From NCBI GenBank assembly GCA_009839725.1, contig VXPF01000056.1, forward strand, positions 1 through 60,384: a stretch of 60,384 nt of DNA. Direction: 5' to 3'. Below, in pieces: positions 1 to 60,384 of this stretch. A model generated the notes under the pieces. That model was given only the letters and a program-made list of their open reading frames with translations. It was not told where the DNA came from and searched no databases. Source of the stretch: Dehalococcoidia bacterium (GTDB taxonomy: Bacteria; Chloroflexota; Dehalococcoidia; Tepidiformales; Tepidiformaceae). Position 1 is the stretch's first letter. Every line of letters starts with the position of its first letter. The translations under genes were made by a program, and so were the position numbers.

Positions 1-26
1 CCACGCGATGTGCCACGCTGCCCCCC

Positions 27-875
27 GTGACCGACCCCCTCCGCCCCGACTCCGCTGCCGCCGTCGCCGCCTGGGCCGACCGCGTCCGGCGCAACCGGGA
101 GCAGGTCGAGCGCCGGCGCGTGGTCCTCCCCGAGCGGGGCGACTTCTACGCGGCCATCGCCTCCTGGTTCCGCGCCGATCCCCGCCGCGAGGGCGACGCC
201 ACCCTTGATGGCCTCCGCGCCCTGATCGAGCCGGGCGAAGCCGTGCTCGACATTGGTGCCGGGGGTGGGCGCTACGCCCTCCCCCTCGCCCTTCACGCCC
301 GCGAGGTCATCGCCGTCGAACCCTCCGAGAGCATGCGCGAAATCCTCACGGAAGGCATGGCTGAGCACGGCATCGACAACATCCGCGTGGTCGATTCGCG
401 TTGGCCCTCCGATGAGCCCCGCCACGCCGACGTTGCCCTCATCTCCCACGTCGGCTACGACATCGAGGACTTCGGGCCGTTTCTCGACGCGATGGAGGAG
501 GCCGCCGGCCGCCTTTGCATCGCCGCCATGCTCAGCCGCCCCCCGCCCTCCCGCGCCGACCCCTTCTGGGAGGCGGTCCACGGCGAGCCTCGCGACCCCC
601 TCCCCGCACTCCCCGAGTTCCTCGCCCTGCAGCTCGCCCGCGGGCGGTTCTGCGAGGTTTCGTTCGTCGAGTACGGCGGCATCGCCTACGACACGGAGGA
701 CGACGTGATCGCCTTCCTCCGCCAGCAGCTCTGGATCGCCGAGGGCAGCCCCCAGGACGAGCAACTGCTCGCCATGCTGCCGGACTACATCCACGAAGAG
801 GACGGGCGCGTCGAGTTCAACTGGGACCCGGGAGTGCTGGGAGTCGTGAGCTGGGAGCCGCCCGCGAACGGCTAG
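27..875 (+). CDS. class I SAM-dependent methyltransferase
   Basis: The 282-residue product has a Rossmann-type SAM-binding motif I (VLDIGAGGG, residues 73-81) followed by an acidic strand end (VIAVEPSESM), which is the usual class I methyltransferase layout. The substrate cannot be read from the sequence. The likely start is a GTG at 27, so only 26 bases of upstream DNA are visible and an upstream partner could lie outside the window. Its 3' end overlaps the 3' end of the convergent FO synthase gene by 4 bases. Confidence 0.8.
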   Translation: MTDPLRPDSAAAVAAWADRVRRNREQVERRRVVLPERGDFYAAIASWFRADPRREGDATLDGLRALIEPGEAVLDIGAGGGRYALPLALHAREVIAVEPSESMREILTEGMAEHGIDNIRVVDSRWPSDEPRHADVALISHVGYDIEDFGPFLDAMEEAAGRLCIAAMLSRPPPSRADPFWEAVHGEPRDPLPALPEFLALQLARGRFCEVSFVEYGGIAYDTEDDVIAFLRQQLWIAEGSPQDEQLLAMLPDYIHEEDGRVEFNWDPGVLGVVSWEPPANG

Positions 876-3301
876 CGCGAGCGCGTGTACTTCTTGACCG
901 GCGTGAGCACGATCGGGGTGAGCTCGTCCGCGCCGTAGGAGGAGCGCTGGCGCTCGTCGGGGGGCGTCCCGTAGGTGGTCGTGCGCTGGCGGGGCAGCCG
1001 CCCGATGCCCGTGATCAGCTCGTCCATCGCCTCTGGTGGCATCTCCTGGCCGTGGCTCGCGCCCGCCGCCCGGCTGATGCTCTCGTTCATGAGCGTCCCG
1101 CCCATGTCGTTCGCGCCCGCCAGCAGGGCCGCCTTCGAACCCTCGACGCCCATCTTCACCCACGACACCTGGATGTTCGGGATGAGCGGGTGCAGCGCCA
1201 GCCGCGAGACCGCGTGCATCAGGATCGCCTCGCGCCAGGTCGGGCCTTTGCGCGCGCGGCCCTTCAGGTAGATGGGCGCTTCCATGTGTACGAACGGCAG
1301 CGGCACGAACTCGCTGATGCCGCCGGTGCGGGCCTGCAGCTCGCGCAGGCGCAGCAGGTGCCGCGCCCACGAGACGGGCCCGTCGATGTGCCCGTACATG
1401 ACTGTCGAGGTGGTCGTGAACCCCACCTCGTGGGCCGCCCCCACCACCTCCAGCCACTGATCCGTGCTGAGCTTGTCCGGGCAGAGGATGTCGCGCACCT
1501 CGTCGTCGAGGATCTCGGCGGCGGTGCCGGGGAGCGTTCCCAGCCCCGAGTCCCGCAGCCGTCCGAGGAACTCCTTCACAGGGATGCCGAGCGTCTCCGC
1601 GCCCTGGTGCACCTCCAGCGGCGAGAAGGCGTGCACGTGCATGTCGGGCAGCGCGTCCTTCACGGCCTCGCAGATCTGGAGGTAGGTCTCGCCTGTGTAG
1701 TCGGGGTGGATCCCCCCCTGCATGCAGACCTCGGTCGCGCCACGGTCCCACGCCTCGCGCGCCCGGCGAACCACCTCGTCGAGCCCGAGGTCGTACGGCT
1801 TGCCCCGCAGGTTCTCGCTCAGCTTGCCCTTGGAGAACGCGCAGAACTGGCACTTGAAGTAGCAGATGTTCGTGTAGTTGATGTTCCGGTTGACGACGTA
1901 CCGCACGATGTCGCCCGAGATCTCCGCGCGAAGCTCGTTAGCGGCGGCGCAGACGTAGTCGAACTCGGGACCGCGCACCTCGAACAACCGCGCGATCTCG
2001 CCCTCGGCGAGCTCCTCGCCCCGCTTCGCCTTCGCGACCAGTGCCGGCACGGGCGAGTTCGGGGGCATCGTGTCGGGTTCCTCGCGGGGGAAGGTGTAGC
2101 CGGGCGGCGGTTCGAGCACCGCGCCCGGCGCCCACTCGCCCTCGCGGGCGAAGCCGTCGGCGTCCATCGAGCGCACCACCTCGGTGGCCATCTTCTTGCT
2201 CTGCCAGCGGTCGCTGTCCTTCGCGTAGCTCGGGTAGACGGCAAGCCGCTCGGCGAGGTGATGGCCGGCCGCCTCCGTCTGGCGGCGCAGCTCCTCGAGC
2301 TGGGGCCAGGGCGCCTCCGGGTTCACGTGGTCGATCGTGACCGGGGAGACGCCTCCCCAGTCGCTCAGGCCCGCCGCCACCAGCTGCCCGTACGACTCGG
2401 GCATCAGGTTCGGCGGCGCCTGCACGCCGATCTCCGGCCCGAAGAGGATGCGCGCCATCGCGAGCGTCCAGAGCAGGTCATCGAAGTCGGGCTCGGGGGC
2501 GTTCGCCATCTTCGTGTCGGGCTTGGCCCGGAAGTTCTGGATGATCAGCTCCTGGATGTGCCCGTGCTCCTCGTGCAGGTCGCGCAGGGCCAGCAGCGAC
2601 TCGATCCGCTCCTGCCGCGTCTCCCCGATCCCGATGAGGATGCCCGAGGTGAACGGCACCTGGAGCTCACCCGCGAGCCGCATCGTCTCGAGCCGCGCCT
2701 CCGGGTCCTTGTCCGGGGAGCCGTAGTGAACCTGCCCCTTCTCCATCAGCCGGGGCGAGAGGCTCTCCAGCATGATCCCCTGCGAGACCGAGACCTCGCG
2801 AAGCTGAGCGATGTCCTCGCGCGTCATGACGCCGGGGTTGGCGTGGGGCAGCAGGCCCGTCTCCTCCGCCACGATGCCCGCGACCTCCGCCAGGTAGGAG
2901 ATGGTCGTCTCGTGGCCCAGGGCGGCCAGCTCTTCGCGCGCCACCTTGTAGCGCAGCTCGGGCTTGTCCCCGAGCGTGAACAGCGCCTCCGTGCAACCCG
3001 CCGCCGCCCCTGCCCGCGCGATCTCCAGCACCTCGTCGATGCTCATGTAGGCGCGCTCGCCCCGCTTGGGCGGCTGCGCGAACGTGCAGTAGTGGCAGAC
3101 GTCGCGGCAGAGCTTCGTGAGCGGGATGAAGATGTTGCGGGAGTAGGAGATGACGTGGTCGTGCGCCTGGTCGCGGATGGCGCCCGCCACCCTGCTCAGG
3201 GAGGCGAGATCCGTCTCATCGGCAAGGGCGAGGGCTTCCGCGTGGGTAGGGCTCACGCCCGCCAGCGCTCGCGTCAGCACGGCCTCGGTCGTATCGCGCA
3301 T
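872..3301 (-). CDS. fbiC: FO synthase, fused CofG-CofH radical SAM enzyme (F420 biosynthesis)
   Basis: This enzyme makes 7,8-didemethyl-8-hydroxy-5-deazariboflavin (FO), the chromophore of coenzyme F420, from tyrosine and 5-amino-6-ribitylaminouracil. Two radical-SAM domains are joined as in actinobacterial FbiC. The N-terminal CofG half carries CRDVCHYC (CX3CX2C, near residue 65) and the C-terminal CofH half carries CYFKCQFC near residue 485. Length (about 809 residues) fits the fused family rather than the separate archaeal CofG and CofH. I prefer the ATG at 3301; a TTG at 3319 would add six residues. Two LLM-type F420-dependent oxidoreductases later in the window are plausible users of the cofactor. 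It is divergent from the HxlR regulator gene at 3358. Confidence 0.95.
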   Translation of the reverse strand: MRDTTEAVLTRALAGVSPTHAEALALADETDLASLSRVAGAIRDQAHDHVISYSRNIFIPLTKLCRDVCHYCTFAQPPKRGERAYMSIDEVLEIARAGAAAGCTEALFTLGDKPELRYKVAREELAALGHETTISYLAEVAGIVAEETGLLPHANPGVMTREDIAQLREVSVSQGIMLESLSPRLMEKGQVHYGSPDKDPEARLETMRLAGELQVPFTSGILIGIGETRQERIESLLALRDLHEEHGHIQELIIQNFRAKPDTKMANAPEPDFDDLLWTLAMARILFGPEIGVQAPPNLMPESYGQLVAAGLSDWGGVSPVTIDHVNPEAPWPQLEELRRQTEAAGHHLAERLAVYPSYAKDSDRWQSKKMATEVVRSMDADGFAREGEWAPGAVLEPPPGYTFPREEPDTMPPNSPVPALVAKAKRGEELAEGEIARLFEVRGPEFDYVCAAANELRAEISGDIVRYVVNRNINYTNICYFKCQFCAFSKGKLSENLRGKPYDLGLDEVVRRAREAWDRGATEVCMQGGIHPDYTGETYLQICEAVKDALPDMHVHAFSPLEVHQGAETLGIPVKEFLGRLRDSGLGTLPGTAAEILDDEVRDILCPDKLSTDQWLEVVGAAHEVGFTTTSTVMYGHIDGPVSWARHLLRLRELQARTGGISEFVPLPFVHMEAPIYLKGRARKGPTWREAILMHAVSRLALHPLIPNIQVSWVKMGVEGSKAALLAGANDMGGTLMNESISRAAGASHGQEMPPEAMDELITGIGRLPRQRTTTYGTPPDERQRSSYGADELTPIVLTPVKKYTRSR

Positions 3302-3357
3302 CGAGCGTCGATCGTACAATACGACTCGCTAGCTCGTCACAACCCACTGGAGGAAGC

Positions 3358-3780
3358 ATGGCCTCGCGAAGCGTCCGCTGCCCTGTCGCCTCGACCCTCG
3401 ATCTTGTCGGTGACCGCTGGACGCTTCTTGTTGTGCGCGATCTCCTGAAGGGCGACGCCCGCTTCAGCGATCTGCGCCGCTCCGTCGAGGGCATCACGGC
3501 CAGCGTGCTCTCCTCCCGCCTCAAGCTGCTCGAGGCCGAGGGCCTCGTCGATCGCCGGCTCTACAGCGACCACCCGCCCCGCGCGGAGTACTTCCTCACG
3601 ACCAAGGGCCACTCGCTCGGGGTGGTCGTGGGCGCGCTCGCGACCTGGGGCGAGCGCCACACCGACCACGACCTCAGCATCGTCGACCACCGCTGCGGGC
3701 ACGGCGTCGACGTGGTTTACCACTGCCCCACCTGCGACCGCTCCGCCCCCCGCTCCCAGATCCGCATCGTCCCCGCCTGA
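3358..3780 (+). CDS. HxlR-family winged-helix transcriptional regulator
   Basis: The 140-residue protein has the HxlR core: an N-terminal Cys, then LVGDRWTLLVVRDLLKG, the winged helix, and RRLYSDHPPRAEYFLTTKG in the wing. A C-terminal extension holds a Cys/His group (HRCGHGVDVVYHCPTC) that could bind a metal. A clear ribosome-binding site, GGAGGAAGC, lies directly before the ATG. HxlR proteins often regulate a divergent neighbour in response to redox or electrophiles. The divergent neighbour here is fbiC, with only 56 bases between the starts, so regulation of fbiC or of itself is plausible but inferred. Confidence 0.88.
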   Translation: MASRSVRCPVASTLDLVGDRWTLLVVRDLLKGDARFSDLRRSVEGITASVLSSRLKLLEAEGLVDRRLYSDHPPRAEYFLTTKGHSLGVVVGALATWGERHTDHDLSIVDHRCGHGVDVVYHCPTCDRSAPRSQIRIVPA

Positions 3781-3865
3781 GGCGGTCCCGGAGTTTGCCC
3801 CGCCTTACCCCTGCCCCGTATCCTCATAGTTTGGCAAAGCCCCCACCTCGAACGGGAGTGAGCGC

Positions 3866-4489
3866 GTGCACACCATCGGCCTGACTGGCGGTATCGCCAG
3901 CGGGAAATCGACCGTCGCGGAGTTCTTCCGTGGCCGGGGCGTTCCCGTCATCGATGCCGACATCCTCGGGCATCGCACCTACGACCCCGGCACCGGCACG
4001 TTCGCTGCCGTGGTCGCCGCCTTCGGCAGCGATATCGTCGCCGCCGACGGCACCATCGACCGGCGTGCGCTCGGCGGCAAGGTGTTCGGGAAGCCGGAGA
4101 TGATGACCCGCCTGACGGACATCGTCTGGCCCGGCATCCGCGCCCTCGCCTCGCAGGAGCTCTCCGACCTCGAGGTCGCGGGCACCGGCATCGCCCTCCT
4201 CGAGGCGGCCGTCCTTCTGGAGGCCGGCTGGGAGGACATGGTCGACGAGATGTGGGTCACGACCGTCGAGGCCGACATCGCCGTGGCCCGGCTGGCGGAG
4301 CGGAACGGCCTCGACGAGGCCGCCGCGCGCGCCCGCATCGATTCGCAGCTCTCGAACGAGGAGCGGATCGCGGCGGCGAGCGTGGTCATCGAGAACAACG
4401 GCACCCTCGAGGAGCTCGCCGACGGCATCGAGGCCGCCTGGCAAGCGCTCCGCGAGCGAACCGGCACAGAGAGGCAGACGATTGGCTGA
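3866..4489 (+). CDS. coaE: dephospho-CoA kinase
   Basis: This kinase phosphorylates the 3'-hydroxyl of dephospho-CoA, the last step of coenzyme A synthesis in the cytoplasm. The P-loop [12 protein letters not shown] opens the protein, followed by the typical VIDADILGH segment and the late NNGTLEEL element. At 207 residues it is the normal length for bacterial CoaE without fusion. The start is a GTG at 3866 with GGGAG upstream. Its last codons overlap the TTG start proposed for the following ATPase gene, suggesting co-transcription. Confidence 0.93.
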
Positions 4490-5390
4490 AGCACCCACCA
4501 CCACCGAAGTCATGGCCCCCGGCGGGCTTGTCCTCGCCGCCGAGGAATTCACCGTTCGCGAAGAGCCCTACTACCTCCCCCTGGGGGACGAGATCGAGCT
4601 CTTCGAGGCCGCCTTCGAGCAGCGCATCCCCGTGCTGCTGAAGGGCCCGACGGGATGCGGCAAGACTCGCTTCGTCGAGTACATGTCCTGGCGCCTCGGC
4701 CGGCCGGTGACGCACATCTCGCAGGGTGGCGAGGCGCCCCTTGACGACGAAGGGCCGCGTCCCTTCGTCACCGTCGCCTGCCACGAGGACCTGACGGCCA
4801 GCGACCTCGTCGGGCGCTACCTGCTCGATACCGATGGCACACGCTGGATCGACGGCCCCCTCACGAGGGCCGTCAAGACCGGCGCTATCTGCTACCTCGA
4901 CGAGGTGGTCGAAGCGCGCAAGGACACCACCGTCCTCATCCACCCCCTCACCGACTACCGCCGCCTCCTCCCCATCGAGAAGCTCGGCCAGGTCGTCGAG
5001 GCGGCGGACGGCTTCCTCCTCGTCATCTCCTACAACCCCGGCTACCAGAGCGCCCTCAAGGACCTGAAGCACTCGACCCGCCAGCGCTTCATCTCCGTCG
5101 AGTTCACCTACCCCACCCGCGAGCAGGAGGCGGAGATCATCTCGCACGAGTCGGGCGTCGATCTGGCCGTCTCCGTCGAGCTCGCCAAGCTCGGCGAAAA
5201 GGTGCGCAACCTCAAGGAGCACGGCCTCAGCGAGGGCGTCAGCACGCGCCTCCTCATCTACGCCGGCCGCCTCATCGAGCGGGGCATCGAGCCGCGCCGC
5301 GCCGCCCAGGTGGGCGTCACCTGGGCCCTGACCGACGATCTCGAGGTCCAGCGCAGCATCGAAGAGGTCGTGACATCCATCTTCGAGTGA
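4482..5390 (+). CDS. MoxR-type AAA+ ATPase, CbbQ/NorQ-like
   Basis: This is an AAA+ chaperone-like ATPase of the CbbQ/NirQ/NorQ branch. Walker A is GPTGCGKT (residues 55-62) and Walker B is ICYLDE (135-140). The C-terminal part, with arginine-finger and lid features around [13 protein letters not shown], also fits CbbQ. Family members work with a VWA-domain partner (CbbO/NorD) to activate or mature a metalloenzyme, for example RuBisCO or nitric oxide reductase. The partner is encoded two genes downstream (6069-9293), but neither RuBisCO nor a nitric oxide reductase is in the window. The TTG at 4482 is preceded by GAGAGG; an ATG ten codons in is the alternative start. Confidence 0.9.
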
Positions 5391-5457
5391 TTGCCACCGC
5401 TCTCCGCTCGGAGCGTCCACGGAGGCGCGGCCCCCGGCTCGCGCGCAGGGCGGCGGC

Positions 5458-6072
5458 GTGAGAATCGGCATCGTCTCGGATGTTCACGGCAACGTTGCCG
5501 GACTTGAAGCGGCCCTCGACCGCATGTGTCCCATTGACGAGCTCCTCTGCGCCGGCGACACCGTCTACCAGTACCGCTGGTCGAACGAGACGGTCGCGCT
5601 GCTGCGCGATCGCGCAGCCCGCGTCGTCCTCGGAAACCATGATGAGGTCATCCTGGGTCGCGACGGCGAGCGCGCCCGCGCCATGGACGGCGTGCGCCAG
5701 GACCTCGTCGAGTGGCTCGGGCAGCAGCCGTACGAAGTCGACGCGGAGGTCGGCGGGCGGCGCTTCCTCATGGCCCACAGCTCGCCCTGGGGTGGCTGGG
5801 AGTACCACTACCCCCACGACCCCATCTGGCGGCGCACCGAGACTCTTGAGCACGACGTGGTCGTGACCGGCCACACCCATGTCCCCATGGCAGCTCGCTT
5901 CGGCGACACCCTCGTCATCAATCCCGGCTCCGTGGGCGAGGCCCGCCACCCCGGGAATGGCTACCGCCTCTCCTGCGCGGTGTGGGACACGGCTTCCGAC
6001 GAGGTTCACTTCCACGAGTACGAGGACCCCGCCCGGCCCTCGCGCGTGCTCACCTCGGGGGGCGCCTCATGA
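5458..6072 (+). CDS. YfcE/MJ0936-type metallophosphoesterase
   Basis: The 204-residue protein shows the calcineurin-like dinuclear metal signature in order: IVSDVHGN at the N-terminus, GDTV, GNHDE, then GHTHVP and the closing NPGSVGEAR. It is therefore a small single-domain phosphoesterase. YfcE relatives are phosphodiesterases of broad specificity, and the natural substrate is unknown. The GTG at 5458 begins directly with the VRIGIVSDVHGN strand. Its stop overlaps the ATG of the VWA gene (ATGA), so it is translationally coupled and sits inside the CbbQ-CbbO pair, which is unusual. Confidence 0.9.
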   Translation: MRIGIVSDVHGNVAGLEAALDRMCPIDELLCAGDTVYQYRWSNETVALLRDRAARVVLGNHDEVILGRDGERARAMDGVRQDLVEWLGQQPYEVDAEVGGRRFLMAHSSPWGGWEYHYPHDPIWRRTETLEHDVVVTGHTHVPMAARFGDTLVINPGSVGEARHPGNGYRLSCAVWDTASDEVHFHEYEDPARPSRVLTSGGAS

Positions 6073-9000
6073 GCGTCGCCGGTGGGCTGATCGCCCGCAA
6101 CCGCTCCCGCTTCGACGGGTTCCCCGAACCCCTGCTCGAGTCCTACGAGGCAAGCCTGCGCGCGCTCGAACCGAGGCTGACCCCAACCCAGCTGGAGTCC
6201 TGGTCGCAGGGTGGCCTCGACCTGATGGCCATTAGCCTCCGCTCCTGGGAGTCCGCCGCCGAGTACTTCAAGGCCGGTCCCCAGCTTGCCGAGGCCACCC
6301 CCTGGGATACCTACGAGCAGCTCGCCCGCGAGGCCGGCGACCTCACCGAGCAGTCCGCCCCGCTGGCCGTCTCCTTCCTCCGCAGCGCGCCGGACACCCT
6401 GTCCCACATCGGCCCCAATCACCTCGCGCAGTGGGCCGACTTCGGACGGCGCCTCTACAAGGGCAACTGGAAGAGCTCTTCCCTTGCCGCCCAGTTCTAC
6501 GACGCCGGCCCCGAGCTCTTCTCCACCATCCGCGTGAGCCACGCCGGACGGCTCGTGCTCTTCCTCGATGAGCTGGCCCGCCACTCCTACGAGCTTGCCG
6601 CCGCCTGCCTCACCTCCGCCCCGGACGTGCTCGGCCGCCTCGAGAACACCGACCGCATGCCCTTCCTCACCTTCGGCGTCGAGCTGGCGCAGACGAGCTG
6701 GGCCGACTCCCGCCTCTACTTCGACCGTGGCGTTCCCCTCATCCAGCGCGTGCACGGACCGGTGCGGGAGCGCTACCTGACCCTCGCCGCGCAGGTCGCC
6801 CGCGACCACAGCCGCTCCGTCTTCCAGTACTTCGAGGACGCCGCTCACGCCCTCGGCGAGGTCGAACCGGACGACCACGGCCCCGTCATCGAGCTCGCCG
6901 AGCAGCTCGCGCCCCACTCCGCCTACGCCGCCATGGACTTCATCAGCAACGCCCCCGAGGTGCTGGAGAAGGTCCGTATCGACGAGCTGGCCGCCTGGCA
7001 GAACCACGGCCTCGGCATCCTCGCCTCCAGCAAGGAGGGGGGCGAGGCCTACTTCCGCCTCCAGTCGAGCCGCGGCGAGGAAGTGCTCGACACGCTCTCC
7101 GCGCGGGTCGAGCTGTCCAAGGTAGGCGACGTGCTCCGCCTCTACGCGAAGGCGCTCACCGGCACGAACATCAGCATCCACGCCTCCGCCGTGCTCACCG
7201 AGAAGGGCATCGGCTGGGTCGACGAGGAGCGCGCGAGCACCGACGGCACGACCATCTACCTGCCCGAGGTGATGGAGCTCTACCGCGGGAAGGAAGAGAA
7301 CTTCGCCGCCGTGAAGGTCTTCACGACGCACCAGGCGGCGCGCCTCGAGTTCGGGAGTTTCTCCTTCAGCTTCGACCGGCCCGCGACGCTCTTCGAGGAC
7401 CTGCGCCCCACCATCCCCGAGGCCCCGGACGCCAATCCGACGACCGAGATCGAGCGCTTCTTCGACCTGTTCCCCGACCGAACGCTCGCGAGCGATATCC
7501 ACAAGATCGCCGAGGGAGCGCGCATCGACGCGGCCATCAAGCGCCACTACGCCGGCATCCGGCGCGCCCTCACGCGCATGCAGCGCGAGGAGCTGGGTCG
7601 CCGCCCCGAGCTCAGCGAGCTGCCCCTGCGCCAGGCCTTCGTCGAGAACCTCCTGCGCGTCAGCCTCGATGGCCTGGACGCCGTGCGCTGGCCCGCCGCC
7701 CAGCGGGACACCGTCTCGAACGGCGCCGCCGTTCTCCAGCAGCTCATGGCGGAGAACGCCAGCATCGAGGACACGGCCGAGGCCACGCTGCGGCTCTACC
7801 AGCTCGCCATGAGCATCAAGAACGAGCGGGAAGAGGGCGACGAGGAGTGGGACTCCCTCCCCGACATGGACCAGGAACAGCTCCAGCTCGACATGAGCGA
7901 CCTCGGCGGAGAGGGCGCGGCCATGGAGATGGGCGAGCCCCAGGAGGGTGACGTCGAGTACGAGAGCCCCCAGGACATCGACTTCCGCGGCGACTTCAAG
8001 CCGGAGCTCGTCCAGCTCCTCATGAAGCTCCGCGACGACGCCGAGCTGGGCGACGCCGGGCAGATCTCGCCCGAGCAGCTCACCGAGGAGCAGCTGCAAG
8101 AGCTGCTGGAGAAGAGCGCCGAGATCGACCTCGACACGCTCCTCGAGGGCGACCTCCAGAACACGACCGGCATGTTCCTCTCCAACCTCCTGAAGGAAGC
8201 CGGCACCCCCACCCTCGATAGCGACGCCCAATCCGACCAGCCCCTGAGCGACCTCAGTACCGGCGCCGAAGAGGGCGAGGAGCCGCTCGCTCCCATCGTC
8301 ACCACCTACTACTACGACGAGTGGGACTTCCGCGCGCAGGACTACAAACCCCGCTGGTGCGCCGTGAAGGAGGCCGACCTGGAGGAAGGCGAGGACGACT
8401 TCTATGAGGACACCCTCAAGGAGTACGCCGCCCTCGTCGCCCAGACGCGCAAGCAGTTTGAGCTGATGAAGCCCGAGCTCTTCCGCAAGATCAAGAAGCT
8501 CTCCGACGGCGAGGACATCGAGCTTGACCCCGCCATCGAGTGGATGATCGACATCCGCACCGGTGTCAGCCCCTCCGACAAGGTCTACTGGCGCCGCAAC
8601 AAGGTCGATCGCGACGTCGCCATCGCCTTCCTCCTCGACATGTCCGCCTCCACCGACGAGGAGATCGCGCGCCGCGATCAGCAGTACGACGACTCCGACG
8701 ATGACCCCCGCAAGTACCTGAGCTGGTGGGTCACCAAGCGCCGACAGGAGCTGGCCGCGCCGCCCAAGCGCATCATCGACCTCGAGAAGGAGGCGACCGT
8801 CCTCCTCATCACCGCCCTCGAGACGATCGGTGACGACTACGGCATTTACGGCTTTAGTGGCTATGGGCGCGACAACGTCGAGTTTTACGTGCTCAAGGAC
8901 TTCGATGAGCAATTCGGCGAAACCACCAAGAAGCGCATCGACAAGGTCACGCCCATCCGCTCCACGCGCATGGGCCCCGCCATCCGCCACGCCATCCACA

Positions 9001-9293
9001 AGCTGAGCGAGACGGAGGCGAAGGTCCGCATCCTCGTCCTCCTCAGCGACGGCCGTCCCCAGGACCACGGCTACGGGCGCGACCGCACCGAGAAGGAATA
9101 CGCCATCCACGACACCAAGCAGGCGCTGAACGAGGCCAAGCGCGAGGGCATCACGCCCTTCGCCCTGACCGTCGACCGCGCCGGCCACGACTACCTGAAG
9201 ACGATGTGCGAGGACATGGGCTACGAGGTCGTCGGTGACATCGAGTCCCTGCCCCGCCGCCTGCCCGCTCTCTACCGGAGCCTCACCGAGTGA
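6069..9293 (+). CDS. CbbO/NorD-like protein with C-terminal VWA domain
   Basis: This large protein (1074 residues from the ATG at 6069) has a long alpha-helical N-terminal half with repeated 'AxxFLxSAPxxL' segments, probably HEAT-like. A strongly acidic middle follows (around residues 590-780). The C-terminal von Willebrand A domain carries the MIDAS motif DMSAST and the later LLSDGRPQD, as in CbbO/NorD/CobT proteins. Those proteins act with a CbbQ-like AAA+ ring, here the gene at 4482. The intervening phosphoesterase gene overlaps this start by 4 bases and the next gene overlaps this stop (GTGA), so the set is almost certainly one operon. The target metalloenzyme is unknown. Confidence 0.87.
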   Translation: MSVAGGLIARNRSRFDGFPEPLLESYEASLRALEPRLTPTQLESWSQGGLDLMAISLRSWESAAEYFKAGPQLAEATPWDTYEQLAREAGDLTEQSAPLAVSFLRSAPDTLSHIGPNHLAQWADFGRRLYKGNWKSSSLAAQFYDAGPELFSTIRVSHAGRLVLFLDELARHSYELAAACLTSAPDVLGRLENTDRMPFLTFGVELAQTSWADSRLYFDRGVPLIQRVHGPVRERYLTLAAQVARDHSRSVFQYFEDAAHALGEVEPDDHGPVIELAEQLAPHSAYAAMDFISNAPEVLEKVRIDELAAWQNHGLGILASSKEGGEAYFRLQSSRGEEVLDTLSARVELSKVGDVLRLYAKALTGTNISIHASAVLTEKGIGWVDEERASTDGTTIYLPEVMELYRGKEENFAAVKVFTTHQAARLEFGSFSFSFDRPATLFEDLRPTIPEAPDANPTTEIERFFDLFPDRTLASDIHKIAEGARIDAAIKRHYAGIRRALTRMQREELGRRPELSELPLRQAFVENLLRVSLDGLDAVRWPAAQRDTVSNGAAVLQQLMAENASIEDTAEATLRLYQLAMSIKNEREEGDEEWDSLPDMDQEQLQLDMSDLGGEGAAMEMGEPQEGDVEYESPQDIDFRGDFKPELVQLLMKLRDDAELGDAGQISPEQLTEEQLQELLEKSAEIDLDTLLEGDLQNTTGMFLSNLLKEAGTPTLDSDAQSDQPLSDLSTGAEEGEEPLAPIVTTYYYDEWDFRAQDYKPRWCAVKEADLEEGEDDFYEDTLKEYAALVAQTRKQFELMKPELFRKIKKLSDGEDIELDPAIEWMIDIRTGVSPSDKVYWRRNKVDRDVAIAFLLDMSASTDEEIARRDQQYDDSDDDPRKYLSWWVTKRRQELAAPPKRIIDLEKEATVLLITALETIGDDYGIYGFSGYGRDNVEFYVLKDFDEQFGETTKKRIDKVTPIRSTRMGPAIRHAIHKLSETEAKVRILVLLSDGRPQDHGYGRDRTEKEYAIHDTKQALNEAKREGITPFALTVDRAGHDYLKTMCEDMGYEVVGDIESLPRRLPALYRSLTE

Positions 9294-9937
9294 CCCTGCT
9301 GCTCGTCCGGCACGGCGAGTCCGAAGGCAACGTCGAGGGCCTCATCCAGGGTCAGCTCGACAAGCCTCTGACCACACTCGGCCACGTGCAGGCGAACGCC
9401 GTCGCCGAGCGCCTCAAGGCCGACGGCGGCGCCGACCGCCTCGTCTCCAGCCCCCTCGCCCGCGCCCTCCAGACCGCCGAGGCCATCGGCAGCGCCCTTG
9501 GCCTGCCGGTCGCCACCGACAACCGCCTGATGGAGTACCACTTCGGCGAGCTCAGCGGCCTCACCTTCGCCGAGGTGGTCGAGCGCTACCCGAACTGGTC
9601 CTGGCTCATCGACCGCGAAGACACACCAGGCGAGTCTCTCCCCGGCGAGGAGGGCTGGGCCAGCTTCGACGCTCGCATCGCCGAGGCCCTCGCCGACCTG
9701 ATGGCGCTCGAAGGTCAGACGATCGTGGTGACCCACGGCGGCGTCATCATGGCCGCCATCAACGTCGCCCTGCGCATGCACGGCGCGACGAGTGGAGACG
9801 GACGCCGGGCGCGCTTCCCCATCAAGAACTGCGGCATCAGCGAGCTTGGTCGCGACCCCGAGGGGCGGCTCATCCTCCTCCGCCACAACGACGCCTGCCA
9901 CCTGCCCGCCGGCACGTCCTCCGTTGGGAGCTCCTAG
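9290..9937 (+). CDS. histidine phosphatase family protein (phosphoglycerate mutase-like)
   Basis: The branch-1 histidine phosphatase signature LVRHGESEGN is at the N-terminus and gives the phosphorylated histidine. SSPLARALQTAEAI follows, the catalytic acid lies in MEYHFGELSG, and the second histidine is in VVTHGGVI. At 215 residues it is a typical small cytoplasmic phosphatase; members include cobalamin and sugar-phosphate phosphatases, and the substrate is not predictable here. The GTG start overlaps the VWA stop codon, placing it at the end of the CbbQ-CbbO operon. Its 3' end overlaps convergent purS by 4 bases. Confidence 0.88.
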   Translation: MTLLLVRHGESEGNVEGLIQGQLDKPLTTLGHVQANAVAERLKADGGADRLVSSPLARALQTAEAIGSALGLPVATDNRLMEYHFGELSGLTFAEVVERYPNWSWLIDREDTPGESLPGEEGWASFDARIAEALADLMALEGQTIVVTHGGVIMAAINVALRMHGATSGDGRRARFPIKNCGISELGRDPEGRLILLRHNDACHLPAGTSSVGSS

Positions 9938-10197
9938 GCCGGCTCCTCTTCCCCCACCTCGCAGTGGTACCGCTCGATAACGGGGTTCGCGAGCAGCCGC
10001 GTGCACATGTCCTCGGCCAGCGACTGCGCCTCGTCCGCGCTTGCTGCCTCGATCGTGACCTCGAACAGCTTCCCCGAGCGCACGCCCGCCACCCCCGCGA
10101 AGCCGAGGCTGTGCAGCGCCGACGCGATCGTCAGCCCCTCCGGGTCGTTCACCGTCGGCTTCAGCGTCACCGCGATCGAGGCGAGGAAGCGGCTCAC
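9934..10197 (-). CDS. purS: phosphoribosylformylglycinamidine synthase subunit PurS
   Basis: PurS is the small subunit of the three-part FGAM synthase (PurS-PurQ-PurL), which converts FGAR to FGAM in purine synthesis. The 87-residue protein has the standard pattern: AVTLKPTVNDPEG, then IASALHSLGF, then VRSGKLFEV and a C-terminal VIERY(H/R)CEV. It overlaps the purC stop by 4 bases (GTGA), so the two are coupled. purQ and purL do not follow; the next gene is convergent, so they must lie elsewhere. Confidence 0.93.
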   Translation of the reverse strand: MSRFLASIAVTLKPTVNDPEGLTIASALHSLGFAGVAGVRSGKLFEVTIEAASADEAQSLAEDMCTRLLANPVIERYHCEVGEEEPA

Positions 10198-11090
10198 GCC
10201 GGGAGGTCCTCCCCCGTGAGCGTGCGGTAGAGCGTCAGGTAGCGATCCGTCGTCGCCGCCACCACGTCGTCCGGAACCTCCGGCGCGGGGTCCCCGTCCT
10301 TCCAGCCCGTCCCCACGAGCCAGTCGCGCACAGGCTGCTTGTCGAAGCTGGGCTGGGAACCGCCGGGCTTGTATTCCGAAAGCGGCCAGAAGCGGCTGCT
10401 GTCCGGCGTCAGCACCTCGTCGATGAGGATCGTCTCCTCGTTGCGCAGCCCGAACTCGAACTTCGTGTCGGCGATGATGATGTCTCGCTCCAGCGCAACC
10501 TGGTGGCCGTAGTCGTAGACGGCGCGGCTGCGCTTCGCCATCGCGTTCGCCACTTCCCCGCCGACGATGCCCTCAAGCTGCTCGTAGCTGATGTTCTCGT
10601 CGTGGAGGCCCACGTCCGCCTTCGTCGAGGGAGTGAAGAGCGGCTCCGGGAACCGGTCGGACTCCGAAAGCCCCTCGGGAAGCCCAATCCCGCAGACCGA
10701 GCCGTCGCGCTTGTACTCGCGCCACGCCGTGCCCGAGATGTAGCCCCGCACGATGCACTCGGCGTTGTGCGGCTGCGCCTTCCGCACCAGCATCGAGCGC
10801 CGGTAGCAGTTCTCCGGGACGGGGAAGGGCACGAGCTCTTCCGCGTTCGAGGCGTCGATGACGGCGACGAAGTGGTGCGGCACCACCTCGCCGATGCGCT
10901 CGAACCACCACGCCGAGAGCTGCGTCAGCACCTCGCCCTTGCGGGGAACGCCCGCCGGCAGCACCAGGTCGAGCGCCGAGATGCGATCGGTGGCGACGAT
11001 CAGCATGTGGTCGCCAAGGTCGTAGGTATCTCGCACCTTGCCCCGCACCATGGGAGCTGGCAGGTCGGTCTGGGTGACGACGTCGGTCAT
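10194..11090 (-). CDS. purC: phosphoribosylaminoimidazole-succinocarboxamide synthase (SAICAR synthetase)
   Basis: PurC joins aspartate to CAIR using ATP. The N-terminal GKVRDTYDLGD and DRISALDLVLP segments, together with SGTAWREYK and DTKFEFGL further on, are the family hallmarks. The 298-residue length fits the longer PurC type, with a C-terminal segment containing SRFWP and FDKQPVRDWL. It is the fourth gene of the operon that runs from purB (14018) to purS (9934), with 4-base overlaps on both sides. Confidence 0.95.
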   Translation of the reverse strand: MTDVVTQTDLPAPMVRGKVRDTYDLGDHMLIVATDRISALDLVLPAGVPRKGEVLTQLSAWWFERIGEVVPHHFVAVIDASNAEELVPFPVPENCYRRSMLVRKAQPHNAECIVRGYISGTAWREYKRDGSVCGIGLPEGLSESDRFPEPLFTPSTKADVGLHDENISYEQLEGIVGGEVANAMAKRSRAVYDYGHQVALERDIIIADTKFEFGLRNEETILIDEVLTPDSSRFWPLSEYKPGGSQPSFDKQPVRDWLVGTGWKDGDPAPEVPDDVVAATTDRYLTLYRTLTGEDLPA

Positions 11091-11884
11091 GGGTTCTCCT
11101 CCCGGATACGCAGGTAATAGAGGGTAATGGCGGCATGGGCAAACGCCGCCACGGGAATCGCGATTCCGCCCTGCAGGATCTGCAGGAGCGCGTCGATCAA
11201 CATCCGTAGCCCGCGGCTCATGCTCTCCGGCCCGGGGCTGACCGGCACCAGCAGGCCGATGAGCAGGGCCAGCCCCACCCCCACGATGATGACGCCGAGC
11301 AGTCGCAGCATATTCCCCTGCATCGTGCGCCAGCTTCGCGCGAGCGTTTCAATCGGTCCGAGCCCCTCCAGCAGGTACACCTGGTAGGCGATCCCGAAGC
11401 GCGCCACGAGGAACGGAATCACCGCCAGGCCAACGATCGTCAGCGCCAGCAGACCCCCGACGATGGCGAAGACCACTGTCAGCACGATCAGGCCGCCCAG
11501 GCGGGTGAACGCCGGGTCGAGCGCCTGTGTGAGCGTGACCGGCCGCCCCACGGCCACCGCCGCCACCGACACGATGGTCGCCCCCTGGGCGATCAGCCCG
11601 AGGACGAGAGCGAGGGCGACCACGATGACGAGGGCGAAGATCTGCCCCGCGCCCTCGGTGGCGCCCGTGATGCCCCCGCGGGGGTACATCTCGTCGGCGA
11701 ACACGCTGCTGTAGAGCAGGGCGGTCAGCACGATCGTCCCGATCACGAGGGGCGCCTGGATAGCCAGCAGCGGCAGCATGGTCTCGCGCGGGAAGTCGCG
11801 CATCAGGGTTGCCGCCGCGGTCAGGGTCTCGCCCACGCCCGGCTTCTCGGGGGTCTGGCTGGCCGGTGCTGGGCCTTCACTCAT
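11087..11884 (-). CDS. multi-pass membrane protein, paralogue A in the purine operon
   Basis: About 265 residues with roughly six hydrophobic segments and a short charged N-terminus (MSEGPAPASQTPEKPGVGET). The first helix region reads AAATLMRDFPRETMLPLLAIQAP. The C-terminus ends with a helix and ITLYYLRIREENP. The neighbouring gene product (11890-12726) has the same plan, including a GP(I/V)E(T/A)(L/I) loop and the closing FYLRIRE motif. The two are tandem paralogues, loosely like the membrane domains of glycerophosphodiester phosphodiesterase-type proteins. Function is unknown. The ATG at 11884 was chosen because the readable frame upstream does not look like this family. Confidence 0.7.
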   Translation of the reverse strand: MSEGPAPASQTPEKPGVGETLTAAATLMRDFPRETMLPLLAIQAPLVIGTIVLTALLYSSVFADEMYPRGGITGATEGAGQIFALVIVVALALVLGLIAQGATIVSVAAVAVGRPVTLTQALDPAFTRLGGLIVLTVVFAIVGGLLALTIVGLAVIPFLVARFGIAYQVYLLEGLGPIETLARSWRTMQGNMLRLLGVIIVGVGLALLIGLLVPVSPGPESMSRGLRMLIDALLQILQGGIAIPVAAFAHAAITLYYLRIREENP

Positions 11885-11889
11885 GGGAC

Positions 11890-12726
11890 CTACCACCCAC
11901 TGCCGTGCGCCGGCTCCAGGCGAGGGCCCGCCTCCCGGACTGGGCTTGTCTCCCGAATGCGCAGGTAGAACATCGTCAACGCCACGGCGCCGAACACGGC
12001 AACGGGGATGCCGATCAGGCCCATGAGGATGATCCGTAGTGCGTCGGGGGCCGGCCCGAGCGCGAAGCTGATGCCCACCTGTATCCCCGCCACCGCCACG
12101 AGCGCCAGCAACATGACTCCGAGCAGCCGCGGCATGTGCCCGCTCGCCATGCTCCAACTCTCGCCAATGGCCTCCACGGGGCCTGCCTCGTCCAGGATGA
12201 ACGTCTGGAGAGCGAGTGCCAGGCGCGTCATCACGTAGAGGAAGGGCGGCAGGCCGATGACCAGCGCCAGCACGGCTGTCAGCCACCCTTCTGCACCTGC
12301 CGCCGCTGCGACCCCGGCGGTCACGCAGATGGGCAGCGCAGCCAGTATCAGGATGATGAAGTCGAGCACGAAGAAGGCGAGCAACGGCAACAGCCGGCGA
12401 AGGACGGGGGCGAACATGCTGCCCAGGCCGGGGCGTACCCCACTTGCCAGCGCTCCTGCCGCCACGATCACTGCCGCCCAGCCGAGGGTGCCGATCAGCG
12501 ACACCGCAGTTGAGTGGAGCAGGTCCGTTCCCAGCGACAACCCTTCACCGTTGAGTGTGAGGCCCCAGACGATGAGCTGTTCGAGGACGATGAGCGCCTG
12601 CACGATCGCATAGGGAGCCAGCAACTCAACCGGATGCGCCCGCATAAGCGCGACGGATGCGCCCAGCGTCTCAAACACACCCGGCTTCGGGAGCGGCCGG
12701 GAGATCTCCCCAGCCGCGGCTGTCAC
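11890..12726 (-). CDS. multi-pass membrane protein, paralogue B in the purine operon
   Basis: About 278 residues with six or so hydrophobic segments (for example LLPLLAFFVLDFIILILAAL) and the same overall order as its downstream paralogue. Both contain 'PGxxETLxAxxxLMR', a GPVEAIGESW-type loop and a closing MFYLRIRE. The GTG at 12726 overlaps the purB stop (GTGA), which supports this start and translational coupling to purB. A role linked to purines, such as transport, is only guilt by association. A membrane-stress or lipid role is equally possible. Confidence 0.68.
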   Translation of the reverse strand: MTAAAGEISRPLPKPGVFETLGASVALMRAHPVELLAPYAIVQALIVLEQLIVWGLTLNGEGLSLGTDLLHSTAVSLIGTLGWAAVIVAAGALASGVRPGLGSMFAPVLRRLLPLLAFFVLDFIILILAALPICVTAGVAAAAGAEGWLTAVLALVIGLPPFLYVMTRLALALQTFILDEAGPVEAIGESWSMASGHMPRLLGVMLLALVAVAGIQVGISFALGPAPDALRIILMGLIGIPVAVFGAVALTMFYLRIRETSPVREAGPRLEPAHGSGW

Positions 12727-14018
12727 GTCAGCCCGAGCCGCTCGAACGTCGAGCCGGCGTTGCGCAGGTAGTAGCCGTAGTCGAACAGCGACCGCAGCCG
12801 TTCCTCGTCGAGGCGTGAGGAGACGTCCTCGTCGGCCAGCAGTAACGAGAGGAACGGCTCCCGTTCCTGCCAGGCGACCATCGCGTTGCGCTTCACGAGC
12901 CCGTACGCCTCCTGGCGGCTCAGCCCGGTCTCGATGAGTTCCAGCAGCACCCGTTGCGAGAAGACCAGCCCGTACGAGGCGTCGAGGTTCTCGCGCATGC
13001 GCTCCGGATACACCACCAGCCCCTCGGCGATGTCGGTGAACAGCGCCAGCATGTAGTCCAGGACGAGGCAGGCATCGGGGAAGACGATGCGTTCGGTCGA
13101 GGAGTGGCTGATGTCGCGCTCGTGCCAGAGGGCGACGTTCTCCATGGCCGTGTTGGCGTAGCCGCGCAGCACCCGCGCAAGACCGGTGATGCGCTCGCAC
13201 TTCTCCGGGTTGCGCTTGTGCGGCATCGCGCTCGAGCCCGTCTGGCCGGCGGCAAAGGGCTCCTCCGCCTCCAGCACCTCCGTGCGCTGCAGCCCCCGCA
13301 CCTCCGTCGCGAATTTCTCCAGCGAGGCGCCCGTGAGCGCGAGCGCGCTCACGAACTGCGCGTGCCGGTCGCGCTGGATGACCTGCGTCGAGGCGTGCTC
13401 CACCCCGAGCCCCAGCGTCGTGCAGGTCGCCTCCTCGATCTCGGGCGGGATCGAGGCGTGCGTGCCCACGGCCCCGCTGATCGCCCCCACCGCGATCGTC
13501 TCGCGCGCGGCCTGCAGCCGCTCGTGGTTGCGCCGCATCTCCGCGACCCACACGGCCACCTTCAGCCCGAACGTGGTCGGCTCCGCGTGGACGCCGTGCG
13601 TGCGTCCCGGGCAGAGGGTGTCCCGGTGCTCGCACGCCAGCCGTTCCAGCGCCGCCGTCAGGCGCTCGGCGCCCGCGATCAGCAGGTCGCTCGCGTCCCG
13701 TAGCTGGAGCGCCGTGGCCGTGTCCCAGACGTCGCTGGTCGTGAGGCCGTAATGGACATAACGCGATTCCTCGCCCAGAGAGTCCGCTACCGATTGCAGG
13801 AAGGCGGTCATGTCGTGGTGGGTGACCGCGAGGTACTCGTTCACCTTGTCGACATCGAAGGTGGCGTTGGCGCGGATCTGCCGCGCTGCCTCCACCGGCA
13901 TCTCGCCCGCGGCGGCGCGCGCCTCGCACACCGCGATCTCGACCTCGAGCCAGCGCTCGAACTTCGCCTGCTCGCTCCAGATGGCGGCCATTTCGGGCCG
14001 CGAGTAGCGGGGGATCAC
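12723..14018 (-). CDS. purB: adenylosuccinate lyase
   Basis: PurB removes fumarate from SAICAR and from adenylosuccinate. The fumarase/aspartase signature [11 protein letters not shown] contains the catalytic serine loop. TTSDVWDTA, the [14 protein letters not shown] histidine segment and the C-terminal region confirm PurB rather than argininosuccinate lyase. At 431 residues it is the standard bacterial length. It is the first gene of the operon purB - membrane protein B - membrane protein A - purC - purS. The ATG at 14018 begins [14 protein letters not shown], the typical PurB N-terminus. Confidence 0.95.
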
Positions 14019-14155
14019 GGGGCGCTCCGGGAAGGATGGGGCTGTGGCGATGCCATCGCTTCAATCATAGCTCGGGGAGCCCTTGTGCGAGCCTCCCGCT
14101 GTTCGTAATTCACGGGTGCCAGCGTGTAGACTGCCGCTCCGCCGGGAGGTGCCGA

Positions 14156-14980
14156 GTGGAAGAGTTTCGCGGTCGAACAGCGGTTGTCACCGGAGGTGGT
14201 GGCGGTATCGGCAAGGCGATGGCCGTCGCCTTCGCCCAGGAGGGGATGAACGTCGTCATCGGCGAGATCGACATGGACGCCGCCGCCTCGGCGGTCGCCG
14301 AGGTCGAGTCGCACGGGGTGCGCGCCATCGCCGTCCAGAACGACGTCTCCGACCGCGCCTCCATGCAGGCCCTCGCCGATGCCACCAACGAAGCCTTCGG
14401 CGACTGCCACGTCCTCTGCAACAACGCGGGCGTTGTCACCTTCAAGCTCGCCCAGGACATGACCGAGGCTGACTGGGACTGGGTGGTCGGTGTCGACCTC
14501 TACGGCGTTATCTACGGCATCCAGGCCTTCCTCCCGGGCATGGTGGCGGCGGGGGAGGGCGGCCACATCGTGAACACCGCTTCGATCGCCGGCCTCGTGG
14601 CCCCGGCCACGCCCGGCATCTCGTCCTATTCGACCGCCAAGTACGGCGTCGTCGGCATCTCCGAGGCGCTCGCGCAGGACCTCGCCCCGCACAACATCGG
14701 CGTGAGCGTCCTCTGCCCGGGCGGCGTCCGCTCCCGCATCGTCGAGGCGGGGCGTAACCGGCCGGACGAGTTCGGCGGTCCCGAGACCCCCGACACGCGC
14801 ATGATGATGACCGGGGAGAGCGTTCCCCAGGAGATGATCGAGCCCGAGGACCTCGCCCAGAAGGTCCTGAACGCCATCCGCGGCAACCACCTCTACGTGG
14901 TCAGCCATCCCGAGACGCAGCCCGCCGTCGAGGCCCGCTTCCAGCGCATCCTCGACGCCTACGACCTCATCCCCAGCTAG
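14156..14980 (+). CDS. short-chain dehydrogenase/reductase (SDR)
   Basis: A classical SDR of about 274 residues: TGGGGGIG cofactor motif, NNAG, and catalytic Ser with YSTAK (YxxxK). The acidic residue at the end of beta-2 (EIDMD) suggests NAD rather than NADP. The substrate is unknown. I chose the GTG at 14156 because GGGAGGT lies just upstream and the protein then begins directly with VEEFRGRTAVVTGG. The gene is followed after 24 bases by two ThuA-like genes on the same strand, which may share a pathway. Confidence 0.87.
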   Translation: MEEFRGRTAVVTGGGGGIGKAMAVAFAQEGMNVVIGEIDMDAAASAVAEVESHGVRAIAVQNDVSDRASMQALADATNEAFGDCHVLCNNAGVVTFKLAQDMTEADWDWVVGVDLYGVIYGIQAFLPGMVAAGEGGHIVNTASIAGLVAPATPGISSYSTAKYGVVGISEALAQDLAPHNIGVSVLCPGGVRSRIVEAGRNRPDEFGGPETPDTRMMMTGESVPQEMIEPEDLAQKVLNAIRGNHLYVVSHPETQPAVEARFQRILDAYDLIPS

Positions 14981-15004
14981 CCGCACCGCCGAGAGGAGCG
15001 AGTC

Positions 15005-15826
15005 ATGTCCGTCAAGGTCCTGGTTGTCACGAAGGGCCACCCCTTCGACTACAACGGCTTCTACGCCATGTTCGATGAGAACCCCGAGCTGCTCACCACG
15101 CAGGTCGAGCAGCCGGCCGCGCAGGTGATGCTGCGCCCCGAAAACGTGGCCGAGTACGAGGTCGTCTGCTTCTACGACATGTGGGGGACCGAGAGCCCCG
15201 ACGGCGGCGCGAGCTTCGTGCCCGCCCCCGACGAGTACCAGCAGAGCATCGCCGCCCTGCTCGAGAGCGGGAAGGGCATCGTCATGATGAACCACGCCAT
15301 CGTGCAGTGGCCCGCCTGGCCCGGCTGGCGGGATGTGAGCGGCACCTCCTTCCTCCTGACCGAGGGCGAGGTCTTCGGCGAGATGACTCCGGGCTCGGGC
15401 TACCGGGGCGGCGCCGTCGACCCGCGCGGCAACCCGACCGGCACCGTCTCCGCCGATCCCGGCGCCGCCGGCCACCCCGTCCTCGAAGGCGTCGACCCCT
15501 TCACCATCGAGGACGAGCTCTACCTGACCTCCAAGCGCTTCGAGTCCCAGCCGGACATCCTGCCGCTCATGCGCACGGACTATCCGATGGTGAAGGAGAA
15601 CTTCAACCCGCCGCCCCTGGCTCCCGCCGACGAGCAGGCCGGCTGGGACCATCCCGAGGGCAGCAACCTCGTGGTCTGGGCGAAGAAGAGTGTGAACTCC
15701 CCGGTCATCGCCATGCAGATCGGCGATGGCCCCAACTGCTACGCCAACCCCGGCTTCCGCAAGCTCCTCAGCAACGCCCTGCACTGGGTCGCGACCGAGG
15801 ACGCGCGCGCCTGGGCGGCCAGCTAG
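15005..15826 (+). CDS. ThuA-like domain protein, copy 1
   Basis: A 273-residue protein with a class I glutamine-amidotransferase-like fold of the ThuA (trehalose utilisation) type. It has KVLVVTKGHPFDYNGFY at the N-terminus, a LLESGKGIVMMNHA strand-turn and a WPAWPGW motif before a GTSFLL segment. ThuA-like proteins are linked to sugar utilisation, but activity is poorly defined. No signal peptide is visible. The gene is followed after 32 bases by a near-duplicate. This copy has an insertion of about six residues (TESPDGGASF region) absent from copy 2. Confidence 0.8.
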   Translation: MSVKVLVVTKGHPFDYNGFYAMFDENPELLTTQVEQPAAQVMLRPENVAEYEVVCFYDMWGTESPDGGASFVPAPDEYQQSIAALLESGKGIVMMNHAIVQWPAWPGWRDVSGTSFLLTEGEVFGEMTPGSGYRGGAVDPRGNPTGTVSADPGAAGHPVLEGVDPFTIEDELYLTSKRFESQPDILPLMRTDYPMVKENFNPPPLAPADEQAGWDHPEGSNLVVWAKKSVNSPVIAMQIGDGPNCYANPGFRKLLSNALHWVATEDARAWAAS

Positions 15827-15858
15827 CCCGTATTCCAACCACCAGAAGGAGCGGAACG

Positions 15859-16662
15859 ATGGCAGTGAAGGTACTCGTCGTGACCAAGGGCCACGGCTTC
15901 AACTACAACGGCTTCTACTCGATGTTCGACGACAATCCCGAGCTGCTCACCACGCAGGTCGAGCAGCCGGCCGCGCAGGTGCTCCTGCGCCCGGAGAACG
16001 TGGCCGAGTACGACGCCGTCTGCTTCTACGACATGTGGGGCGTCGACTTCTCCCCCGCGCCCGAGGAGTACCAGCAGAGCATCGCCGCCCTCCTCGAGAG
16101 CGGGAAGGGCCTCATGCTGATGAACCACGCCCTCGTGGAGTGGCCCGCCTGGCCAGGCTGGCGCGACGTGAGCGGTACCTCCTTCCTCCTGACCGAGGGC
16201 GAGGTCTTCGGCGAGCTCACCCCCGGTTCGGGCTATCGTGGCGGCGGCGCCGACCCCCGCGGCAACGGCCGCGGCAAGGTCACGCCCGACCCCGCCGCCG
16301 CCGGCCACCCCGTCATCGAAGGAATCGAGGACGGCTTCGTCGTGCAGGACGAGCTCTACCTGACCTCGAAGAACTTCGAGGCCCAGCCCGACATCCTGCC
16401 GCTGATGCGTACCGACTACCCGATGGTGCAGGAGAACTTCAACCCGCCCCCGATGGCTCCCCCGGAAGAGAAGGAGCGCTGGTCTCACCCCGAGGGCAGC
16501 GACCTCGTCGTCTGGGCGAAGAAGAGCGGCAACTCGCCGGTCGTCGCCACCCACCTCGGTGACGGCCCCGGCTCCTACGAGAGCGAAGGCTTCCGCCGGC
16601 TCCTCCACAACACCCTGCACTGGGTCGCCTCGGAGGAAGCGCGGGCCTGGGCCGCCAGCTAG
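15859..16662 (+). CDS. ThuA-like domain protein, copy 2
   Basis: A 267-residue tandem paralogue of the preceding gene. The two share long identical blocks, such as NPELLTTQVEQPAAQV and RDVSGTSFLLTEGEVFGE, and diverge mainly near the middle loop and around the DEL-YLTSK region. The ATG at 15859 is preceded by AGAAGGAGCG. The close similarity of both nucleotide and protein sequence points to a fairly recent duplication. Function is presumed as for copy 1, in the ThuA-like hydrolase/isomerase fold. Confidence 0.8.
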   Translation: MAVKVLVVTKGHGFNYNGFYSMFDDNPELLTTQVEQPAAQVLLRPENVAEYDAVCFYDMWGVDFSPAPEEYQQSIAALLESGKGLMLMNHALVEWPAWPGWRDVSGTSFLLTEGEVFGELTPGSGYRGGGADPRGNGRGKVTPDPAAAGHPVIEGIEDGFVVQDELYLTSKNFEAQPDILPLMRTDYPMVQENFNPPPMAPPEEKERWSHPEGSDLVVWAKKSGNSPVVATHLGDGPGSYESEGFRRLLHNTLHWVASEEARAWAAS

Positions 16663-16668
16663 CGAGCG

Positions 16669-17844
16669 CTAGCGCAGCCCCCGGAAGGTGGCGCGGATGC
16701 CGCGCACGATCGCCTCGGGCTCCTCTGCGGGCGCGAAGTGCCCGCCTGCGGGGTGCGAGTCCCAGTGCACGAGGTTCCAGTACTCGCGCTGCTGCTCGCT
16801 CGGCTCCTGTGGCGCCCCCGGACCGTGGAACGTGAGCCCCGTCGGCGCCTCGACCACGGGCACGCGGTTGTGGCTCGGCTGCCACTGGTTCCAGGCCGCC
16901 TCGTAGTAGTACCGCACCGACGTCACGAAGGCGTCCGTCGCCCAGTACAGCATCATCGTCGTCAGCAGGTCGTCCTTGGAGAAGCGCGACTCCACGTCGC
17001 CGTTCGTGTCGCCCCAGTTGCGCCGGCGCTCGAGGATCCAGGCGCACAGCCCGATCGGCGAGTCGTGCGCCATGAGGGCCAGCGTCTGGGGGTCGAGGGC
17101 CTGCACGGCCACGTGCGCCGAGTAGTAGCGCAGCCGCGCGAGATTCGCCTCGCGCGCCGGACCCGGCGGCATCGAGGCGAGCCCGGGATCGCCCAGCACC
17201 CAGGGGCGGTCGTGCGTGAACATGTGCAGCATGATCGCGTCCGTCAGGTGGATGCCGATCAGGTGCTCGGCGTACTTGTGCCCGAGCTGGCTCGTGACGA
17301 GCGCCCCCCAGTCCCCGCCCTGCGCCGCGAAGCGGTCGTAGCCGAGCACCTCGCGCATCAGCGTCACCCAGAGATCGGCCGTCCGCCAGTAGTTGATCCC
17401 AGGAGTGGTCAGGGGTGTGGAGAAGCCGTAGCCGGGGAGGGAGGGCACGACCACGTCGAAGGCGTCGGCGGGGTCGCCGCCGTGGGCGGCAGGGTCGGTA
17501 AGGGGGCCGATCACGTGGCGCAGGTCCCAGTACGTCCAGGGCCAGCCGTGCGACAGGATGATGGGGATCGGGTTGGGCCCCTTCCCCCGCTCGTGCACGA
17601 AGTGGATCGGCATCCCCTCGATCTCGACGCGGTAGTTCGCGAAGGCGTTCATCTCCGCCTCGTGCGCGCGCCAGTCGTAGCGATGCAGCCAGTGGTCCGC
17701 GAGCTCGCGCAGGTAGTCGCCGTTCACGCCGTACGCCCATCCTTCGTTGGCGAAATCGGGCGCCCAGTTGATGCGCTCCAGCCGCTCGCGCAGGTCCTGG
17801 AGCTTCTCCTCGGGTATGGCGATGGTGAATGATTCGGCTTGCAT
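16669..17844 (-). CDS. epoxide hydrolase (EHN plus alpha/beta hydrolase)
   Basis: The 391-residue protein has the epoxide-hydrolase N-terminal domain (IPEEKLQDLRERLERINWAPD, then W-LHRYDWRAHEAEMN) followed by an alpha/beta-hydrolase core. HGWPWTYWD provides the oxyanion HGWP motif, QGGDWG holds the nucleophilic Asp, and a C-terminal GGHFAPAEEPE segment carries the catalytic His. It would add water to an epoxide to form a diol. The gene converges on the ThuA pair with 6 bases between stops. Its substrate is not determined. Confidence 0.9.
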   Translation of the reverse strand: MQAESFTIAIPEEKLQDLRERLERINWAPDFANEGWAYGVNGDYLRELADHWLHRYDWRAHEAEMNAFANYRVEIEGMPIHFVHERGKGPNPIPIILSHGWPWTYWDLRHVIGPLTDPAAHGGDPADAFDVVVPSLPGYGFSTPLTTPGINYWRTADLWVTLMREVLGYDRFAAQGGDWGALVTSQLGHKYAEHLIGIHLTDAIMLHMFTHDRPWVLGDPGLASMPPGPAREANLARLRYYSAHVAVQALDPQTLALMAHDSPIGLCAWILERRRNWGDTNGDVESRFSKDDLLTTMMLYWATDAFVTSVRYYYEAAWNQWQPSHNRVPVVEAPTGLTFHGPGAPQEPSEQQREYWNLVHWDSHPAGGHFAPAEEPEAIVRGIRATFRGLR

Positions 17845-18027
17845 GAAGGGCCTCCCTCTTCCGGTCGTGGGGCCGCGAGTCTAGCGCCCCCGCCGTCCGC
17901 GGGAGGCATTCACGAGGCTGGCCAACATAACAATTTCGCATCTTGCCAGCCGCAATTGAAAGGCCGTTCTAAGGGAGCTACTGTCACCCTGCGCGTCGGG
18001 GGACGGCGCATACACAAGGGGGATCTC

Positions 18028-18762
18028 ATGAATATGCTCAGTGGCTTGTGCTCCGCACAAAAGGCGCCCGGGACGGCGATCGTCTTAGGGCTTGTCGTCA
18101 TGATCATCTGCCTGATCCTGTATCCCGGGGGTTGGCTGATCGACGCGAGCGATCCGCTCGACTTCGAGGAGACGATCCAGGCGTTCACGGCGAACGACAA
18201 CCTCACGCACGCGGTGTCGTTCGTCGTCATCCTGTGCTCATTGCTGATCTCATACGGCATCTTCTCGTTCTGGCGGCTCCAGGGACCCTCGGGAAGCCTG
18301 GGCCACTCCATGCTGCGCTTCGGGATCCTGGTCAACCTCTTCCACTACGGCGTTTACATCCTGACGATGGGGACGCGGCATCTTCTCGTTGCGGTCTCGC
18401 AGCACGCCGGGTCACTCGCGGATCCCTCGGGGGCGCCGGATCTCATGCTGGTGTTGCATGCGACCAGCGGTGGCCTCTACTTCGCCTTCATCACGATCTC
18501 GTCGATCAGCGGCATTCTCGTGGGTATTGGCCTTGCCAGGCGTTTCAGCTCGTTGAACCTCACCGCTGCGGCCTGCTGGGTCTTCGGCCTTGCCGGGGTA
18601 GCGGGTCTCATCAACGTCGTCGTCGGCCAGCAGGCCGAGGTCGACCCCGAAGCCTTCATCATGGTCAGTAACATCGTCCTCTTTGTCGCCGCCGCCGCCC
18701 TGCTGTTCATCGGCATCGGCGTGATACGGGGCGAGAAGGAGCTCATTCCCGAGGACGACTAG
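18028..18762 (+). CDS. six-helix integral membrane protein of unknown function
   Basis: From the ATG at 18028 the product is 244 residues with six hydrophobic stretches, for example IVLGLVVMIICLILYPGGWL, SFVVILCSLLISYGIF and NIVLFVAAAALLFIGIGVI. It resembles DUF4386-type small membrane proteins in size and layout, but I do not recognise a firm family. The 183 bases upstream are less GC-rich than the surroundings (AACATAACAATTTCGCATC) and probably hold its promoter. A 16-bp hairpin follows the stop. Confidence 0.65.
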   Translation: MNMLSGLCSAQKAPGTAIVLGLVVMIICLILYPGGWLIDASDPLDFEETIQAFTANDNLTHAVSFVVILCSLLISYGIFSFWRLQGPSGSLGHSMLRFGILVNLFHYGVYILTMGTRHLLVAVSQHAGSLADPSGAPDLMLVLHATSGGLYFAFITISSISGILVGIGLARRFSSLNLTAAACWVFGLAGVAGLINVVVGQQAEVDPEAFIMVSNIVLFVAAAALLFIGIGVIRGEKELIPEDD

Positions 18763-18786
18763 CCCCGCTCGTTGGTAGCTATCCCT

Positions 18787-18824
18787 TCGCCGGCGGGAAC
18801 GCAATAGCGCGTTCCCGCTGGCGA
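18787..18824 (+). terminator. strong hairpin after the membrane-protein gene
   Basis: An inverted repeat pairs 18787-18802 (tcgccggcgggaacgc) with 18809-18824 around a 6-base loop, with a single G-T wobble. There is no T-run after it, so it may be a factor-assisted or bidirectional terminator, or a transcript-stabilising hairpin. It lies between the membrane-protein stop and the start of the oxidoreductase gene. Confidence 0.5.
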
Positions 18825-18879
18825 GGCCTATCCCGCTCGGCTACAGTTCCGGCAGCGCCCTCGCGCTCCGGAGGATCCC

Positions 18880-21069
18880 ATGGTCGTCGAGACGAAGCAG
18901 ACCTTCTGCCGCTTCTGCCACGCGTTCTGCGGGATTGAGGTCGATATCGAGGACGGCCGCGCCATCAAGGTCCGCGGCGACGCGAAGAACCCGATGTACC
19001 AGGGGTTCAGCTGCATCAAGGGCCGCCAGCTCCCCGAGCAGCACTACCACCCCGACCGCCTCCTCCACTCCCAGAAGCGCGCCCCCGATGGCACGCACCA
19101 CGATATCCCCCACCAGCAGGCCATCGACGAGGTAGCGGACAAGCTCCAGGCCATCATCGCCGAGCACGGGCCCCGCGCCGTCGCCACCTTCAGCGGCACC
19201 TACGGCTTCTCCTTCCCCTCCTCCGGCCAGTTCACCGGCGCCTTCATGGCCGGCATCGGCTCGAACATGACCTACTCCGGCGGCACCATCGACCAGCCCG
19301 CCAAGCCCATCGCCCGCGCCTATCACGGCAACTGGGGCGCCGGCCCCCAGATGTTCGACGACGCCGACGTCTGGATGCTCATCGGGGCGAACCCCACCAT
19401 CTCCATGTGGGGCGGCATCCCCCAGTACAACCCCGCGAAGCGCCTCCACCAGGCCAAGCAGCGAGGCATGCAGTTCATCGTCATCGACCCGCGCCGCACC
19501 GAGGCCGCGGAGAAGGCCGACATCTTCCTGCAGGTGAAGCCCGGCGAGGATCCGACGCTGCTTGCCGGCATCCTCCGCGTCATCCTCAGCGAGGGCCTTG
19601 TCGACGGCGACTTCGGCGCCGCCAACGTGCAGGGCCTCGAGGAGCTGCGCGACGCCGTGGAGCCGTTCACACTCGACTACGTGGAGGAACGCGCGGGCGT
19701 GCCCGCCGCCCACGTCGAACGAGCGGCGCGCGTGTTCGCCGACGGCGAGCGCGGCTCCGTCACCTCCGGAACGGGTCCCGACTTCTCTCCCCACGCGAAC
19801 ATCACCGAGTACCTCATCAACGCCATCAATACCGTCTGCGGGCGCTGGCTGCGCGAAGGCGAGCAGGTGCCCAACCCGCCCGTGCTGCGCAAGCCCAAGG
19901 ACTATGTCGCCCAGGCCTACCAGGAGGACACGAACTGGGATGCGCGCGAGCGGATGCGCATCCGCGACCTCCCCATCACGGCCATCGGCCCCCCCACCAG
20001 CGCCCTCGCCGAGGAGATCCTGACCCCGGGCGAAGGCAAGGTCCGCGCCCTCATCTGCATCGGCTCGAACCCCATGGCCGCCTGGCCCGACCAGCTCCGC
20101 ACCTACGACGCCATGCAGGAGCTCGACCTGCTCGTCACGCTCGACATCAAGATGTCGGCCACCGCCAAGCTGGCCGACTACGTGATCGCGCCCAAGCTCT
20201 CGCTCGAGCGCGAGGACACGACCCTCCCCAACGAGGCGCTTTCGGGCGTCTTCGGGTTCGCCCAGGGCTACCCCGCGCCCTACGCCCAGTACGGTCCCAA
20301 GCTCATCGACCCGCCCGAGGGATCCGATGTGATCGAGGAGTGGGAGTTCTTCTGGGGCGTCGCCAACCGCATGCGCATCCCGCTGCGCACGGCGTGGGGC
20401 GAGGTCGACATCGACAACAAGCCGACCACCTCCCAGATCATCGAGTGGATGTGCGAGGGCTCGCGCATCCCCCTCGACGAAGTGAAGAAGTACCCCCACG
20501 GCCACATCTTCGAGGACGATGAGATCCGCGTGCTGCCGAAGCGGCCCGGCTCCCCCCGCCTCGATGTCGGCCGCGCCGAGATGATGGCCGAGCTCGCCGA
20601 GGTGCGCGCCGAGCCCTACTTCGAGGGTGGCGGCTACCGCGAGGGCGAGGAGTTCACCCACCGCCTCGTCAGCCGGCGCATGCTCGAGTCGTACAACTCC
20701 TCGGGCCGCGATATCCCCCGGCTCATGCGCAAGTACGAGAACAAGGGCAATCCCGCCTACATGAATCCGATGGACATCGCCGAGCTCGGCCTCGCCGCCG
20801 GCGACATGGTCGAGATCGAGTCGGCGCGGGCGGCCATCTACGGCGTGGTCGAGCCCGCCGACGATGTGCGCTCCGGCGTCATCTCCATGGCGCACGCCTG
20901 GGGCGACGCGCCCACCGAGGACGCCCGCGTGCGAGAGCTCGGCTCCAACACGGGCCGCCTCTCCGACACCCAGACCGACTTCGACCCCATCACGGGCATC
21001 CCCGTGATGAGCGCCATTCCGGTGAACGTCCGCAAGGTCGAGGATCCCGCCCCCGTCCCCGCGCGCTAG
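18880..21069 (+). CDS. molybdopterin-dependent oxidoreductase, catalytic subunit
   Basis: A 729-residue member of the DMSO-reductase/formate-dehydrogenase superfamily. The N-terminus binds a [4Fe-4S] cluster (CRFCHAFCG with a later SCIKG), and bis-MGD cofactor-binding segments follow (MLIGANPTISMWGG, FIVIDPRRTEAAEKAD, ICIGSNPMAAWPD). The C-terminal dinucleotide-binding domain is present (YMNPMDIAELGLAAGDMVEIES). No Tat signal is seen, so it is probably cytoplasmic. No electron-transfer or membrane subunit is next to it. I cannot name the molybdenum ligand with confidence: the expected Cys/Ser position falls near SGGTIDQPAK. The substrate is unknown. A GGAGG site sits before the ATG. Confidence 0.88.
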   Translation: MVVETKQTFCRFCHAFCGIEVDIEDGRAIKVRGDAKNPMYQGFSCIKGRQLPEQHYHPDRLLHSQKRAPDGTHHDIPHQQAIDEVADKLQAIIAEHGPRAVATFSGTYGFSFPSSGQFTGAFMAGIGSNMTYSGGTIDQPAKPIARAYHGNWGAGPQMFDDADVWMLIGANPTISMWGGIPQYNPAKRLHQAKQRGMQFIVIDPRRTEAAEKADIFLQVKPGEDPTLLAGILRVILSEGLVDGDFGAANVQGLEELRDAVEPFTLDYVEERAGVPAAHVERAARVFADGERGSVTSGTGPDFSPHANITEYLINAINTVCGRWLREGEQVPNPPVLRKPKDYVAQAYQEDTNWDARERMRIRDLPITAIGPPTSALAEEILTPGEGKVRALICIGSNPMAAWPDQLRTYDAMQELDLLVTLDIKMSATAKLADYVIAPKLSLEREDTTLPNEALSGVFGFAQGYPAPYAQYGPKLIDPPEGSDVIEEWEFFWGVANRMRIPLRTAWGEVDIDNKPTTSQIIEWMCEGSRIPLDEVKKYPHGHIFEDDEIRVLPKRPGSPRLDVGRAEMMAELAEVRAEPYFEGGGYREGEEFTHRLVSRRMLESYNSSGRDIPRLMRKYENKGNPAYMNPMDIAELGLAAGDMVEIESARAAIYGVVEPADDVRSGVISMAHAWGDAPTEDARVRELGSNTGRLSDTQTDFDPITGIPVMSAIPVNVRKVEDPAPVPAR

Positions 21070-21077
21070 CGCCGCGC

Positions 21078-24000
21078 TCAGTGCCAGTCGTGCGCCTCGG
21101 GCATGGGGACGCCCGCGGCCACCGGCTCGATGTGTGTGACGGCGAGGTTGGTCGTCCCGTCGTACTGCGAGACCGTGCCCCGCACGATCAGCACCTGTCC
21201 CCGCAGCTCCCGGCGGTAGCGGGCGAACACCCGCGGCCAGAGGATGAGCTGCACCTCCCCGCTCTCGTCCTCGATCGTCACGAAGGCGGTGCCGTCCTCG
21301 CCGCGGGGATGCTGGCGGGCGATCGGCCATCCCGCTACCCGTAGCGCCTTGCCCTCGGGCGCGCCCTCCACGTCGGCGGCGGGAGTCACGCCGGGAGGCA
21401 GCGTAGGCCGCACGAACTCCATCAGGTGTCCGCGCGGGTACACCCCCATCACGCGATACTCCCCTGTCATCTTCTCGTACTCGCTGAAGTCCGGACGGGC
21501 GGGCCTTCCCGGCCCCGCCGCGGGAAAGGCCCGCTGACCGTTGCGCGAGGGCGGAGTGGAGAGCCCCGCGTCCCAGAGCGCCATCCGCCGGTTCGGGACG
21601 ATCGCGTCGAAGGCCCCCGCCTCCACCAGCGACTGCGCCGCTCGCGGCTTCACCCCCGTTCGCCGCACCAGGTCCCCAGATCCGGCGTAGGGGCCGTTCC
21701 GCTCCCGCTCCGCCACGATCAGCTCCGCCGCCGCCTCGCCCACGTCCTTCACGATCTGCAGCCCCAGCCGCACGCAGCCGTTGTCGGCGATTGCCCGCAC
21801 CTCGCTGCGGTTCACGCACGGGTTCAGGAAGGGCGCCCCGAACCGGCGTGCGTCTTCCTTCAGCGTCTCCAGCGGGTAGAAGCCCATCGGCTGGTTGTTC
21901 ACCAGCGCCACGAAGAACTCGAGGGGGTAGTACTGCTTCAGCCAGGCCGCCTGGTAGGCCGTGATGGCGAACGCATGCGAGTGCGACTCCGGGAACATGT
22001 AGTGCCCGTTGATCTTGGCGAAGATCGTCTCAGCTGCTTCCTCGGACACCCCCCGGCTGCGCGCCCCCGCCAGGAACCGCTGCCGTTGCATGGCCACCAG
22101 GTGCTCGCCCTGCGGACGGGCGAAGGCCCGCCGCAGCTCGTCCGCCTCGGCGGCGGTCATCCCCGCCACGTCCATCACCAGCTGCACCACCTGTTCCTGC
22201 CAGATGATCACGCCGTAGCCCCGCGCCAGCGCCCGCTCCTCCAGCGGGTGGTCGTACGACCACTCCGCCCCGTGCCGGTGCCGCTCGATGAACTTCGAGA
22301 CGGCGCTCCCCTGCACCCCCACCCCGGGCCGGATGAGGGCGACCTGATACGCCAGGTCGAGCAGGTTCCGGGAGAGGAGGCGTTGCGCGATCTTGAGCTG
22401 CGCGGGCGACTGCAGCAGGAAGACGCCCTTCCCCCGGCCCTCGTTGATCAGGTCGTAGACGTTTGCGTCCTCGGGGTCGATGCGGCTCAGGTCGGGCCGC
22501 GTCCCCTCCCGCGCCTCGATCAGGTCCAGCGCCTCCTCGATCTGGTCGAGCACGGGCAGCGAGAGGAGGTCGATCTTGGCGAAGTTGGCGTCCGCTACGC
22601 TGTCCTTGTTCCAGTCCATGATGAAGCGCCCCTCGATGGCTCCGTCCCTGATGGGGACCATCCCCGGAATGGGGCTGTCGCTCAGCACCATCCCCCCCAC
22701 GTGCTGCCCCAGCCCCCGAGGCGCGTGCAATAGCTGAGGCGCCAGCTCCGTCAGCTCGCGCCAGCCGGGCGCGTCCACCCGTTCCCGGAAGGCGGGCAGA
22801 TCGAGCATCGCCTCGCGCAGGCCCTCGCCGCCGCGTGGCCGAAGCTGTTTCGAGAGCAGCCGCAGGTCCTCCCGTGGCAGGCCCAGCGCCTTCCCCAGGT
22901 CCTGCACGATGCCCTTGTACGAGTACGTCGCGATCGCCCCCGCGAGGACGGCGTACTCCGCTCCGAAGTGCTGGTGCACCCGCGCGATCAGCTCGTCGCG
23001 GAGGGCGCGCGGAAAGTCGAGGTCGATATCCGGGAGCGTGTGCATGTCCTCCGGCATGAACCGCTCCAGCGTCAGGTTCCAGCGCAGCGGGTCCACGTGG
23101 CTGATGCCGGTGAGGTAGCCCACCAGCAGCGCCACCGAGGAGCCCCGGCCCCGCCCCGGCGGGCGCTCCTCCAGGGGCATGTCGGGATGCGCCAGCCCGC
23201 GCTCCTCCATGATCAGGCGGGCCAGCCGCGCGATCTCCCGGTAGAGCAGCAGGAAGCCCGCCAGGTGGTGCCGCTCGATCAGCCCGAACTCCTCCTCGAG
23301 CCGCTCCCGCACCTGCTCCGTGAGGCCGCCGTAGCGCCGCCGCGCGGCCTCCTCGCAGAGCCGCCGCAGGTAGCTCTCGGGCGTGTGGCCCGCCGGCACC
23401 TGCGGGTCGGGCAGGGTGTAGCCCAGGTCCGTGCTCAGGTTGAAGCGGCACAGCTCCGCGATGCGCTGCGTGTTCGCAATCGCCTCGGGATACTCCCCGA
23501 AGAGCCGCGCCATCTCCGCGGGCGGCTTCAGGCAGAAGTGGTCGTTCGGCTTGATGAACGGAAGCGCCCGGTCGATCGTCGTGTTCCGCCGGGCGGCCGC
23601 CAGCGCGTGCTGCAGCCGGTACCGCTCCGGGTCGTGGTAGAGCACGTCGTTGGTCGCCACGGAAGGAACGCCGGCCTCCCGCGCCAGCTCCCCCATCTCG
23701 CGGTTGCGGGGCGTGTCGCCCTGCAGGAAGTTCTGCTGCAGCTCCACGTACACCGAGTCGCGGCCGTACCACTCCCGGTAGCGATGCAGCAGCTCCCATG
23801 CCTCGCGCTGCCGCCCCTCCCGCACCAGTCGCGCGAGGCGTCCGTCGCGCCCCCCGGTCAGCAGGAGCACGCCCTCGGTGTGCCCGGGCAGGTGGGCGGG
23901 ATCGAGCCGCGGCTCCCGCCGGTCGGCGGCGTTCGCCAGCGTGAACAACCGCGAGAGATTGGCGTAGCCCTCGCGCGTCTTCGCCAGCAGCACCAGGCGG

Positions 24001-24221
24001 GAGCCGTCCGTCAGCGTCAGCTCGCCGCCCGTAATCGGCTGCACCCCCAGGCTGTTCGCCAGCCGCGCGAACTCCAGCGCCCCGCACAGGTTCGAGTCGG
24101 TCAGGGCGAGGGCCGTGCAGCCGTACGCCTTCGCCCGCGCCAGCAGCTCGTGGCTGTGGGAGGCCCCCTCTCCGAAGGAGTAGAAGCTCCGCGCGTGCAG
24201 CTCGACGTATCCTGCGGCCAC
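21078..24221 (-). CDS. dnaE2: error-prone DNA polymerase III alpha subunit (DnaE2/ImuC)
   Basis: This polymerase carries out translesion synthesis in the SOS-induced mutasome with ImuB. The N-terminal PHP domain starts YVELHARSFYSFGEGAS and has TDSN where active PHP domains have a metal-binding TDH, as is common in DnaE2. The catalytic motif PDIDLDFP is intact. Helix-hairpin-helix (VRRTGVKPRAAQSLVEAGAFD) and OB-fold segments follow. About 1047 residues from the GTG at 24221, which is preceded by GGGAG. It begins 13 bases after the imuB stop, so the two form one operon under the LexA-type box at 25738. Confidence 0.93.
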   Translation of the reverse strand: MAAGYVELHARSFYSFGEGASHSHELLARAKAYGCTALALTDSNLCGALEFARLANSLGVQPITGGELTLTDGSRLVLLAKTREGYANLSRLFTLANAADRREPRLDPAHLPGHTEGVLLLTGGRDGRLARLVREGRQREAWELLHRYREWYGRDSVYVELQQNFLQGDTPRNREMGELAREAGVPSVATNDVLYHDPERYRLQHALAAARRNTTIDRALPFIKPNDHFCLKPPAEMARLFGEYPEAIANTQRIAELCRFNLSTDLGYTLPDPQVPAGHTPESYLRRLCEEAARRRYGGLTEQVRERLEEEFGLIERHHLAGFLLLYREIARLARLIMEERGLAHPDMPLEERPPGRGRGSSVALLVGYLTGISHVDPLRWNLTLERFMPEDMHTLPDIDLDFPRALRDELIARVHQHFGAEYAVLAGAIATYSYKGIVQDLGKALGLPREDLRLLSKQLRPRGGEGLREAMLDLPAFRERVDAPGWRELTELAPQLLHAPRGLGQHVGGMVLSDSPIPGMVPIRDGAIEGRFIMDWNKDSVADANFAKIDLLSLPVLDQIEEALDLIEAREGTRPDLSRIDPEDANVYDLINEGRGKGVFLLQSPAQLKIAQRLLSRNLLDLAYQVALIRPGVGVQGSAVSKFIERHRHGAEWSYDHPLEERALARGYGVIIWQEQVVQLVMDVAGMTAAEADELRRAFARPQGEHLVAMQRQRFLAGARSRGVSEEAAETIFAKINGHYMFPESHSHAFAITAYQAAWLKQYYPLEFFVALVNNQPMGFYPLETLKEDARRFGAPFLNPCVNRSEVRAIADNGCVRLGLQIVKDVGEAAAELIVAERERNGPYAGSGDLVRRTGVKPRAAQSLVEAGAFDAIVPNRRMALWDAGLSTPPSRNGQRAFPAAGPGRPARPDFSEYEKMTGEYRVMGVYPRGHLMEFVRPTLPPGVTPAADVEGAPEGKALRVAGWPIARQHPRGEDGTAFVTIEDESGEVQLILWPRVFARYRRELRGQVLIVRGTVSQYDGTTNLAVTHIEPVAAGVPMPEAHDWH

Positions 24222-24234
24222 GGAGGGGCTCCCG

Positions 24235-25728
24235 CTAACACGCCTGCTGGTACCAGCGCTCCTCGCGCTGGTCGCGGAAGAGCGTGACCTGCCGCCCGTC
24301 CTCGCGGCTGACACGGTAGTAGGCGCGGGTCATCGGCGCCGGCAGCCACCAGAGGTCGAAGCTCCAGCGATCCTCGATGCGGGAGACCCGCTGCCATCCC
24401 CGCTCCAGCCGCACGGCCACGGGCAGCCCGTCCGCTCCTTCCTCGACCGTCACCGGCGTGGGCAGGGCGAGCGGCCGCATCGCGTCCCGCCCCAACGGGT
24501 CGAGCGGCACCTGCAACACGCGCATCTCCGGGGCCGGGTGCCAGGGCGCGATCGGGGCCATCCGGTAGAGCGCCGGTCCGCCCTCCAGCCGCTCCTGCAG
24601 CTGTCGCTCCACCTCCGCCAGGCGGCGTTCGCGCCCCTCCCGCACGTCGGGGAAGAGTCCGATCTGCTCGCCCGCCCCTTCCCCGAGACCGGTGAGCTCC
24701 AGCAGCAGCTCCTCCACGGGCGCCTCGGGGTGGTCGTCCTCCAGCTGCCGCCGGAGGGCGTGCGATGCCGCCTCCCACCTCCCCACCCCGCGCCGGAAAT
24801 GGAACGCCTTCTCCCAGGGGGGCGCCCCGTGCAGGAGGCAGGCCAGGTCCATCCGGCTCGCGTACCGCCCGCGCGCCAGGGGCCGGGCGAAGGCGCGCTT
24901 CAGGAGCGTATCGACCCCCGCCAGCACCAGGTCCAGCGAGGTGGAGGCGAAGGGCAGGGCGATGCGCTCAACCACCGCCTCCTCCGTTTCGAGGGGAACC
25001 AGGGGGCGCTCGTCGATGCCCTGGCAGAGCTCCCAGGCGCGCTGCCCCTCGTTCCCGAACTGGTCAATCAGCAGCTCCATCCGCATGGCCGCGACGGCGC
25101 CCATGCTGTGCAGTCCGAAGCGGATCAACCCCTCGCGAACATCGCCTGCGAGGGGCAGAAGGTCGATGGAACGTGGCGCGAGGAAGGCGGCCGCGTCGGG
25201 CGGAACCGTGACCGTCTCCCGCCCCCTCCCTGTGCGCGCCGCGACGAACGCCGGGAACTTCGCCGCCGCCACGCCGATCCGCGGGGCCAGGTCGTGGGGG
25301 ATGGCCTCGCGCAGCGCGCGCACGAGCGCGGTCTCGCCGCCGTGCAGCGTCTCGAGGCCATCGAGCCCCACGTAGGCCGTGCCTGGCTCCGTCCCCTCAA
25401 CCCGGTCGCTCACCCCCTGCAGGGCGGTAAGCGACTGCCGGAACACGCGCCGGTAGGCGGGTTCGTCCCCCTCCAGCACCGTTGCCTCCGGGTGCCGCGA
25501 GAGCGCCTCCTCCAGCGTCATCCCCGCCACCACTCCGGAGGCTTCCGGGAAGGCGTCCGCCACCAGCGGCTTCCCCGCCGAGCGGTCGATGATCACGGCG
25601 GGGGAACCCCGCAACCGGGGCTGCCGTCTCAGCTCGACCCTGGCCCTGAGATGGCTGATGAGCACGCAGGCGACCCGCAAGGCGTTCCCCCGATGAGCGT
25701 TGGCCGGCGTTCCTCGCCGGCTGTCCAC
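24235..25728 (-). CDS. imuB: ImuB, inactive Y-family polymerase-like mutasome subunit
   Basis: ImuB links DnaE2 to the sliding clamp during mutagenic repair. The sequence has the Y-family outline, but the catalytic acidic residues are gone. The N-terminal position reads VLISHLRARVE rather than IDxDxF, and the SxDE motif is replaced by GTA before YVGLDGL. A clamp-binding motif QIGLF lies at residues 355-359. Counted from the ATG at 25728 it is 497 residues. A TTG at 25680, with GGGGGAA just upstream, is a good alternative start, giving VACVLISH near the N-terminus and leaving more room for the operator. No ImuA-like gene is adjacent. Confidence 0.9.
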   Translation of the reverse strand: MDSRRGTPANAHRGNALRVACVLISHLRARVELRRQPRLRGSPAVIIDRSAGKPLVADAFPEASGVVAGMTLEEALSRHPEATVLEGDEPAYRRVFRQSLTALQGVSDRVEGTEPGTAYVGLDGLETLHGGETALVRALREAIPHDLAPRIGVAAAKFPAFVAARTGRGRETVTVPPDAAAFLAPRSIDLLPLAGDVREGLIRFGLHSMGAVAAMRMELLIDQFGNEGQRAWELCQGIDERPLVPLETEEAVVERIALPFASTSLDLVLAGVDTLLKRAFARPLARGRYASRMDLACLLHGAPPWEKAFHFRRGVGRWEAASHALRRQLEDDHPEAPVEELLLELTGLGEGAGEQIGLFPDVREGRERRLAEVERQLQERLEGGPALYRMAPIAPWHPAPEMRVLQVPLDPLGRDAMRPLALPTPVTVEEGADGLPVAVRLERGWQRVSRIEDRWSFDLWWLPAPMTRAYYRVSREDGRQVTLFRDQREERWYQQAC

Positions 25729-25737
25729 GCACCCTAT

Positions 25738-25751
25738 CGAACATGCGTTCT
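25738..25751 (-). promoter_or_regulatory. LexA-type SOS box upstream of imuB-dnaE2
   Basis: The sequence cgaacatgcgttct matches the Gram-positive/actinobacterial SOS operator CGAAC-RNRY-GTTYC at all but the last position and has a perfect GAAC-N4-GTTC core. It sits 10 bases before the upstream imuB start, or about 58 bases before the TTG alternative. Location, orientation and gene context (a mutasome operon) all fit LexA control. Confidence 0.8.
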
Positions 25752-25859
25752 ATTCGTCAACCACTGCGGGAAAGAGGGCCACACTCGCAGGCTTCCGGCT
25801 CGTGAGGCCCCTCCGTATAGTGTTTTCCAGATGGCCGCACGTTCGCGAGGTGGCGCGGC

Positions 25860-28337
25860 ATGAGCCGTATTCTCGATAGATTGAGCTGGCTGGTTACGGT
25901 TCGCCCGTACATCACGATCGCCATTCTCGTCCTCATCACCGTGGTCATGGTCATCGGCGCGGGGCGGCGCGCGGAGGTGATCGAGGGAGCGGCCCTCGCG
26001 TTCCTTCCCCCCGGCAACGCCGTCGCCAACGCGCTCAACGAGATCGAGGACGTCTTTACCGAGACCGGCGACGTCAGCGTGGTCACGATTATCTTCCGGG
26101 GCGAGGCGCTCACGCCCGGCGGGCTCGCCCAGATGGACGCCCTCGTCGAGGAGCTCGTCGCCGATCCGAAGATAGGCGCCCTGCTGGCGCCCGGTGATTC
26201 GGTCGGCTCACCCGCGTTGCTGTTCCGGGCCGTGCTCCAGGTGGACAGCTTCGATTCGGTCACGCAGGCGGAGATCGACGCCGCCCGCAACGTGCCAGAA
26301 GTCGCGGCAGCGCTCACCGCCCTGACCGGAGAGGACGCGGACGGCACGCCGGTCGCGATCGCCACCCTCACCCTCGTCGACACCGGCGACGAGCGGATCA
26401 AGGAGGCCGAGCGGACGCTCAACGAGGTGGCGATCGCCGACGAAGGCCCCCTGCGCGTGAGCAGCGTGTCGCCCATCGTGATCGAGGACGAGTACAAGGA
26501 GGCCACGGAGTCGGGGCTGGTGCCCCTGTTGGGGCTGGCGCTCATCCTGATTCTCGCCCTCATCCTGCTGTTCCTGCGCACGCTGTCCGATCTGCTGCTC
26601 ACCTTCGCGGGGCTGCTCATGTCGCTCATCTGGGTTATCGGCGTGGAGGGCTGGCTGGGACCGGATGCTCTTGGCTGGATCGGCCCGCCGAGCTCGCTCA
26701 CGGCAATGGTCCCCATCATCGTGATCAGCCTTACGGTGGATTACGCCATCCAGGCCGTCTCCCATTACCGCGAGCAGCGAACCGAGGGCACGTCCGTGAT
26801 CGACGCGGTCAGGACGGGACTGGGAAACGTCACCATCCCCCTGGTCCTGGCCGCCATCACGACCATGGTGAGCCTCCTCGCGAACCTGTTCTCCCCCATC
26901 TCCGTCGTGGGCGACTTCGGCATCGTTGCGGCGCTCGGCGTGGGCATGAGCCTGATCGTCATGCTCACGCTCCTCCCCGCCGCCCGCACGATCATCGATC
27001 GCAGGAGCGAGGCCCGCGGCAAGCTGAAGCCGCCGCGGCCGGTCTCGAACGCGCTCCCCGGTATCCGGCGCCTGGCGGAAGTGTTGGGGACATCGGTTTC
27101 GCGCCAGCCGGCGCCCTACTTCGTTGTCATCCTCGCAATCACGATTGGCTTCGGATTCGCCGCTACGAGGCTCGAAAGCGGCTTCGACATCCGCGACATC
27201 CTCCCCCGGGGCGGGGAGGTGCTGGAGGACATCGAGACCCTCGAGTCCGCCGTCGGCGGCTCGACGGAGATGGCCAGCATCCTCGTGAAGGCGGAAGCCA
27301 CCGAAACCCGCACCTACCTCAATCTCCATGACCTCCGGGAGGCGTTCGACGATCCGGAGCTCCGCCTGCAGGCGGCTGCCGGCCCCATCGTGGCCTCGTA
27401 CGAGCTGATCGTGCGGGACTGGATCAGCGACAGCGGGGAGCCGGGCGACAAGTACGACCCCGAGCTCGCCGCCCTCTTCCACGAGGCTTCCGCGGGCGTG
27501 GAGCTCGATGCGGAGCTGCTGCAGCAGTTCCTCGACAGGCTCAGGGAGATGGATCCCAGCGTCTCGCATGTGCTCGTCGATAACCCCGACGGTCCCGACT
27601 CACTGCTGGTCCAGTTCCCCGCCTTCTCCGCCGATCCCCAGACGACGAGGGCGCTCCAGGAGGAGCTCGAGGCCCTCTGGTTCGGCGAGGACGGCACCGT
27701 CACGGCCACCTCCCCGACCATCGTCTCCATCGCCGTCACGGACGAGATCACTGGCCGGCAGACGGAAGCCATCAGCACCACCATCGCGATGGCGTTCGGC
27801 ATCCTCGCCATCTTCTTCTGGGTCACCCTGCGGCAGCCGGTGCTGGCCTTCATCGCGGTGGCGCCCGTCGTGCTCGTGCTCATCTGGGTGCTGGGCACGA
27901 TGGCCCTGGTCGGCATTCCCTACACGCTCGTCACCGCGATCATCACCGCGCTCTCGATCGGCATCGGCGTGGACTACACCATCCACGTGGTCCACCGCTA
28001 CCGGGAGGAGTTCTCCCACGCGCGCAATCCCGAGCAGGCCGCCATCCGCACCTTGTCGACCACGGGATCGGCACTGCTTGGTTCGGCGCTGACGACGGCC
28101 CTCGGCCTCGGAGCGCTGGTGCTCGCGCCCACGCTCGCCTCGCGGGAGTTCGGGATCACGGCGGCGATCACCATCGCCTACTCGCTCATCATCGCGATCG
28201 TGCTGGTCCCGCCGGCGATGACGGTCTGGGGCGCCTACCAGAACATGAAGCTGCGCTCGATGGTTGAGCGCGTGTGGGAAGAGCTCGACGTGGCGATCGA
28301 GGGTGTCCACGAGCAGTACGAGCAGGAGTCGTCGTAG
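25860..28337 (+). CDS. MMPL/RND-superfamily transporter
   Basis: An 825-residue inner-membrane protein with the RND layout: one N-terminal helix, a large external loop, five helices, then a repeat of the same plan, giving 12 helices in all. Both membrane domains carry the MMPL/Patched proton-relay type motif (SLTVDYAIQAVSHYREQ and GIGVDYTIHVVHRYREE). Relatives export lipids, hopanoids (HpnN) or sterols, and the family includes eukaryotic Patched and NPC1. It is alone on its strand, divergent from imuB and ending 13 bases from the sterol methyltransferase gene. A lipid or sterol cargo is therefore plausible but inferred. No outer-membrane or periplasmic partner is adjacent. Confidence 0.87.
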   Translation: MSRILDRLSWLVTVRPYITIAILVLITVVMVIGAGRRAEVIEGAALAFLPPGNAVANALNEIEDVFTETGDVSVVTIIFRGEALTPGGLAQMDALVEELVADPKIGALLAPGDSVGSPALLFRAVLQVDSFDSVTQAEIDAARNVPEVAAALTALTGEDADGTPVAIATLTLVDTGDERIKEAERTLNEVAIADEGPLRVSSVSPIVIEDEYKEATESGLVPLLGLALILILALILLFLRTLSDLLLTFAGLLMSLIWVIGVEGWLGPDALGWIGPPSSLTAMVPIIVISLTVDYAIQAVSHYREQRTEGTSVIDAVRTGLGNVTIPLVLAAITTMVSLLANLFSPISVVGDFGIVAALGVGMSLIVMLTLLPAARTIIDRRSEARGKLKPPRPVSNALPGIRRLAEVLGTSVSRQPAPYFVVILAITIGFGFAATRLESGFDIRDILPRGGEVLEDIETLESAVGGSTEMASILVKAEATETRTYLNLHDLREAFDDPELRLQAAAGPIVASYELIVRDWISDSGEPGDKYDPELAALFHEASAGVELDAELLQQFLDRLREMDPSVSHVLVDNPDGPDSLLVQFPAFSADPQTTRALQEELEALWFGEDGTVTATSPTIVSIAVTDEITGRQTEAISTTIAMAFGILAIFFWVTLRQPVLAFIAVAPVVLVLIWVLGTMALVGIPYTLVTAIITALSIGIGVDYTIHVVHRYREEFSHARNPEQAAIRTLSTTGSALLGSALTTALGLGALVLAPTLASREFGITAAITIAYSLIIAIVLVPPAMTVWGAYQNMKLRSMVERVWEELDVAIEGVHEQYEQESS

Positions 28338-28350
28338 GAGGCGCCCGGGC

Positions 28351-29385
28351 CTAGAGGGGCTTTCGAGCCAGGAAGCAGTACAGCGGGGTGAAGATCCCCG
28401 TCTTGCCGCCCGCGACATAAGCCTCCGCCGTCCGATCCAGGAGCCGGATGACTTCCGCGGAGCCTTTCGGAAACAGCCGCACCGTTTCGGCCAGCTTGAC
28501 TCCTCCGATTATCGCTTTGCGGCCCCATGGGAGCCTGCGCACCGCGCTCCCCGGCGTTCCCTGGCGAGTCTCCATGGGCTGATACCAGGGTGTGGATGGT
28601 CCCTCCTGGACATCCCGGTCCACCCCCTCGAGGACCTCGAACCCGACCGCTTCAAGCGCCTGATTCACTTCCGCAAAGGTCGCGATGTCGTTCAGCGCAA
28701 TGCCGAGCATGAGTTCTTGCTTGATGGCCTGGTGGCGCGTGTCGTTTGGGTCGAACTTCTCCGTCAGGCACATCTCCTGGCCCCAGAGGAGGGCTCCGGG
28801 TTTCAGCACGCGGAAGATCTCCGCGAACGCGCCCTGCTTGTCCGGCGCGTGGCAGGTCGACTCGATGGCGTACCCCCGGTCGAAGGCGCCGTCCGGTATG
28901 CCGCTCATATCCATGAAGCTGCACGTCTCGTAGTCGACCATGTGGTCGAGCCCTGCCTCGGCGGTCAACTGCTTCGCCATCGCCAGCTGGATTTCGTTGA
29001 TGTTGATCCCTGAGACGCGGACGCCAGCCTCACGGACAACCCGGCGCATAGGGCCGCCGATTCCACAGCCGACATCGATCACGGCCATATCCCGTTGCAG
29101 TTCCAGCTTGGAGATCATCAACCGCTGATGCCGTTCCTGTGACTGCTCCAGGCTCTCCGAGGGCTTGAGCGGCGCGAAGTGCAGGGATTCGCTCCAGCCC
29201 CAGACCATGAACGCCGTGCACAGGTCGTAGTACTCCTTCGCCGTTTCGCTATGGGAGTAATCGCTCGACCCATCGGCGGCCATCGCTGCGACGTCGGTCC
29301 ACTTGTTGAAGTCGCGCACGCGACCTGTGACGTCGGAGCCGCTGTACGAGTGATTCAAGTCTTTCAGGAGCGTACGTAGCTGCAC
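28351..29385 (-). CDS. sterol C-24 methyltransferase (ERG6/SMT-like)
   Basis: The 344-residue protein lines up along its whole length with eukaryotic ERG6/SMT enzymes. A YYDLCTAFMVWGWSESLHF region (residues 52-70) matches the aromatic sterol-binding Region I (YEYGWG). SAM motif I is VIDVGCGIGG (103-111), and YAIESTCHAP (172-181) is the SMT signature. A C-terminal sterol-methyltransferase domain ends VAGGKTGIFTPLYCFLARKP. Family members methylate the sterol side chain at C-24 using SAM. The GTG start at 29385 has GGAGAAA upstream. It lies 80 bases after the GPP34-P450 stop on the same strand, so the two are likely co-transcribed. Other C30 isoprenoid substrates cannot be excluded. Confidence 0.88.
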   Translation of the reverse strand: MQLRTLLKDLNHSYSGSDVTGRVRDFNKWTDVAAMAADGSSDYSHSETAKEYYDLCTAFMVWGWSESLHFAPLKPSESLEQSQERHQRLMISKLELQRDMAVIDVGCGIGGPMRRVVREAGVRVSGININEIQLAMAKQLTAEAGLDHMVDYETCSFMDMSGIPDGAFDRGYAIESTCHAPDKQGAFAEIFRVLKPGALLWGQEMCLTEKFDPNDTRHQAIKQELMLGIALNDIATFAEVNQALEAVGFEVLEGVDRDVQEGPSTPWYQPMETRQGTPGSAVRRLPWGRKAIIGGVKLAETVRLFPKGSAEVIRLLDRTAEAYVAGGKTGIFTPLYCFLARKPL

Positions 29386-29465
29386 CGCGTGGGTTTCTCC
29401 CTTGCCTTTCGTCTATGGCCAGCCGACCGATGTGCCGAACGGAGTCCGAAGCGAACCAGCGCGCG

Positions 29466-31490
29466 TCAGGATGGGAGCTCGCGCCTCTTCTCGGCGATGA
29501 CGAACTTGATCTTCTTGCTGATGGAGAGCGAGGGGAACGGGTTGATCCGGAGCGGCTTGTTCTCGGGAGTCACCTTGATGGTGAAGTAGTGCGCCAGCAT
29601 CAGCAGGTTGGCGCTGAGCTGAAGCTCCATCCAGCGCGAGCCGAGGCACGTGTGCGTGCCCAGCCCGTACGGCGCGTAGCCGGGACTGCGATGCTCGTCT
29701 CGAGGGGGCAGGTAGCGGTCGATGTCAAACTTCTCGGGATCAGGGAAGACGTCGCTCATGTAGTGCGAGGCCGTCTGGGCGATGTGGATCTCCGATCCCT
29801 CGGGGAGTTCGTAGCCCTCCACGACGCAGGCGTTCATCACGGTCCGGATCGACACCGGGACGATCGGGTAGACGCGCATGGACTCCATGATGAACCGGTG
29901 GGTGACGTCGATCGCCTCCGTGTTGAAGTCCTCGGGGGAGGGATCGCCGTTGGCGAACAGGGCATCCGCTTCGGCGCGGATCTGCTCGTAGATCTCGGGC
30001 TGTGTCGCCATGGCGTATAGCGCGAAGCTGAGCCCGTCGCCGAGGTACACGCTCGCGATCAGCGGCGCCGAAAGCGCGAAACGCAGGTTCGACTCGGGGA
30101 GGAACTGAGGATCGCTTGCGTGCAGGCTGAGCAGGTCGTCGGCGAGGTCGCGGGGACATCCGGCCCGCTGGGCGGGGGTGTGGATGCCCTGGACGCGGTC
30201 CAGCAACGTCTCGATACCCCTCGCCTTCCGCTTCATGCCCGGAGTGCTCAGCATGAACTTGGGCAGCACCTTCACGACTCGCGTGGCGAGCGCTCGTTCC
30301 TTGTACACACTCAGGTCGTCGAGGAGGTCCTGCGACTGCACGCTGAGCATGAGCGGCGAAATCTGCGAATTGATCAGCTTCCGGGACATGGGGCATGCGG
30401 GGAAGGCATCTCCAACCTTCCAGGTCGCCATGTGCGCGCGGGCGTTGTTGAAAACGGTGTCCAACTGCCCTTCCAGCCGGGCACGCGAATAGGCAGGCTG
30501 CAGGGACTTGCGAAAGCGGAAGTGGTCGGCCCCGTCGAGGGAGGGGAGGATTCCGGACGCGCCATAGACCTTCTCGAACTCCTGGAGGTAGTCCTTGGCC
30601 CTCAGGAACGTGCGCCCGTGCCGGTGCGCCCAGCGATTGGTTTCGGGACCGGCGAGGAAGGTCATGGTGTCCAGGAACGGTGGGTTGAGCCTGAACACCG
30701 GGCCGTATTTCTCCGCGAGGTCGGCGAAGAAGGCCGGCAGGTTCCCGCTCCAGAGGCGCCGGTTGAGCAGCACCTTGTGCAGCGGAACCGTGGGGATTTC
30801 CTTGGTCAGCGTGGCGCGGCGAAGTAGCGGGCCGGCCAGGTTGTTGGCGACCGCATCGGCGATCGCACGGCCGATCAGATCCATCTTGCAGATGAGCTCG
30901 ACGCGCTCCTCGTGCTCTTCCTCGATGGGGAAGACGAAACGGAGGACGTCGCACGTGTTCGCGAGCGCGATGATGATGACATCCCGCGGGTCGGGAATCT
31001 CGTTGTTGTAGAGCACGTTGCTGATCCGCGTCGTCACGAACTCAGTCGAGCCATCCGCCGACCCGCCTGCTTCCGCGCGCTGCCAGGCGATGCGCGACAA
31101 CGTCCAGAACTCCCCGTCGTGGTACTGGAGGATCTGCATCGCAACCAGGCGATCCAGGGTTACATCGATGATCGACTCCGCATGCGGCGCGAGGCGCTCG
31201 ATCCAGTACTGGGCGTTCTGCTGGGCCGGTTCGTCGGCGATTTCCCGCAGGATGTCGTCGAGTGCGGCGTCTCCCGTCGGGGTCTTGTCCAGGAGAATGA
31301 GCGAGTCCATATCGGTGTCGATGCGGGAGATGAGGGACAGTTCCGCGAGCACGGCCCCGACAACCGCGCAGTTCAGATCCCAGCCCGGTACCTGGCGGAA
31401 GTAGCCGCTGTCCTCGTTGAGGAGCATGAGGAGGAGTTCATCGGGCAGGGTGAGCGTCCTGGTCGTCGGTTCTGCTGTCGCGGTTGTCAT
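29466..31490 (-). CDS. GPP34 (GOLPH3-like) domain fused to cytochrome P450
   Basis: A 674-residue two-domain protein. Residues about 14-215 match the GPP34/GOLPH3 family in order: LPDELLLMLL, VVGAVLAELSLISRI, a KTPTGDAALDDIL turn, then IPDPRDVIIIALA and KMDLIGRAIADAV. Residues about 230-674 are a cytochrome P450: ESMR (EXXR, 536-539), a FDIDRYLPPR region and the haem loop YGLGTHTCLG with Cys615. The I-helix reads VYLGDGLSFAL rather than AGxxTT, so the usual acid-alcohol pair is altered. GOLPH3 binds phosphoinositides in eukaryotes. The P450 lies next to the sterol methyltransferase, so an isoprenoid substrate is inferred; CYP51 identity is not shown. The ATG at 31490 has GGGGCTT upstream. Confidence 0.87.
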   Translation of the reverse strand: MTTATAEPTTRTLTLPDELLLMLLNEDSGYFRQVPGWDLNCAVVGAVLAELSLISRIDTDMDSLILLDKTPTGDAALDDILREIADEPAQQNAQYWIERLAPHAESIIDVTLDRLVAMQILQYHDGEFWTLSRIAWQRAEAGGSADGSTEFVTTRISNVLYNNEIPDPRDVIIIALANTCDVLRFVFPIEEEHEERVELICKMDLIGRAIADAVANNLAGPLLRRATLTKEIPTVPLHKVLLNRRLWSGNLPAFFADLAEKYGPVFRLNPPFLDTMTFLAGPETNRWAHRHGRTFLRAKDYLQEFEKVYGASGILPSLDGADHFRFRKSLQPAYSRARLEGQLDTVFNNARAHMATWKVGDAFPACPMSRKLINSQISPLMLSVQSQDLLDDLSVYKERALATRVVKVLPKFMLSTPGMKRKARGIETLLDRVQGIHTPAQRAGCPRDLADDLLSLHASDPQFLPESNLRFALSAPLIASVYLGDGLSFALYAMATQPEIYEQIRAEADALFANGDPSPEDFNTEAIDVTHRFIMESMRVYPIVPVSIRTVMNACVVEGYELPEGSEIHIAQTASHYMSDVFPDPEKFDIDRYLPPRDEHRSPGYAPYGLGTHTCLGSRWMELQLSANLLMLAHYFTIKVTPENKPLRINPFPSLSISKKIKFVIAEKRRELPS

Positions 31491-31735
31491 AAGCCCCAGT
31501 CCATTCCCCGATTGCGACTCTCTGGATCGACCAAGTTTGCCGCGGTGAACCTGTGGGTAGTGTAGCTCACGGGGCGCTGCGGAGGGCAACAAGCCGGCGG
31601 AAAGGCAAGGTGGGCGGGCACACGGAAGCAACCCGTTTCGGGATGAGCAAAAGAGGGGACTCTCGTATTCTGGATGAAGGTCCTGACCCGGAGCGAGCAG
31701 GTCTCCCAGAGGGGTCCCGCTCAGGGGGTGGAGCG

Positions 31736-32788
31736 ATGGTGACGGAGCTGCGAGAGCCAACGAAAACCGTGTCGCCCTCGCCCTTCCCCGAGGGCTGGTA
31801 CTTCGTCGAGACCCGCAAGGCCATTGAGCGGGCCGGGCTCATCGAGAAGACCTGGATGGGCGAGAAGATCGTCGCCTGGTGTGACGACAGCGGCCGGGTC
31901 TGCGTCGCCGAGTCGGTCTGTCCGCACCTCGGCTCCGACCTCGGCCCCGAGGCGGGTGGGCGCATCTGCGAGGACCGGCTCGTGTGCCCCTTCCACGGCT
32001 TCGAGTTCGATACCACCGGCCAGTGCGTCGCCACCCCCTTCGCCGCGCCGCCCCGATCGGCGAGGCTTCGCGTCTTCGAGACTCACGAAGTCGTAGGCAT
32101 GATCTTTGCCTGGTGGGGGGAGGGGGGACGCGAGTCCCAGTGGAGCCTTCCCGAAGACACGCTCGACCAGGAAGGCTGGAGCGACCTCTACGTCCAGAGC
32201 ATCCGCTTTCCCGGCCACCCCCAGGAGACCACGGAGAACTCCGTGGATATCGCCCACCTGCGCTACGTCCACGGCTACGACAACGTCGATCGCACCCACC
32301 CGGTTGGAGTCGACGGACACCTTCTCGTGAGCCGCTGGGACTTCCGGAGCGTCCGCAAGATCGCCAGGGTTGCCAGGCTCTCCCTCGATTGCTCCGCCCA
32401 CACCCGCGTCTTTGGGCTCGGCTACTCCTACGTGGAGGTTCGGGAGCACTCGATCCCCATGGACATGCGCCTCTGGATACTGGCAACACCTATCGACGGG
32501 ACGCTCATCGACCTCTACATGCCCACCCAGATGCGCCCCGCGCAGAATCCCAGGCGGCGAGTCATGGGCCTCTCATTCCTCCCCCACCACCTGCGCGCCG
32601 CCATTACGAACAGGTTCATGGCGGCCTACCAGCGCTCGGATGTCCTTCAGGACGTGACGATCTGGACCCGGAAGCAGTACCGCTCCCATCCCCGCCTCAA
32701 CCGCGCCGACGGCGAGATATCCCTGTTCCGGGACTACTGCGCCCAGTTCTACCCCGACGCCCACGAGGCGGACTGCACCGGTTCCTGA
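31736..32788 (+). CDS. Rieske non-haem iron oxygenase of the sterol/steroid type
   Basis: The 350-residue protein has a Rieske [2Fe-2S] site (CPHLG, Cys62/His64, and CPFHG, Cys84/His87). A catalytic domain with the mononuclear iron motif NSVDIAHLRYVHG follows (Asp171, His174, His179). The C-terminus ends with a DYCAQFYPD segment. This is the layout of cholesterol 7-desaturase (DAF36/Neverland), 3-ketosteroid 9-alpha-hydroxylase (KshA) and bacterial sterol C-4 demethylase SdmA. The exact reaction cannot be chosen from sequence alone. It is divergent from the P450 gene across a 245-base region, and no reductase partner is adjacent. The ATG at 31736 follows GGGGGTGGAG. Confidence 0.85.
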   Translation: MVTELREPTKTVSPSPFPEGWYFVETRKAIERAGLIEKTWMGEKIVAWCDDSGRVCVAESVCPHLGSDLGPEAGGRICEDRLVCPFHGFEFDTTGQCVATPFAAPPRSARLRVFETHEVVGMIFAWWGEGGRESQWSLPEDTLDQEGWSDLYVQSIRFPGHPQETTENSVDIAHLRYVHGYDNVDRTHPVGVDGHLLVSRWDFRSVRKIARVARLSLDCSAHTRVFGLGYSYVEVREHSIPMDMRLWILATPIDGTLIDLYMPTQMRPAQNPRRRVMGLSFLPHHLRAAITNRFMAAYQRSDVLQDVTIWTRKQYRSHPRLNRADGEISLFRDYCAQFYPDAHEADCTGS

Positions 32789-32822
32789 GGCGGCCCGGAA
32801 GATCCGACGCACGATGCCCCGC

Positions 32823-34754
32823 TCACCTCGCGGCGGTGCAGCCGACAGCCTCCTTGATTCGCCTTGGACCCGTTGTGACGGTGATGACGATCCCGGTCGC
32901 GTCTTGCTCGCCGACGGATACCCGTGCCTTGGCACCGGGGTCCGGTACGAGACTCGGGTGGGGAGACACAACGCACTCTCGTACGTAGTAGGAGTGCAGC
33001 GAGAGTTCAAAGGTCGCCCCTGTTCGCACATCAAGAGCGAACATGCCAGAGCCATCCCCATCCTTGCCCGTATAGCCATCCTGATCGTGAAGGGGCCAGG
33101 CTACGACCCAGGGTGGCTCCGTGTAGGGATTCCCCTCCACGTCGACGAGGGCGCCCCTGATCGTGGTGCAGAGTTCCGAGGCCGGCCGGGGGAGTTGGAT
33201 CACAATGCCCGTCCGGGCATCCTCGGGTAAGTCCAGCACCGTGATCGCCACGCGGCTGGTCGTGTATCCCTCTCCCCCGTACCAACCAAGGTGGCAGGGC
33301 GTGTCACCCAGGAACAGTGACAGGCGGTAGGTTCCCTCCAGGGCCACCCCGGAGAAGGCTCCGGTGTCGTCCGTGTTCATCCGCCAGGCCTTCCCCTCGC
33401 CCTGGGGGAGGGCCTCGACGCGAACCCCTGCCTGCCCTTCCCCACCCGGTCCAATCACCTTGCCCGCGACCTGGGGTCTCTGGGCAGCGAGGCTCGCGCG
33501 GTGGTCTTCGAATCTCTTGTAGAACTGGTCAATGGGCATGCCGAAGGCTTCGTGGAAGGCGCTCCGCCACCGGAAGACCTCGTTGCGAACGTCATAGAAG
33601 TCGTACAGCGCCGCCTCCCCCTGGTTCTCAACGATCCAGCCGGTGACGAGTGAGGCAAGGTGGTAGTTCGCCCCCGCGTCCCCGCCCACACCCATGTTCG
33701 TCTCGATGGCTTCGAGGCTGTTGCTGTTCGCGAGCCCGACGTCGAGTGCGTCGGCGTTCCATTGTTCGAGGGATCCAATGCCGATCAGGTCTTCGTACAC
33801 CGCCGCCGCATAGTTCGCGATGCCCTCGCTCAGCCACGAGGGCCCTATCCGTTCCTCGCCCCTGCCCCCGCCCCAGTTGCCCTCCGCGTCGCGCACGGCG
33901 AGATGGTGCTGCACGGCGTGGGAGTATTCGTGCGGCAACGCGGTGATGCAGGGGTTCCGTATGAACAGTGTTCTGGCGGCGTAGCCCCCACAGGTCATGT
34001 CGGCCTCCTCGTCTCCGAACAGGACTGTGAGGCCCGGTACGGCAACTCCGTGGCGTCTGACGAAGAACGCTACGACGTCGTCGACGTAGGCCCGCCGCTC
34101 CCGCATCTGCGCCGGCGTGAAGTCACCCCTGAACTCGATACGGGGCGGGGGTGTCAGTTGCCACCACTGCTTCGCCGACGAGATCCTCAGCCAGACGGGC
34201 CGTCCCTTCTCCAGCGTCTGTGGGGCGCTGCCGTCCCCTCCCAGCGTCTCGAGGAGGATGCCCTCCAGTTCCGCCAGGGCGACGCCCGTGGCGATGCCGT
34301 CGTCTCCCGCCCAGGTGACGAGGTTCCAGCCGCGACGTAGCTCTGCGAGGCCGGCCTGCAGGACGAGCGGCCGCTCCCAAGCCACCGTCTCCTCGCCTTC
34401 AAGGAAGAGCCACAGGCCAATGCCGGGCGATAGCGTTTCAAGGTCGCCGGTTGCGGTCTCGCCGTCCCGGTAGGCCAGGCGGTAGCGCTGCAGGTCTGCG
34501 TCCCAGGCGTAGGCGACGACAAGCTGCGGGATCGCCGCGAAGAGCGTCTCGACGCTCGCTTCGTCCTCGGTCCAGCCAGCCAGGTTCCACCCTGGCTGGA
34601 GCTCGGTCGTGACCGTGTCGCTGGCTGCCAGCGCGGTCCCCACGCCGGATGCCAGCGCCCAGAGCAACACCACAGCCGTCAGGACGCCGAGCAGACCTCG
34701 GGACCAGTACTCTCCAGATGGCAGCACGCGGCCAGCCCACCCCCGATCCGACAT
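32823..34754 (-). CDS. secreted HExxH (gluzincin-like) protein with GWNL module
   Basis: The 643-residue protein begins with a hydrophobic signal/anchor (GLLGVLTAVVLLWALASG). A two-part module follows, in which LQPGWNLAGWT (52-62) and ELRRGWNLVTWAG (138-150) mark the halves. A metalloprotease-like domain has HEYSH (275-279) and a downstream glutamate in WLSEGIANY (Glu310), the gluzincin arrangement. The C-terminal third looks like carboxypeptidase-regulatory or other beta-sandwich repeats (VAGKVIGPGGEGQAGVRVEA and GALVDVEGNPYTEPP). It probably acts outside the cell, and the substrate is unknown. Its start is 3 bases after the upstream permease stop. The same GWNL module occurs in the gene at 38105. 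Confidence 0.8.
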   Translation of the reverse strand: MSDRGWAGRVLPSGEYWSRGLLGVLTAVVLLWALASGVGTALAASDTVTTELQPGWNLAGWTEDEASVETLFAAIPQLVVAYAWDADLQRYRLAYRDGETATGDLETLSPGIGLWLFLEGEETVAWERPLVLQAGLAELRRGWNLVTWAGDDGIATGVALAELEGILLETLGGDGSAPQTLEKGRPVWLRISSAKQWWQLTPPPRIEFRGDFTPAQMRERRAYVDDVVAFFVRRHGVAVPGLTVLFGDEEADMTCGGYAARTLFIRNPCITALPHEYSHAVQHHLAVRDAEGNWGGGRGEERIGPSWLSEGIANYAAAVYEDLIGIGSLEQWNADALDVGLANSNSLEAIETNMGVGGDAGANYHLASLVTGWIVENQGEAALYDFYDVRNEVFRWRSAFHEAFGMPIDQFYKRFEDHRASLAAQRPQVAGKVIGPGGEGQAGVRVEALPQGEGKAWRMNTDDTGAFSGVALEGTYRLSLFLGDTPCHLGWYGGEGYTTSRVAITVLDLPEDARTGIVIQLPRPASELCTTIRGALVDVEGNPYTEPPWVVAWPLHDQDGYTGKDGDGSGMFALDVRTGATFELSLHSYYVRECVVSPHPSLVPDPGAKARVSVGEQDATGIVITVTTGPRRIKEAVGCTAAR

Positions 34755-34757
34755 CGA

Positions 34758-36506
34758 CTACCGCGTGGGCTCCGGCCGCGCCTCCACCGTCACGGTCACG
34801 ATGTCGAGGCCGTGGTACTTCTGGTGGCCCACGTCGGAGGCGTAGTGCCAGAGCAGGCGAAACGACACTTCGTGCTCGTCGGGGACGGCGGGAAGCTCCC
34901 TGAGGTAGGAGAGGCGGTCCTCCATGTTCTCCCCTTCCAGGACGGTCACGAACTCCATCTCCGCCTTCCTCCCGTCCATTCGCGCTCTCACGGCCAGCCG
35001 CCGGGAGGTGCCTTCGTCGCCGCCCTCCGTCTCCTGCACGAGGATGGCCAGCGTCTCCTCACCCGCCGATGTCAGGCGCTCCGTGGAGGCGTCATCCCAT
35101 CGCGCCCTTGCCGCGAAGGTCCGAAGGAACTGTTCGAGCGCCGCATGGGCCTTGCTGTCCAGCGCCACGTTGAGCTGGCTCCTTCGGGAGCTCGTCAGCT
35201 CGAGGAAGGCGACCATGATGACGGCAACGATCGTGCCCGCCGTCATCCCGTTGCCCAGCAGGACCTCGAGGAACCCGCCCTCGATCAGGTCGGGAAAGAT
35301 CCACTGGTTCTGAAAGCCCGTGCCCACCCAGAACGACACTCCGACGACGGCGGCCTTCCGATGGTCGAGGCCGTCCCGGACGATGAGCTGCATCCCCTGC
35401 ACGAACAGCAAGGCGATGAGGACGGTGAGGTAGGCGCCGGCTACGGGGCCGGGGATGGCGATGACCAGGGCGGCGACCTTGGGGAAGAAGGCCACGACGA
35501 TGAAGGTGACGCCGATGACCACGCCGACCCGTCGCGCGCCGATGCCGGTCACCTCCGCGATCGGCACGCTGGAGGAGTAGGTGGTGTTGGGTAGCGTTCC
35601 CAGGATCCCGGAGAGGAAGTTGCCCACGCCATCGGCGTTGAGCGCCCCCTGGACGACCCGGAAGTCCGTGGCCCGTGGCCTCCGGCGCGAGACCCCCTGG
35701 ATCGCGATGCTGTCGCCGATGGTCTCGACGGCCCCCACGATCGTCACTACCACGAAGGCAGGGAGGAGCGCCCAGAAGTCAATGCCGGGCGTGACGTCGA
35801 TCCCGGGGAAGGCGCCGACGGATACGCCGACCCAGGCCGCGTCGGCCACCTGCCCCACGTCGTAGAGCCCGAAGGGGGCGCCGGCCGCGCATCCTGCGGC
35901 GATGCCGATGAGCGGCGCCCACAGACGCCACGCCGGCGGACCGCGCAGTACGAGGGCGCCGACCACGACGAGGGTAACGGCGGCGGCGATCGGGGCGGCC
36001 TCCGTCGCCGTGTCCTCGGGTACGGCCATCATTGTGTCGAAAACGATCGGCATGACCGTGGCGGCGATCAGCAGGATCACCGTCCCTGAGACGACGGGCG
36101 TGAAGATGCGGCGCAGGAGCGAGAGGCGCGAAGCCAGCGCGAACTGGAAGAGCGACGACACGATGATGAGCGAGGCCATCATCGTGGGGCCTCCCTCGAC
36201 CAGCGCCGCCACGCACACCGCGATGAAGGCGCCCGACGTGCCCATGATGAGCACGTGCCCCGCCCCCACCCTTCCGACGCGGACCGCCTGCAGGATCGTG
36301 GTCAGGCCGCTCACCACCAGGGCCGCAAAGACGCCCCACGTGATGTAGGAGTCGGGCTGGTCGGCAATGCGCGCCACGATGACGACCGTCAGGACCACGG
36401 GCGCGATGATGACGATCGCTGCCTGTAGCCCGGAACCAAGCGTCACGGGGAGCGGCGGCTTCTCCTCCGGCTCGTACCGGACGTTGTCGTTTTCAGCGCT
36501 AACCAA
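34758..36506 (-). CDS. NCS2 (xanthine/uracil) permease with extra C-terminal domain, copy A
   Basis: A 582-residue protein. The first 430 or so residues are an NCS2 permease with about 14 helices, including a GAVETIGDSIAIQGVSRR loop where NCS2 carriers have their QNxGxxxxT-type motif. The last 150 residues are soluble: RLTSAGEETLAILVQE resembles the N-box region of RsbW-like GHKL ATPases, and the end reads ASDVGHQKYHGLDIVTVTV. The DxGxG ATP lid motif is not evident, so ATP binding is doubtful. A second gene at 52616 has the same fusion. It precedes the metalloprotease gene in the same orientation with 3 bases between. The substrate is probably a purine or pyrimidine, but this is not proven. 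Confidence 0.8.
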   Translation of the reverse strand: MVSAENDNVRYEPEEKPPLPVTLGSGLQAAIVIIAPVVLTVVIVARIADQPDSYITWGVFAALVVSGLTTILQAVRVGRVGAGHVLIMGTSGAFIAVCVAALVEGGPTMMASLIIVSSLFQFALASRLSLLRRIFTPVVSGTVILLIAATVMPIVFDTMMAVPEDTATEAAPIAAAVTLVVVGALVLRGPPAWRLWAPLIGIAAGCAAGAPFGLYDVGQVADAAWVGVSVGAFPGIDVTPGIDFWALLPAFVVVTIVGAVETIGDSIAIQGVSRRRPRATDFRVVQGALNADGVGNFLSGILGTLPNTTYSSSVPIAEVTGIGARRVGVVIGVTFIVVAFFPKVAALVIAIPGPVAGAYLTVLIALLFVQGMQLIVRDGLDHRKAAVVGVSFWVGTGFQNQWIFPDLIEGGFLEVLLGNGMTAGTIVAVIMVAFLELTSSRRSQLNVALDSKAHAALEQFLRTFAARARWDDASTERLTSAGEETLAILVQETEGGDEGTSRRLAVRARMDGRKAEMEFVTVLEGENMEDRLSYLRELPAVPDEHEVSFRLLWHYASDVGHQKYHGLDIVTVTVEARPEPTR

Positions 36507-36673
36507 TGGTGGTCACACTCCGGCTGCCAGGCCTGCCTGGCGCCCGCCGACCGATTGCGGCGAAACCAGCGGCAAGACGCGACATGAGCGGGATGCTCCC
36601 GATTATAGGCGCGCGAATAGATCAACAGCCGTGAACGAGAGCGAGGTACCCCGGCACGCGACGAGCGTTCGAG

Positions 36674-37720
36674 GTGACGGTGGATCTGTCGGCAGCTCGT
36701 TGCCAGGTCGAAATGGCGGCTTGTACGCTCGACTCCATGGGCATCGCCGTCGGCATCCTCAGGACGGAGATAAAGCCCACTGGGGAGGACTTCGGAACCC
36801 TCAGGCACCCGCTGCTGGAGCGGCTTGAGCAATCCCTCTGGCGCCCTCCTCCCAGGCCCCCGAGGCCGGGAAAGCGAGGTTGGGCCATTGGGGGGCTGGT
36901 GGTCGCACTTGCCGTCGGCTTGGCCGTTCTCCTTGCCTTTGCGACCTGCCTACGGGATGACCCCTGGGAGAATCGCGAGGATGTCACCTCCCTCAGCATT
37001 GCTGATAGGTCCGGATGCATCGTCCTGGCCGGCGGGGCAGTTGTTTGCTGGGGCACCCTCGGCGATGTCGATCCACCCGACGAAGAATTCGCCTCCGTCA
37101 GCGTCGGGTCACACCGCGCATGCGGGGTGACGACCGAAAACGCTGTTGCCTGCTGGGGCAGTGACGGCAGACCACGGGCCGCTCCAGCGGGCCACACATT
37201 CGTCTCCGTTAGCGTAGGGGTGGACTACGCCTGTGCGGTCGCGAGCGGTGGCTCCCTGCACTGCTGGGGCCCTGGCCTTGGCGACGCCAGACCGCCAGGC
37301 GGGGAGTTCGTTTCAGTCAGTGTCGGAGTTGATCATGCGTGCGCGGTACGGGCCAACCGACATGTCGAGTGTTGGGGCGCGGACGATGCTGGTCAGGCTA
37401 CCCCTCCCGGATTCACGTTCGGCTCCGTGAGTGCTGGGCGTCACTACACGTGCGGAGTACGGAGCGACCACGGGAACGTTCTCTGCTGGGGTACCAACCA
37501 CAGTGGTCAGGCCAGTCCGCCAACGGGAGCCTTCAACTCCGTCAGCACCGGAAGCAGCCATGCCTGCGGGGTGAGGATCGACGACGGCGTTACCTGCTGG
37601 GGGTCGAACAACTTTGGCGAAGGGACACCGCCGGATGGTAACTATCGCGCGGTGGGTGCCGGTTCCCTCTGGACTTGCGGCATCAGGGGCGATGGTAGCG
37701 TTGTGTGCTGGGGCCAGTGA
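36674..37720 (+). CDS. membrane-anchored RCC1-repeat protein
   Basis: A 348-residue protein with a proline-rich cytoplasmic stretch (PPPRPPRPGKRG), one transmembrane helix (WAIGGLVVALAVGLAVLLAF), then about six RCC1-like blades. Each follows 'FxSVSxGxxHxCGVRxDxxVxCWGxNxxGQxxPP', for example FGSVSAGRHYTCGV and FNSVSTGSSHACGV. These would form a seven-bladed-type propeller outside the cell, with conserved Cys pairs inside blades. Function is unknown; such proteins are common surface or adhesion-type genes in environmental bacteria. The GTG at 36674 is uncertain, and an ATG at 36737 is equally good. Confidence 0.75.
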   Translation: MTVDLSAARCQVEMAACTLDSMGIAVGILRTEIKPTGEDFGTLRHPLLERLEQSLWRPPPRPPRPGKRGWAIGGLVVALAVGLAVLLAFATCLRDDPWENREDVTSLSIADRSGCIVLAGGAVVCWGTLGDVDPPDEEFASVSVGSHRACGVTTENAVACWGSDGRPRAAPAGHTFVSVSVGVDYACAVASGGSLHCWGPGLGDARPPGGEFVSVSVGVDHACAVRANRHVECWGADDAGQATPPGFTFGSVSAGRHYTCGVRSDHGNVLCWGTNHSGQASPPTGAFNSVSTGSSHACGVRIDDGVTCWGSNNFGEGTPPDGNYRAVGAGSLWTCGIRGDGSVVCWGQ

Positions 37721-37797
37721 CATGGCGTATTGGGAGCACCTGGGCCGATGAGAAGCAGGTCTGGGGGATCCGGGATTCCTGGCAGCGGACCGCCGCA

Positions 37798-37923
37798 ATG
37801 AATTGGCGGATCGTCGTCGCCAGGTGGATATGGACCCTCGCCGTCCTCGCGACATCCGTGGGACTCGTTGTCGTGTTGGGTGTGGCGGCATGCCTGACCG
37901 GCGACGCCCCGGGAGGTCCTTGA
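37798..37923 (+). pseudogene. remnant of an RCC1-protein N-terminus
   Basis: A 41-codon reading frame (MNWRIVVARWIWTLAV...) holds one hydrophobic helix followed by VGLVVVLGVAACLTGDAP. This resembles the membrane anchor of the preceding RCC1 gene (VGLAVLLAFATCLRDDP). No repeats follow and the frame ends at once. I read it as the cut-off head of a second copy, though a real small membrane peptide is possible. Confidence 0.35.
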
Positions 37924-38104
37924 AAGCGTTGCCCCCGAGTTGCGGGCCAGCGGCAGTGGGAGCGGGGAGCCTCAGCCCTTGAGGGGGATGGCGTAAATCG
38001 CGCCCGGCCCGTGATAGAGTCCTGGCCGCAGCGGGCATAACGGTCGTAGCTCCCTGATGGGAGCGCGGATGAGGGATGGCCCCTCTCTAGGAAGGAGGCA
38101 GCGC

Positions 38105-39436
38105 GTGAGGAAGCGCCTTTTCGCCCTGCTTCTCCTCTTCTCGGTGGCTGGCATCTTCGCCCTCACCTCGACGCCGCCGGCGGTGGGCGCGACTGACACG
38201 GAAGCCGCGACGACGGTCGAAGCGACCACGGTCCTTCAGCCCGGGTGGAATCTGGCCGGGTGGACGCAGAAGGAGTCGGGCGTCGGAGCCATCTTCGAGG
38301 CCATCCCCTCCCTCGAGCTTGTCTACGCCTGGGAGTCCGAAAGGCAGCGATTCAGCTGGGCGGTTCGCGATGCTCCGGGGGCCGTCGGCGACCTGGAGGT
38401 TCTCCGCCCGGGAATGGGGCTCTGGCTGTACCTCGGGGGCGGAGAAGCAGTTTCGTGGACGCGCCCCGTGGTCGCCGCATCGGCTCTCGTCGAGGTGCGC
38501 GAAGGCTGGAATCTCGTTGCCTGGGGCGGTTCTGATCGGTACGGGACTTCTAACGCCATCAACGACCACTCGGATTCGTTCGCGGAGGTGTGGGGTTGGG
38601 ATGCGACACGGCAGACCTTTGTGCCGCACAGGCCGGATCCAGGCGGCAGCCCCCTGGCGTCGGGCGCGCTGTCTCGTGGGAGCGGCTACTGGATCCGCTC
38701 CGCGGCTCACACGTATTGGGCCCAATCTGGCTGGAAGTGGCTCTTGCCCTGGGTGAAGCAAGACGCCCTTTCCAGTCTTAATTCCATCATCCGCAACAAT
38801 CCACCGTTGGCCTGGCAGATGTTCAGGGCGCCGTTCCTGGATCCGCCCTTTCTCCAGCGAGATGCACACGTGCTCGACACCCTTGATTTCTGGTCTAGCC
38901 CGGGCGACAGCGGGGAGCCTGCCTTGTTGGCGCAACTCGAGGCCACGCCGTGGTTCAGCGATGGCCTGGACGACAACGGCGCAGCGCTCCTGTTTGCGCT
39001 TTCCTACTCCCCTGCGGACTACCGGGCGGTCCTCTTCGAGTCGAATTATGTTGAATCCAGGAGGGTCGCGCTTTCGCTCGCCGGCGAAGTCAGCATGGCG
39101 ATCGTCAGCGATGTGCCGTTTCCAACCGACAGGGATGTCTTCGAAATCCTGGAGTCGGGCGCGCAAGCACTCGAGGCCTATCTGGGTGCGCCGTTCCCTT
39201 CCGAGGACATCATTCTGCATCTCGTCGGAAGTTCATTTCCGGGGTTTCGAACACCTGGTCGAGTGATTACCGTACAGCACTTGCCTCACGATGCCGAAAG
39301 GGTTGACAGGACTCGCTTCTTTCTCGTCGTGGCACATGCATCCAAGAGGACTATCTTTCACGAGTTAGCGCACCACTATCACGTTGGTGGCCCACTCTGG
39401 TTTATGAGGGGCTGGCGCATTTCCTGGAAGCCGTAG
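38105..39436 (+). CDS. secreted GWNL-module metalloprotease-LRR protein, 5' part (frameshifted)
   Basis: This frame begins at GTG 38105, eight bases after GGAGG, with a signal peptide (RLFALLLLFSVAGIFAL). It has the same two-part module as the gene at 32823 (LQPGWNLAGWT and VREGWNLVAWGG). A zinc-site motif HELAHHYH then appears, after which the frame changes into nonsense (MRGWRISWKP) and stops. In the next frame the expected continuation YEGLAHFLEAVADSE starts at 39403 and runs into the gene at 39490. One missing base at the T-run near 39401 explains the break. Whether this is a true mutation or a sequencing error cannot be told here. Confidence 0.75.
   Translation: MRKRLFALLLLFSVAGIFALTSTPPAVGATDTEAATTVEATTVLQPGWNLAGWTQKESGVGAIFEAIPSLELVYAWESERQRFSWAVRDAPGAVGDLEVLRPGMGLWLYLGGGEAVSWTRPVVAASALVEVREGWNLVAWGGSDRYGTSNAINDHSDSFAEVWGWDATRQTFVPHRPDPGGSPLASGALSRGSGYWIRSAAHTYWAQSGWKWLLPWVKQDALSSLNSIIRNNPPLAWQMFRAPFLDPPFLQRDAHVLDTLDFWSSPGDSGEPALLAQLEATPWFSDGLDDNGAALLFALSYSPADYRAVLFESNYVESRRVALSLAGEVSMAIVSDVPFPTDRDVFEILESGAQALEAYLGAPFPSEDIILHLVGSSFPGFRTPGRVITVQHLPHDAERVDRTRFFLVVAHASKRTIFHELAHHYHVGGPLWFMRGWRISWKP
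39398..39406 (+). other. frameshift point joining the two parts
   Basis: The bases read tggtttatg. Adding one T gives W-F-Y-E-G-L-A-H, which restores the gluzincin glutamate helix (compare WLSEGIANY in the gene at 32823). No slippery heptamer in the correct register is present, so programmed frameshifting is unlikely. Confidence 0.65.
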
Positions 39437-39489
39437 CGGATTCGGAGACCGGTGGCCTGTCGTTTCAGGAATACTCGAATTCCCCCAAA

Positions 39490-40824
39490 GTGGCAGCCGA
39501 ATGCCCGAGCAACATCTGGGCTCACTCCCATGAAGAGTATCTCACCAAAGACCTGAAGGAGCGTTGTGCCCGCAATCTAGGTGAGCAGTTCTTCTTCGGA
39601 ATGCACGAGGAAGTGGGGCCCGAGACCGTGGCTGCGGCCATAAGGGAGCTGTACGACCAGGCGCTCCTTCTGGAAGCTACCGATGCCGAAGCCATCTACT
39701 ATGCCTTCCTCTCCAATGTGTCGGAAGGCAAGGAAGGCGCCTTTCAGGCGGCCTACTCGCGCTATCATGGCGGCCCCACTCCCGACCCACCGTCCCGATC
39801 CCCCGAGTTCCCTTCCCTGGTGGCGCTCTACAACGCGACGAGCGGGGAGCACTGGGCGCACAACAGGAACTGGCTCAGCGAGGCGCCCCTGGGGGCCTGG
39901 CACGGCGTCGTTACGGGTGAGACAGGTCAAGTCACGAGACTCCTCCTCAGCCGAGAGGGCCTCTCTGGGGAGATTCCCCCGGAGCTGGGCAATATGCCCT
40001 CCCTGCGGCTATTGGACCTCGGTGCCAACCAACTGGTTGGGGGGATTCCTCTGGAGTTGGGTAAGCTTTCGAATTTGCAGCAATTGTGGTTGGGTTTCAA
40101 TCAACTTGATGGGGCGATACCTTCCGAACTCGGCAAGCTCGCGAACCTCATGCACTTGTACCTGGCCGGCAACCATCTGAGTGGCGAGATACCTCCCGAG
40201 CTTGGCAATTTCGTGAACCTCGACTCCCTGAATCTAGAAAGCAACGAGCTAAGCGGAGGGATACCCCCCGAACTCGGCAATCTCGCGAGGCTCCGCAGCC
40301 TGACACTCGCAAACAACCAGCTAGGCGGGGAAATACCCGCCGAGCTTGGCAACCTCCCAAACCTCGGCTCGATGGGCCTGCATGGGAACGAGCTCAGCGG
40401 AGAGATACCTCCCGAACTCGGCAACCTCGCGAACCTGCGGACTCTGTCACTCGGCGGCAACCGGCTCGTTGGAGCGATTCCGCCTGAGCTCGGTGAGCTA
40501 ACGAGCCTGACCCAGTTGCTGCTCAATGGGAATCAGCTGAGTGGGGAGATACACCCGGCTCTGGGAAACCTCTCGAACCTGACCAGCCTCGAACTCGCGA
40601 ACAACCAGCTGACCGGCGAGATACCGGCAGAGCTCGGCAACCTCACGAATCTCAGGGTACTCGTGCTTGAAGGCAATCAGCTGAGCGGGGAGATACCTTC
40701 GGAGCTGGGTAACCTCACCAGCCTCGATGCGCTCATGCTCGACGGGAACCACTTCACCGGTTGCCTGGCGCCTGAACTGCCGAAGATATGGGTCAAAGCA
40801 ACCGGCCTGCCACGCTGCGAGTAG
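39490..40824 (+). CDS. leucine-rich repeat protein, 3' part of the frameshifted gene
   Basis: The open frame in fact extends upstream to 39403; the GTG at 39490 is only the first usable start if translated alone. Residues after the protease domain lead into a plant-type LRR cap (LVALYNATSGEHWAHNRNWL and W-HGVVTGETGQVTRLLL). Eleven 24-residue repeats of the form LSGEIPPELGNLxNLxxLxLxxNx follow, then a degenerate last one ending LPRCE. LRRs of this type form curved binding surfaces. As part of the full protein it would be extracellular. A GC-rich hairpin lies directly after the stop. Confidence 0.8.
   Translation: MAAECPSNIWAHSHEEYLTKDLKERCARNLGEQFFFGMHEEVGPETVAAAIRELYDQALLLEATDAEAIYYAFLSNVSEGKEGAFQAAYSRYHGGPTPDPPSRSPEFPSLVALYNATSGEHWAHNRNWLSEAPLGAWHGVVTGETGQVTRLLLSREGLSGEIPPELGNMPSLRLLDLGANQLVGGIPLELGKLSNLQQLWLGFNQLDGAIPSELGKLANLMHLYLAGNHLSGEIPPELGNFVNLDSLNLESNELSGGIPPELGNLARLRSLTLANNQLGGEIPAELGNLPNLGSMGLHGNELSGEIPPELGNLANLRTLSLGGNRLVGAIPPELGELTSLTQLLLNGNQLSGEIHPALGNLSNLTSLELANNQLTGEIPAELGNLTNLRVLVLEGNQLSGEIPSELGNLTSLDALMLDGNHFTGCLAPELPKIWVKATGLPRCE
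39961..40752 (+). repeat. eleven tandem 72-bp LRR units
   Basis: Each 72-base unit encodes one 24-residue leucine-rich repeat beginning L-S/V/G-G-x-I-P-x-E-L-G. Some units are close at DNA level (for example the ctcggcaacctc core), which suggests growth by unequal recombination. A twelfth, decayed unit (FTGCLAPELP) follows. Confidence 0.85.
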
Positions 40825-40851
40825 GCCGGCGCGGCCGGCCGGCCGTGCGGC
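40825..40851 (+). terminator. possible GC-rich hairpin after the LRR gene
   Basis: The bases gccggcgcggcc and ggccgtgcggc can pair around a ggcc loop with one bulge and one G-T pair. There is no T-run. The hairpin lies between the LRR stop and the convergent tRNA gene. Confidence 0.3.
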
Positions 40852-40903
40852 AGCGTCCGCAGGGTCCTCGCGAAACGCACTCTCCCGAGGCAGTACGCAG
40901 GGT

Positions 40904-40978
40904 TGGTACCCCCGGCAGGAATCGAACCTGCGCACATGGTTTAGGAAACCACTGCTCTATCCCCTGAGCTACGGGGGC
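40904..40978 (-). tRNA. tRNA-Arg (anticodon CCT)
   Basis: The reverse strand folds as a full cloverleaf. The acceptor GCCCCCG pairs with CGGGGGT (G1-U72 wobble), and the D-arm is GCTC-AGGGGATA-GAGC. The anticodon loop is TTCCTAA between GTGGT and ACCAT, and the T-arm contains GGTTCGATTCC. The 3' CCA is encoded (40904-40906). Anticodon CCT reads AGG arginine codons. The 3' end faces the surface-protein region 32.8-40.8 kb. Confidence 0.93.
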
Positions 40979-41024
40979 CTGCCTGTATGAGAACGCGCTT
41001 TCGCCGGGCTGTCTAGCGATCCCG

Positions 41025-41696
41025 CTAGACCTTGACCTCGCTCAGGCCCCGCGCCGCGACGACCGGCGCCCCGGTCAGCCGCTGCACCTCGTCGACGGTG
41101 AAGCCCGGTGCGATCTCCCGCAGGGCGAAGTGCTCGCCGGCGGGCTCGAATAGCCCGAGGTTCGTCATCACGAGCGTGACCACCCCCGCCGCGGTGAGCG
41201 GCAGGGCGCATCGCTCGAGCAGCCGGGGCCGGCCGTCGCGGGTCGTGTGATCGAGCAGCAGGAACACCTGCTTCGCGCCCACGGCCAGGTCCATCGCCCC
41301 GCCAATGCCGCCGCCCTTGCGGCCGCTGATGCGCCAGTTCGCGAAGTCCCCGTTGACGGCTGCCTCGTAGGCGCCCAGGACGGCTACGTCCAGAAGCCCC
41401 CGCCGGATGATCGCGAAGGCGTCGGCGTGGTGCACGATCGAGGCGAGCGGGGTCAGCAGCACCGGCTGCGCTCCGCCGTTCACGACATACGGCGTGGCCT
41501 CCTCCACCGTGGCGTTGCGCCCGTAGCCGATGACGCCGTTCTCGGAGTGCAGGATCACCGTGCGGTCCTCGGGCACGAAGTCGGAGCAGCGCGTCGGCAT
41601 CCCCACCCCGAGGTTCACCACCCACTCCTCCTGGAACTCGGCCGCCACCCTCGCCGCCATCAGGTCTCGGGTCAGCGGCTTGCCTGTGTCGCTCAT
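41025..41696 (-). CDS. 3-oxoacid CoA-transferase, subunit B
   Basis: A 223-residue CoA-transferase family I beta subunit. It contains VNLGVGMPT and the SENGVIGYG motif with the catalytic glutamate that carries the CoA thioester. GGGIGGAMDLAVGAKQV and the closing FTVDEVQRLTGAPV are also typical. It forms a heterodimer with subunit A, whose gene overlaps it by 4 bases. Succinyl-CoA:3-oxoacid or beta-ketoadipate transfer are the best-known reactions, and the acceptor here is not known. Confidence 0.9.
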   Translation of the reverse strand: MSDTGKPLTRDLMAARVAAEFQEEWVVNLGVGMPTRCSDFVPEDRTVILHSENGVIGYGRNATVEEATPYVVNGGAQPVLLTPLASIVHHADAFAIIRRGLLDVAVLGAYEAAVNGDFANWRISGRKGGGIGGAMDLAVGAKQVFLLLDHTTRDGRPRLLERCALPLTAAGVVTLVMTNLGLFEPAGEHFALREIAPGFTVDEVQRLTGAPVVAARGLSEVKV

Positions 41697-42436
41697 GACC
41701 GTGGCGTCCCGCTGAACATGGCGAGCGGCGGCGCCTGCAGCATGCCGCCCGCCTCGGGGATGGAGACCACCCGCTGCACGAAGATGCCGGGCGTGTGGAT
41801 CAGGTCCGGGTCGAGCGTTCCCACCTCGACCACCTCCTCGGCCTCGACCAGCGTGCAGTCCGCCGCCATCGCCATGATCGGGTTGAAGTTGCGCTGCGAG
41901 CGGCGGAATACGAGGTTCCCGAAGGTGTCCGCCTTCCAGCAGCGGACGAGGGCGTAGTCGGCCACGATCGCTTCCTCCAGCACGTACGTCCGCCCGCCGA
42001 ACTCGCGGTGCTCCTTGCCCTCCGCCACCTCCGTCCCAACCGCGGCGGGCGTGAAGAAGGCGGGAATGCCCGACCCGCCCGCGCGGATGCGCTCGGCCAG
42101 CGTGCCCTGCGGCGTGATCTCCGCCTCGATTTCCCCAGCCTCGTTCAGGCGTTCGAGCGGCGTCTGTCGCGAGGGGTGCGTCGAGGCGGTGAAGGCGAGG
42201 ATGACGCGGCTCACCCGTCGCTCCTCGATCAGGTTGCCCGTCGTCATCACGCCGTCGTCGCGGGTCATGCCCGCCCCGTTCGCGATGATCGTGAGGTCGG
42301 ACGCCCCCTGCTCATGGAGCGCGGCGATGAGGTTGTGAGGCGTCCCCGGCTCCCCGAAGCCCGCCACGAGGATGCGTGAGCCGTCCTCGACTCCCGCGAC
42401 CGCCTCCTCGAAGCTGCTGACGACCTTGGAGCGCAT
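41693..42436 (-). CDS. 3-oxoacid CoA-transferase, subunit A
   Basis: The alpha subunit of a family I CoA-transferase: ILVAGFGEPGTPHNLIAAL, the glycine-rich GGSGIPAFFTPAAVGT loop, and EAIVADYALVRCWKADTFGNL. From the ATG at 42436 it is 247 residues; a GTG at 42466 would add ten. It follows the LLM oxidoreductase gene by 10 bases and overlaps subunit B, so the three form an operon. The group suggests breakdown of an organic acid through a CoA ester. Confidence 0.88.
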   Translation of the reverse strand: MRSKVVSSFEEAVAGVEDGSRILVAGFGEPGTPHNLIAALHEQGASDLTIIANGAGMTRDDGVMTTGNLIEERRVSRVILAFTASTHPSRQTPLERLNEAGEIEAEITPQGTLAERIRAGGSGIPAFFTPAAVGTEVAEGKEHREFGGRTYVLEEAIVADYALVRCWKADTFGNLVFRRSQRNFNPIMAMAADCTLVEAEEVVEVGTLDPDLIHTPGIFVQRVVSIPEAGGMLQAPPLAMFSGTPRS

Positions 42437-42446
42437 CGCCTGGCTG

Positions 42447-43355
42447 CTACCGACCCATGCGGCCAATCAGGTAGGCCGCCGTGCGTCCCTCGGCCTCCGG
42501 GTCGACCGGCATGATGGAGGCGGAGAAGTCGCTGACGCCCATCGCCTCCAGCCGGTCGAGCGCTTCGTCGAGTACACGCTCGTCGCCCAGGATGGCGACA
42601 TCCTCTGGGCCGGCCGCCCCTTCGCGGTCGAGCATCGCCCGGTACGAAGGGATGGGGCTGTAGTTGGCGAGCATCTTCCCCACACGCTCGCGGGCGTCGT
42701 CGGGGTTGTTCGTCACGGCGATGGGGAAGGCGGCGACGATGCGCGGCGCCTGCTCCCGCCCCGCGCGTTCCGCTGCCTCCTGCAGCGCCGGCGCGATGTA
42801 GGTCTCGATCGTGTCGGGACCGGTCATCCAGAGGCTCGTCCCGTCCGCCACCGACCCCGCCAGCGCGAGCATGCGCGGGGCCATCGCCGCCAGCAGCACC
42901 TGCGGCGGCTCCGCGCCCGCGACCCCGTAGGTCGCGTGGATGCGGTAGCTGTCGTTCTCGACGTTCACCTCCCCGCCCCGGAGCAACGGCAGAAGCGCCT
43001 CCAGGTAGTCGCGCATGTGCCGCGCGGGTCGCTCGAACGACATGCCCCACATGTCCTCGATCACGAACTTGTGCGAGAGCCCGATGCCGAGCGCGAAGCG
43101 GTTCCCCGAGGCTGCCTGCACGGTGAGCGCCTGCTGCGCCATCGTCACCGGGTGGCGGGGGTAGGTGGGGACGACCGCCGTCCCCAGCTCGATGCGCTCG
43201 GTCTCCCGCCCGATCACGGTGAAGGCGCCCATCGCGTCCAGCCCGAACACGTTGGGCATCCAGACGCTGTCGTAGCCCTGCGCTTCCAGCTCCTGCGTGC
43301 GCGCCACGAGACCGTCGAGGTCGAGGCGTCCGCCGATCATCACGCCAATGCGCAT
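42447..43355 (-). CDS. LLM-class F420-dependent oxidoreductase
   Basis: A 302-residue luciferase-like TIM barrel. The N-terminus is MRIGVMIGG, with GYDSVWMPNVFGLDAM, ELGTAVVPTYPRHPVTMAQQALT and FALGIGLSHKFVIEDMWG. This pattern is typical of actinobacterial-type F420-dependent enzymes rather than flavin monooxygenases. FO synthase at 872-3301 shows the cell can make F420. It is first in an operon with the CoA-transferase subunits and is divergent from an amidohydrolase gene. Confidence 0.87.
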   Translation of the reverse strand: MRIGVMIGGRLDLDGLVARTQELEAQGYDSVWMPNVFGLDAMGAFTVIGRETERIELGTAVVPTYPRHPVTMAQQALTVQAASGNRFALGIGLSHKFVIEDMWGMSFERPARHMRDYLEALLPLLRGGEVNVENDSYRIHATYGVAGAEPPQVLLAAMAPRMLALAGSVADGTSLWMTGPDTIETYIAPALQEAAERAGREQAPRIVAAFPIAVTNNPDDARERVGKMLANYSPIPSYRAMLDREGAAGPEDVAILGDERVLDEALDRLEAMGVSDFSASIMPVDPEAEGRTAAYLIGRMGR

Positions 43356-43458
43356 CGCGTTCCTCCAGGGGCGCCAAGGCTACCAGAACCACCCGCACGA
43401 GCCCGCGCCGGCCCCGCTTCCCCTACGATGGCCGCCAGAGCACCCCAGGAGGACCACC

Positions 43459-44400
43459 GTGGACGGATTCATCGACGTACACCATCACGTCCCCTCGGCC
43501 GAGATTGCGGAGGCGGCCACGCAGGTCGGCATCCCCATGGCCGGCGCCTGGACCCCCGAGACCGCGATGGTCGCCATGGACGCGAGTGGCATCGCCGCTG
43601 CCGTCCTCACCCCCACCATCTTCGTCGCCGACGTGGGCGATCCCGAGGCGGCCGTCCCCCTTCACCGCGCGACCAACGACTACCTCGCCGGCGTCGCGAA
43701 GCGCTGGCCGCACCGCTTCGGCGCCTTCGCCACCCTTCCCCTCGTCGACCCCGCCGCGGCCGCCAACGAGCTCGGGCGGGCCTACGACGAGCTCGGCATG
43801 GACGGCGTGCTCCTCCCCAGCGGCGTCGGCCCCGACCTCATCGGCGCCGAGCGCTTCGACTCCGTCCTCGCCGCGATGAACGACCGCAGCGCCGTAATCC
43901 ACCTCCACCCCACGAAGTCCCACCTGGGCATCCCCAACCTGTCGCCCGCGGTCGTCGACTTCCCCGTCGAGACGACGCGCGCCATCGGCAGCCTGCTCGC
44001 CTCGGGCGCGCTCGAACGCTACGGAAACCTGACCTGGATCATCGCCCACGGCGGCGGCTGCTTCCCCTACATCGCCGGACGCGTGGCCCGCTCCGACGGC
44101 GCCGAGCCGTTCACCACCACCGCCCCGGAGGGCACGCTCGCCTACCTCCGCCGCATGTACTTCGACGTCGCGGTGACCTGCCACCCGAACGCCTTCCCCA
44201 GCCTCCGCACGGTCACCGACACCGACCACATCGTCTTCGGCACCGACTACCCCGCCTTCTCCCAGGAGGACGTCGACGAAGCCATCGCCTTCCTCGTGAA
44301 CAAGGCTGGCTTCACCGCCGATGAGCTCGACGCCATCGGCTCCCGGAACATCAAGCCCCTCTTCCCCCGCCTCACCGCTGACATGGAGGCCGCCGGCTAG
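43459..44400 (+). CDS. amidohydrolase family 2 protein (ACMSD-like)
   Basis: About 313 residues starting at GTG 43459 with AGGAGG just upstream. The N-terminal metal motif is FIDVHHHV, HLHPTKSHLG and IIAHGGGCFPYI follow, and FGTDYPAF supplies the late metal-binding Asp. The family includes decarboxylases (ACMSD, gamma-resorcylate decarboxylase) and hydrolases. With the divergent LLM oxidoreductase and CoA-transferase it suggests a small catabolic module. The substrate is unknown. Confidence 0.87.
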   Translation: MDGFIDVHHHVPSAEIAEAATQVGIPMAGAWTPETAMVAMDASGIAAAVLTPTIFVADVGDPEAAVPLHRATNDYLAGVAKRWPHRFGAFATLPLVDPAAAANELGRAYDELGMDGVLLPSGVGPDLIGAERFDSVLAAMNDRSAVIHLHPTKSHLGIPNLSPAVVDFPVETTRAIGSLLASGALERYGNLTWIIAHGGGCFPYIAGRVARSDGAEPFTTTAPEGTLAYLRRMYFDVAVTCHPNAFPSLRTVTDTDHIVFGTDYPAFSQEDVDEAIAFLVNKAGFTADELDAIGSRNIKPLFPRLTADMEAAG

Positions 44401-44402
44401 CC

Positions 44403-44771
44403 CTATTCCGCCTCCACGTCGTCCGGCAACTCGACCACGTCCCCGACGCCAAACCCCTGGCGCTCGAACCAGCCGCCGTTGACCTCGAGCGTGTAGCGGT
44501 ATGGCTGCGCCGGGCGGAGCACCTCGGGACTCTGGGGCACGCCGTGCACGATCTCGAGGACGGTGCCGTCGGCCGCGAGGTAGGCGATGTCCAGAGGGAT
44601 CAACGTGTTCAGCATCCAGAAGCCGCCCGTCCGGTCTTCCTCGAACACGAAGAGCATTCCCGCCAGCTCGTCCAGCGACTCCCGGAACATCAGGCCCCGA
44701 TTGCGCTGGTCGGCCCGACTCGCCACTTCGACGGTCAGCGTCAGCGTGCGCTCGCCGTCCGCGCTCCGCAC
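44403..44771 (-). CDS. DUF192 domain, C-terminal part of an interrupted lipoprotein gene
   Basis: The 122-residue frame holds a full DUF192 domain: RGLMFRESLDELAGMLFVFE, GGFWMLNTLIPLDIAYLAADG, and ALEV-type VNGGWFERQGFGVGD. It has no good start of its own. The same frame continues upstream without a break through a Pro-Thr-rich linker to the TAG at 45000-45002, beyond which the lipoprotein head lies in the same frame. Read through, it is one protein: lipoprotein signal, linker, DUF192. The role of DUF192 is not known. Confidence 0.78.
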   Translation of the reverse strand: MRSADGERTLTLTVEVASRADQRNRGLMFRESLDELAGMLFVFEEDRTGGFWMLNTLIPLDIAYLAADGTVLEIVHGVPQSPEVLRPAQPYRYTLEVNGGWFERQGFGVGDVVELPDDVEAE

Positions 44772-44863
44772 GGTTACGGAGGCGGTGGGCAGGACACACG
44801 GCGTGGGGTCGTCCGTCCTGCATGGGTCCGATGTCGTGTCGGGCGCGGGACTCGGCTCCGTCG

Positions 44864-45160
44864 TTGCCGTCGCTTCCGCCGTTGCAGTGGCCTCGGTGGG
44901 TGCTTCTGCGGCAGGAGTGGGCTGTGCGGTGGCGGTTGGTTGGGAGGTGGCGGTGGGGGTCGGCGCTGCGGTGGGAGTTCGCTGTGTTGTGGCCGTAGGC
45001 TACGGGATAAGAGTTGGCTGCGTACCAGTAGTCGGCTTTGCGGTGAGAGTCTGATGCGCGGTGGCGGGTGGCTGCGCGGTGGCAGTTGGCTGTGGGGTAG
45101 GCGTCGGCTGCGCGGTGGGGGTTGGCTGTGGGGTGGAGGTCGGTGCGGCGGTCGCCACCC
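44864..45160 (-). repeat. degenerate CCCACC-type repeats coding a Pro-Thr-Ala linker
   Basis: The minus strand is a low-complexity run of Pro, Thr, Ala and Gln codons (QPTPTAQPTPTPQPT and similar). It encodes the flexible linker between the lipid anchor and DUF192. Such repeats tend to gain or lose units, and the in-frame TAG lies inside this run. Confidence 0.6.
45000..45002 (-). other. in-frame TAG splitting the lipoprotein-DUF192 gene
   Basis: The codons read CAG CCA ACT CTT ATC CCG TAG CCT ACG GCC on the minus strand. Linker sequence of the same composition continues on both sides in the same frame, so this is a nonsense codon within one gene, not the junction of two genes. Confidence 0.75.
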
Positions 45161-45260
45161 CTTGAGGCTCTTCCTTCCCGCCGCAACCGGCTGCGAGCAC
45201 GAACGCGGCCACCCCGACTCCTGCCAGCAGGAGTGCCGCCGGGCGCAACGCGCTAACCAC
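45000..45260 (-). CDS. lipoprotein N-terminal part of the interrupted DUF192 gene
   Basis: An 86-residue frame with a classic lipoprotein signal (ALLLAGVGVAAFVLAAGC, lipobox LAAGC) followed by a Pro-Thr linker that ends at the TAG. The annotated GTG at 45260 overlaps the nudC stop. A TTG at 45248 is placed better, because GGAGGT lies about eight bases before it. It was originally one gene with 44403-44771. Confidence 0.7.
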   Translation of the reverse strand: MVSALRPAALLLAGVGVAAFVLAAGCGGKEEPQGVATAAPTSTPQPTPTAQPTPTPQPTATAQPPATAHQTLTAKPTTGTQPTLIP

Positions 45261-46062
45261 CTCCGTGGCGCGCGACCCAGGACGTGATCAGCCGGTTGGC
45301 GATGCTGATCGGCCCCGGGATGTTCGGTAGCGCGTCCACCGGGAACCAGTCCGCGGCTGCGATCTCCGCCTCCTCCAGCACGATGTCGCCGCTCTCGTAC
45401 TCCGCGAAGAAGCCGAGCATGAGCGAGTTGGGGAAGGGCCACGGCTGGCTGCCCCGGTACTCCAGGTTCGTCACTCGGAGCCCCACCTCCTCCTCCACCT
45501 CCCGGATCAGCGCGCCCTCCACGGTCTCCCCGGGCTCGACGAACCCCGCCAGAGCGCTGTAGAGGCCCTCCGGGAAGCGGTGGCTGCGTGCCAGCAGCAC
45601 CTCGTCGCCCCGGTGCACGAGCGTGATGATCGCCGGCGAGAGCTGCGGAAAGCGCATCAGGCCGCACTCCGGGCAGCGCATGGCGCGCTCGGCCCTGACG
45701 AGCTCGTTCAGAGCCCCGCAGCTCCCGCAGAACTGGTTCACCCGTTCCCACTCGATGATCTGCACGGCCCGGCCCGCCGCCATCCAGATCTCCTCGTCTG
45801 CCATTCCATACACCGAGAACAGGTCGCAGAAACGCCACCCCTCGCCCGCCTCCGCGCCGTCATCGACCCCGGTCGTCCAGACCTGCTCCCCGTCGAGCGT
45901 CCCGATGAAGTGCTCCGCTCCCGTCAGCGATAGTCGCTCCGCCTCCTCAGGCCCCGCCAGCGCCGCGTCCGCCTCGCGGAACAACACGCGGTTGCCTTGC
46001 ACGAGCATCCAGCGCCTGGGCGCGCCGGCATCCTCGGGAGGTACTACGGCGGGAAGGAACAT
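45253..46062 (-). CDS. nudC: NAD(+)/NADH diphosphatase, Nudix family with zinc ribbon
   Basis: A 269-residue NudC-type protein. The zinc ribbon CGSC...CPEC is followed by LSPAIITLVHRGDEVLLARS and the Nudix box GFVEPGETVEGALIREVEEEVG. The NudC-specific SQPWPFPNSLM motif follows. NudC cleaves NADH and removes NAD caps from RNA. It is in a run of minus-strand genes: LLM oxidoreductase, nudC, then the broken DUF192 lipoprotein, whose start it overlaps. Confidence 0.93.
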   Translation of the reverse strand: MFLPAVVPPEDAGAPRRWMLVQGNRVLFREADAALAGPEEAERLSLTGAEHFIGTLDGEQVWTTGVDDGAEAGEGWRFCDLFSVYGMADEEIWMAAGRAVQIIEWERVNQFCGSCGALNELVRAERAMRCPECGLMRFPQLSPAIITLVHRGDEVLLARSHRFPEGLYSALAGFVEPGETVEGALIREVEEEVGLRVTNLEYRGSQPWPFPNSLMLGFFAEYESGDIVLEEAEIAAADWFPVDALPNIPGPISIANRLITSWVARHGGG

Positions 46063-46110
46063 GGCGGTCCAGCCTACAGGCTCGACAGGACGAGGCGCAC
46101 CGCCCGGCTG

Positions 46111-47073
46111 CTACGCCAGGACCTGCGCGAAGGCTCGCATCTCCCGCTCGATGTCCGGACCCATCGGCTGCCACATCAGCTCCGTCGCCCCACCCGCTTC
46201 CAGCCGCGCCAGCCGTTCCCGGATGGCGTCGACCGTGCCCGTGAGCTGCGCCGGTGGAAGCTGCTGGCGGTCCATCGCCCTGCGGTCGTGCTCGTTCAGC
46301 TCGACGAGGTGGCCGCGGTGGATCTCAAGGTGCCGCTCGCCTTCCGGGACGCCCGCGATCGAGGCCGCCCACTCCTCCCCGCCCGGGAGCGGGTCGAGTG
46401 GCTCGCCCCGCGCCGCGAGCCCGTGGTAGCGCCCCGCCAGCGAGGGCGCCGTCGCCTCGAACGCGCGCGCCGACGTTGGCGACTCGCCCGGTTCGAGCAC
46501 CGTGCCCGTGCTCAGCACGGCGCACCAGGAGAAGCCGGGCACGGGCCGGAAGCTCACGGTCACACCACTCCCGATGTCCCGCGCGAACTGCTGCCCGCGT
46601 GGCCCCTGCGCGTTGACGAGCACCGGCACCTCGATCGGCCTTGAGGGCGCGAAGCCCTCCGAGTGCAGCATCTGCGTCGCCGCTCCGTCCACCTCCACCA
46701 CCTCGCCGCGGAGGAGCGCCATCACCTGCCGCACGCCGAGCTCGAACTCCCGCCGCGTGAGCATCCGCTGGCCCATCGCCAGCCGCCCCGTGAAGCCCGC
46801 CCCTAGGGCGACCGCCAGCCGTCCCGGGGCCAGCTCGTCGAGCGTGGTGATGGCGGCGGCCTGCGTCATTGGGTGGCGCAGGTGGGGCACCAGCACGCCG
46901 GGCCCGATGCCGATCCGCTCCGTTCGCTCCGCGATCCGCGCCAGCGTCACCCACACGTCGTGGTAGAGCGCCGGCGAGTCGTAGATCCAGACGCGCTCGT
47001 ACCCCAGCTCCTCCGCCAGGACCGCCTGCTCCACGGCCGCGCTGTTCGCTGGAAACGCACAGGAGATGTCCAT
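46111..47073 (-). CDS. LLM-class F420-dependent oxidoreductase (second)
   Basis: A 320-residue luciferase-like barrel: VWIYDSPALYHDVWVTLARIAERTERIGIGPGVLVPHLRHP near the N-terminus and ALGAGFTGRLAMGQ in the middle. It is only distantly like the LLM protein at 42447. The family uses F420 or FMN, and the general style here fits F420. The substrate is unknown. It starts 35 bases after the ABC permease gene and is followed by nudC in the same direction. Confidence 0.83.
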   Translation of the reverse strand: MDISCAFPANSAAVEQAVLAEELGYERVWIYDSPALYHDVWVTLARIAERTERIGIGPGVLVPHLRHPMTQAAAITTLDELAPGRLAVALGAGFTGRLAMGQRMLTRREFELGVRQVMALLRGEVVEVDGAATQMLHSEGFAPSRPIEVPVLVNAQGPRGQQFARDIGSGVTVSFRPVPGFSWCAVLSTGTVLEPGESPTSARAFEATAPSLAGRYHGLAARGEPLDPLPGGEEWAASIAGVPEGERHLEIHRGHLVELNEHDRRAMDRQQLPPAQLTGTVDAIRERLARLEAGGATELMWQPMGPDIEREMRAFAQVLA

Positions 47074-47108
47074 CGCTCGCTCCTTCGAGCGCGGATGCTA
47101 GCAGGGAG

Positions 47109-47885
47109 CTAGACGCGCGGCTCCCACGAAGAGAAGCGCAGGGTGAACAGCAGCCCCGCGACGCCCCAGGCCGCGAGCACGCCCAGGTGCAGCGGCTCGA
47201 AGCCCGCCCCGCTGGTGAACGGGTTGAAGGCCGTCTGCAGCGCCTCCGAGAGGTGCCGCACAGGGAAGATCGAGCTCACGTGCTCCACCCACGCCGGCGT
47301 CCCCGCGCTTGGGGGGATGAACACGTCGGAGATGAACAGCAGTGGCAGGATGGTCCCGTTTACGACCGCCGGCGCGGCATCCGAGTTTGGAACGACCGCC
47401 GCGATCGACAGCCCCAGGGTGCAAAACGCGAACGACCCCACCGCCAGCGTCACGAGCACGGCCGGCATGGTCTCGCCGGGTATGTCGACGCCATAGAAGA
47501 GGCGTCCGAACACAACGACAACCACGAGCAGGACCAGCATCAGGAGGATAGCGTGGGTAATGCGGCCGAACAGGAAGGCCCACCCGGGCAGAGGCGACCC
47601 GCGGATGCGCTTCAGCACCCCCCCGTCGCGGTCGAAAACCCAGGTCATGGAGAGCGATGTGTAGCAGGAGTTCACCACGGTCAGCGTCGCGATGGCGGGG
47701 ACATAGAAAACCGCCCCGCTGATGACACGATCGCCCACCTCCATGTCGTTGCTCCCGAAGATGACATTCAGAATCACGAGGAAGATGAGCGGGAACGCGA
47801 TCGTGAAGAACGCCGCCGGCGGGTTCCGCCGGAACGCCCGCTCCTGGTACTTGAGCTGACGAAGGGCCAGTTCGAGCGCCCTCAC
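47109..47885 (-). CDS. ABC-2 type transporter permease
   Basis: A 258-residue inner-membrane protein with six hydrophobic segments, an N-terminal ALRQLKYQERAFRRNPPAAFFT region and the ABC-2 signature area VFDRDGGVLKRIRGSPLPGWAFL. Members export drugs, lipids or polysaccharides. Its start overlaps the ATPase stop by 4 bases, so the pair makes a single exporter. Confidence 0.88.
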   Translation of the reverse strand: MRALELALRQLKYQERAFRRNPPAAFFTIAFPLIFLVILNVIFGSNDMEVGDRVISGAVFYVPAIATLTVVNSCYTSLSMTWVFDRDGGVLKRIRGSPLPGWAFLFGRITHAILLMLVLLVVVVVFGRLFYGVDIPGETMPAVLVTLAVGSFAFCTLGLSIAAVVPNSDAAPAVVNGTILPLLFISDVFIPPSAGTPAWVEHVSSIFPVRHLSEALQTAFNPFTSGAGFEPLHLGVLAAWGVAGLLFTLRFSSWEPRV

Positions 47886-48793
47886 GGCGCCTCCTCGCTG
47901 TCTTGGTCGCCCGTGAGCCGCAGGAAGACATCCTCCAGCGAGAGGCGGCTCACCACGAGGCCTTCGAGCGCCACGCCAGCCTCGAGGGCCCAGCCCGTGA
48001 GGGCGTGCAGGTCACGCGTCGGGTCGGCCGTCCGCAACTCCAGCAGCCCCTCCTCCGTTTCCCGCACGTCGAGACCCTCCGGCGGGGACGCCCCCTCCGG
48101 GGCGCGGAAGCGGATGACCGCGTCTGCATCGGCCGCTACCAGGCCCGCGGGCGTGTCCTCCGCCACGATCTCGCCCCGCACCATGATCGCCACCCGGTCT
48201 GCGAGGGCCTGCGCCTCGTCCAGGTAGTGGGTGGTGAGCAGCACCGTTTTTCCGAGGGTGCGCAGGTTGCGGATCATCGACCAGGCGCCTCGCCGGGCGC
48301 TGGGGTCGAACCCCGTCGTGGGCTCGTCCAGGAACAACAGCTCCGGGTTGCCGGCCAGCCCCACGGCCACGTCCAGCCGCCGCTGCTGCCCGCCGGAGAG
48401 CCTGCGCACACGCTGGTCGCGCTGCTCGTCCAGCCCCACCACCTCGAGGATGTCTTCCAGCGGCAGCGGCCGTGGGTAGAACCCGCGGAACATGTCGACC
48501 GTCTCCGCGACGGTCAGGTAGGGCTCCAGCCCGGTCTGCTGCAGCACGATGCCGGTGCGCTCCTTGAGCGCGACCTCGTTCCTCCCCGGGTCGAACCCCA
48601 GCACGCTCACCTCGCCGCCCGAGCGCGTCCGGTGCCCCTCAAGGATCTCGACGGTCGTCGTCTTCCCCGCCCCGTTCGGCCCGAGCAGCGCGAACACCTC
48701 GCCCCGCTCGATGCGCAGGTCGATGCCCCGCACCGCCTCGATCGCGCCGTAACGCTTGCGCAGTCCCCGGACCTCGATGACCGCCTCGCCCAT
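47882..48793 (-). CDS. ABC transporter ATP-binding protein (ABC-2/drug-type)
   Basis: A 303-residue ATPase with Walker A GPNGAGKTTT, signature LSGGQQRRLDVA, Walker B LLFLDEPTTGFDP and H-loop TTHYLDEA. A C-terminal extension (residues about 220-303) ends LEDVFLRLTGDQ, the pattern of CcmA/DrrA-like exporters. It is paired with the permease encoded directly downstream. It is divergent from the sodium:solute symporter gene. Confidence 0.9.
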   Translation of the reverse strand: MGEAVIEVRGLRKRYGAIEAVRGIDLRIERGEVFALLGPNGAGKTTTVEILEGHRTRSGGEVSVLGFDPGRNEVALKERTGIVLQQTGLEPYLTVAETVDMFRGFYPRPLPLEDILEVVGLDEQRDQRVRRLSGGQQRRLDVAVGLAGNPELLFLDEPTTGFDPSARRGAWSMIRNLRTLGKTVLLTTHYLDEAQALADRVAIMVRGEIVAEDTPAGLVAADADAVIRFRAPEGASPPEGLDVRETEEGLLELRTADPTRDLHALTGWALEAGVALEGLVVSRLSLEDVFLRLTGDQDSEEAP

Positions 48794-48849
48794 CCCCCGA
48801 TCCTAGGGGAGCGGTCGGCAAGAGGCTGCTTCCGTAGACTGGCGCCGCC

Positions 48850-50337
48850 GTGTCCAGTGCCTGGCTCATCGGAGTCTTCTCCGTCTATTTCGGCTTGCTG
48901 ATCGTGATCGCGATCATCGGCGCGCGCCGCATGCGGGACATGTCCGACTACGTCCTTGGCGGACGCAGGCTGAGCAGCGTCACCGCCGCCCTCAGCAGCG
49001 GCTCCTCAACCACGAGCGCCTGGACGATGCTGGTGCTCCCCGCCCTGGCCTACGTGGGCGGCCTCGTCGAGCTGTGGGTGCCGGCGGCCGCGGCCGTCGG
49101 CCTCTTCCTCAGCTGGACCTTCATCGCCAAACGCCTCCGGCGCTACACGATGGAGGCGGGCGACGTCCTCACCATCCCCGAGTTCTTCGAGGTCCGCTTC
49201 GGTGACAGGACCGGCATCCTGCGCGCTGCGACCGGCGCCATCACCATCCTCTTCGTCGTGTTCTACGTGAGCTCCGGGCTGCTCGGAGGAGCCAAGCTCC
49301 TCGACACCATGTTCGGTATCGAAACCAACACGGGCATCGTGGTGACCTTCGTGACCGTCGCCTCCTACACCCTGGTCGGCGGCTTCCTCGCCGTCTCCCG
49401 CACCGATGTCTTCCAGGCCCTGCTGATGGTCGTCAGCCTGCTCCTCATCGCCGCCTACCTCGTGAGCACCTCCGACCGCCCGTTCGTCGACACGCCCGAT
49501 GGCGCCCCCGGCTTCTTCAACCCGTTCACCGGCAGTGATGGCTCGCCGATCACGGCCGCCCTCATCCTGTCCGCAGCAGGGTGGGCGTTCGGGGCCTTCG
49601 GGGCTCAACGCATCCTCCAGCGCTTCATGGCGGTGGAACGCGAGGACCACATCGTGCGCAGCCGCAACATGTCGTTCATCTGGATTGTCCTGGTCTACGG
49701 GCTCGCTCTCACGGTCGGCCTGGTCGCCCACGGCGCCCTCGCGGACGAACAGCTCCTGCACCACCTCGACGACTCCGAGCGCATCTACCTGGTGGTCTCC
49801 GAGGTCTTCTTCCATCCCGCCGTCACGGGCCTCCTGCTGACGGCGGTCATCGCCGCCGTCATGAGCACCGCCGACTCGCAGCTCCTCCTCGCTTCTGCCG
49901 TCGCCACTGACGACATGCCTCTGTTGAAGCGGGTCGCCTACGCGCTCAGCGAGAACCGGCGCGTCTGGCTGGGACGCCTGCTGCTGGTCGTCATCGGCGG
50001 CATCGGGATAGTGGTTGCCATCGCCTTTCCCGAGTCCATCGGCGATCTCGTTGCGTACGCGTGGGGCGGGATGGGGGCTGCATTCGGGCCCGTTACGCTC
50101 CTCGCCCTGTTCTGGAGGCGCTTCAACTTCCAGGGCGCTCTCGCCTCGATCATCGTAGGCACGGTCGTGGCCTCCATCTGGGCCTTCAGCGATGGCGGCC
50201 CCTCGGGCATGTGGGACATGCAGCCGGCCACTCCCGGCTTCATCCTGGCGAGCGTCACCGCCGTCGTCGTGACCCTCGCGACGCCGCCGCCCTCGCGGGA
50301 GGTCGTCGACCTGTTCGACAGGGTCAACGCGGGCTAG
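48850..50337 (+). CDS. sodium:solute symporter family protein
   Basis: A 495-residue SSS-family carrier with about 13 helices. YVLGGRRLSSVTAALSSGSSTTSAW covers the unwound TM1/TM2 region, followed by the TIPEFFEVRFG loop and VMSTADSQLLLASA with the Na2-site serines. It resembles PutP/PanF carriers, and the substrate is unknown. The GTG at 48850 follows closely on the divergent ABC ATPase. Its stop directly abuts that of the convergent SulP gene. Confidence 0.88.
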   Translation: MSSAWLIGVFSVYFGLLIVIAIIGARRMRDMSDYVLGGRRLSSVTAALSSGSSTTSAWTMLVLPALAYVGGLVELWVPAAAAVGLFLSWTFIAKRLRRYTMEAGDVLTIPEFFEVRFGDRTGILRAATGAITILFVVFYVSSGLLGGAKLLDTMFGIETNTGIVVTFVTVASYTLVGGFLAVSRTDVFQALLMVVSLLLIAAYLVSTSDRPFVDTPDGAPGFFNPFTGSDGSPITAALILSAAGWAFGAFGAQRILQRFMAVEREDHIVRSRNMSFIWIVLVYGLALTVGLVAHGALADEQLLHHLDDSERIYLVVSEVFFHPAVTGLLLTAVIAAVMSTADSQLLLASAVATDDMPLLKRVAYALSENRRVWLGRLLLVVIGGIGIVVAIAFPESIGDLVAYAWGGMGAAFGPVTLLALFWRRFNFQGALASIIVGTVVASIWAFSDGGPSGMWDMQPATPGFILASVTAVVVTLATPPPSREVVDLFDRVNAG

Positions 50338-51999
50338 CTACAGCTCCAGCAGCCCGCGGGCGATCTCCCGTGCCTCGTCCAGGTTCGCAGCGAAGCGATC
50401 CTCGGGAACCCGATCCAGCACGTTCAGCGCGTCCATGGGCCTGCGGGCTGCCCCCGTGAGACCCATCACGATGACTTCCGTGTCCTCGCTGATCGCCGTG
50501 TCCACAAGCTGCTCGACGACGAGGGCGGCGCTGTCGTCGATGTAGACCGTCTCGGAGAAATCGAGAATGACCACCTCGTGGTCTCGGATGTCCACGGTGA
50601 TCGTGCTGATCAGCTTGGTCGAGGAGGCCACGGTGAAGCTTCCCCGCAGCGCCACCAATCCGACCCGCGCCGAGAACGCATCGATGTCGTGTGCGCTCTC
50701 GTGCCCCGTGAAGAAGCTCCGGTCGAGCAGCGGGACCGACACCACGCTGTCGAGCTGCAGCCGCTCGAACTGGCGCGCGCTGGCCATGCCCGCCGCGATC
50801 AGGCCAATCGCGACGGCCGAGACGAGGTCGAGGAAGACCGTCATGGCCAGGGTGATCAGCATCACCAGCAGGTGCTCCGGCTGGACTCGTAAGAGCCGCG
50901 TGAGGAAGCGCCAGTCGATGATGTCCCAGCCGACCTTCATCAGGATGCCAGCGAGCACGGCCTGGGGAATCTCCTCCGCCAGTGGTCCGAGCCCCAGTAC
51001 CAGTACTAAGAGAATCACCGCCCGCAGCACCCCGGAAACCGGTGTGCTGCCTCCGGCGCGAAGGTTCACGACCGTACCCGGGGTGGCGCCGGCGCCCGCG
51101 AGCCCCCCGGAGAGCGCCGCCGCCACGTTGCCGATGCCCTGCCCCACCAGCTCCTTGTTCGGGTTGTGCTGCGTCCGCGTCATCGAGTCGGCGATCAGCG
51201 AGGTCAGCAGGCTGTCGATCGCTCCCAGCAGCGCAAGGGTGATCGCCGGCTGCACCGTGCTTGCCAGGAAGCCCGCGTCGAACGCCGGCAGGGCAAAATC
51301 GGGCAGCCCCCTGGGCACCGCGCCGATGTCGCCGATCACGGGCGTGTTCGAGAGCCAGATCACGCCGATGACGGTTCCCACGACGAGCGCCGCCAGCGTC
51401 GGCGGCAGGAACCTGCGCAGCTGCCGCGGCCAGAAGATGCCGACCAGCAGGGTCGCCAACGCGATCCCGAACGCCTCGAAGTTGACGTCCCCCAGCACCT
51501 CCGGCCAGGACCGCATCGCCTTGAGTGGCCCGCCCGTGGGCACCGCCCACCCCAGGAAGGGGAGCGTCTGGATGATGATGATGATGATCCCGATGCCCGA
51601 CATGAACCCGGACGTCACCGAGTAGGGCGTGTACGAGATGAACCGTCCGATGCGCAGGGCGCCCAGCAGGATCTGGATCACCCCCGCCATCATCGCGATC
51701 GCGAGGGCCTTCGAGAGATCGCCGTCGGCGTGCACCGTGAAGATGACGGCCATGGCCACCGACGTCGGCGCCGTGGGACCCGAGATCTGCGACCTCGTGC
51801 CGCCGAACACCGCCGCGAAGAAGCCCACGGCGATGGCCCCGTACAGCCCCGCCGCCGCTCCCAGGCCCGAGGCCACGCCGAAGGCGAGCGCGATCGGCAG
51901 TCCGACAACCGCCGAGGTGATGCCGCCGAAGATGTCCCCGCGGAGAGTGTCGAGGCTATAGCTCACTCGTGGCATGGCCTGGGGAAGGCGATACGTCAT
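50338..51999 (-). CDS. SulP-family anion transporter with STAS domain
   Basis: A 553-residue carrier: DIFGGITSAVVGLPIALAFGVASGLG at the N-terminus (SulP signature helices), then GPTAPTSVAMAVIF, and a C-terminal STAS domain (VALRGSFTVASSTKLISTI and VVILDFSETVYIDDSAALVV). SulP members move sulfate, bicarbonate or other anions. A beta-carbonic anhydrase gene lies 79 bases upstream on the same strand, so bicarbonate is the most attractive substrate, by inference. A GATGAT run near 51570 encodes a string of isoleucines in one helix. Confidence 0.9.
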   Translation of the reverse strand: MTYRLPQAMPRVSYSLDTLRGDIFGGITSAVVGLPIALAFGVASGLGAAAGLYGAIAVGFFAAVFGGTRSQISGPTAPTSVAMAVIFTVHADGDLSKALAIAMMAGVIQILLGALRIGRFISYTPYSVTSGFMSGIGIIIIIIQTLPFLGWAVPTGGPLKAMRSWPEVLGDVNFEAFGIALATLLVGIFWPRQLRRFLPPTLAALVVGTVIGVIWLSNTPVIGDIGAVPRGLPDFALPAFDAGFLASTVQPAITLALLGAIDSLLTSLIADSMTRTQHNPNKELVGQGIGNVAAALSGGLAGAGATPGTVVNLRAGGSTPVSGVLRAVILLVLVLGLGPLAEEIPQAVLAGILMKVGWDIIDWRFLTRLLRVQPEHLLVMLITLAMTVFLDLVSAVAIGLIAAGMASARQFERLQLDSVVSVPLLDRSFFTGHESAHDIDAFSARVGLVALRGSFTVASSTKLISTITVDIRDHEVVILDFSETVYIDDSAALVVEQLVDTAISEDTEVIVMGLTGAARRPMDALNVLDRVPEDRFAANLDEAREIARGLLEL

Positions 52000-52078
52000 A
52001 TCAGGGGCGCGAAGGATACGGAAAAGCAGGAGCGTTGTGTTGCGCCTGCGTGCGTGCGGGATGTGGTCAGGGGAGGCG

Positions 52079-52570
52079 CTAGGCGACCTCGCTCAGCTTC
52101 CCGGTGGCGCAGTCATAGACGAAGCCGCGGATGTCGTCTTTGTTCGGGACGAACGGGCTCGCTTTGATGCGCGCGATCGACTGCCGCACGTCGCCGTCGA
52201 GGTCGGGAAAGGCCTCCATCGCGAAGGAGGGGCGGATGCCCGTCTCCGCCTCGATCGCATCCTTCACGTCGTCGTCGCGGAAGGTCAGCATGCCGCAGTC
52301 CGTGTGGTGGATCAGCATGATCGAGGTCGTGCCCAGCAGCCGCTGCGAAATCGTCAGGGAGCGGATGGCGTCGTCGGTCACGACGCCGCCCGCGTTGCGG
52401 ATGACGTGTGCGTCGCCCACGCCGATGCCCAGCAGGGCGTGGGTGTCGAGGCGGGCGTCCATGCAGGCGATCACCGCCAGCCCCAGCGCCGGGGGAGCGG
52501 GCGCATCGCCCGCGTCGAAGCTCGCGGCGTAGCCCGCGTTGCTCTCGAGAAGATCGTCGATGGTCGCCAT
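52079..52570 (-). CDS. beta-class carbonic anhydrase
   Basis: A 163-residue enzyme that interconverts carbon dioxide and bicarbonate. The zinc ligands and dyad are clear: ACMDAR (Cys, Asp, Arg), RNAGG, and HHTDCGM (His and Cys). It resembles the short beta-CA clade seen in actinobacteria. It is placed directly before the SulP transporter gene and after the NCS2 fusion gene on the same strand, suggesting a role in bicarbonate supply. Confidence 0.92.
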   Translation of the reverse strand: MATIDDLLESNAGYAASFDAGDAPAPPALGLAVIACMDARLDTHALLGIGVGDAHVIRNAGGVVTDDAIRSLTISQRLLGTTSIMLIHHTDCGMLTFRDDDVKDAIEAETGIRPSFAMEAFPDLDGDVRQSIARIKASPFVPNKDDIRGFVYDCATGKLSEVA

Positions 52571-52615
52571 CGGGTGCCTCCTTGCGCCGCTGGCTGCCAG
52601 GGGCCCTGCCTGCCC

Positions 52616-54361
52616 CTACGGGGGCGCGACCCGGACGGTGATGATATCCGTCCCGTGGTACTGCTGGTGCTCCACCGACTCCGTATAGCTCCGCAGTAGC
52701 ACCAGCGACAGCTCTTCCTCCGCCGCTGCCAGTGAGTCGTGCTCCTGGATCTGGCGGATCTGGTCCTCGAGGTTCGAGTTCTCGCCGCCCCCGATGAACT
52801 CCAGGTCAGCCACCTCGCCCTCGCTCGAGGCGAGGACGACAAGCTGCCGCACCTCTTCGGGCTCCTCCGACTCATCTCCCAGACTCAGGTCAAGGGGCGC
52901 GAGCGTGAGCAGCGTCTCCTCGGCGACCGCGCTCAGACGGTCCTGCATCGGTTGGTCCCACCCCCGCCGCTGCGCGAATCTCGTGATGAAGGCGTTCAGA
53001 TCCGGCAGGGCGTCGACGTGGAGCTGCGAGCGGAACCGCATGCGCCGCGGATTCGTGAGCTCCAGATAGAGGATCATGGCGATGGCGGCCAGCCCGCCCG
53101 TGGTGATGCCGCTCTTGAGCAGCGCGTTCCCCGCTCGCCCAACGTCCGGCAGCGTGAACAGCTCGAACTGGAACGAGGCGGCGATCCAGAAGCAGACCCC
53201 GGCGATCGCGATCTTCTCCTGGCTCGCCTCGTTCTGGATGACCGTGCGGGCGCCGTCCACGAAGAGCGCGCCCGTGATGATGATCAGGTAGCCCGTCATC
53301 ACCGGCCCGGGGATGCTGCTCAGCACCGCCGAGACCTTCGGCAGGAACGCCACCAGTAGCAGGATCAGCCCGATGCTGTAGCCCATCCGCCGCGCCGCCA
53401 CGCTCGTGATCTGGATGAACGGGATGATGGCCGGATTGACCGCGTTCGGAACCGTTCCCGCCAGCCCCGCGAAGAGATTGCTCGCGCCCGCGCCCGCCAC
53501 CGAGCCCTGCACCTGCCGGAAGTCGACCGCGCGGTCGTCGCGCCAGGCGACCCGCTGCATCCCGATGGTCGCCCCGTTCGCCTGAATCGCGATGATCACC
53601 CCCAGGAAGAGGAACGACGGCACCAGCACCCAGAAGTCGATGCCGAAGTCGAAGGCCAGGCCCGGCGCCTCGCCGGGAAGGCCGACCCAGGCGGCCTCCG
53701 TGATCCGGGTGGTGTCGTAGATGCCGAGGGCGCCGGCCGCGATGCAGCCCACCACGATCCCCGCCAGCGGCGCCCAGAAGCGCAGCAGCGTCGATCGCCG
53801 CAAGACCAGCGCCGCCGCCACCACCATCGTCACCAGGGCGGTCAGCGAGGCCTCTTCGGGGTCCGCCTTCGTCGCCTCGTCCAGCAGGTCGAACACAACC
53901 GAGGCCAGTGTGATCGACAGGATCATCATGACCGTGCCGCTGACGGTGGGCGTGACGAAGCGGCGCAAAATGAAGAGCCAGCGCGAGACGACGAGCTGCA
54001 CGATGGCGGATACGACGACGAGCGTCGTCAGTGTTGCGGGACCGCCGTCGACGAGCGCCGTGATGCAGAAGGGAATGGCGAAGGCGGCCGTGAACATCGG
54101 CAGCACGGCCCCCGCGCCGACGAACCCCAGCCTCCGCACCTGGATGATCGTCGAGAGCCCCACGACGACCAGCGAGGCGAACACCATCCAGGTCACGTAC
54201 GAGTTGCCGCGATCCGCAGCCGTCGCAACGATGACCGGGGTCACGAGCAGGGTGGCCGAGGCGATCAGGCTGAACTGGAGGCCGTAGCCGGCCGAGCTCA
54301 ACAGGGGCAGGCGTTCATCGGCCTCGTAACGCGGGTGCTCACGGGCGGCGGAAGCGGCCAT
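52616..54361 (-). CDS. NCS2 permease with extra C-terminal domain, copy B
   Basis: A 581-residue paralogue of the gene at 34758, with the same order: 14-helix NCS2 carrier (SAGYGLQFSLIASATLLVTPVIV and a GVIIAIQANGATIGMQRV loop), then about 150 soluble residues. RLSAVAEETLLTLAPLD and VEHQQYHGTDIITVRV in the tail match RLTSAGEETLAILVQE and VGHQKYHGLDIVTVTV in copy A. The tail recalls GHKL/RsbW-like domains but lacks a clear DxGxG. Upstream of carbonic anhydrase and SulP on the same strand, it may share their transcript. Substrate and the role of the tail are unknown. Confidence 0.8.
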   Translation of the reverse strand: MAASAAREHPRYEADERLPLLSSAGYGLQFSLIASATLLVTPVIVATAADRGNSYVTWMVFASLVVVGLSTIIQVRRLGFVGAGAVLPMFTAAFAIPFCITALVDGGPATLTTLVVVSAIVQLVVSRWLFILRRFVTPTVSGTVMMILSITLASVVFDLLDEATKADPEEASLTALVTMVVAAALVLRRSTLLRFWAPLAGIVVGCIAAGALGIYDTTRITEAAWVGLPGEAPGLAFDFGIDFWVLVPSFLFLGVIIAIQANGATIGMQRVAWRDDRAVDFRQVQGSVAGAGASNLFAGLAGTVPNAVNPAIIPFIQITSVAARRMGYSIGLILLLVAFLPKVSAVLSSIPGPVMTGYLIIITGALFVDGARTVIQNEASQEKIAIAGVCFWIAASFQFELFTLPDVGRAGNALLKSGITTGGLAAIAMILYLELTNPRRMRFRSQLHVDALPDLNAFITRFAQRRGWDQPMQDRLSAVAEETLLTLAPLDLSLGDESEEPEEVRQLVVLASSEGEVADLEFIGGGENSNLEDQIRQIQEHDSLAAAEEELSLVLLRSYTESVEHQQYHGTDIITVRVAPP

Positions 54362-54590
54362 CGCGGGCCATTCTAGGCAAGCCGTTGATACCCCGTCGGC
54401 CTGGGCGTCTCAGGCCCGCCAGCTGCACGGAACGTGCGAGTGCCTCCGGCAAGCCCTGCTGAACCCGGTCATTACCGTTACTCGAACCCTTACCCGGCAT
54501 CCAGGCGGGGCCTTCTAGCCTGTTTGTAGCGAGACCTCCGTCCAATAGATCGAAGTCGGACCGCACAACGAGCTACCAGGAGGTACTGAC

Positions 54591-54710
54591 ATGCAGAGTA
54601 GAAGTGGGCTGCCGCCCCTGCCAAAGCTCACAACGATCGCGTTCGCCCTGATGACTGGCGCAATCGCCGGCGTCGTGATGGCTACCCTCCTCCTCGTCCT
54701 CTCTTCCTAG
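54591..54710 (+). CDS. 39-residue single-pass membrane peptide
   Basis: A short gene with a perfect AGGAGGT ribosome-binding site (54578-54584) seven bases before its ATG. It encodes MQSRSGLPPLPKLTT followed by a 23-residue hydrophobic helix (IAFALMTGAIAGVVMATLLLVL) and ends SS-stop. The charged, proline-rich head and single helix suggest an inner-membrane small protein. It lies alone in the region between the NCS2 permease and PHP genes, with about 230 bases of upstream DNA that could hold a promoter. Function is unknown. Confidence 0.7.
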   Translation: MQSRSGLPPLPKLTTIAFALMTGAIAGVVMATLLLVLSS

Positions 54711-54806
54711 CCTCTCGAGCGCGCTCCCGAACGCTCGCCACAGAGGCTGGGGCAGGCCTCCACCCCGGCAGCCTGCCGGTACACTGTCCTCGCGAAGGGG
54801 ACGTCG

Positions 54807-55736
54807 ATGAGCGGGGTCCGGTGGTACAAGGGCAACATCCACACGCACACCACCGAGTCCGACGGTGACGAGGATCCCTACAGGGTCACGAGCTGGTACC
54901 GCAGGCACGGCTACGACTTCCTCGTCCTGAGCGACCACAACCACCTGACGCTGCTCGACTACGGCTCGGGCCGGCGCCGGTTCCGAAAGCCGTTGATGGT
55001 GCCGGGCGAGGAGGTCACCCTCCGCCTCGAGGCGGACGGGACGCCGGTGCATCTCAACGGGATCGGCATTTCACGCGTCGTCGAGCCCATCGACGCCGGC
55101 GACGTGGTGGCGACGCTCCAGGCCAATGTCGATGCGATAGCCGAGGTGGGCGGCATCGCCTCCATCAACCACCCGAACTACGAGTGGGCCTTCGGCCACC
55201 GTGAGATTGCTCAGGTGGAGGGAGCCAGCCTGCTGGAGGTGTTCAACGGGCATCCCGTTGTCAATCTGCTCGGCGCTCCCGGCAGGCCGAGCTGCGAGGA
55301 GATCTGGGATGGCGTCCTCAGCGCTGGCCGTGTCATCTTCGGGGTCGCCACCGACGACTCCCATCACTACCACGACTTCGCACCTTCGCGAGCCAACCCC
55401 GGTCGGGGCTGGGTGGTGGTACAGGCCGCGGAGCTGACACAGGAGGCGATCGTGGAGGGTCTCGCCTCGGGCAGGTTCTACGCCTCCACCGGCGTGACCC
55501 TCACGCAAGTCGAGTGCTCCCCCGAGGGCATCGCACTCGAAATCGAGCAAGAGCGTGACTTCGTCTACACGACCCGGTTCACCGGCAAGGAGGGCGCGCT
55601 CCTGGCTGAGTGCACCGGCACCACCGCCCGGTACCGCGCCACCGGCGACGAAGACTACGTCCGCGCCTCCGTTAACTGCTCTTCCGGACCGCGCGCCTGG
55701 ACGCAGCCGGTCTTTCCCCTCGAGAGGCACGGGTAG
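54807..55736 (+). CDS. PHP-domain metal-dependent phosphoesterase/hydrolase
   Basis: A 309-residue single PHP domain with metal ligands NIHTHTTESDGD, LSDHNHL, the late INHPNYEW and ATDDSHHYHD. It resembles CehA/McbA-type hydrolases and trpH-like phosphoesterases. A C-terminal beta domain (residues about 225-305) has GRFYASTGVTLTQVE. The substrate is unknown. It is followed after 109 bases by the sterol-reductase-like gene on the same strand. Confidence 0.85.
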   Translation: MSGVRWYKGNIHTHTTESDGDEDPYRVTSWYRRHGYDFLVLSDHNHLTLLDYGSGRRRFRKPLMVPGEEVTLRLEADGTPVHLNGIGISRVVEPIDAGDVVATLQANVDAIAEVGGIASINHPNYEWAFGHREIAQVEGASLLEVFNGHPVVNLLGAPGRPSCEEIWDGVLSAGRVIFGVATDDSHHYHDFAPSRANPGRGWVVVQAAELTQEAIVEGLASGRFYASTGVTLTQVECSPEGIALEIEQERDFVYTTRFTGKEGALLAECTGTTARYRATGDEDYVRASVNCSSGPRAWTQPVFPLERHG

Positions 55737-55845
55737 GCCGGGCTCTGGACAGGCCGCCGTCACCGCGCCCTGCCGGGTCATCTCGCTTACTGCGCGCCCG
55801 GCCCCGGTTCTTTACGCTGCGGCCTAACAATCGGGGGTAGCCGTC

Positions 55846-56994
55846 ATGATCGAATGGCTGGGTATTGAGCAACTGTTCGAGCTCTCCACCGCAGACAAGA
55901 TCTTCGGGCTCTTCACGCCGCTGCTGATCTTCATCGCCTTCGCGATCGCGACGCTCGTCCTGCCCGGACGATGGGTCCCCGGATACGCCGTCGACAAGGC
56001 GACCGGCGAACCCCGCAGGTACCGGCTCAACGGCCTCCTCGTCTTCATCGTCGCCGTGCTCGTCTGGGGGTTCGAGCTCATCCCCGGCCTGGAGCGCGAC
56101 TGGTTCTACCGAACCTCGCTCTACGCCGTCGCCGGTGGCACCGGCTTCGCCGTGATTTTCACGGCGCTGGCCGTCTACACCCAGCCGAAGACGGAGAACA
56201 CGAACCCGATCACCGACTTCTACCTCGGCCGCGTCCAGGAGATCCGGTTCTTCAACGACCGCCTCGACCTGAAGATGACCTTCTACGTTGTCGGCGGCAC
56301 GATGCTGGGCATCAACGCCATGTCGGGGGCCGCCTGGCACTACGAGCAGTTCAGCCCCACCAACGAGGTCAACCTCGGCGTCTTCGTCTACGCCGCCATC
56401 TTCACCTTCTATGTGTTCGACTATCACGTCTTCGAGCGCGTCCAGCTCTACACCTTCGACCTCATCCACGAGAAGATGGGCTTCAAGATGTTCTGGGGCG
56501 ACGTCGTCATCTACGGATGGCTGTTCATCGTCCCCCTGTACGGCATGGCAGCGTACCCCGACCCCGGCTTCAGCACCGCCTGGACCTACGTCTGGATCAT
56601 CGGCGCCTCCGCCCTGTTCCTCGTCGGGTGGAGCATCTCCCGCGGCGCCAACATGCAGAAGTACACCTTCAAGCGCTGGCCCGAGCGCAAGTTCCTCGGC
56701 ATCATCGAACCCCGCTACATCGAGGCCGGCGACCGCAAGATCCTGACCACCGGCTTCTGGGGAGCCGCCCGCCACTTCAACTACATGGGCGAGGGCTTCT
56801 TTGCGCTGGCCGTGGGCATCTCCTTCGGCCACTTCGACGTCGCCTGGTCATGGGCCTACGCGATCTTCGTCATCTCCATGTTCACCTGGCGCCAGGTCGA
56901 GGACGACAGGGCCTGCGCCGAGAAATACGGCGAGGAGAAGTGGGCCGAGTACCAGGAGAAGGTGCCCTATCGCATCGTCCCGGGCATCTATTAG
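55846..56994 (+). CDS. ERG4/ERG24-family sterol reductase (integral membrane)
   Basis: A 382-residue membrane protein with eight to ten helices. The C-terminal half holds the family signature: GFWGAARHFNYMGE (303-316), RACAEKYGEEKWAEYQEK (355-372), and the ending VPYRIVPGIY (373-382). This matches C-14, C-7 and C-24(28) sterol reductases (ERG24, DHCR7, ERG4), which use NADPH. An N-terminal LNGLLVF segment and a TDFYLGRVQEIRFFN...DLKM segment replace the usual WxG-ELNPR-FDLK stretch, so it is a divergent member. It is about 23 kb from the other sterol-type genes in this window. Which double bond it reduces cannot be told. Confidence 0.82.
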   Translation: MIEWLGIEQLFELSTADKIFGLFTPLLIFIAFAIATLVLPGRWVPGYAVDKATGEPRRYRLNGLLVFIVAVLVWGFELIPGLERDWFYRTSLYAVAGGTGFAVIFTALAVYTQPKTENTNPITDFYLGRVQEIRFFNDRLDLKMTFYVVGGTMLGINAMSGAAWHYEQFSPTNEVNLGVFVYAAIFTFYVFDYHVFERVQLYTFDLIHEKMGFKMFWGDVVIYGWLFIVPLYGMAAYPDPGFSTAWTYVWIIGASALFLVGWSISRGANMQKYTFKRWPERKFLGIIEPRYIEAGDRKILTTGFWGAARHFNYMGEGFFALAVGISFGHFDVAWSWAYAIFVISMFTWRQVEDDRACAEKYGEEKWAEYQEKVPYRIVPGIY

Positions 56995-57084
56995 GGGAAC
57001 CGGGGGCGGTCCCGGAGGCTTGGGCCTCCCACCCGGTCCCTCAGTTGGGTGCGTCCGGGCCTGGCGCCAGCCCCGCCCCCCGGA

Positions 57085-57585
57085 CTAGTCGGTTTCGGCG
57101 TAGGTGAGGAGCCACTCCCCGTCGATCTGTTCATAGATGAAGTTCATGTTCACCGAGCCCCCGTCCCAGCTCGCCTTCTGCTTGATCTGCCACCTGCCCG
57201 GCTCGATCTCTGTGGGCGGGGATGTCTCCTCCGCCGTGATCACCAGTTTGCCGCTCTCGAAGAACTCCATGTTCCTCCGCAGCTCCGCCTCCTCTGCCTC
57301 GAAGTAGCTCTCTTCGTAGAAGACTCTCAGTCCGTCGACGTCGTGCCCGTTGTAGACCAACCACAGTTCCGCGGTCTTGTGACGGAGGTGCTCGGCGAGC
57401 GCTTGTTCCTCGGCGGTCAGGGGCTCCTGCGGCGGCGGCGGTTCGGGATCCCCGCCGCCGCAGGCAGCGAAGGCAGTCAGCGCAAGGGCCGCCAGGACCA
57501 GCGCCAGTCCCCGGACCCCTCGCTTGTGGACCGCACAGGTCCGGGAAGCGCGAAGAAGATATCTGTCAATCACAGCGAGCCCCAT
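57085..57585 (-). CDS. secreted lipoprotein of unknown function
   Basis: A 166-residue protein with a lipoprotein signal (GLALVLAALALTAFAAC, lipidated Cys42) and a proline-rich linker (DPEPPPPQEP). A small alpha-beta domain follows (VYNGHDVDGLRVFYEESYFEAE and QIKQKASWDGGSVNMNF) that recalls SnoaL/NTF2-like folds with their long helix then sheet. The fold is a guess. The gene converges with the sterol reductase gene. Confidence 0.65.
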   Translation of the reverse strand: MGLAVIDRYLLRASRTCAVHKRGVRGLALVLAALALTAFAACGGGDPEPPPPQEPLTAEEQALAEHLRHKTAELWLVYNGHDVDGLRVFYEESYFEAEEAELRRNMEFFESGKLVITAEETSPPTEIEPGRWQIKQKASWDGGSVNMNFIYEQIDGEWLLTYAETD

Positions 57586-57813
57586 TCTAATCGGAAAGGC
57601 CGGCCCGGCGATCCCCGCCGCGCGTCAACCCGCCGAACAGGCGCAGGCGCCCCCTTTCGCGGGCCGGGCGCCTATCGAGAGGTGGTACCATCGGACGCAC
57701 CCGCCGGGCGGAGTGTTGTAGCTCGCATATGTGCTCTGTAGCCGAACGGAACCAGCCCCTCATTTCCCGGACGGCGCAAGGGACTCCGCCCTCGCAGGCT
57801 CGGCCAGATCGCC

Positions 57814-58410
57814 GTGGCGGCCCCGGTGACTAGGGTTCTCCTGCCCGCCGCCGTCGCCCTGGCGCCCCTGCTGGTCCTCATCGTCGTCCTGTCGCTTGTG
57901 AGGTGTAACGGGGAGCATGAACCCACCGTAGGCCTGACTGCCGAGGCCGAACTCGTTTCGCCCGACGGCGCCGCCATTGGCACGGCGACATTCCTCCAGA
58001 CCTCCAACGGGGTCCTGATCATGGCCGAGGTCGAGGGACTGGCCCCGGGCGGCCACGCATTCGTCATCCACGAGGCCGGCGCCTGTACGCCCGACTTCGA
58101 CGCCGCCGGCGACCACTTCAACCCGACCGGCGCCGACCATGGCTTCGTCCACTCTGCCTGGAGGAACGACGACTCCGGCGGGCACGGCGGCGACCTGCTC
58201 AACATCTACGCCGCCGCCGACGGTTCCGCCCGCGCCGACTTCCTGACCGACGGCGTCACCCTGGACGAGGGCCCGAGCCACTCCGTCTTCGACGACGACG
58301 GCTCCGCCATCATCGTCCACGAGCTCCCCGATCCCTACGGAGAGGAAGAGGCGGACACCGGCGAGCGCGTCGCCTGCGGCGTCATCGTGTCCACGGGCGG
58401 CGGCGGGTAG
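57814..58410 (+). CDS. sodC: Cu/Zn superoxide dismutase-like protein with altered copper site
   Basis: A 198-residue membrane-anchored (helix 8-28) SodC fold. Most ligands are present: His86, bridging His101, zinc ligands His109, His124 and Asp127, and His169. The disulfide cysteines Cys91 and Cys188 and the closing ACGVI are also there. The first copper ligand of the usual GFHVHE motif is replaced: here it reads AFVIHE, with Val84 for His. Copper binding and activity may therefore be reduced or changed. Expected location is the cell surface. A GTG at 57826 is an alternative start. Confidence 0.82.
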   Translation: MAAPVTRVLLPAAVALAPLLVLIVVLSLVRCNGEHEPTVGLTAEAELVSPDGAAIGTATFLQTSNGVLIMAEVEGLAPGGHAFVIHEAGACTPDFDAAGDHFNPTGADHGFVHSAWRNDDSGGHGGDLLNIYAAADGSARADFLTDGVTLDEGPSHSVFDDDGSAIIVHELPDPYGEEEADTGERVACGVIVSTGGGG

Positions 58411-58463
58411 CGGGGCACGGGGCTGTCCCCGGTATCCCGGCTTAGTCCGCTATGGCTGGCAGT

Positions 58464-58496
58464 GGTGGGCCTGCCTTGACGACAGGCAGGCCCACC
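58464..58496 (+). terminator. perfect 13-bp stem hairpin
   Basis: ggtgggcctgcct (58464-58476) pairs perfectly with aggcaggcccacc (58484-58496) around a 7-base loop. It lies between the stops of sodC and the convergent DUF2971 gene, so it may stop transcripts from both sides. No T-run follows. Confidence 0.55.
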
Positions 58497-58638
58497 TTCG
58501 AGGTGTTGTTCAGCCCGCAACCGGTCTCGATGATGACCAGCGACCGTTCTCGACTTCGACATACGGGCTATGGCCATCCAGCAGCCTCATGCCGGCGAGC
58601 GCCATCCCATCCGGCGGCAGGCCCGCGACTCCTGGAGC

Positions 58639-60264
58639 TCAGTGCCGCACTCCACCGGTCTTCTGTATTCTGAAAGCGTGGGAAGACACGTGGCCAACAA
58701 ACAGACCGCGCTTATCGTCACCACGGGCTAGTTCGGCCACCCTCGCGAGGTCCGCATCCGAGGTCCGCACTCCTCCGTAGATTTCCTTGACGGCCTCCGG
58801 TGGTACATCGATCACCTTGACCGGCCAGCCGTTGTCGTCTATCTCACCGGTCTCCCGCGCCTCCTGTAGATCTACTAGCAGTCTGACTTCTTTTTCGTAT
58901 TCCCACGACGGCCCCTTTACGAACAGAAGCCGAGAGAGGTCTTGCCAGCCCGCTCCTAGCTCTGTAAGCCCCACCGTGCCCAGCACCGGTACAGCGCTTC
59001 TGGTCCTTCCTGCTCTGGTCTCCTTTTCAATCCGCTCACGATCAGCAAACTGCAATTGGATGACATCGCTCCTAGTTGGCTCGTACACAGGGGCAATCTC
59101 CGTGTAGCTAACTTTCCTCAGGTCAAAACCGAAGTTCCTCAAGACTTCTGTATCGTAGCCAACGACTATGCCGGTGTTCAGAGCATAGTGCGTCCACATC
59201 GTAGGAACCGATACATCCGTACTTAAGGAGACCACGCCCACGAGGGGATTAAGATAGTCTTGGATGAATGTCGACAGCCTGAGGTCGCCGAACCGCAGCG
59301 CCCGTTCCATTAGTTCTTGTTCCGCCACATCTGCTCCGAGACACTCCTTTAGTCTTGACTGGACTAGGGCGATAAAATCGAGAGCATCCGTTTCCCTGCC
59401 GCGCATCGTGATGATGTTGCATTCCATGTCGTCGTTCAGGGCGAGCAGCTGGGTGGCGCGCAGGCTGTTTGGCGCGCCCTTTCCAATAAGTTTCTTGGGG
59501 ATGTACTTGTACAGAACTGCAGGGACGTCAGCCCTGCCTCTCACCAGTCGATCTGCGCACTCTTGGAACTGAAAGGTTCGAAGCCAGTGCACAGAGAGTC
59601 CGCGCAGGTTTGACAGCACAACCCTTCGGTCATTCTCGCTCCAAGTCTCTAGCGAACGTCGGGTCGCGGCTACACTCGCCTCCGCTCTCAACTTGACCTG
59701 TTCGCTGAAGGAGTGATAACGCCCCTCGACTTGGCAGTAGAGTCCGTCTTGCTCGGATGGCTCCGTGGGAGCTTCGACGTCTGGGGGGCTCCCTTTCCTG
59801 GAAGTGGCTTGGCTGTCCACTAATCTCTCACGCAGCCACTTGAGATACTCAGAATGTCTGACGTTCGGGGATTTGCCTGTGCGCTTGGATGTCTCGCTCA
59901 GTAGGCCGAATTCGGAACAGAACACGGCGTCGAGTCTGCCCTTTCGCCCGTGGCAGTCGCACTCGTCCGACAGACTCTCGCACCACGGGTAAGGCCCTTC
60001 GGCCAAGCGAAACTCGTGGTCATCCCAATCGTCCGGGAAACTGTCTTTGACGGACTCCCAGTTCGCTATTTCGCCGACGCGTTGGGACAGTTTGGTAGGT
60101 ATCTCGAAAGACATGTACGGATACACGGGAACCGGAGGCTCGGGGTGCTCTCCGCCCAGTCGGTGCTCCAGGAATACCAAGGCCTGCTCGGAAGACGAGC
60201 ACGAGGCCTGGAACTTAATCCACAGATCATCGCTCTCGAGGACTATCTCGTAGAGGTGATACAT
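58639..60264 (-). CDS. DUF2971-family protein, large
   Basis: A 541-residue protein. The C-terminal 280 residues carry DUF2971 hallmarks in order: LYKYIPKKLIG, LLALNDDMECN, VVSLSTDVSVPTMWTHYALNTGIVVGYD, and FVKGPSWEYEKEVRLLV followed by IYGGVRTSDADL. The N-terminal 250 residues are charged and not recognised; a CDCHGRKGRL cluster may bind metal. The gene is less GC-rich than its neighbours and uses rarer codons (AGA, TTA, ATA), suggesting horizontal gain. The family's function is not known to me. Confidence 0.7.
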   Translation of the reverse strand: MYHLYEIVLESDDLWIKFQASCSSSEQALVFLEHRLGGEHPEPPVPVYPYMSFEIPTKLSQRVGEIANWESVKDSFPDDWDDHEFRLAEGPYPWCESLSDECDCHGRKGRLDAVFCSEFGLLSETSKRTGKSPNVRHSEYLKWLRERLVDSQATSRKGSPPDVEAPTEPSEQDGLYCQVEGRYHSFSEQVKLRAEASVAATRRSLETWSENDRRVVLSNLRGLSVHWLRTFQFQECADRLVRGRADVPAVLYKYIPKKLIGKGAPNSLRATQLLALNDDMECNIITMRGRETDALDFIALVQSRLKECLGADVAEQELMERALRFGDLRLSTFIQDYLNPLVGVVSLSTDVSVPTMWTHYALNTGIVVGYDTEVLRNFGFDLRKVSYTEIAPVYEPTRSDVIQLQFADRERIEKETRAGRTRSAVPVLGTVGLTELGAGWQDLSRLLFVKGPSWEYEKEVRLLVDLQEARETGEIDDNGWPVKVIDVPPEAVKEIYGGVRTSDADLARVAELARGDDKRGLFVGHVSSHAFRIQKTGGVRH

Positions 60265-60384
60265 CCCGACTCCTCTAGAGCGGCCGAGAAGATGGCCCCG
60301 CCAACCCGGTACTGTGCACCGTCAGGTCGTGGTGGGCCTACACGTACTGTACCGAGAACTTTCTGCTGGGCGGTCACGCTGTAG

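Follow-up and report, generated by a model that had tools for sequence, protein, structure and literature searches.

A stretch of DNA from a Dehalococcoidia bacterium (assembly GCA_009839725.1, contig VXPF01000056.1) carries genes for a sterol methyltransferase (SMT) relative, a cytochrome P450 and a Rieske oxygenase side by side. The locus raises the question of what such a gene set does in a member of the Chloroflexota, and on whose sterols it would act. The window referred to below is the whole stretch analysed, 60,384 nucleotides in length. An earlier note on this DNA described the group as a sterol-type set belonging to a possibly split pathway; both parts of that description hold, as the SMT groups with sterol SMTs and the genome contains an isoprenoid cyclase gene. 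The parts that do not stand are the novelty in Chloroflexota, the plain C-24 type of the SMT and the SdmA type of the Rieske protein. With a probability of about 0.7, the four genes make up a cassette for sterol tailoring in bacteria associated with sponges and corals, the substrate of which would be the cell's own sterols here and host sterols in many relatives that lack a cyclase.

The SMT-family protein (SMT1) is a divergent protein of 344 aa encoded at 28351–29385 on the minus strand. The P450 gene lies upstream on the same strand (29466–31487) and encodes a GPP34-P450 fusion of 673 aa, counted from the ATG at 31487; the two genes are only 80 bp apart and are therefore probably co-transcribed. 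The Rieske non-heme iron oxygenase, of the KshA_C type, is encoded on the plus strand at 31736–32788; its frame is open from 31553, and conservation places the likely start at about 31736. A gene for an 825 aa RND/MMPL transporter (25860–28337, plus strand) is convergent with that of SMT1, with 13 bp between its end and the stop of SMT1; it should be counted as the fourth member of the cassette. All four frames are intact, and a pseudogene or frameshift reading was dropped. The grouping of SMT, P450 and Rieske genes is real and not due to chance, given the linkage at named SMT1 loci that extend 4 kb or more to both sides: of 58 such loci, 47 have GPP34-P450 within 9 kb of SMT1 and 44 have a Rieske gene in that range. 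Among 393 genomes of the class, counted without regard to kinship, 39 carry the SMT, 38 carry GPP34-P450 and 37 carry both. A neighbouring family of 850 aa that overlaps the P450 is a probable antisense artefact and was disregarded in the neighbour clustering. A second copy of the cassette is found in a same-genus relative (L075, G242:C51, 9654–10474), with SMT1 in fragments and with GPP34-P450 and the transporter intact. Predicted secreted proteins with WNLAGWT repeats are encoded at 32823–34754 and 38057–39436 of the window, and a WNLAGWT-like secreted protein also flanks the sterol cluster on contig C29 of the same genome (C29:21946–24795).

The motifs FMVWGWSESLHF and YAIESTCHAP, on which the proposal of an ERG6-like SMT had been based, are present in SMT1. 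The protein contains a SAM-binding motif and matches Pfam Sterol_MT_C (PF08498, 62.9 bits against a cut-off of 21.7), CMAS and Methyltransf_11 (61.8 bits, above the cut-off). It is 39% identical to Arabidopsis SMT1 over 338 aa and 36% identical to yeast ERG6 over 306 aa, the latter reference sequence being Pfam-checked. In the tree, which includes eukaryotic references (the Pfam-checked ERG6 among them), the SMT1 clade falls inside the sterol SMTs, including those of yeast and plant. Its support is 100/100, and its stem branch has a length of 1.04–1.06 changes per site; the SMTs are split from non-SMT methyltransferases at 94/86, a value obtained with three distant, long-branched outgroups. 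The two outcomes that the earlier note named as refuting it, an SMT placed in a non-sterol methyltransferase clade and a genome devoid of an isoprenoid cyclase gene, are thus both absent.

The active site of SMT1 is altered. A comparison of 134 different SMTs, 90 of them of the window type, showed the following replacements in the SMT1 clade (ERG6 numbering): Y81 by M (90/90), E82 by V (83/90), F89 by L (90/90), A221 by W (90/90), Y223 by Q (89/90) and W225 by M (90/90). SMT1 accordingly does not retain the ERG6 residues of region I (YEYGWG) and region IV (YEW), whereas in these bacteria most SMT2-type enzymes still have Y81 and E82, and position 225 remains aromatic in them. The name sterol C-24 methyltransferase is therefore apt as regards the sterol SMT family, but not as regards the plain C-24 type. 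These changes point to an altered substrate or an altered position of methylation; with the equivalents of Y81, E82, Y223 and W225 replaced, the substrate may be something other than a desmosterol-like sterol, or no sterol at all.

Two other explanations of SMT1 have to be weighed here. It might be an ordinary C-24 paralogue, the cassette being the other half of the sponge-symbiont cluster already known, for de novo synthesis of 24-alkyl sterols. SMT1 belongs to the same family as SMT2 of contig C29 and shares about 40% identity with it, the genome contains a full synthesis cluster, and in Nitrospirota the cassette is contiguous with such a cluster. This explanation is nevertheless unlikely, in view of the six replaced positions, which are conserved in ERG6, and of the absence of a cyclase from most SMT1 carriers. 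Alternatively, the SMT fold might be re-used for a non-sterol substrate, another isoprenoid or a hopanoid. The long stem branch and the changed active site would suit this idea. A fold search against the PDB, with RebM/AtmM and prenyl methyltransferases among the matches listed for SMT1, would suit it too, but was uninformative in that no SMT was among these matches. It appears quite doubtful all the same, because GPP34-P450 adjoins an oxidosqualene cyclase (OSC) gene and SMT1 adjoins the sterol cluster in several genomes. A hopanoid as the general substrate is excluded by the several SMT1 carriers without any cyclase. A third type of SMT, distinct from both SMT1 and SMT2, occurs at loci L041–L054 and L232–L239 (class genomes g38 and others); its motifs are FY[EV]FGWGTTFHF or FYEYGWGQSFHF, YSFE..CHAP and [VI]DWC.

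The P450 is confirmed by a match to PF00067 (131 bits), and a P450 fold is present in the structure model of the fusion protein. The earlier note missed the N-terminal GPP34 (GOLPH3-type) domain, which occupies residues 14–214 (PF05719, 107 bits) and weakly matches GOLPH3 in the PDB (3kn1, E 9e-4). The ExxR motif and the heme cysteine are invariant in 81 of 81 GPP34-P450 homologues. The I-helix is unusual; Tyr481 is invariant, and most members have Ala, Thr or Gly where a threonine is usual. The threonine is missing in most members, which counts against the sterol-tailoring reading. The best PDB match of the fusion is 7wzl (87 bits), and CYP51 is among the better matches with 70 bits. The P450 fold is common to CYP51 and the window protein; the latter, however, differs in its GPP34 domain and its low CYP51 score, and its assignment as CYP51 was rejected, the true CYP51 on C29 scoring 343 bits. 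No relevant report of a GPP34-P450 fusion was found in the literature. The source genome (G000, 2.8 Mb) has about 35 P450 matches, an unusually large number.

The Rieske protein matches PF00355 (57 bits) and KshA_C (PF19298, 76 bits). Its CxH/CxxH and N-D-H-H ligands are invariant in 66 of 66 homologues, and its best PDB match is KshA (87.5 bits). Proteins of this type are presumably tied to the DAF-36/Neverland oxygenases. The earlier assignment to a DAF36/KshA/SdmA type is borne out for KshA_C and fails for SdmA: NCBIfam NF052579, with its cut-off of 600 bits, gives a score of 35.7, and the SdmA-like protein of this genome is located on C29. The enzyme could be catabolic. In a pathway of steroid catabolism, the KshA-like Rieske protein and the P450 would open the rings and side chains of host sterols, and the methyltransferase would be incidental; the KshA_C domain, the PDB match and the many P450s of the genome are in line with this. 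Such a role is highly improbable, since the methyltransferase is the common member of the set, methylation is not a catabolic step, and the flanking genes encode reductases and biosynthetic proteins, not catabolic ones. The KshA_C domain and the intact iron ligands are shared with KshA, but the similarity is modest and the context of the window gene is biosynthetic. Seco-steroid degradation was rejected, as the dioxygenase of the seco pathway (TIGR03213) gave no match above the cut-off in eight SMT1 carriers.

The transporter matches MMPL (149 bits) and, in a sterol-sensing-domain-like region, PF12349 (47 bits). In Chloroflexota relatives, the RND/MMPL gene adjoins SMT1 or GPP34-P450. The MMPL type is nearly exclusive to Chloroflexota, and five other phyla have an AcrB-type RND gene nearby instead; a transporter thus seems to be wanted, but its type is not fixed. 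The transporter shares the MMPL/RND superfamily and a sterol-sensing-like match with BstA and HpnN; its scores, however, are far below both NCBIfam equivalog cut-offs (48.9 of 1400 and 116 of 752 bits, respectively), and both assignments were rejected.

A substrate for the cassette can apparently be made in the same cell. A search of the source MAG (2.83 Mb, 160 contigs, 92.5% complete, 2.1% contaminated) for OSC and squalene epoxidase, as proposed in the earlier note, found both, fused, on C29. This OSC is one of two triterpene cyclases in the genome; the other, on contig C88, is a strong squalene-hopene cyclase. In the fusion, squalene epoxidase (91 bits) is N-terminal, and the OSC, which carries the DCTAE motif, is C-terminal (TIGR03463, 709 bits against a cut-off of 851, for a query without the last 33 aa). 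The same contig encodes an SdmB-like dehydrogenase (292 bits, cut-off 600), an SdmA-like Rieske protein (400 bits, under the cut-off of 600), an ERG4/ERG24 reductase (237 bits) and CYP51, which scores 343 bits to a solved CYP51; several of these scores fall short of the strict equivalog cut-offs of NCBIfam. A canonical second SMT (SMT2) is encoded on the strand opposite to the cluster. A bacterial de novo sterol pathway, with squalene epoxidase, OSC with DCTAE, CYP51 and SdmA/B, is therefore encoded on one contig, and the sterol genes of the genome are indeed split between the window contig and C29, two contigs joined by binning only. A relative assembled into nine contigs (G195) has both clusters. 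Squalene epoxidase and OSC are separate or TAG-interrupted in two genomes (L193 and L194; G287 and G318), whereas the two are fused in the majority of relatives within the class.

Clusters of the C29 kind are known. Steroid gene clusters (CSGs) have been reported from Ircinia symbionts and from ten bacterial phyla of sponges, including Dehalococcoidia (PMC9531527). The gene order given by Kelly et al. 2022 is that of C29, namely a reductase (DFR/SdmB), a further gene, ERG24, CYP51, LSS/ERG7 and then an SMT on the opposite strand (PMC9531527). Brown et al. 2023 demonstrate functional bacterial SMTs and mention fused SMO/OSC proteins (PMC10070321). Genes for de novo sterol synthesis have thus already been described in bacteria of this kind, and sterol genes are not new in Chloroflexota. 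The cassette of the window is distinct from these published clusters: all three core CSG genes are missing from it, and in most carriers it occurs in their absence. SMT1 shares the SMT family and the occurrence in sponge symbionts, in some cases in clusters, with the SMTs treated by Brown et al. 2023, but it lacks the aromatic residues of ERG6 (PMC10070321). As far as the literature found allows, the cassette is undescribed; a SAR202 pangenome paper makes only general remarks on sterol oxidation.

Direct linkage to sterol synthesis genes is found in a minority of the named loci, three of 58 having at least three cluster genes in range. In Nitrospirota (L127, L129, L134, L135), the SdmB–SdmA–ERG24–CYP51–SE/OSC–SMT2 cluster, in part or in full, is contiguous with SMT1 and GPP34-P450, and in two Chloroflexota genomes (G128, G205) the sterol cluster is near GPP34-P450, the transporter and the Rieske gene. 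A GPP34-P450 paralogue adjoins OSC in G233, G287 and G318. An ERG4/ERG24 reductase gene flanks SMT1 at two Dadabacteria loci, the carriers of which are cyclase-free; at one of these, which was Pfam-checked, the reductase and an MMPL transporter are encoded beside the Rieske protein and SMT1. Within the 393 genomes, again with kinship ignored, GPP34-P450 is present in 18 of 19 genomes with OSC; OSC is absent from 20 of the 38 GPP34-P450 carriers of the class.

Relatives of SMT1 are widespread. One scan of named genomes returned 258 of them; the best 80 of the 258 span 11 phyla, and the interpretable MAG names among these 80 refer to sponges or corals. The code jk18x occurs in an Ircinia study, and the codes RHO, COS, IRC and APA are taken to be Rhopaloeides, Coscinoderma, Ircinia and Aplysina, genera listed in a reef-sponge study. 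This is a strong hint that the SMT1 cassette is limited to sponge and coral hosts. Phyla are intermixed in the SMT1 tree, with short inner branches and at least 16 changes of phylum, which suggests horizontal spread; a mobile cassette is the best reading. OSC is present in 10 of 50 SMT1 genomes, which belong to several phyla, and absent from 40. PF13243 cyclases are missing altogether from seven carriers, among them a Dehalococcoidia genome assembled as one contig (G332) and a Dadabacteria genome whose record bears the title chromosome (G424); the others are G322, G006, G132, G387 and G423. No CYP51 was found in these seven. A Nitrospirales chromosome (G402) has no CYP51, and its sole cyclase is of the hopene type. 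SMT1 carriers that have neither cyclase nor CYP51 must obtain the substrate externally, the host being its simplest source. The suggestion of the earlier note that the cell may modify sterols taken from others would thus apply to relatives that carry the cassette and lack a cyclase.

The cassette probably remodels sterols that are either self-made or host-derived. We infer that the substrate is a sterol, as well as the order of the steps, the methylated carbon and the direction of transport. Sterol would be supplied by uptake or internally, here possibly through the SE–OSC fusion, CYP51, the ERG24-like reductase, SdmA, SdmB and SMT2 of C29. SMT1 would transfer a methyl group from SAM to the sterol side chain, GPP34-P450 and the Rieske protein would oxidise the sterol, with the GPP34 domain perhaps tethering the P450 to the membrane, and the RND/MMPL protein would carry the sterol across the membrane.

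A more specific and rather speculative extension of the sterol-tailoring reading concerns the carbon that is methylated. Brown et al. 2023 describe the enzymes of C-26 methylation as undiscovered, report that sponge and bacterial SMTs make (epi)codisterol, a proposed substrate of a 26-SMT, and show in Fig. 3 that some clustered SMTs are inactive on desmosterol and 24-methylenecholesterol (PMC10070321). Because such SMTs make (epi)codisterol, because a C-26 enzyme is described as still missing, and because SMT1, which occurs in the right organisms, has an altered active site, SMT1 might be the sought sterol C-26 methyltransferase of sponge holobionts, or another side-chain methyltransferase that is not of the C-24 type. 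It would then add an extra carbon to sterols, host-derived or self-made, that are methylated at C-24 and have a terminal double bond, and bacteria of many phyla would extend, oxidise and re-export sterols. The SMT1 clade is a concrete candidate, with a fixed active-site change, a span of 11 phyla in the best 80 of 258 relatives and an occurrence both near sterol clusters and in cyclase-free genomes.

The earliest animals are traced through fossil sterols with unusual side chains, and the cassette could help to explain the unusual sterols of sponges. If the C-26 proposal were true, bacteria would be the source of some of the biomarker signal of sponges (26-methylstigmastane, aplysterol-type sterols). 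More generally, the cassette suggests that sponge microbes may edit the sterols of their host, besides making their own.
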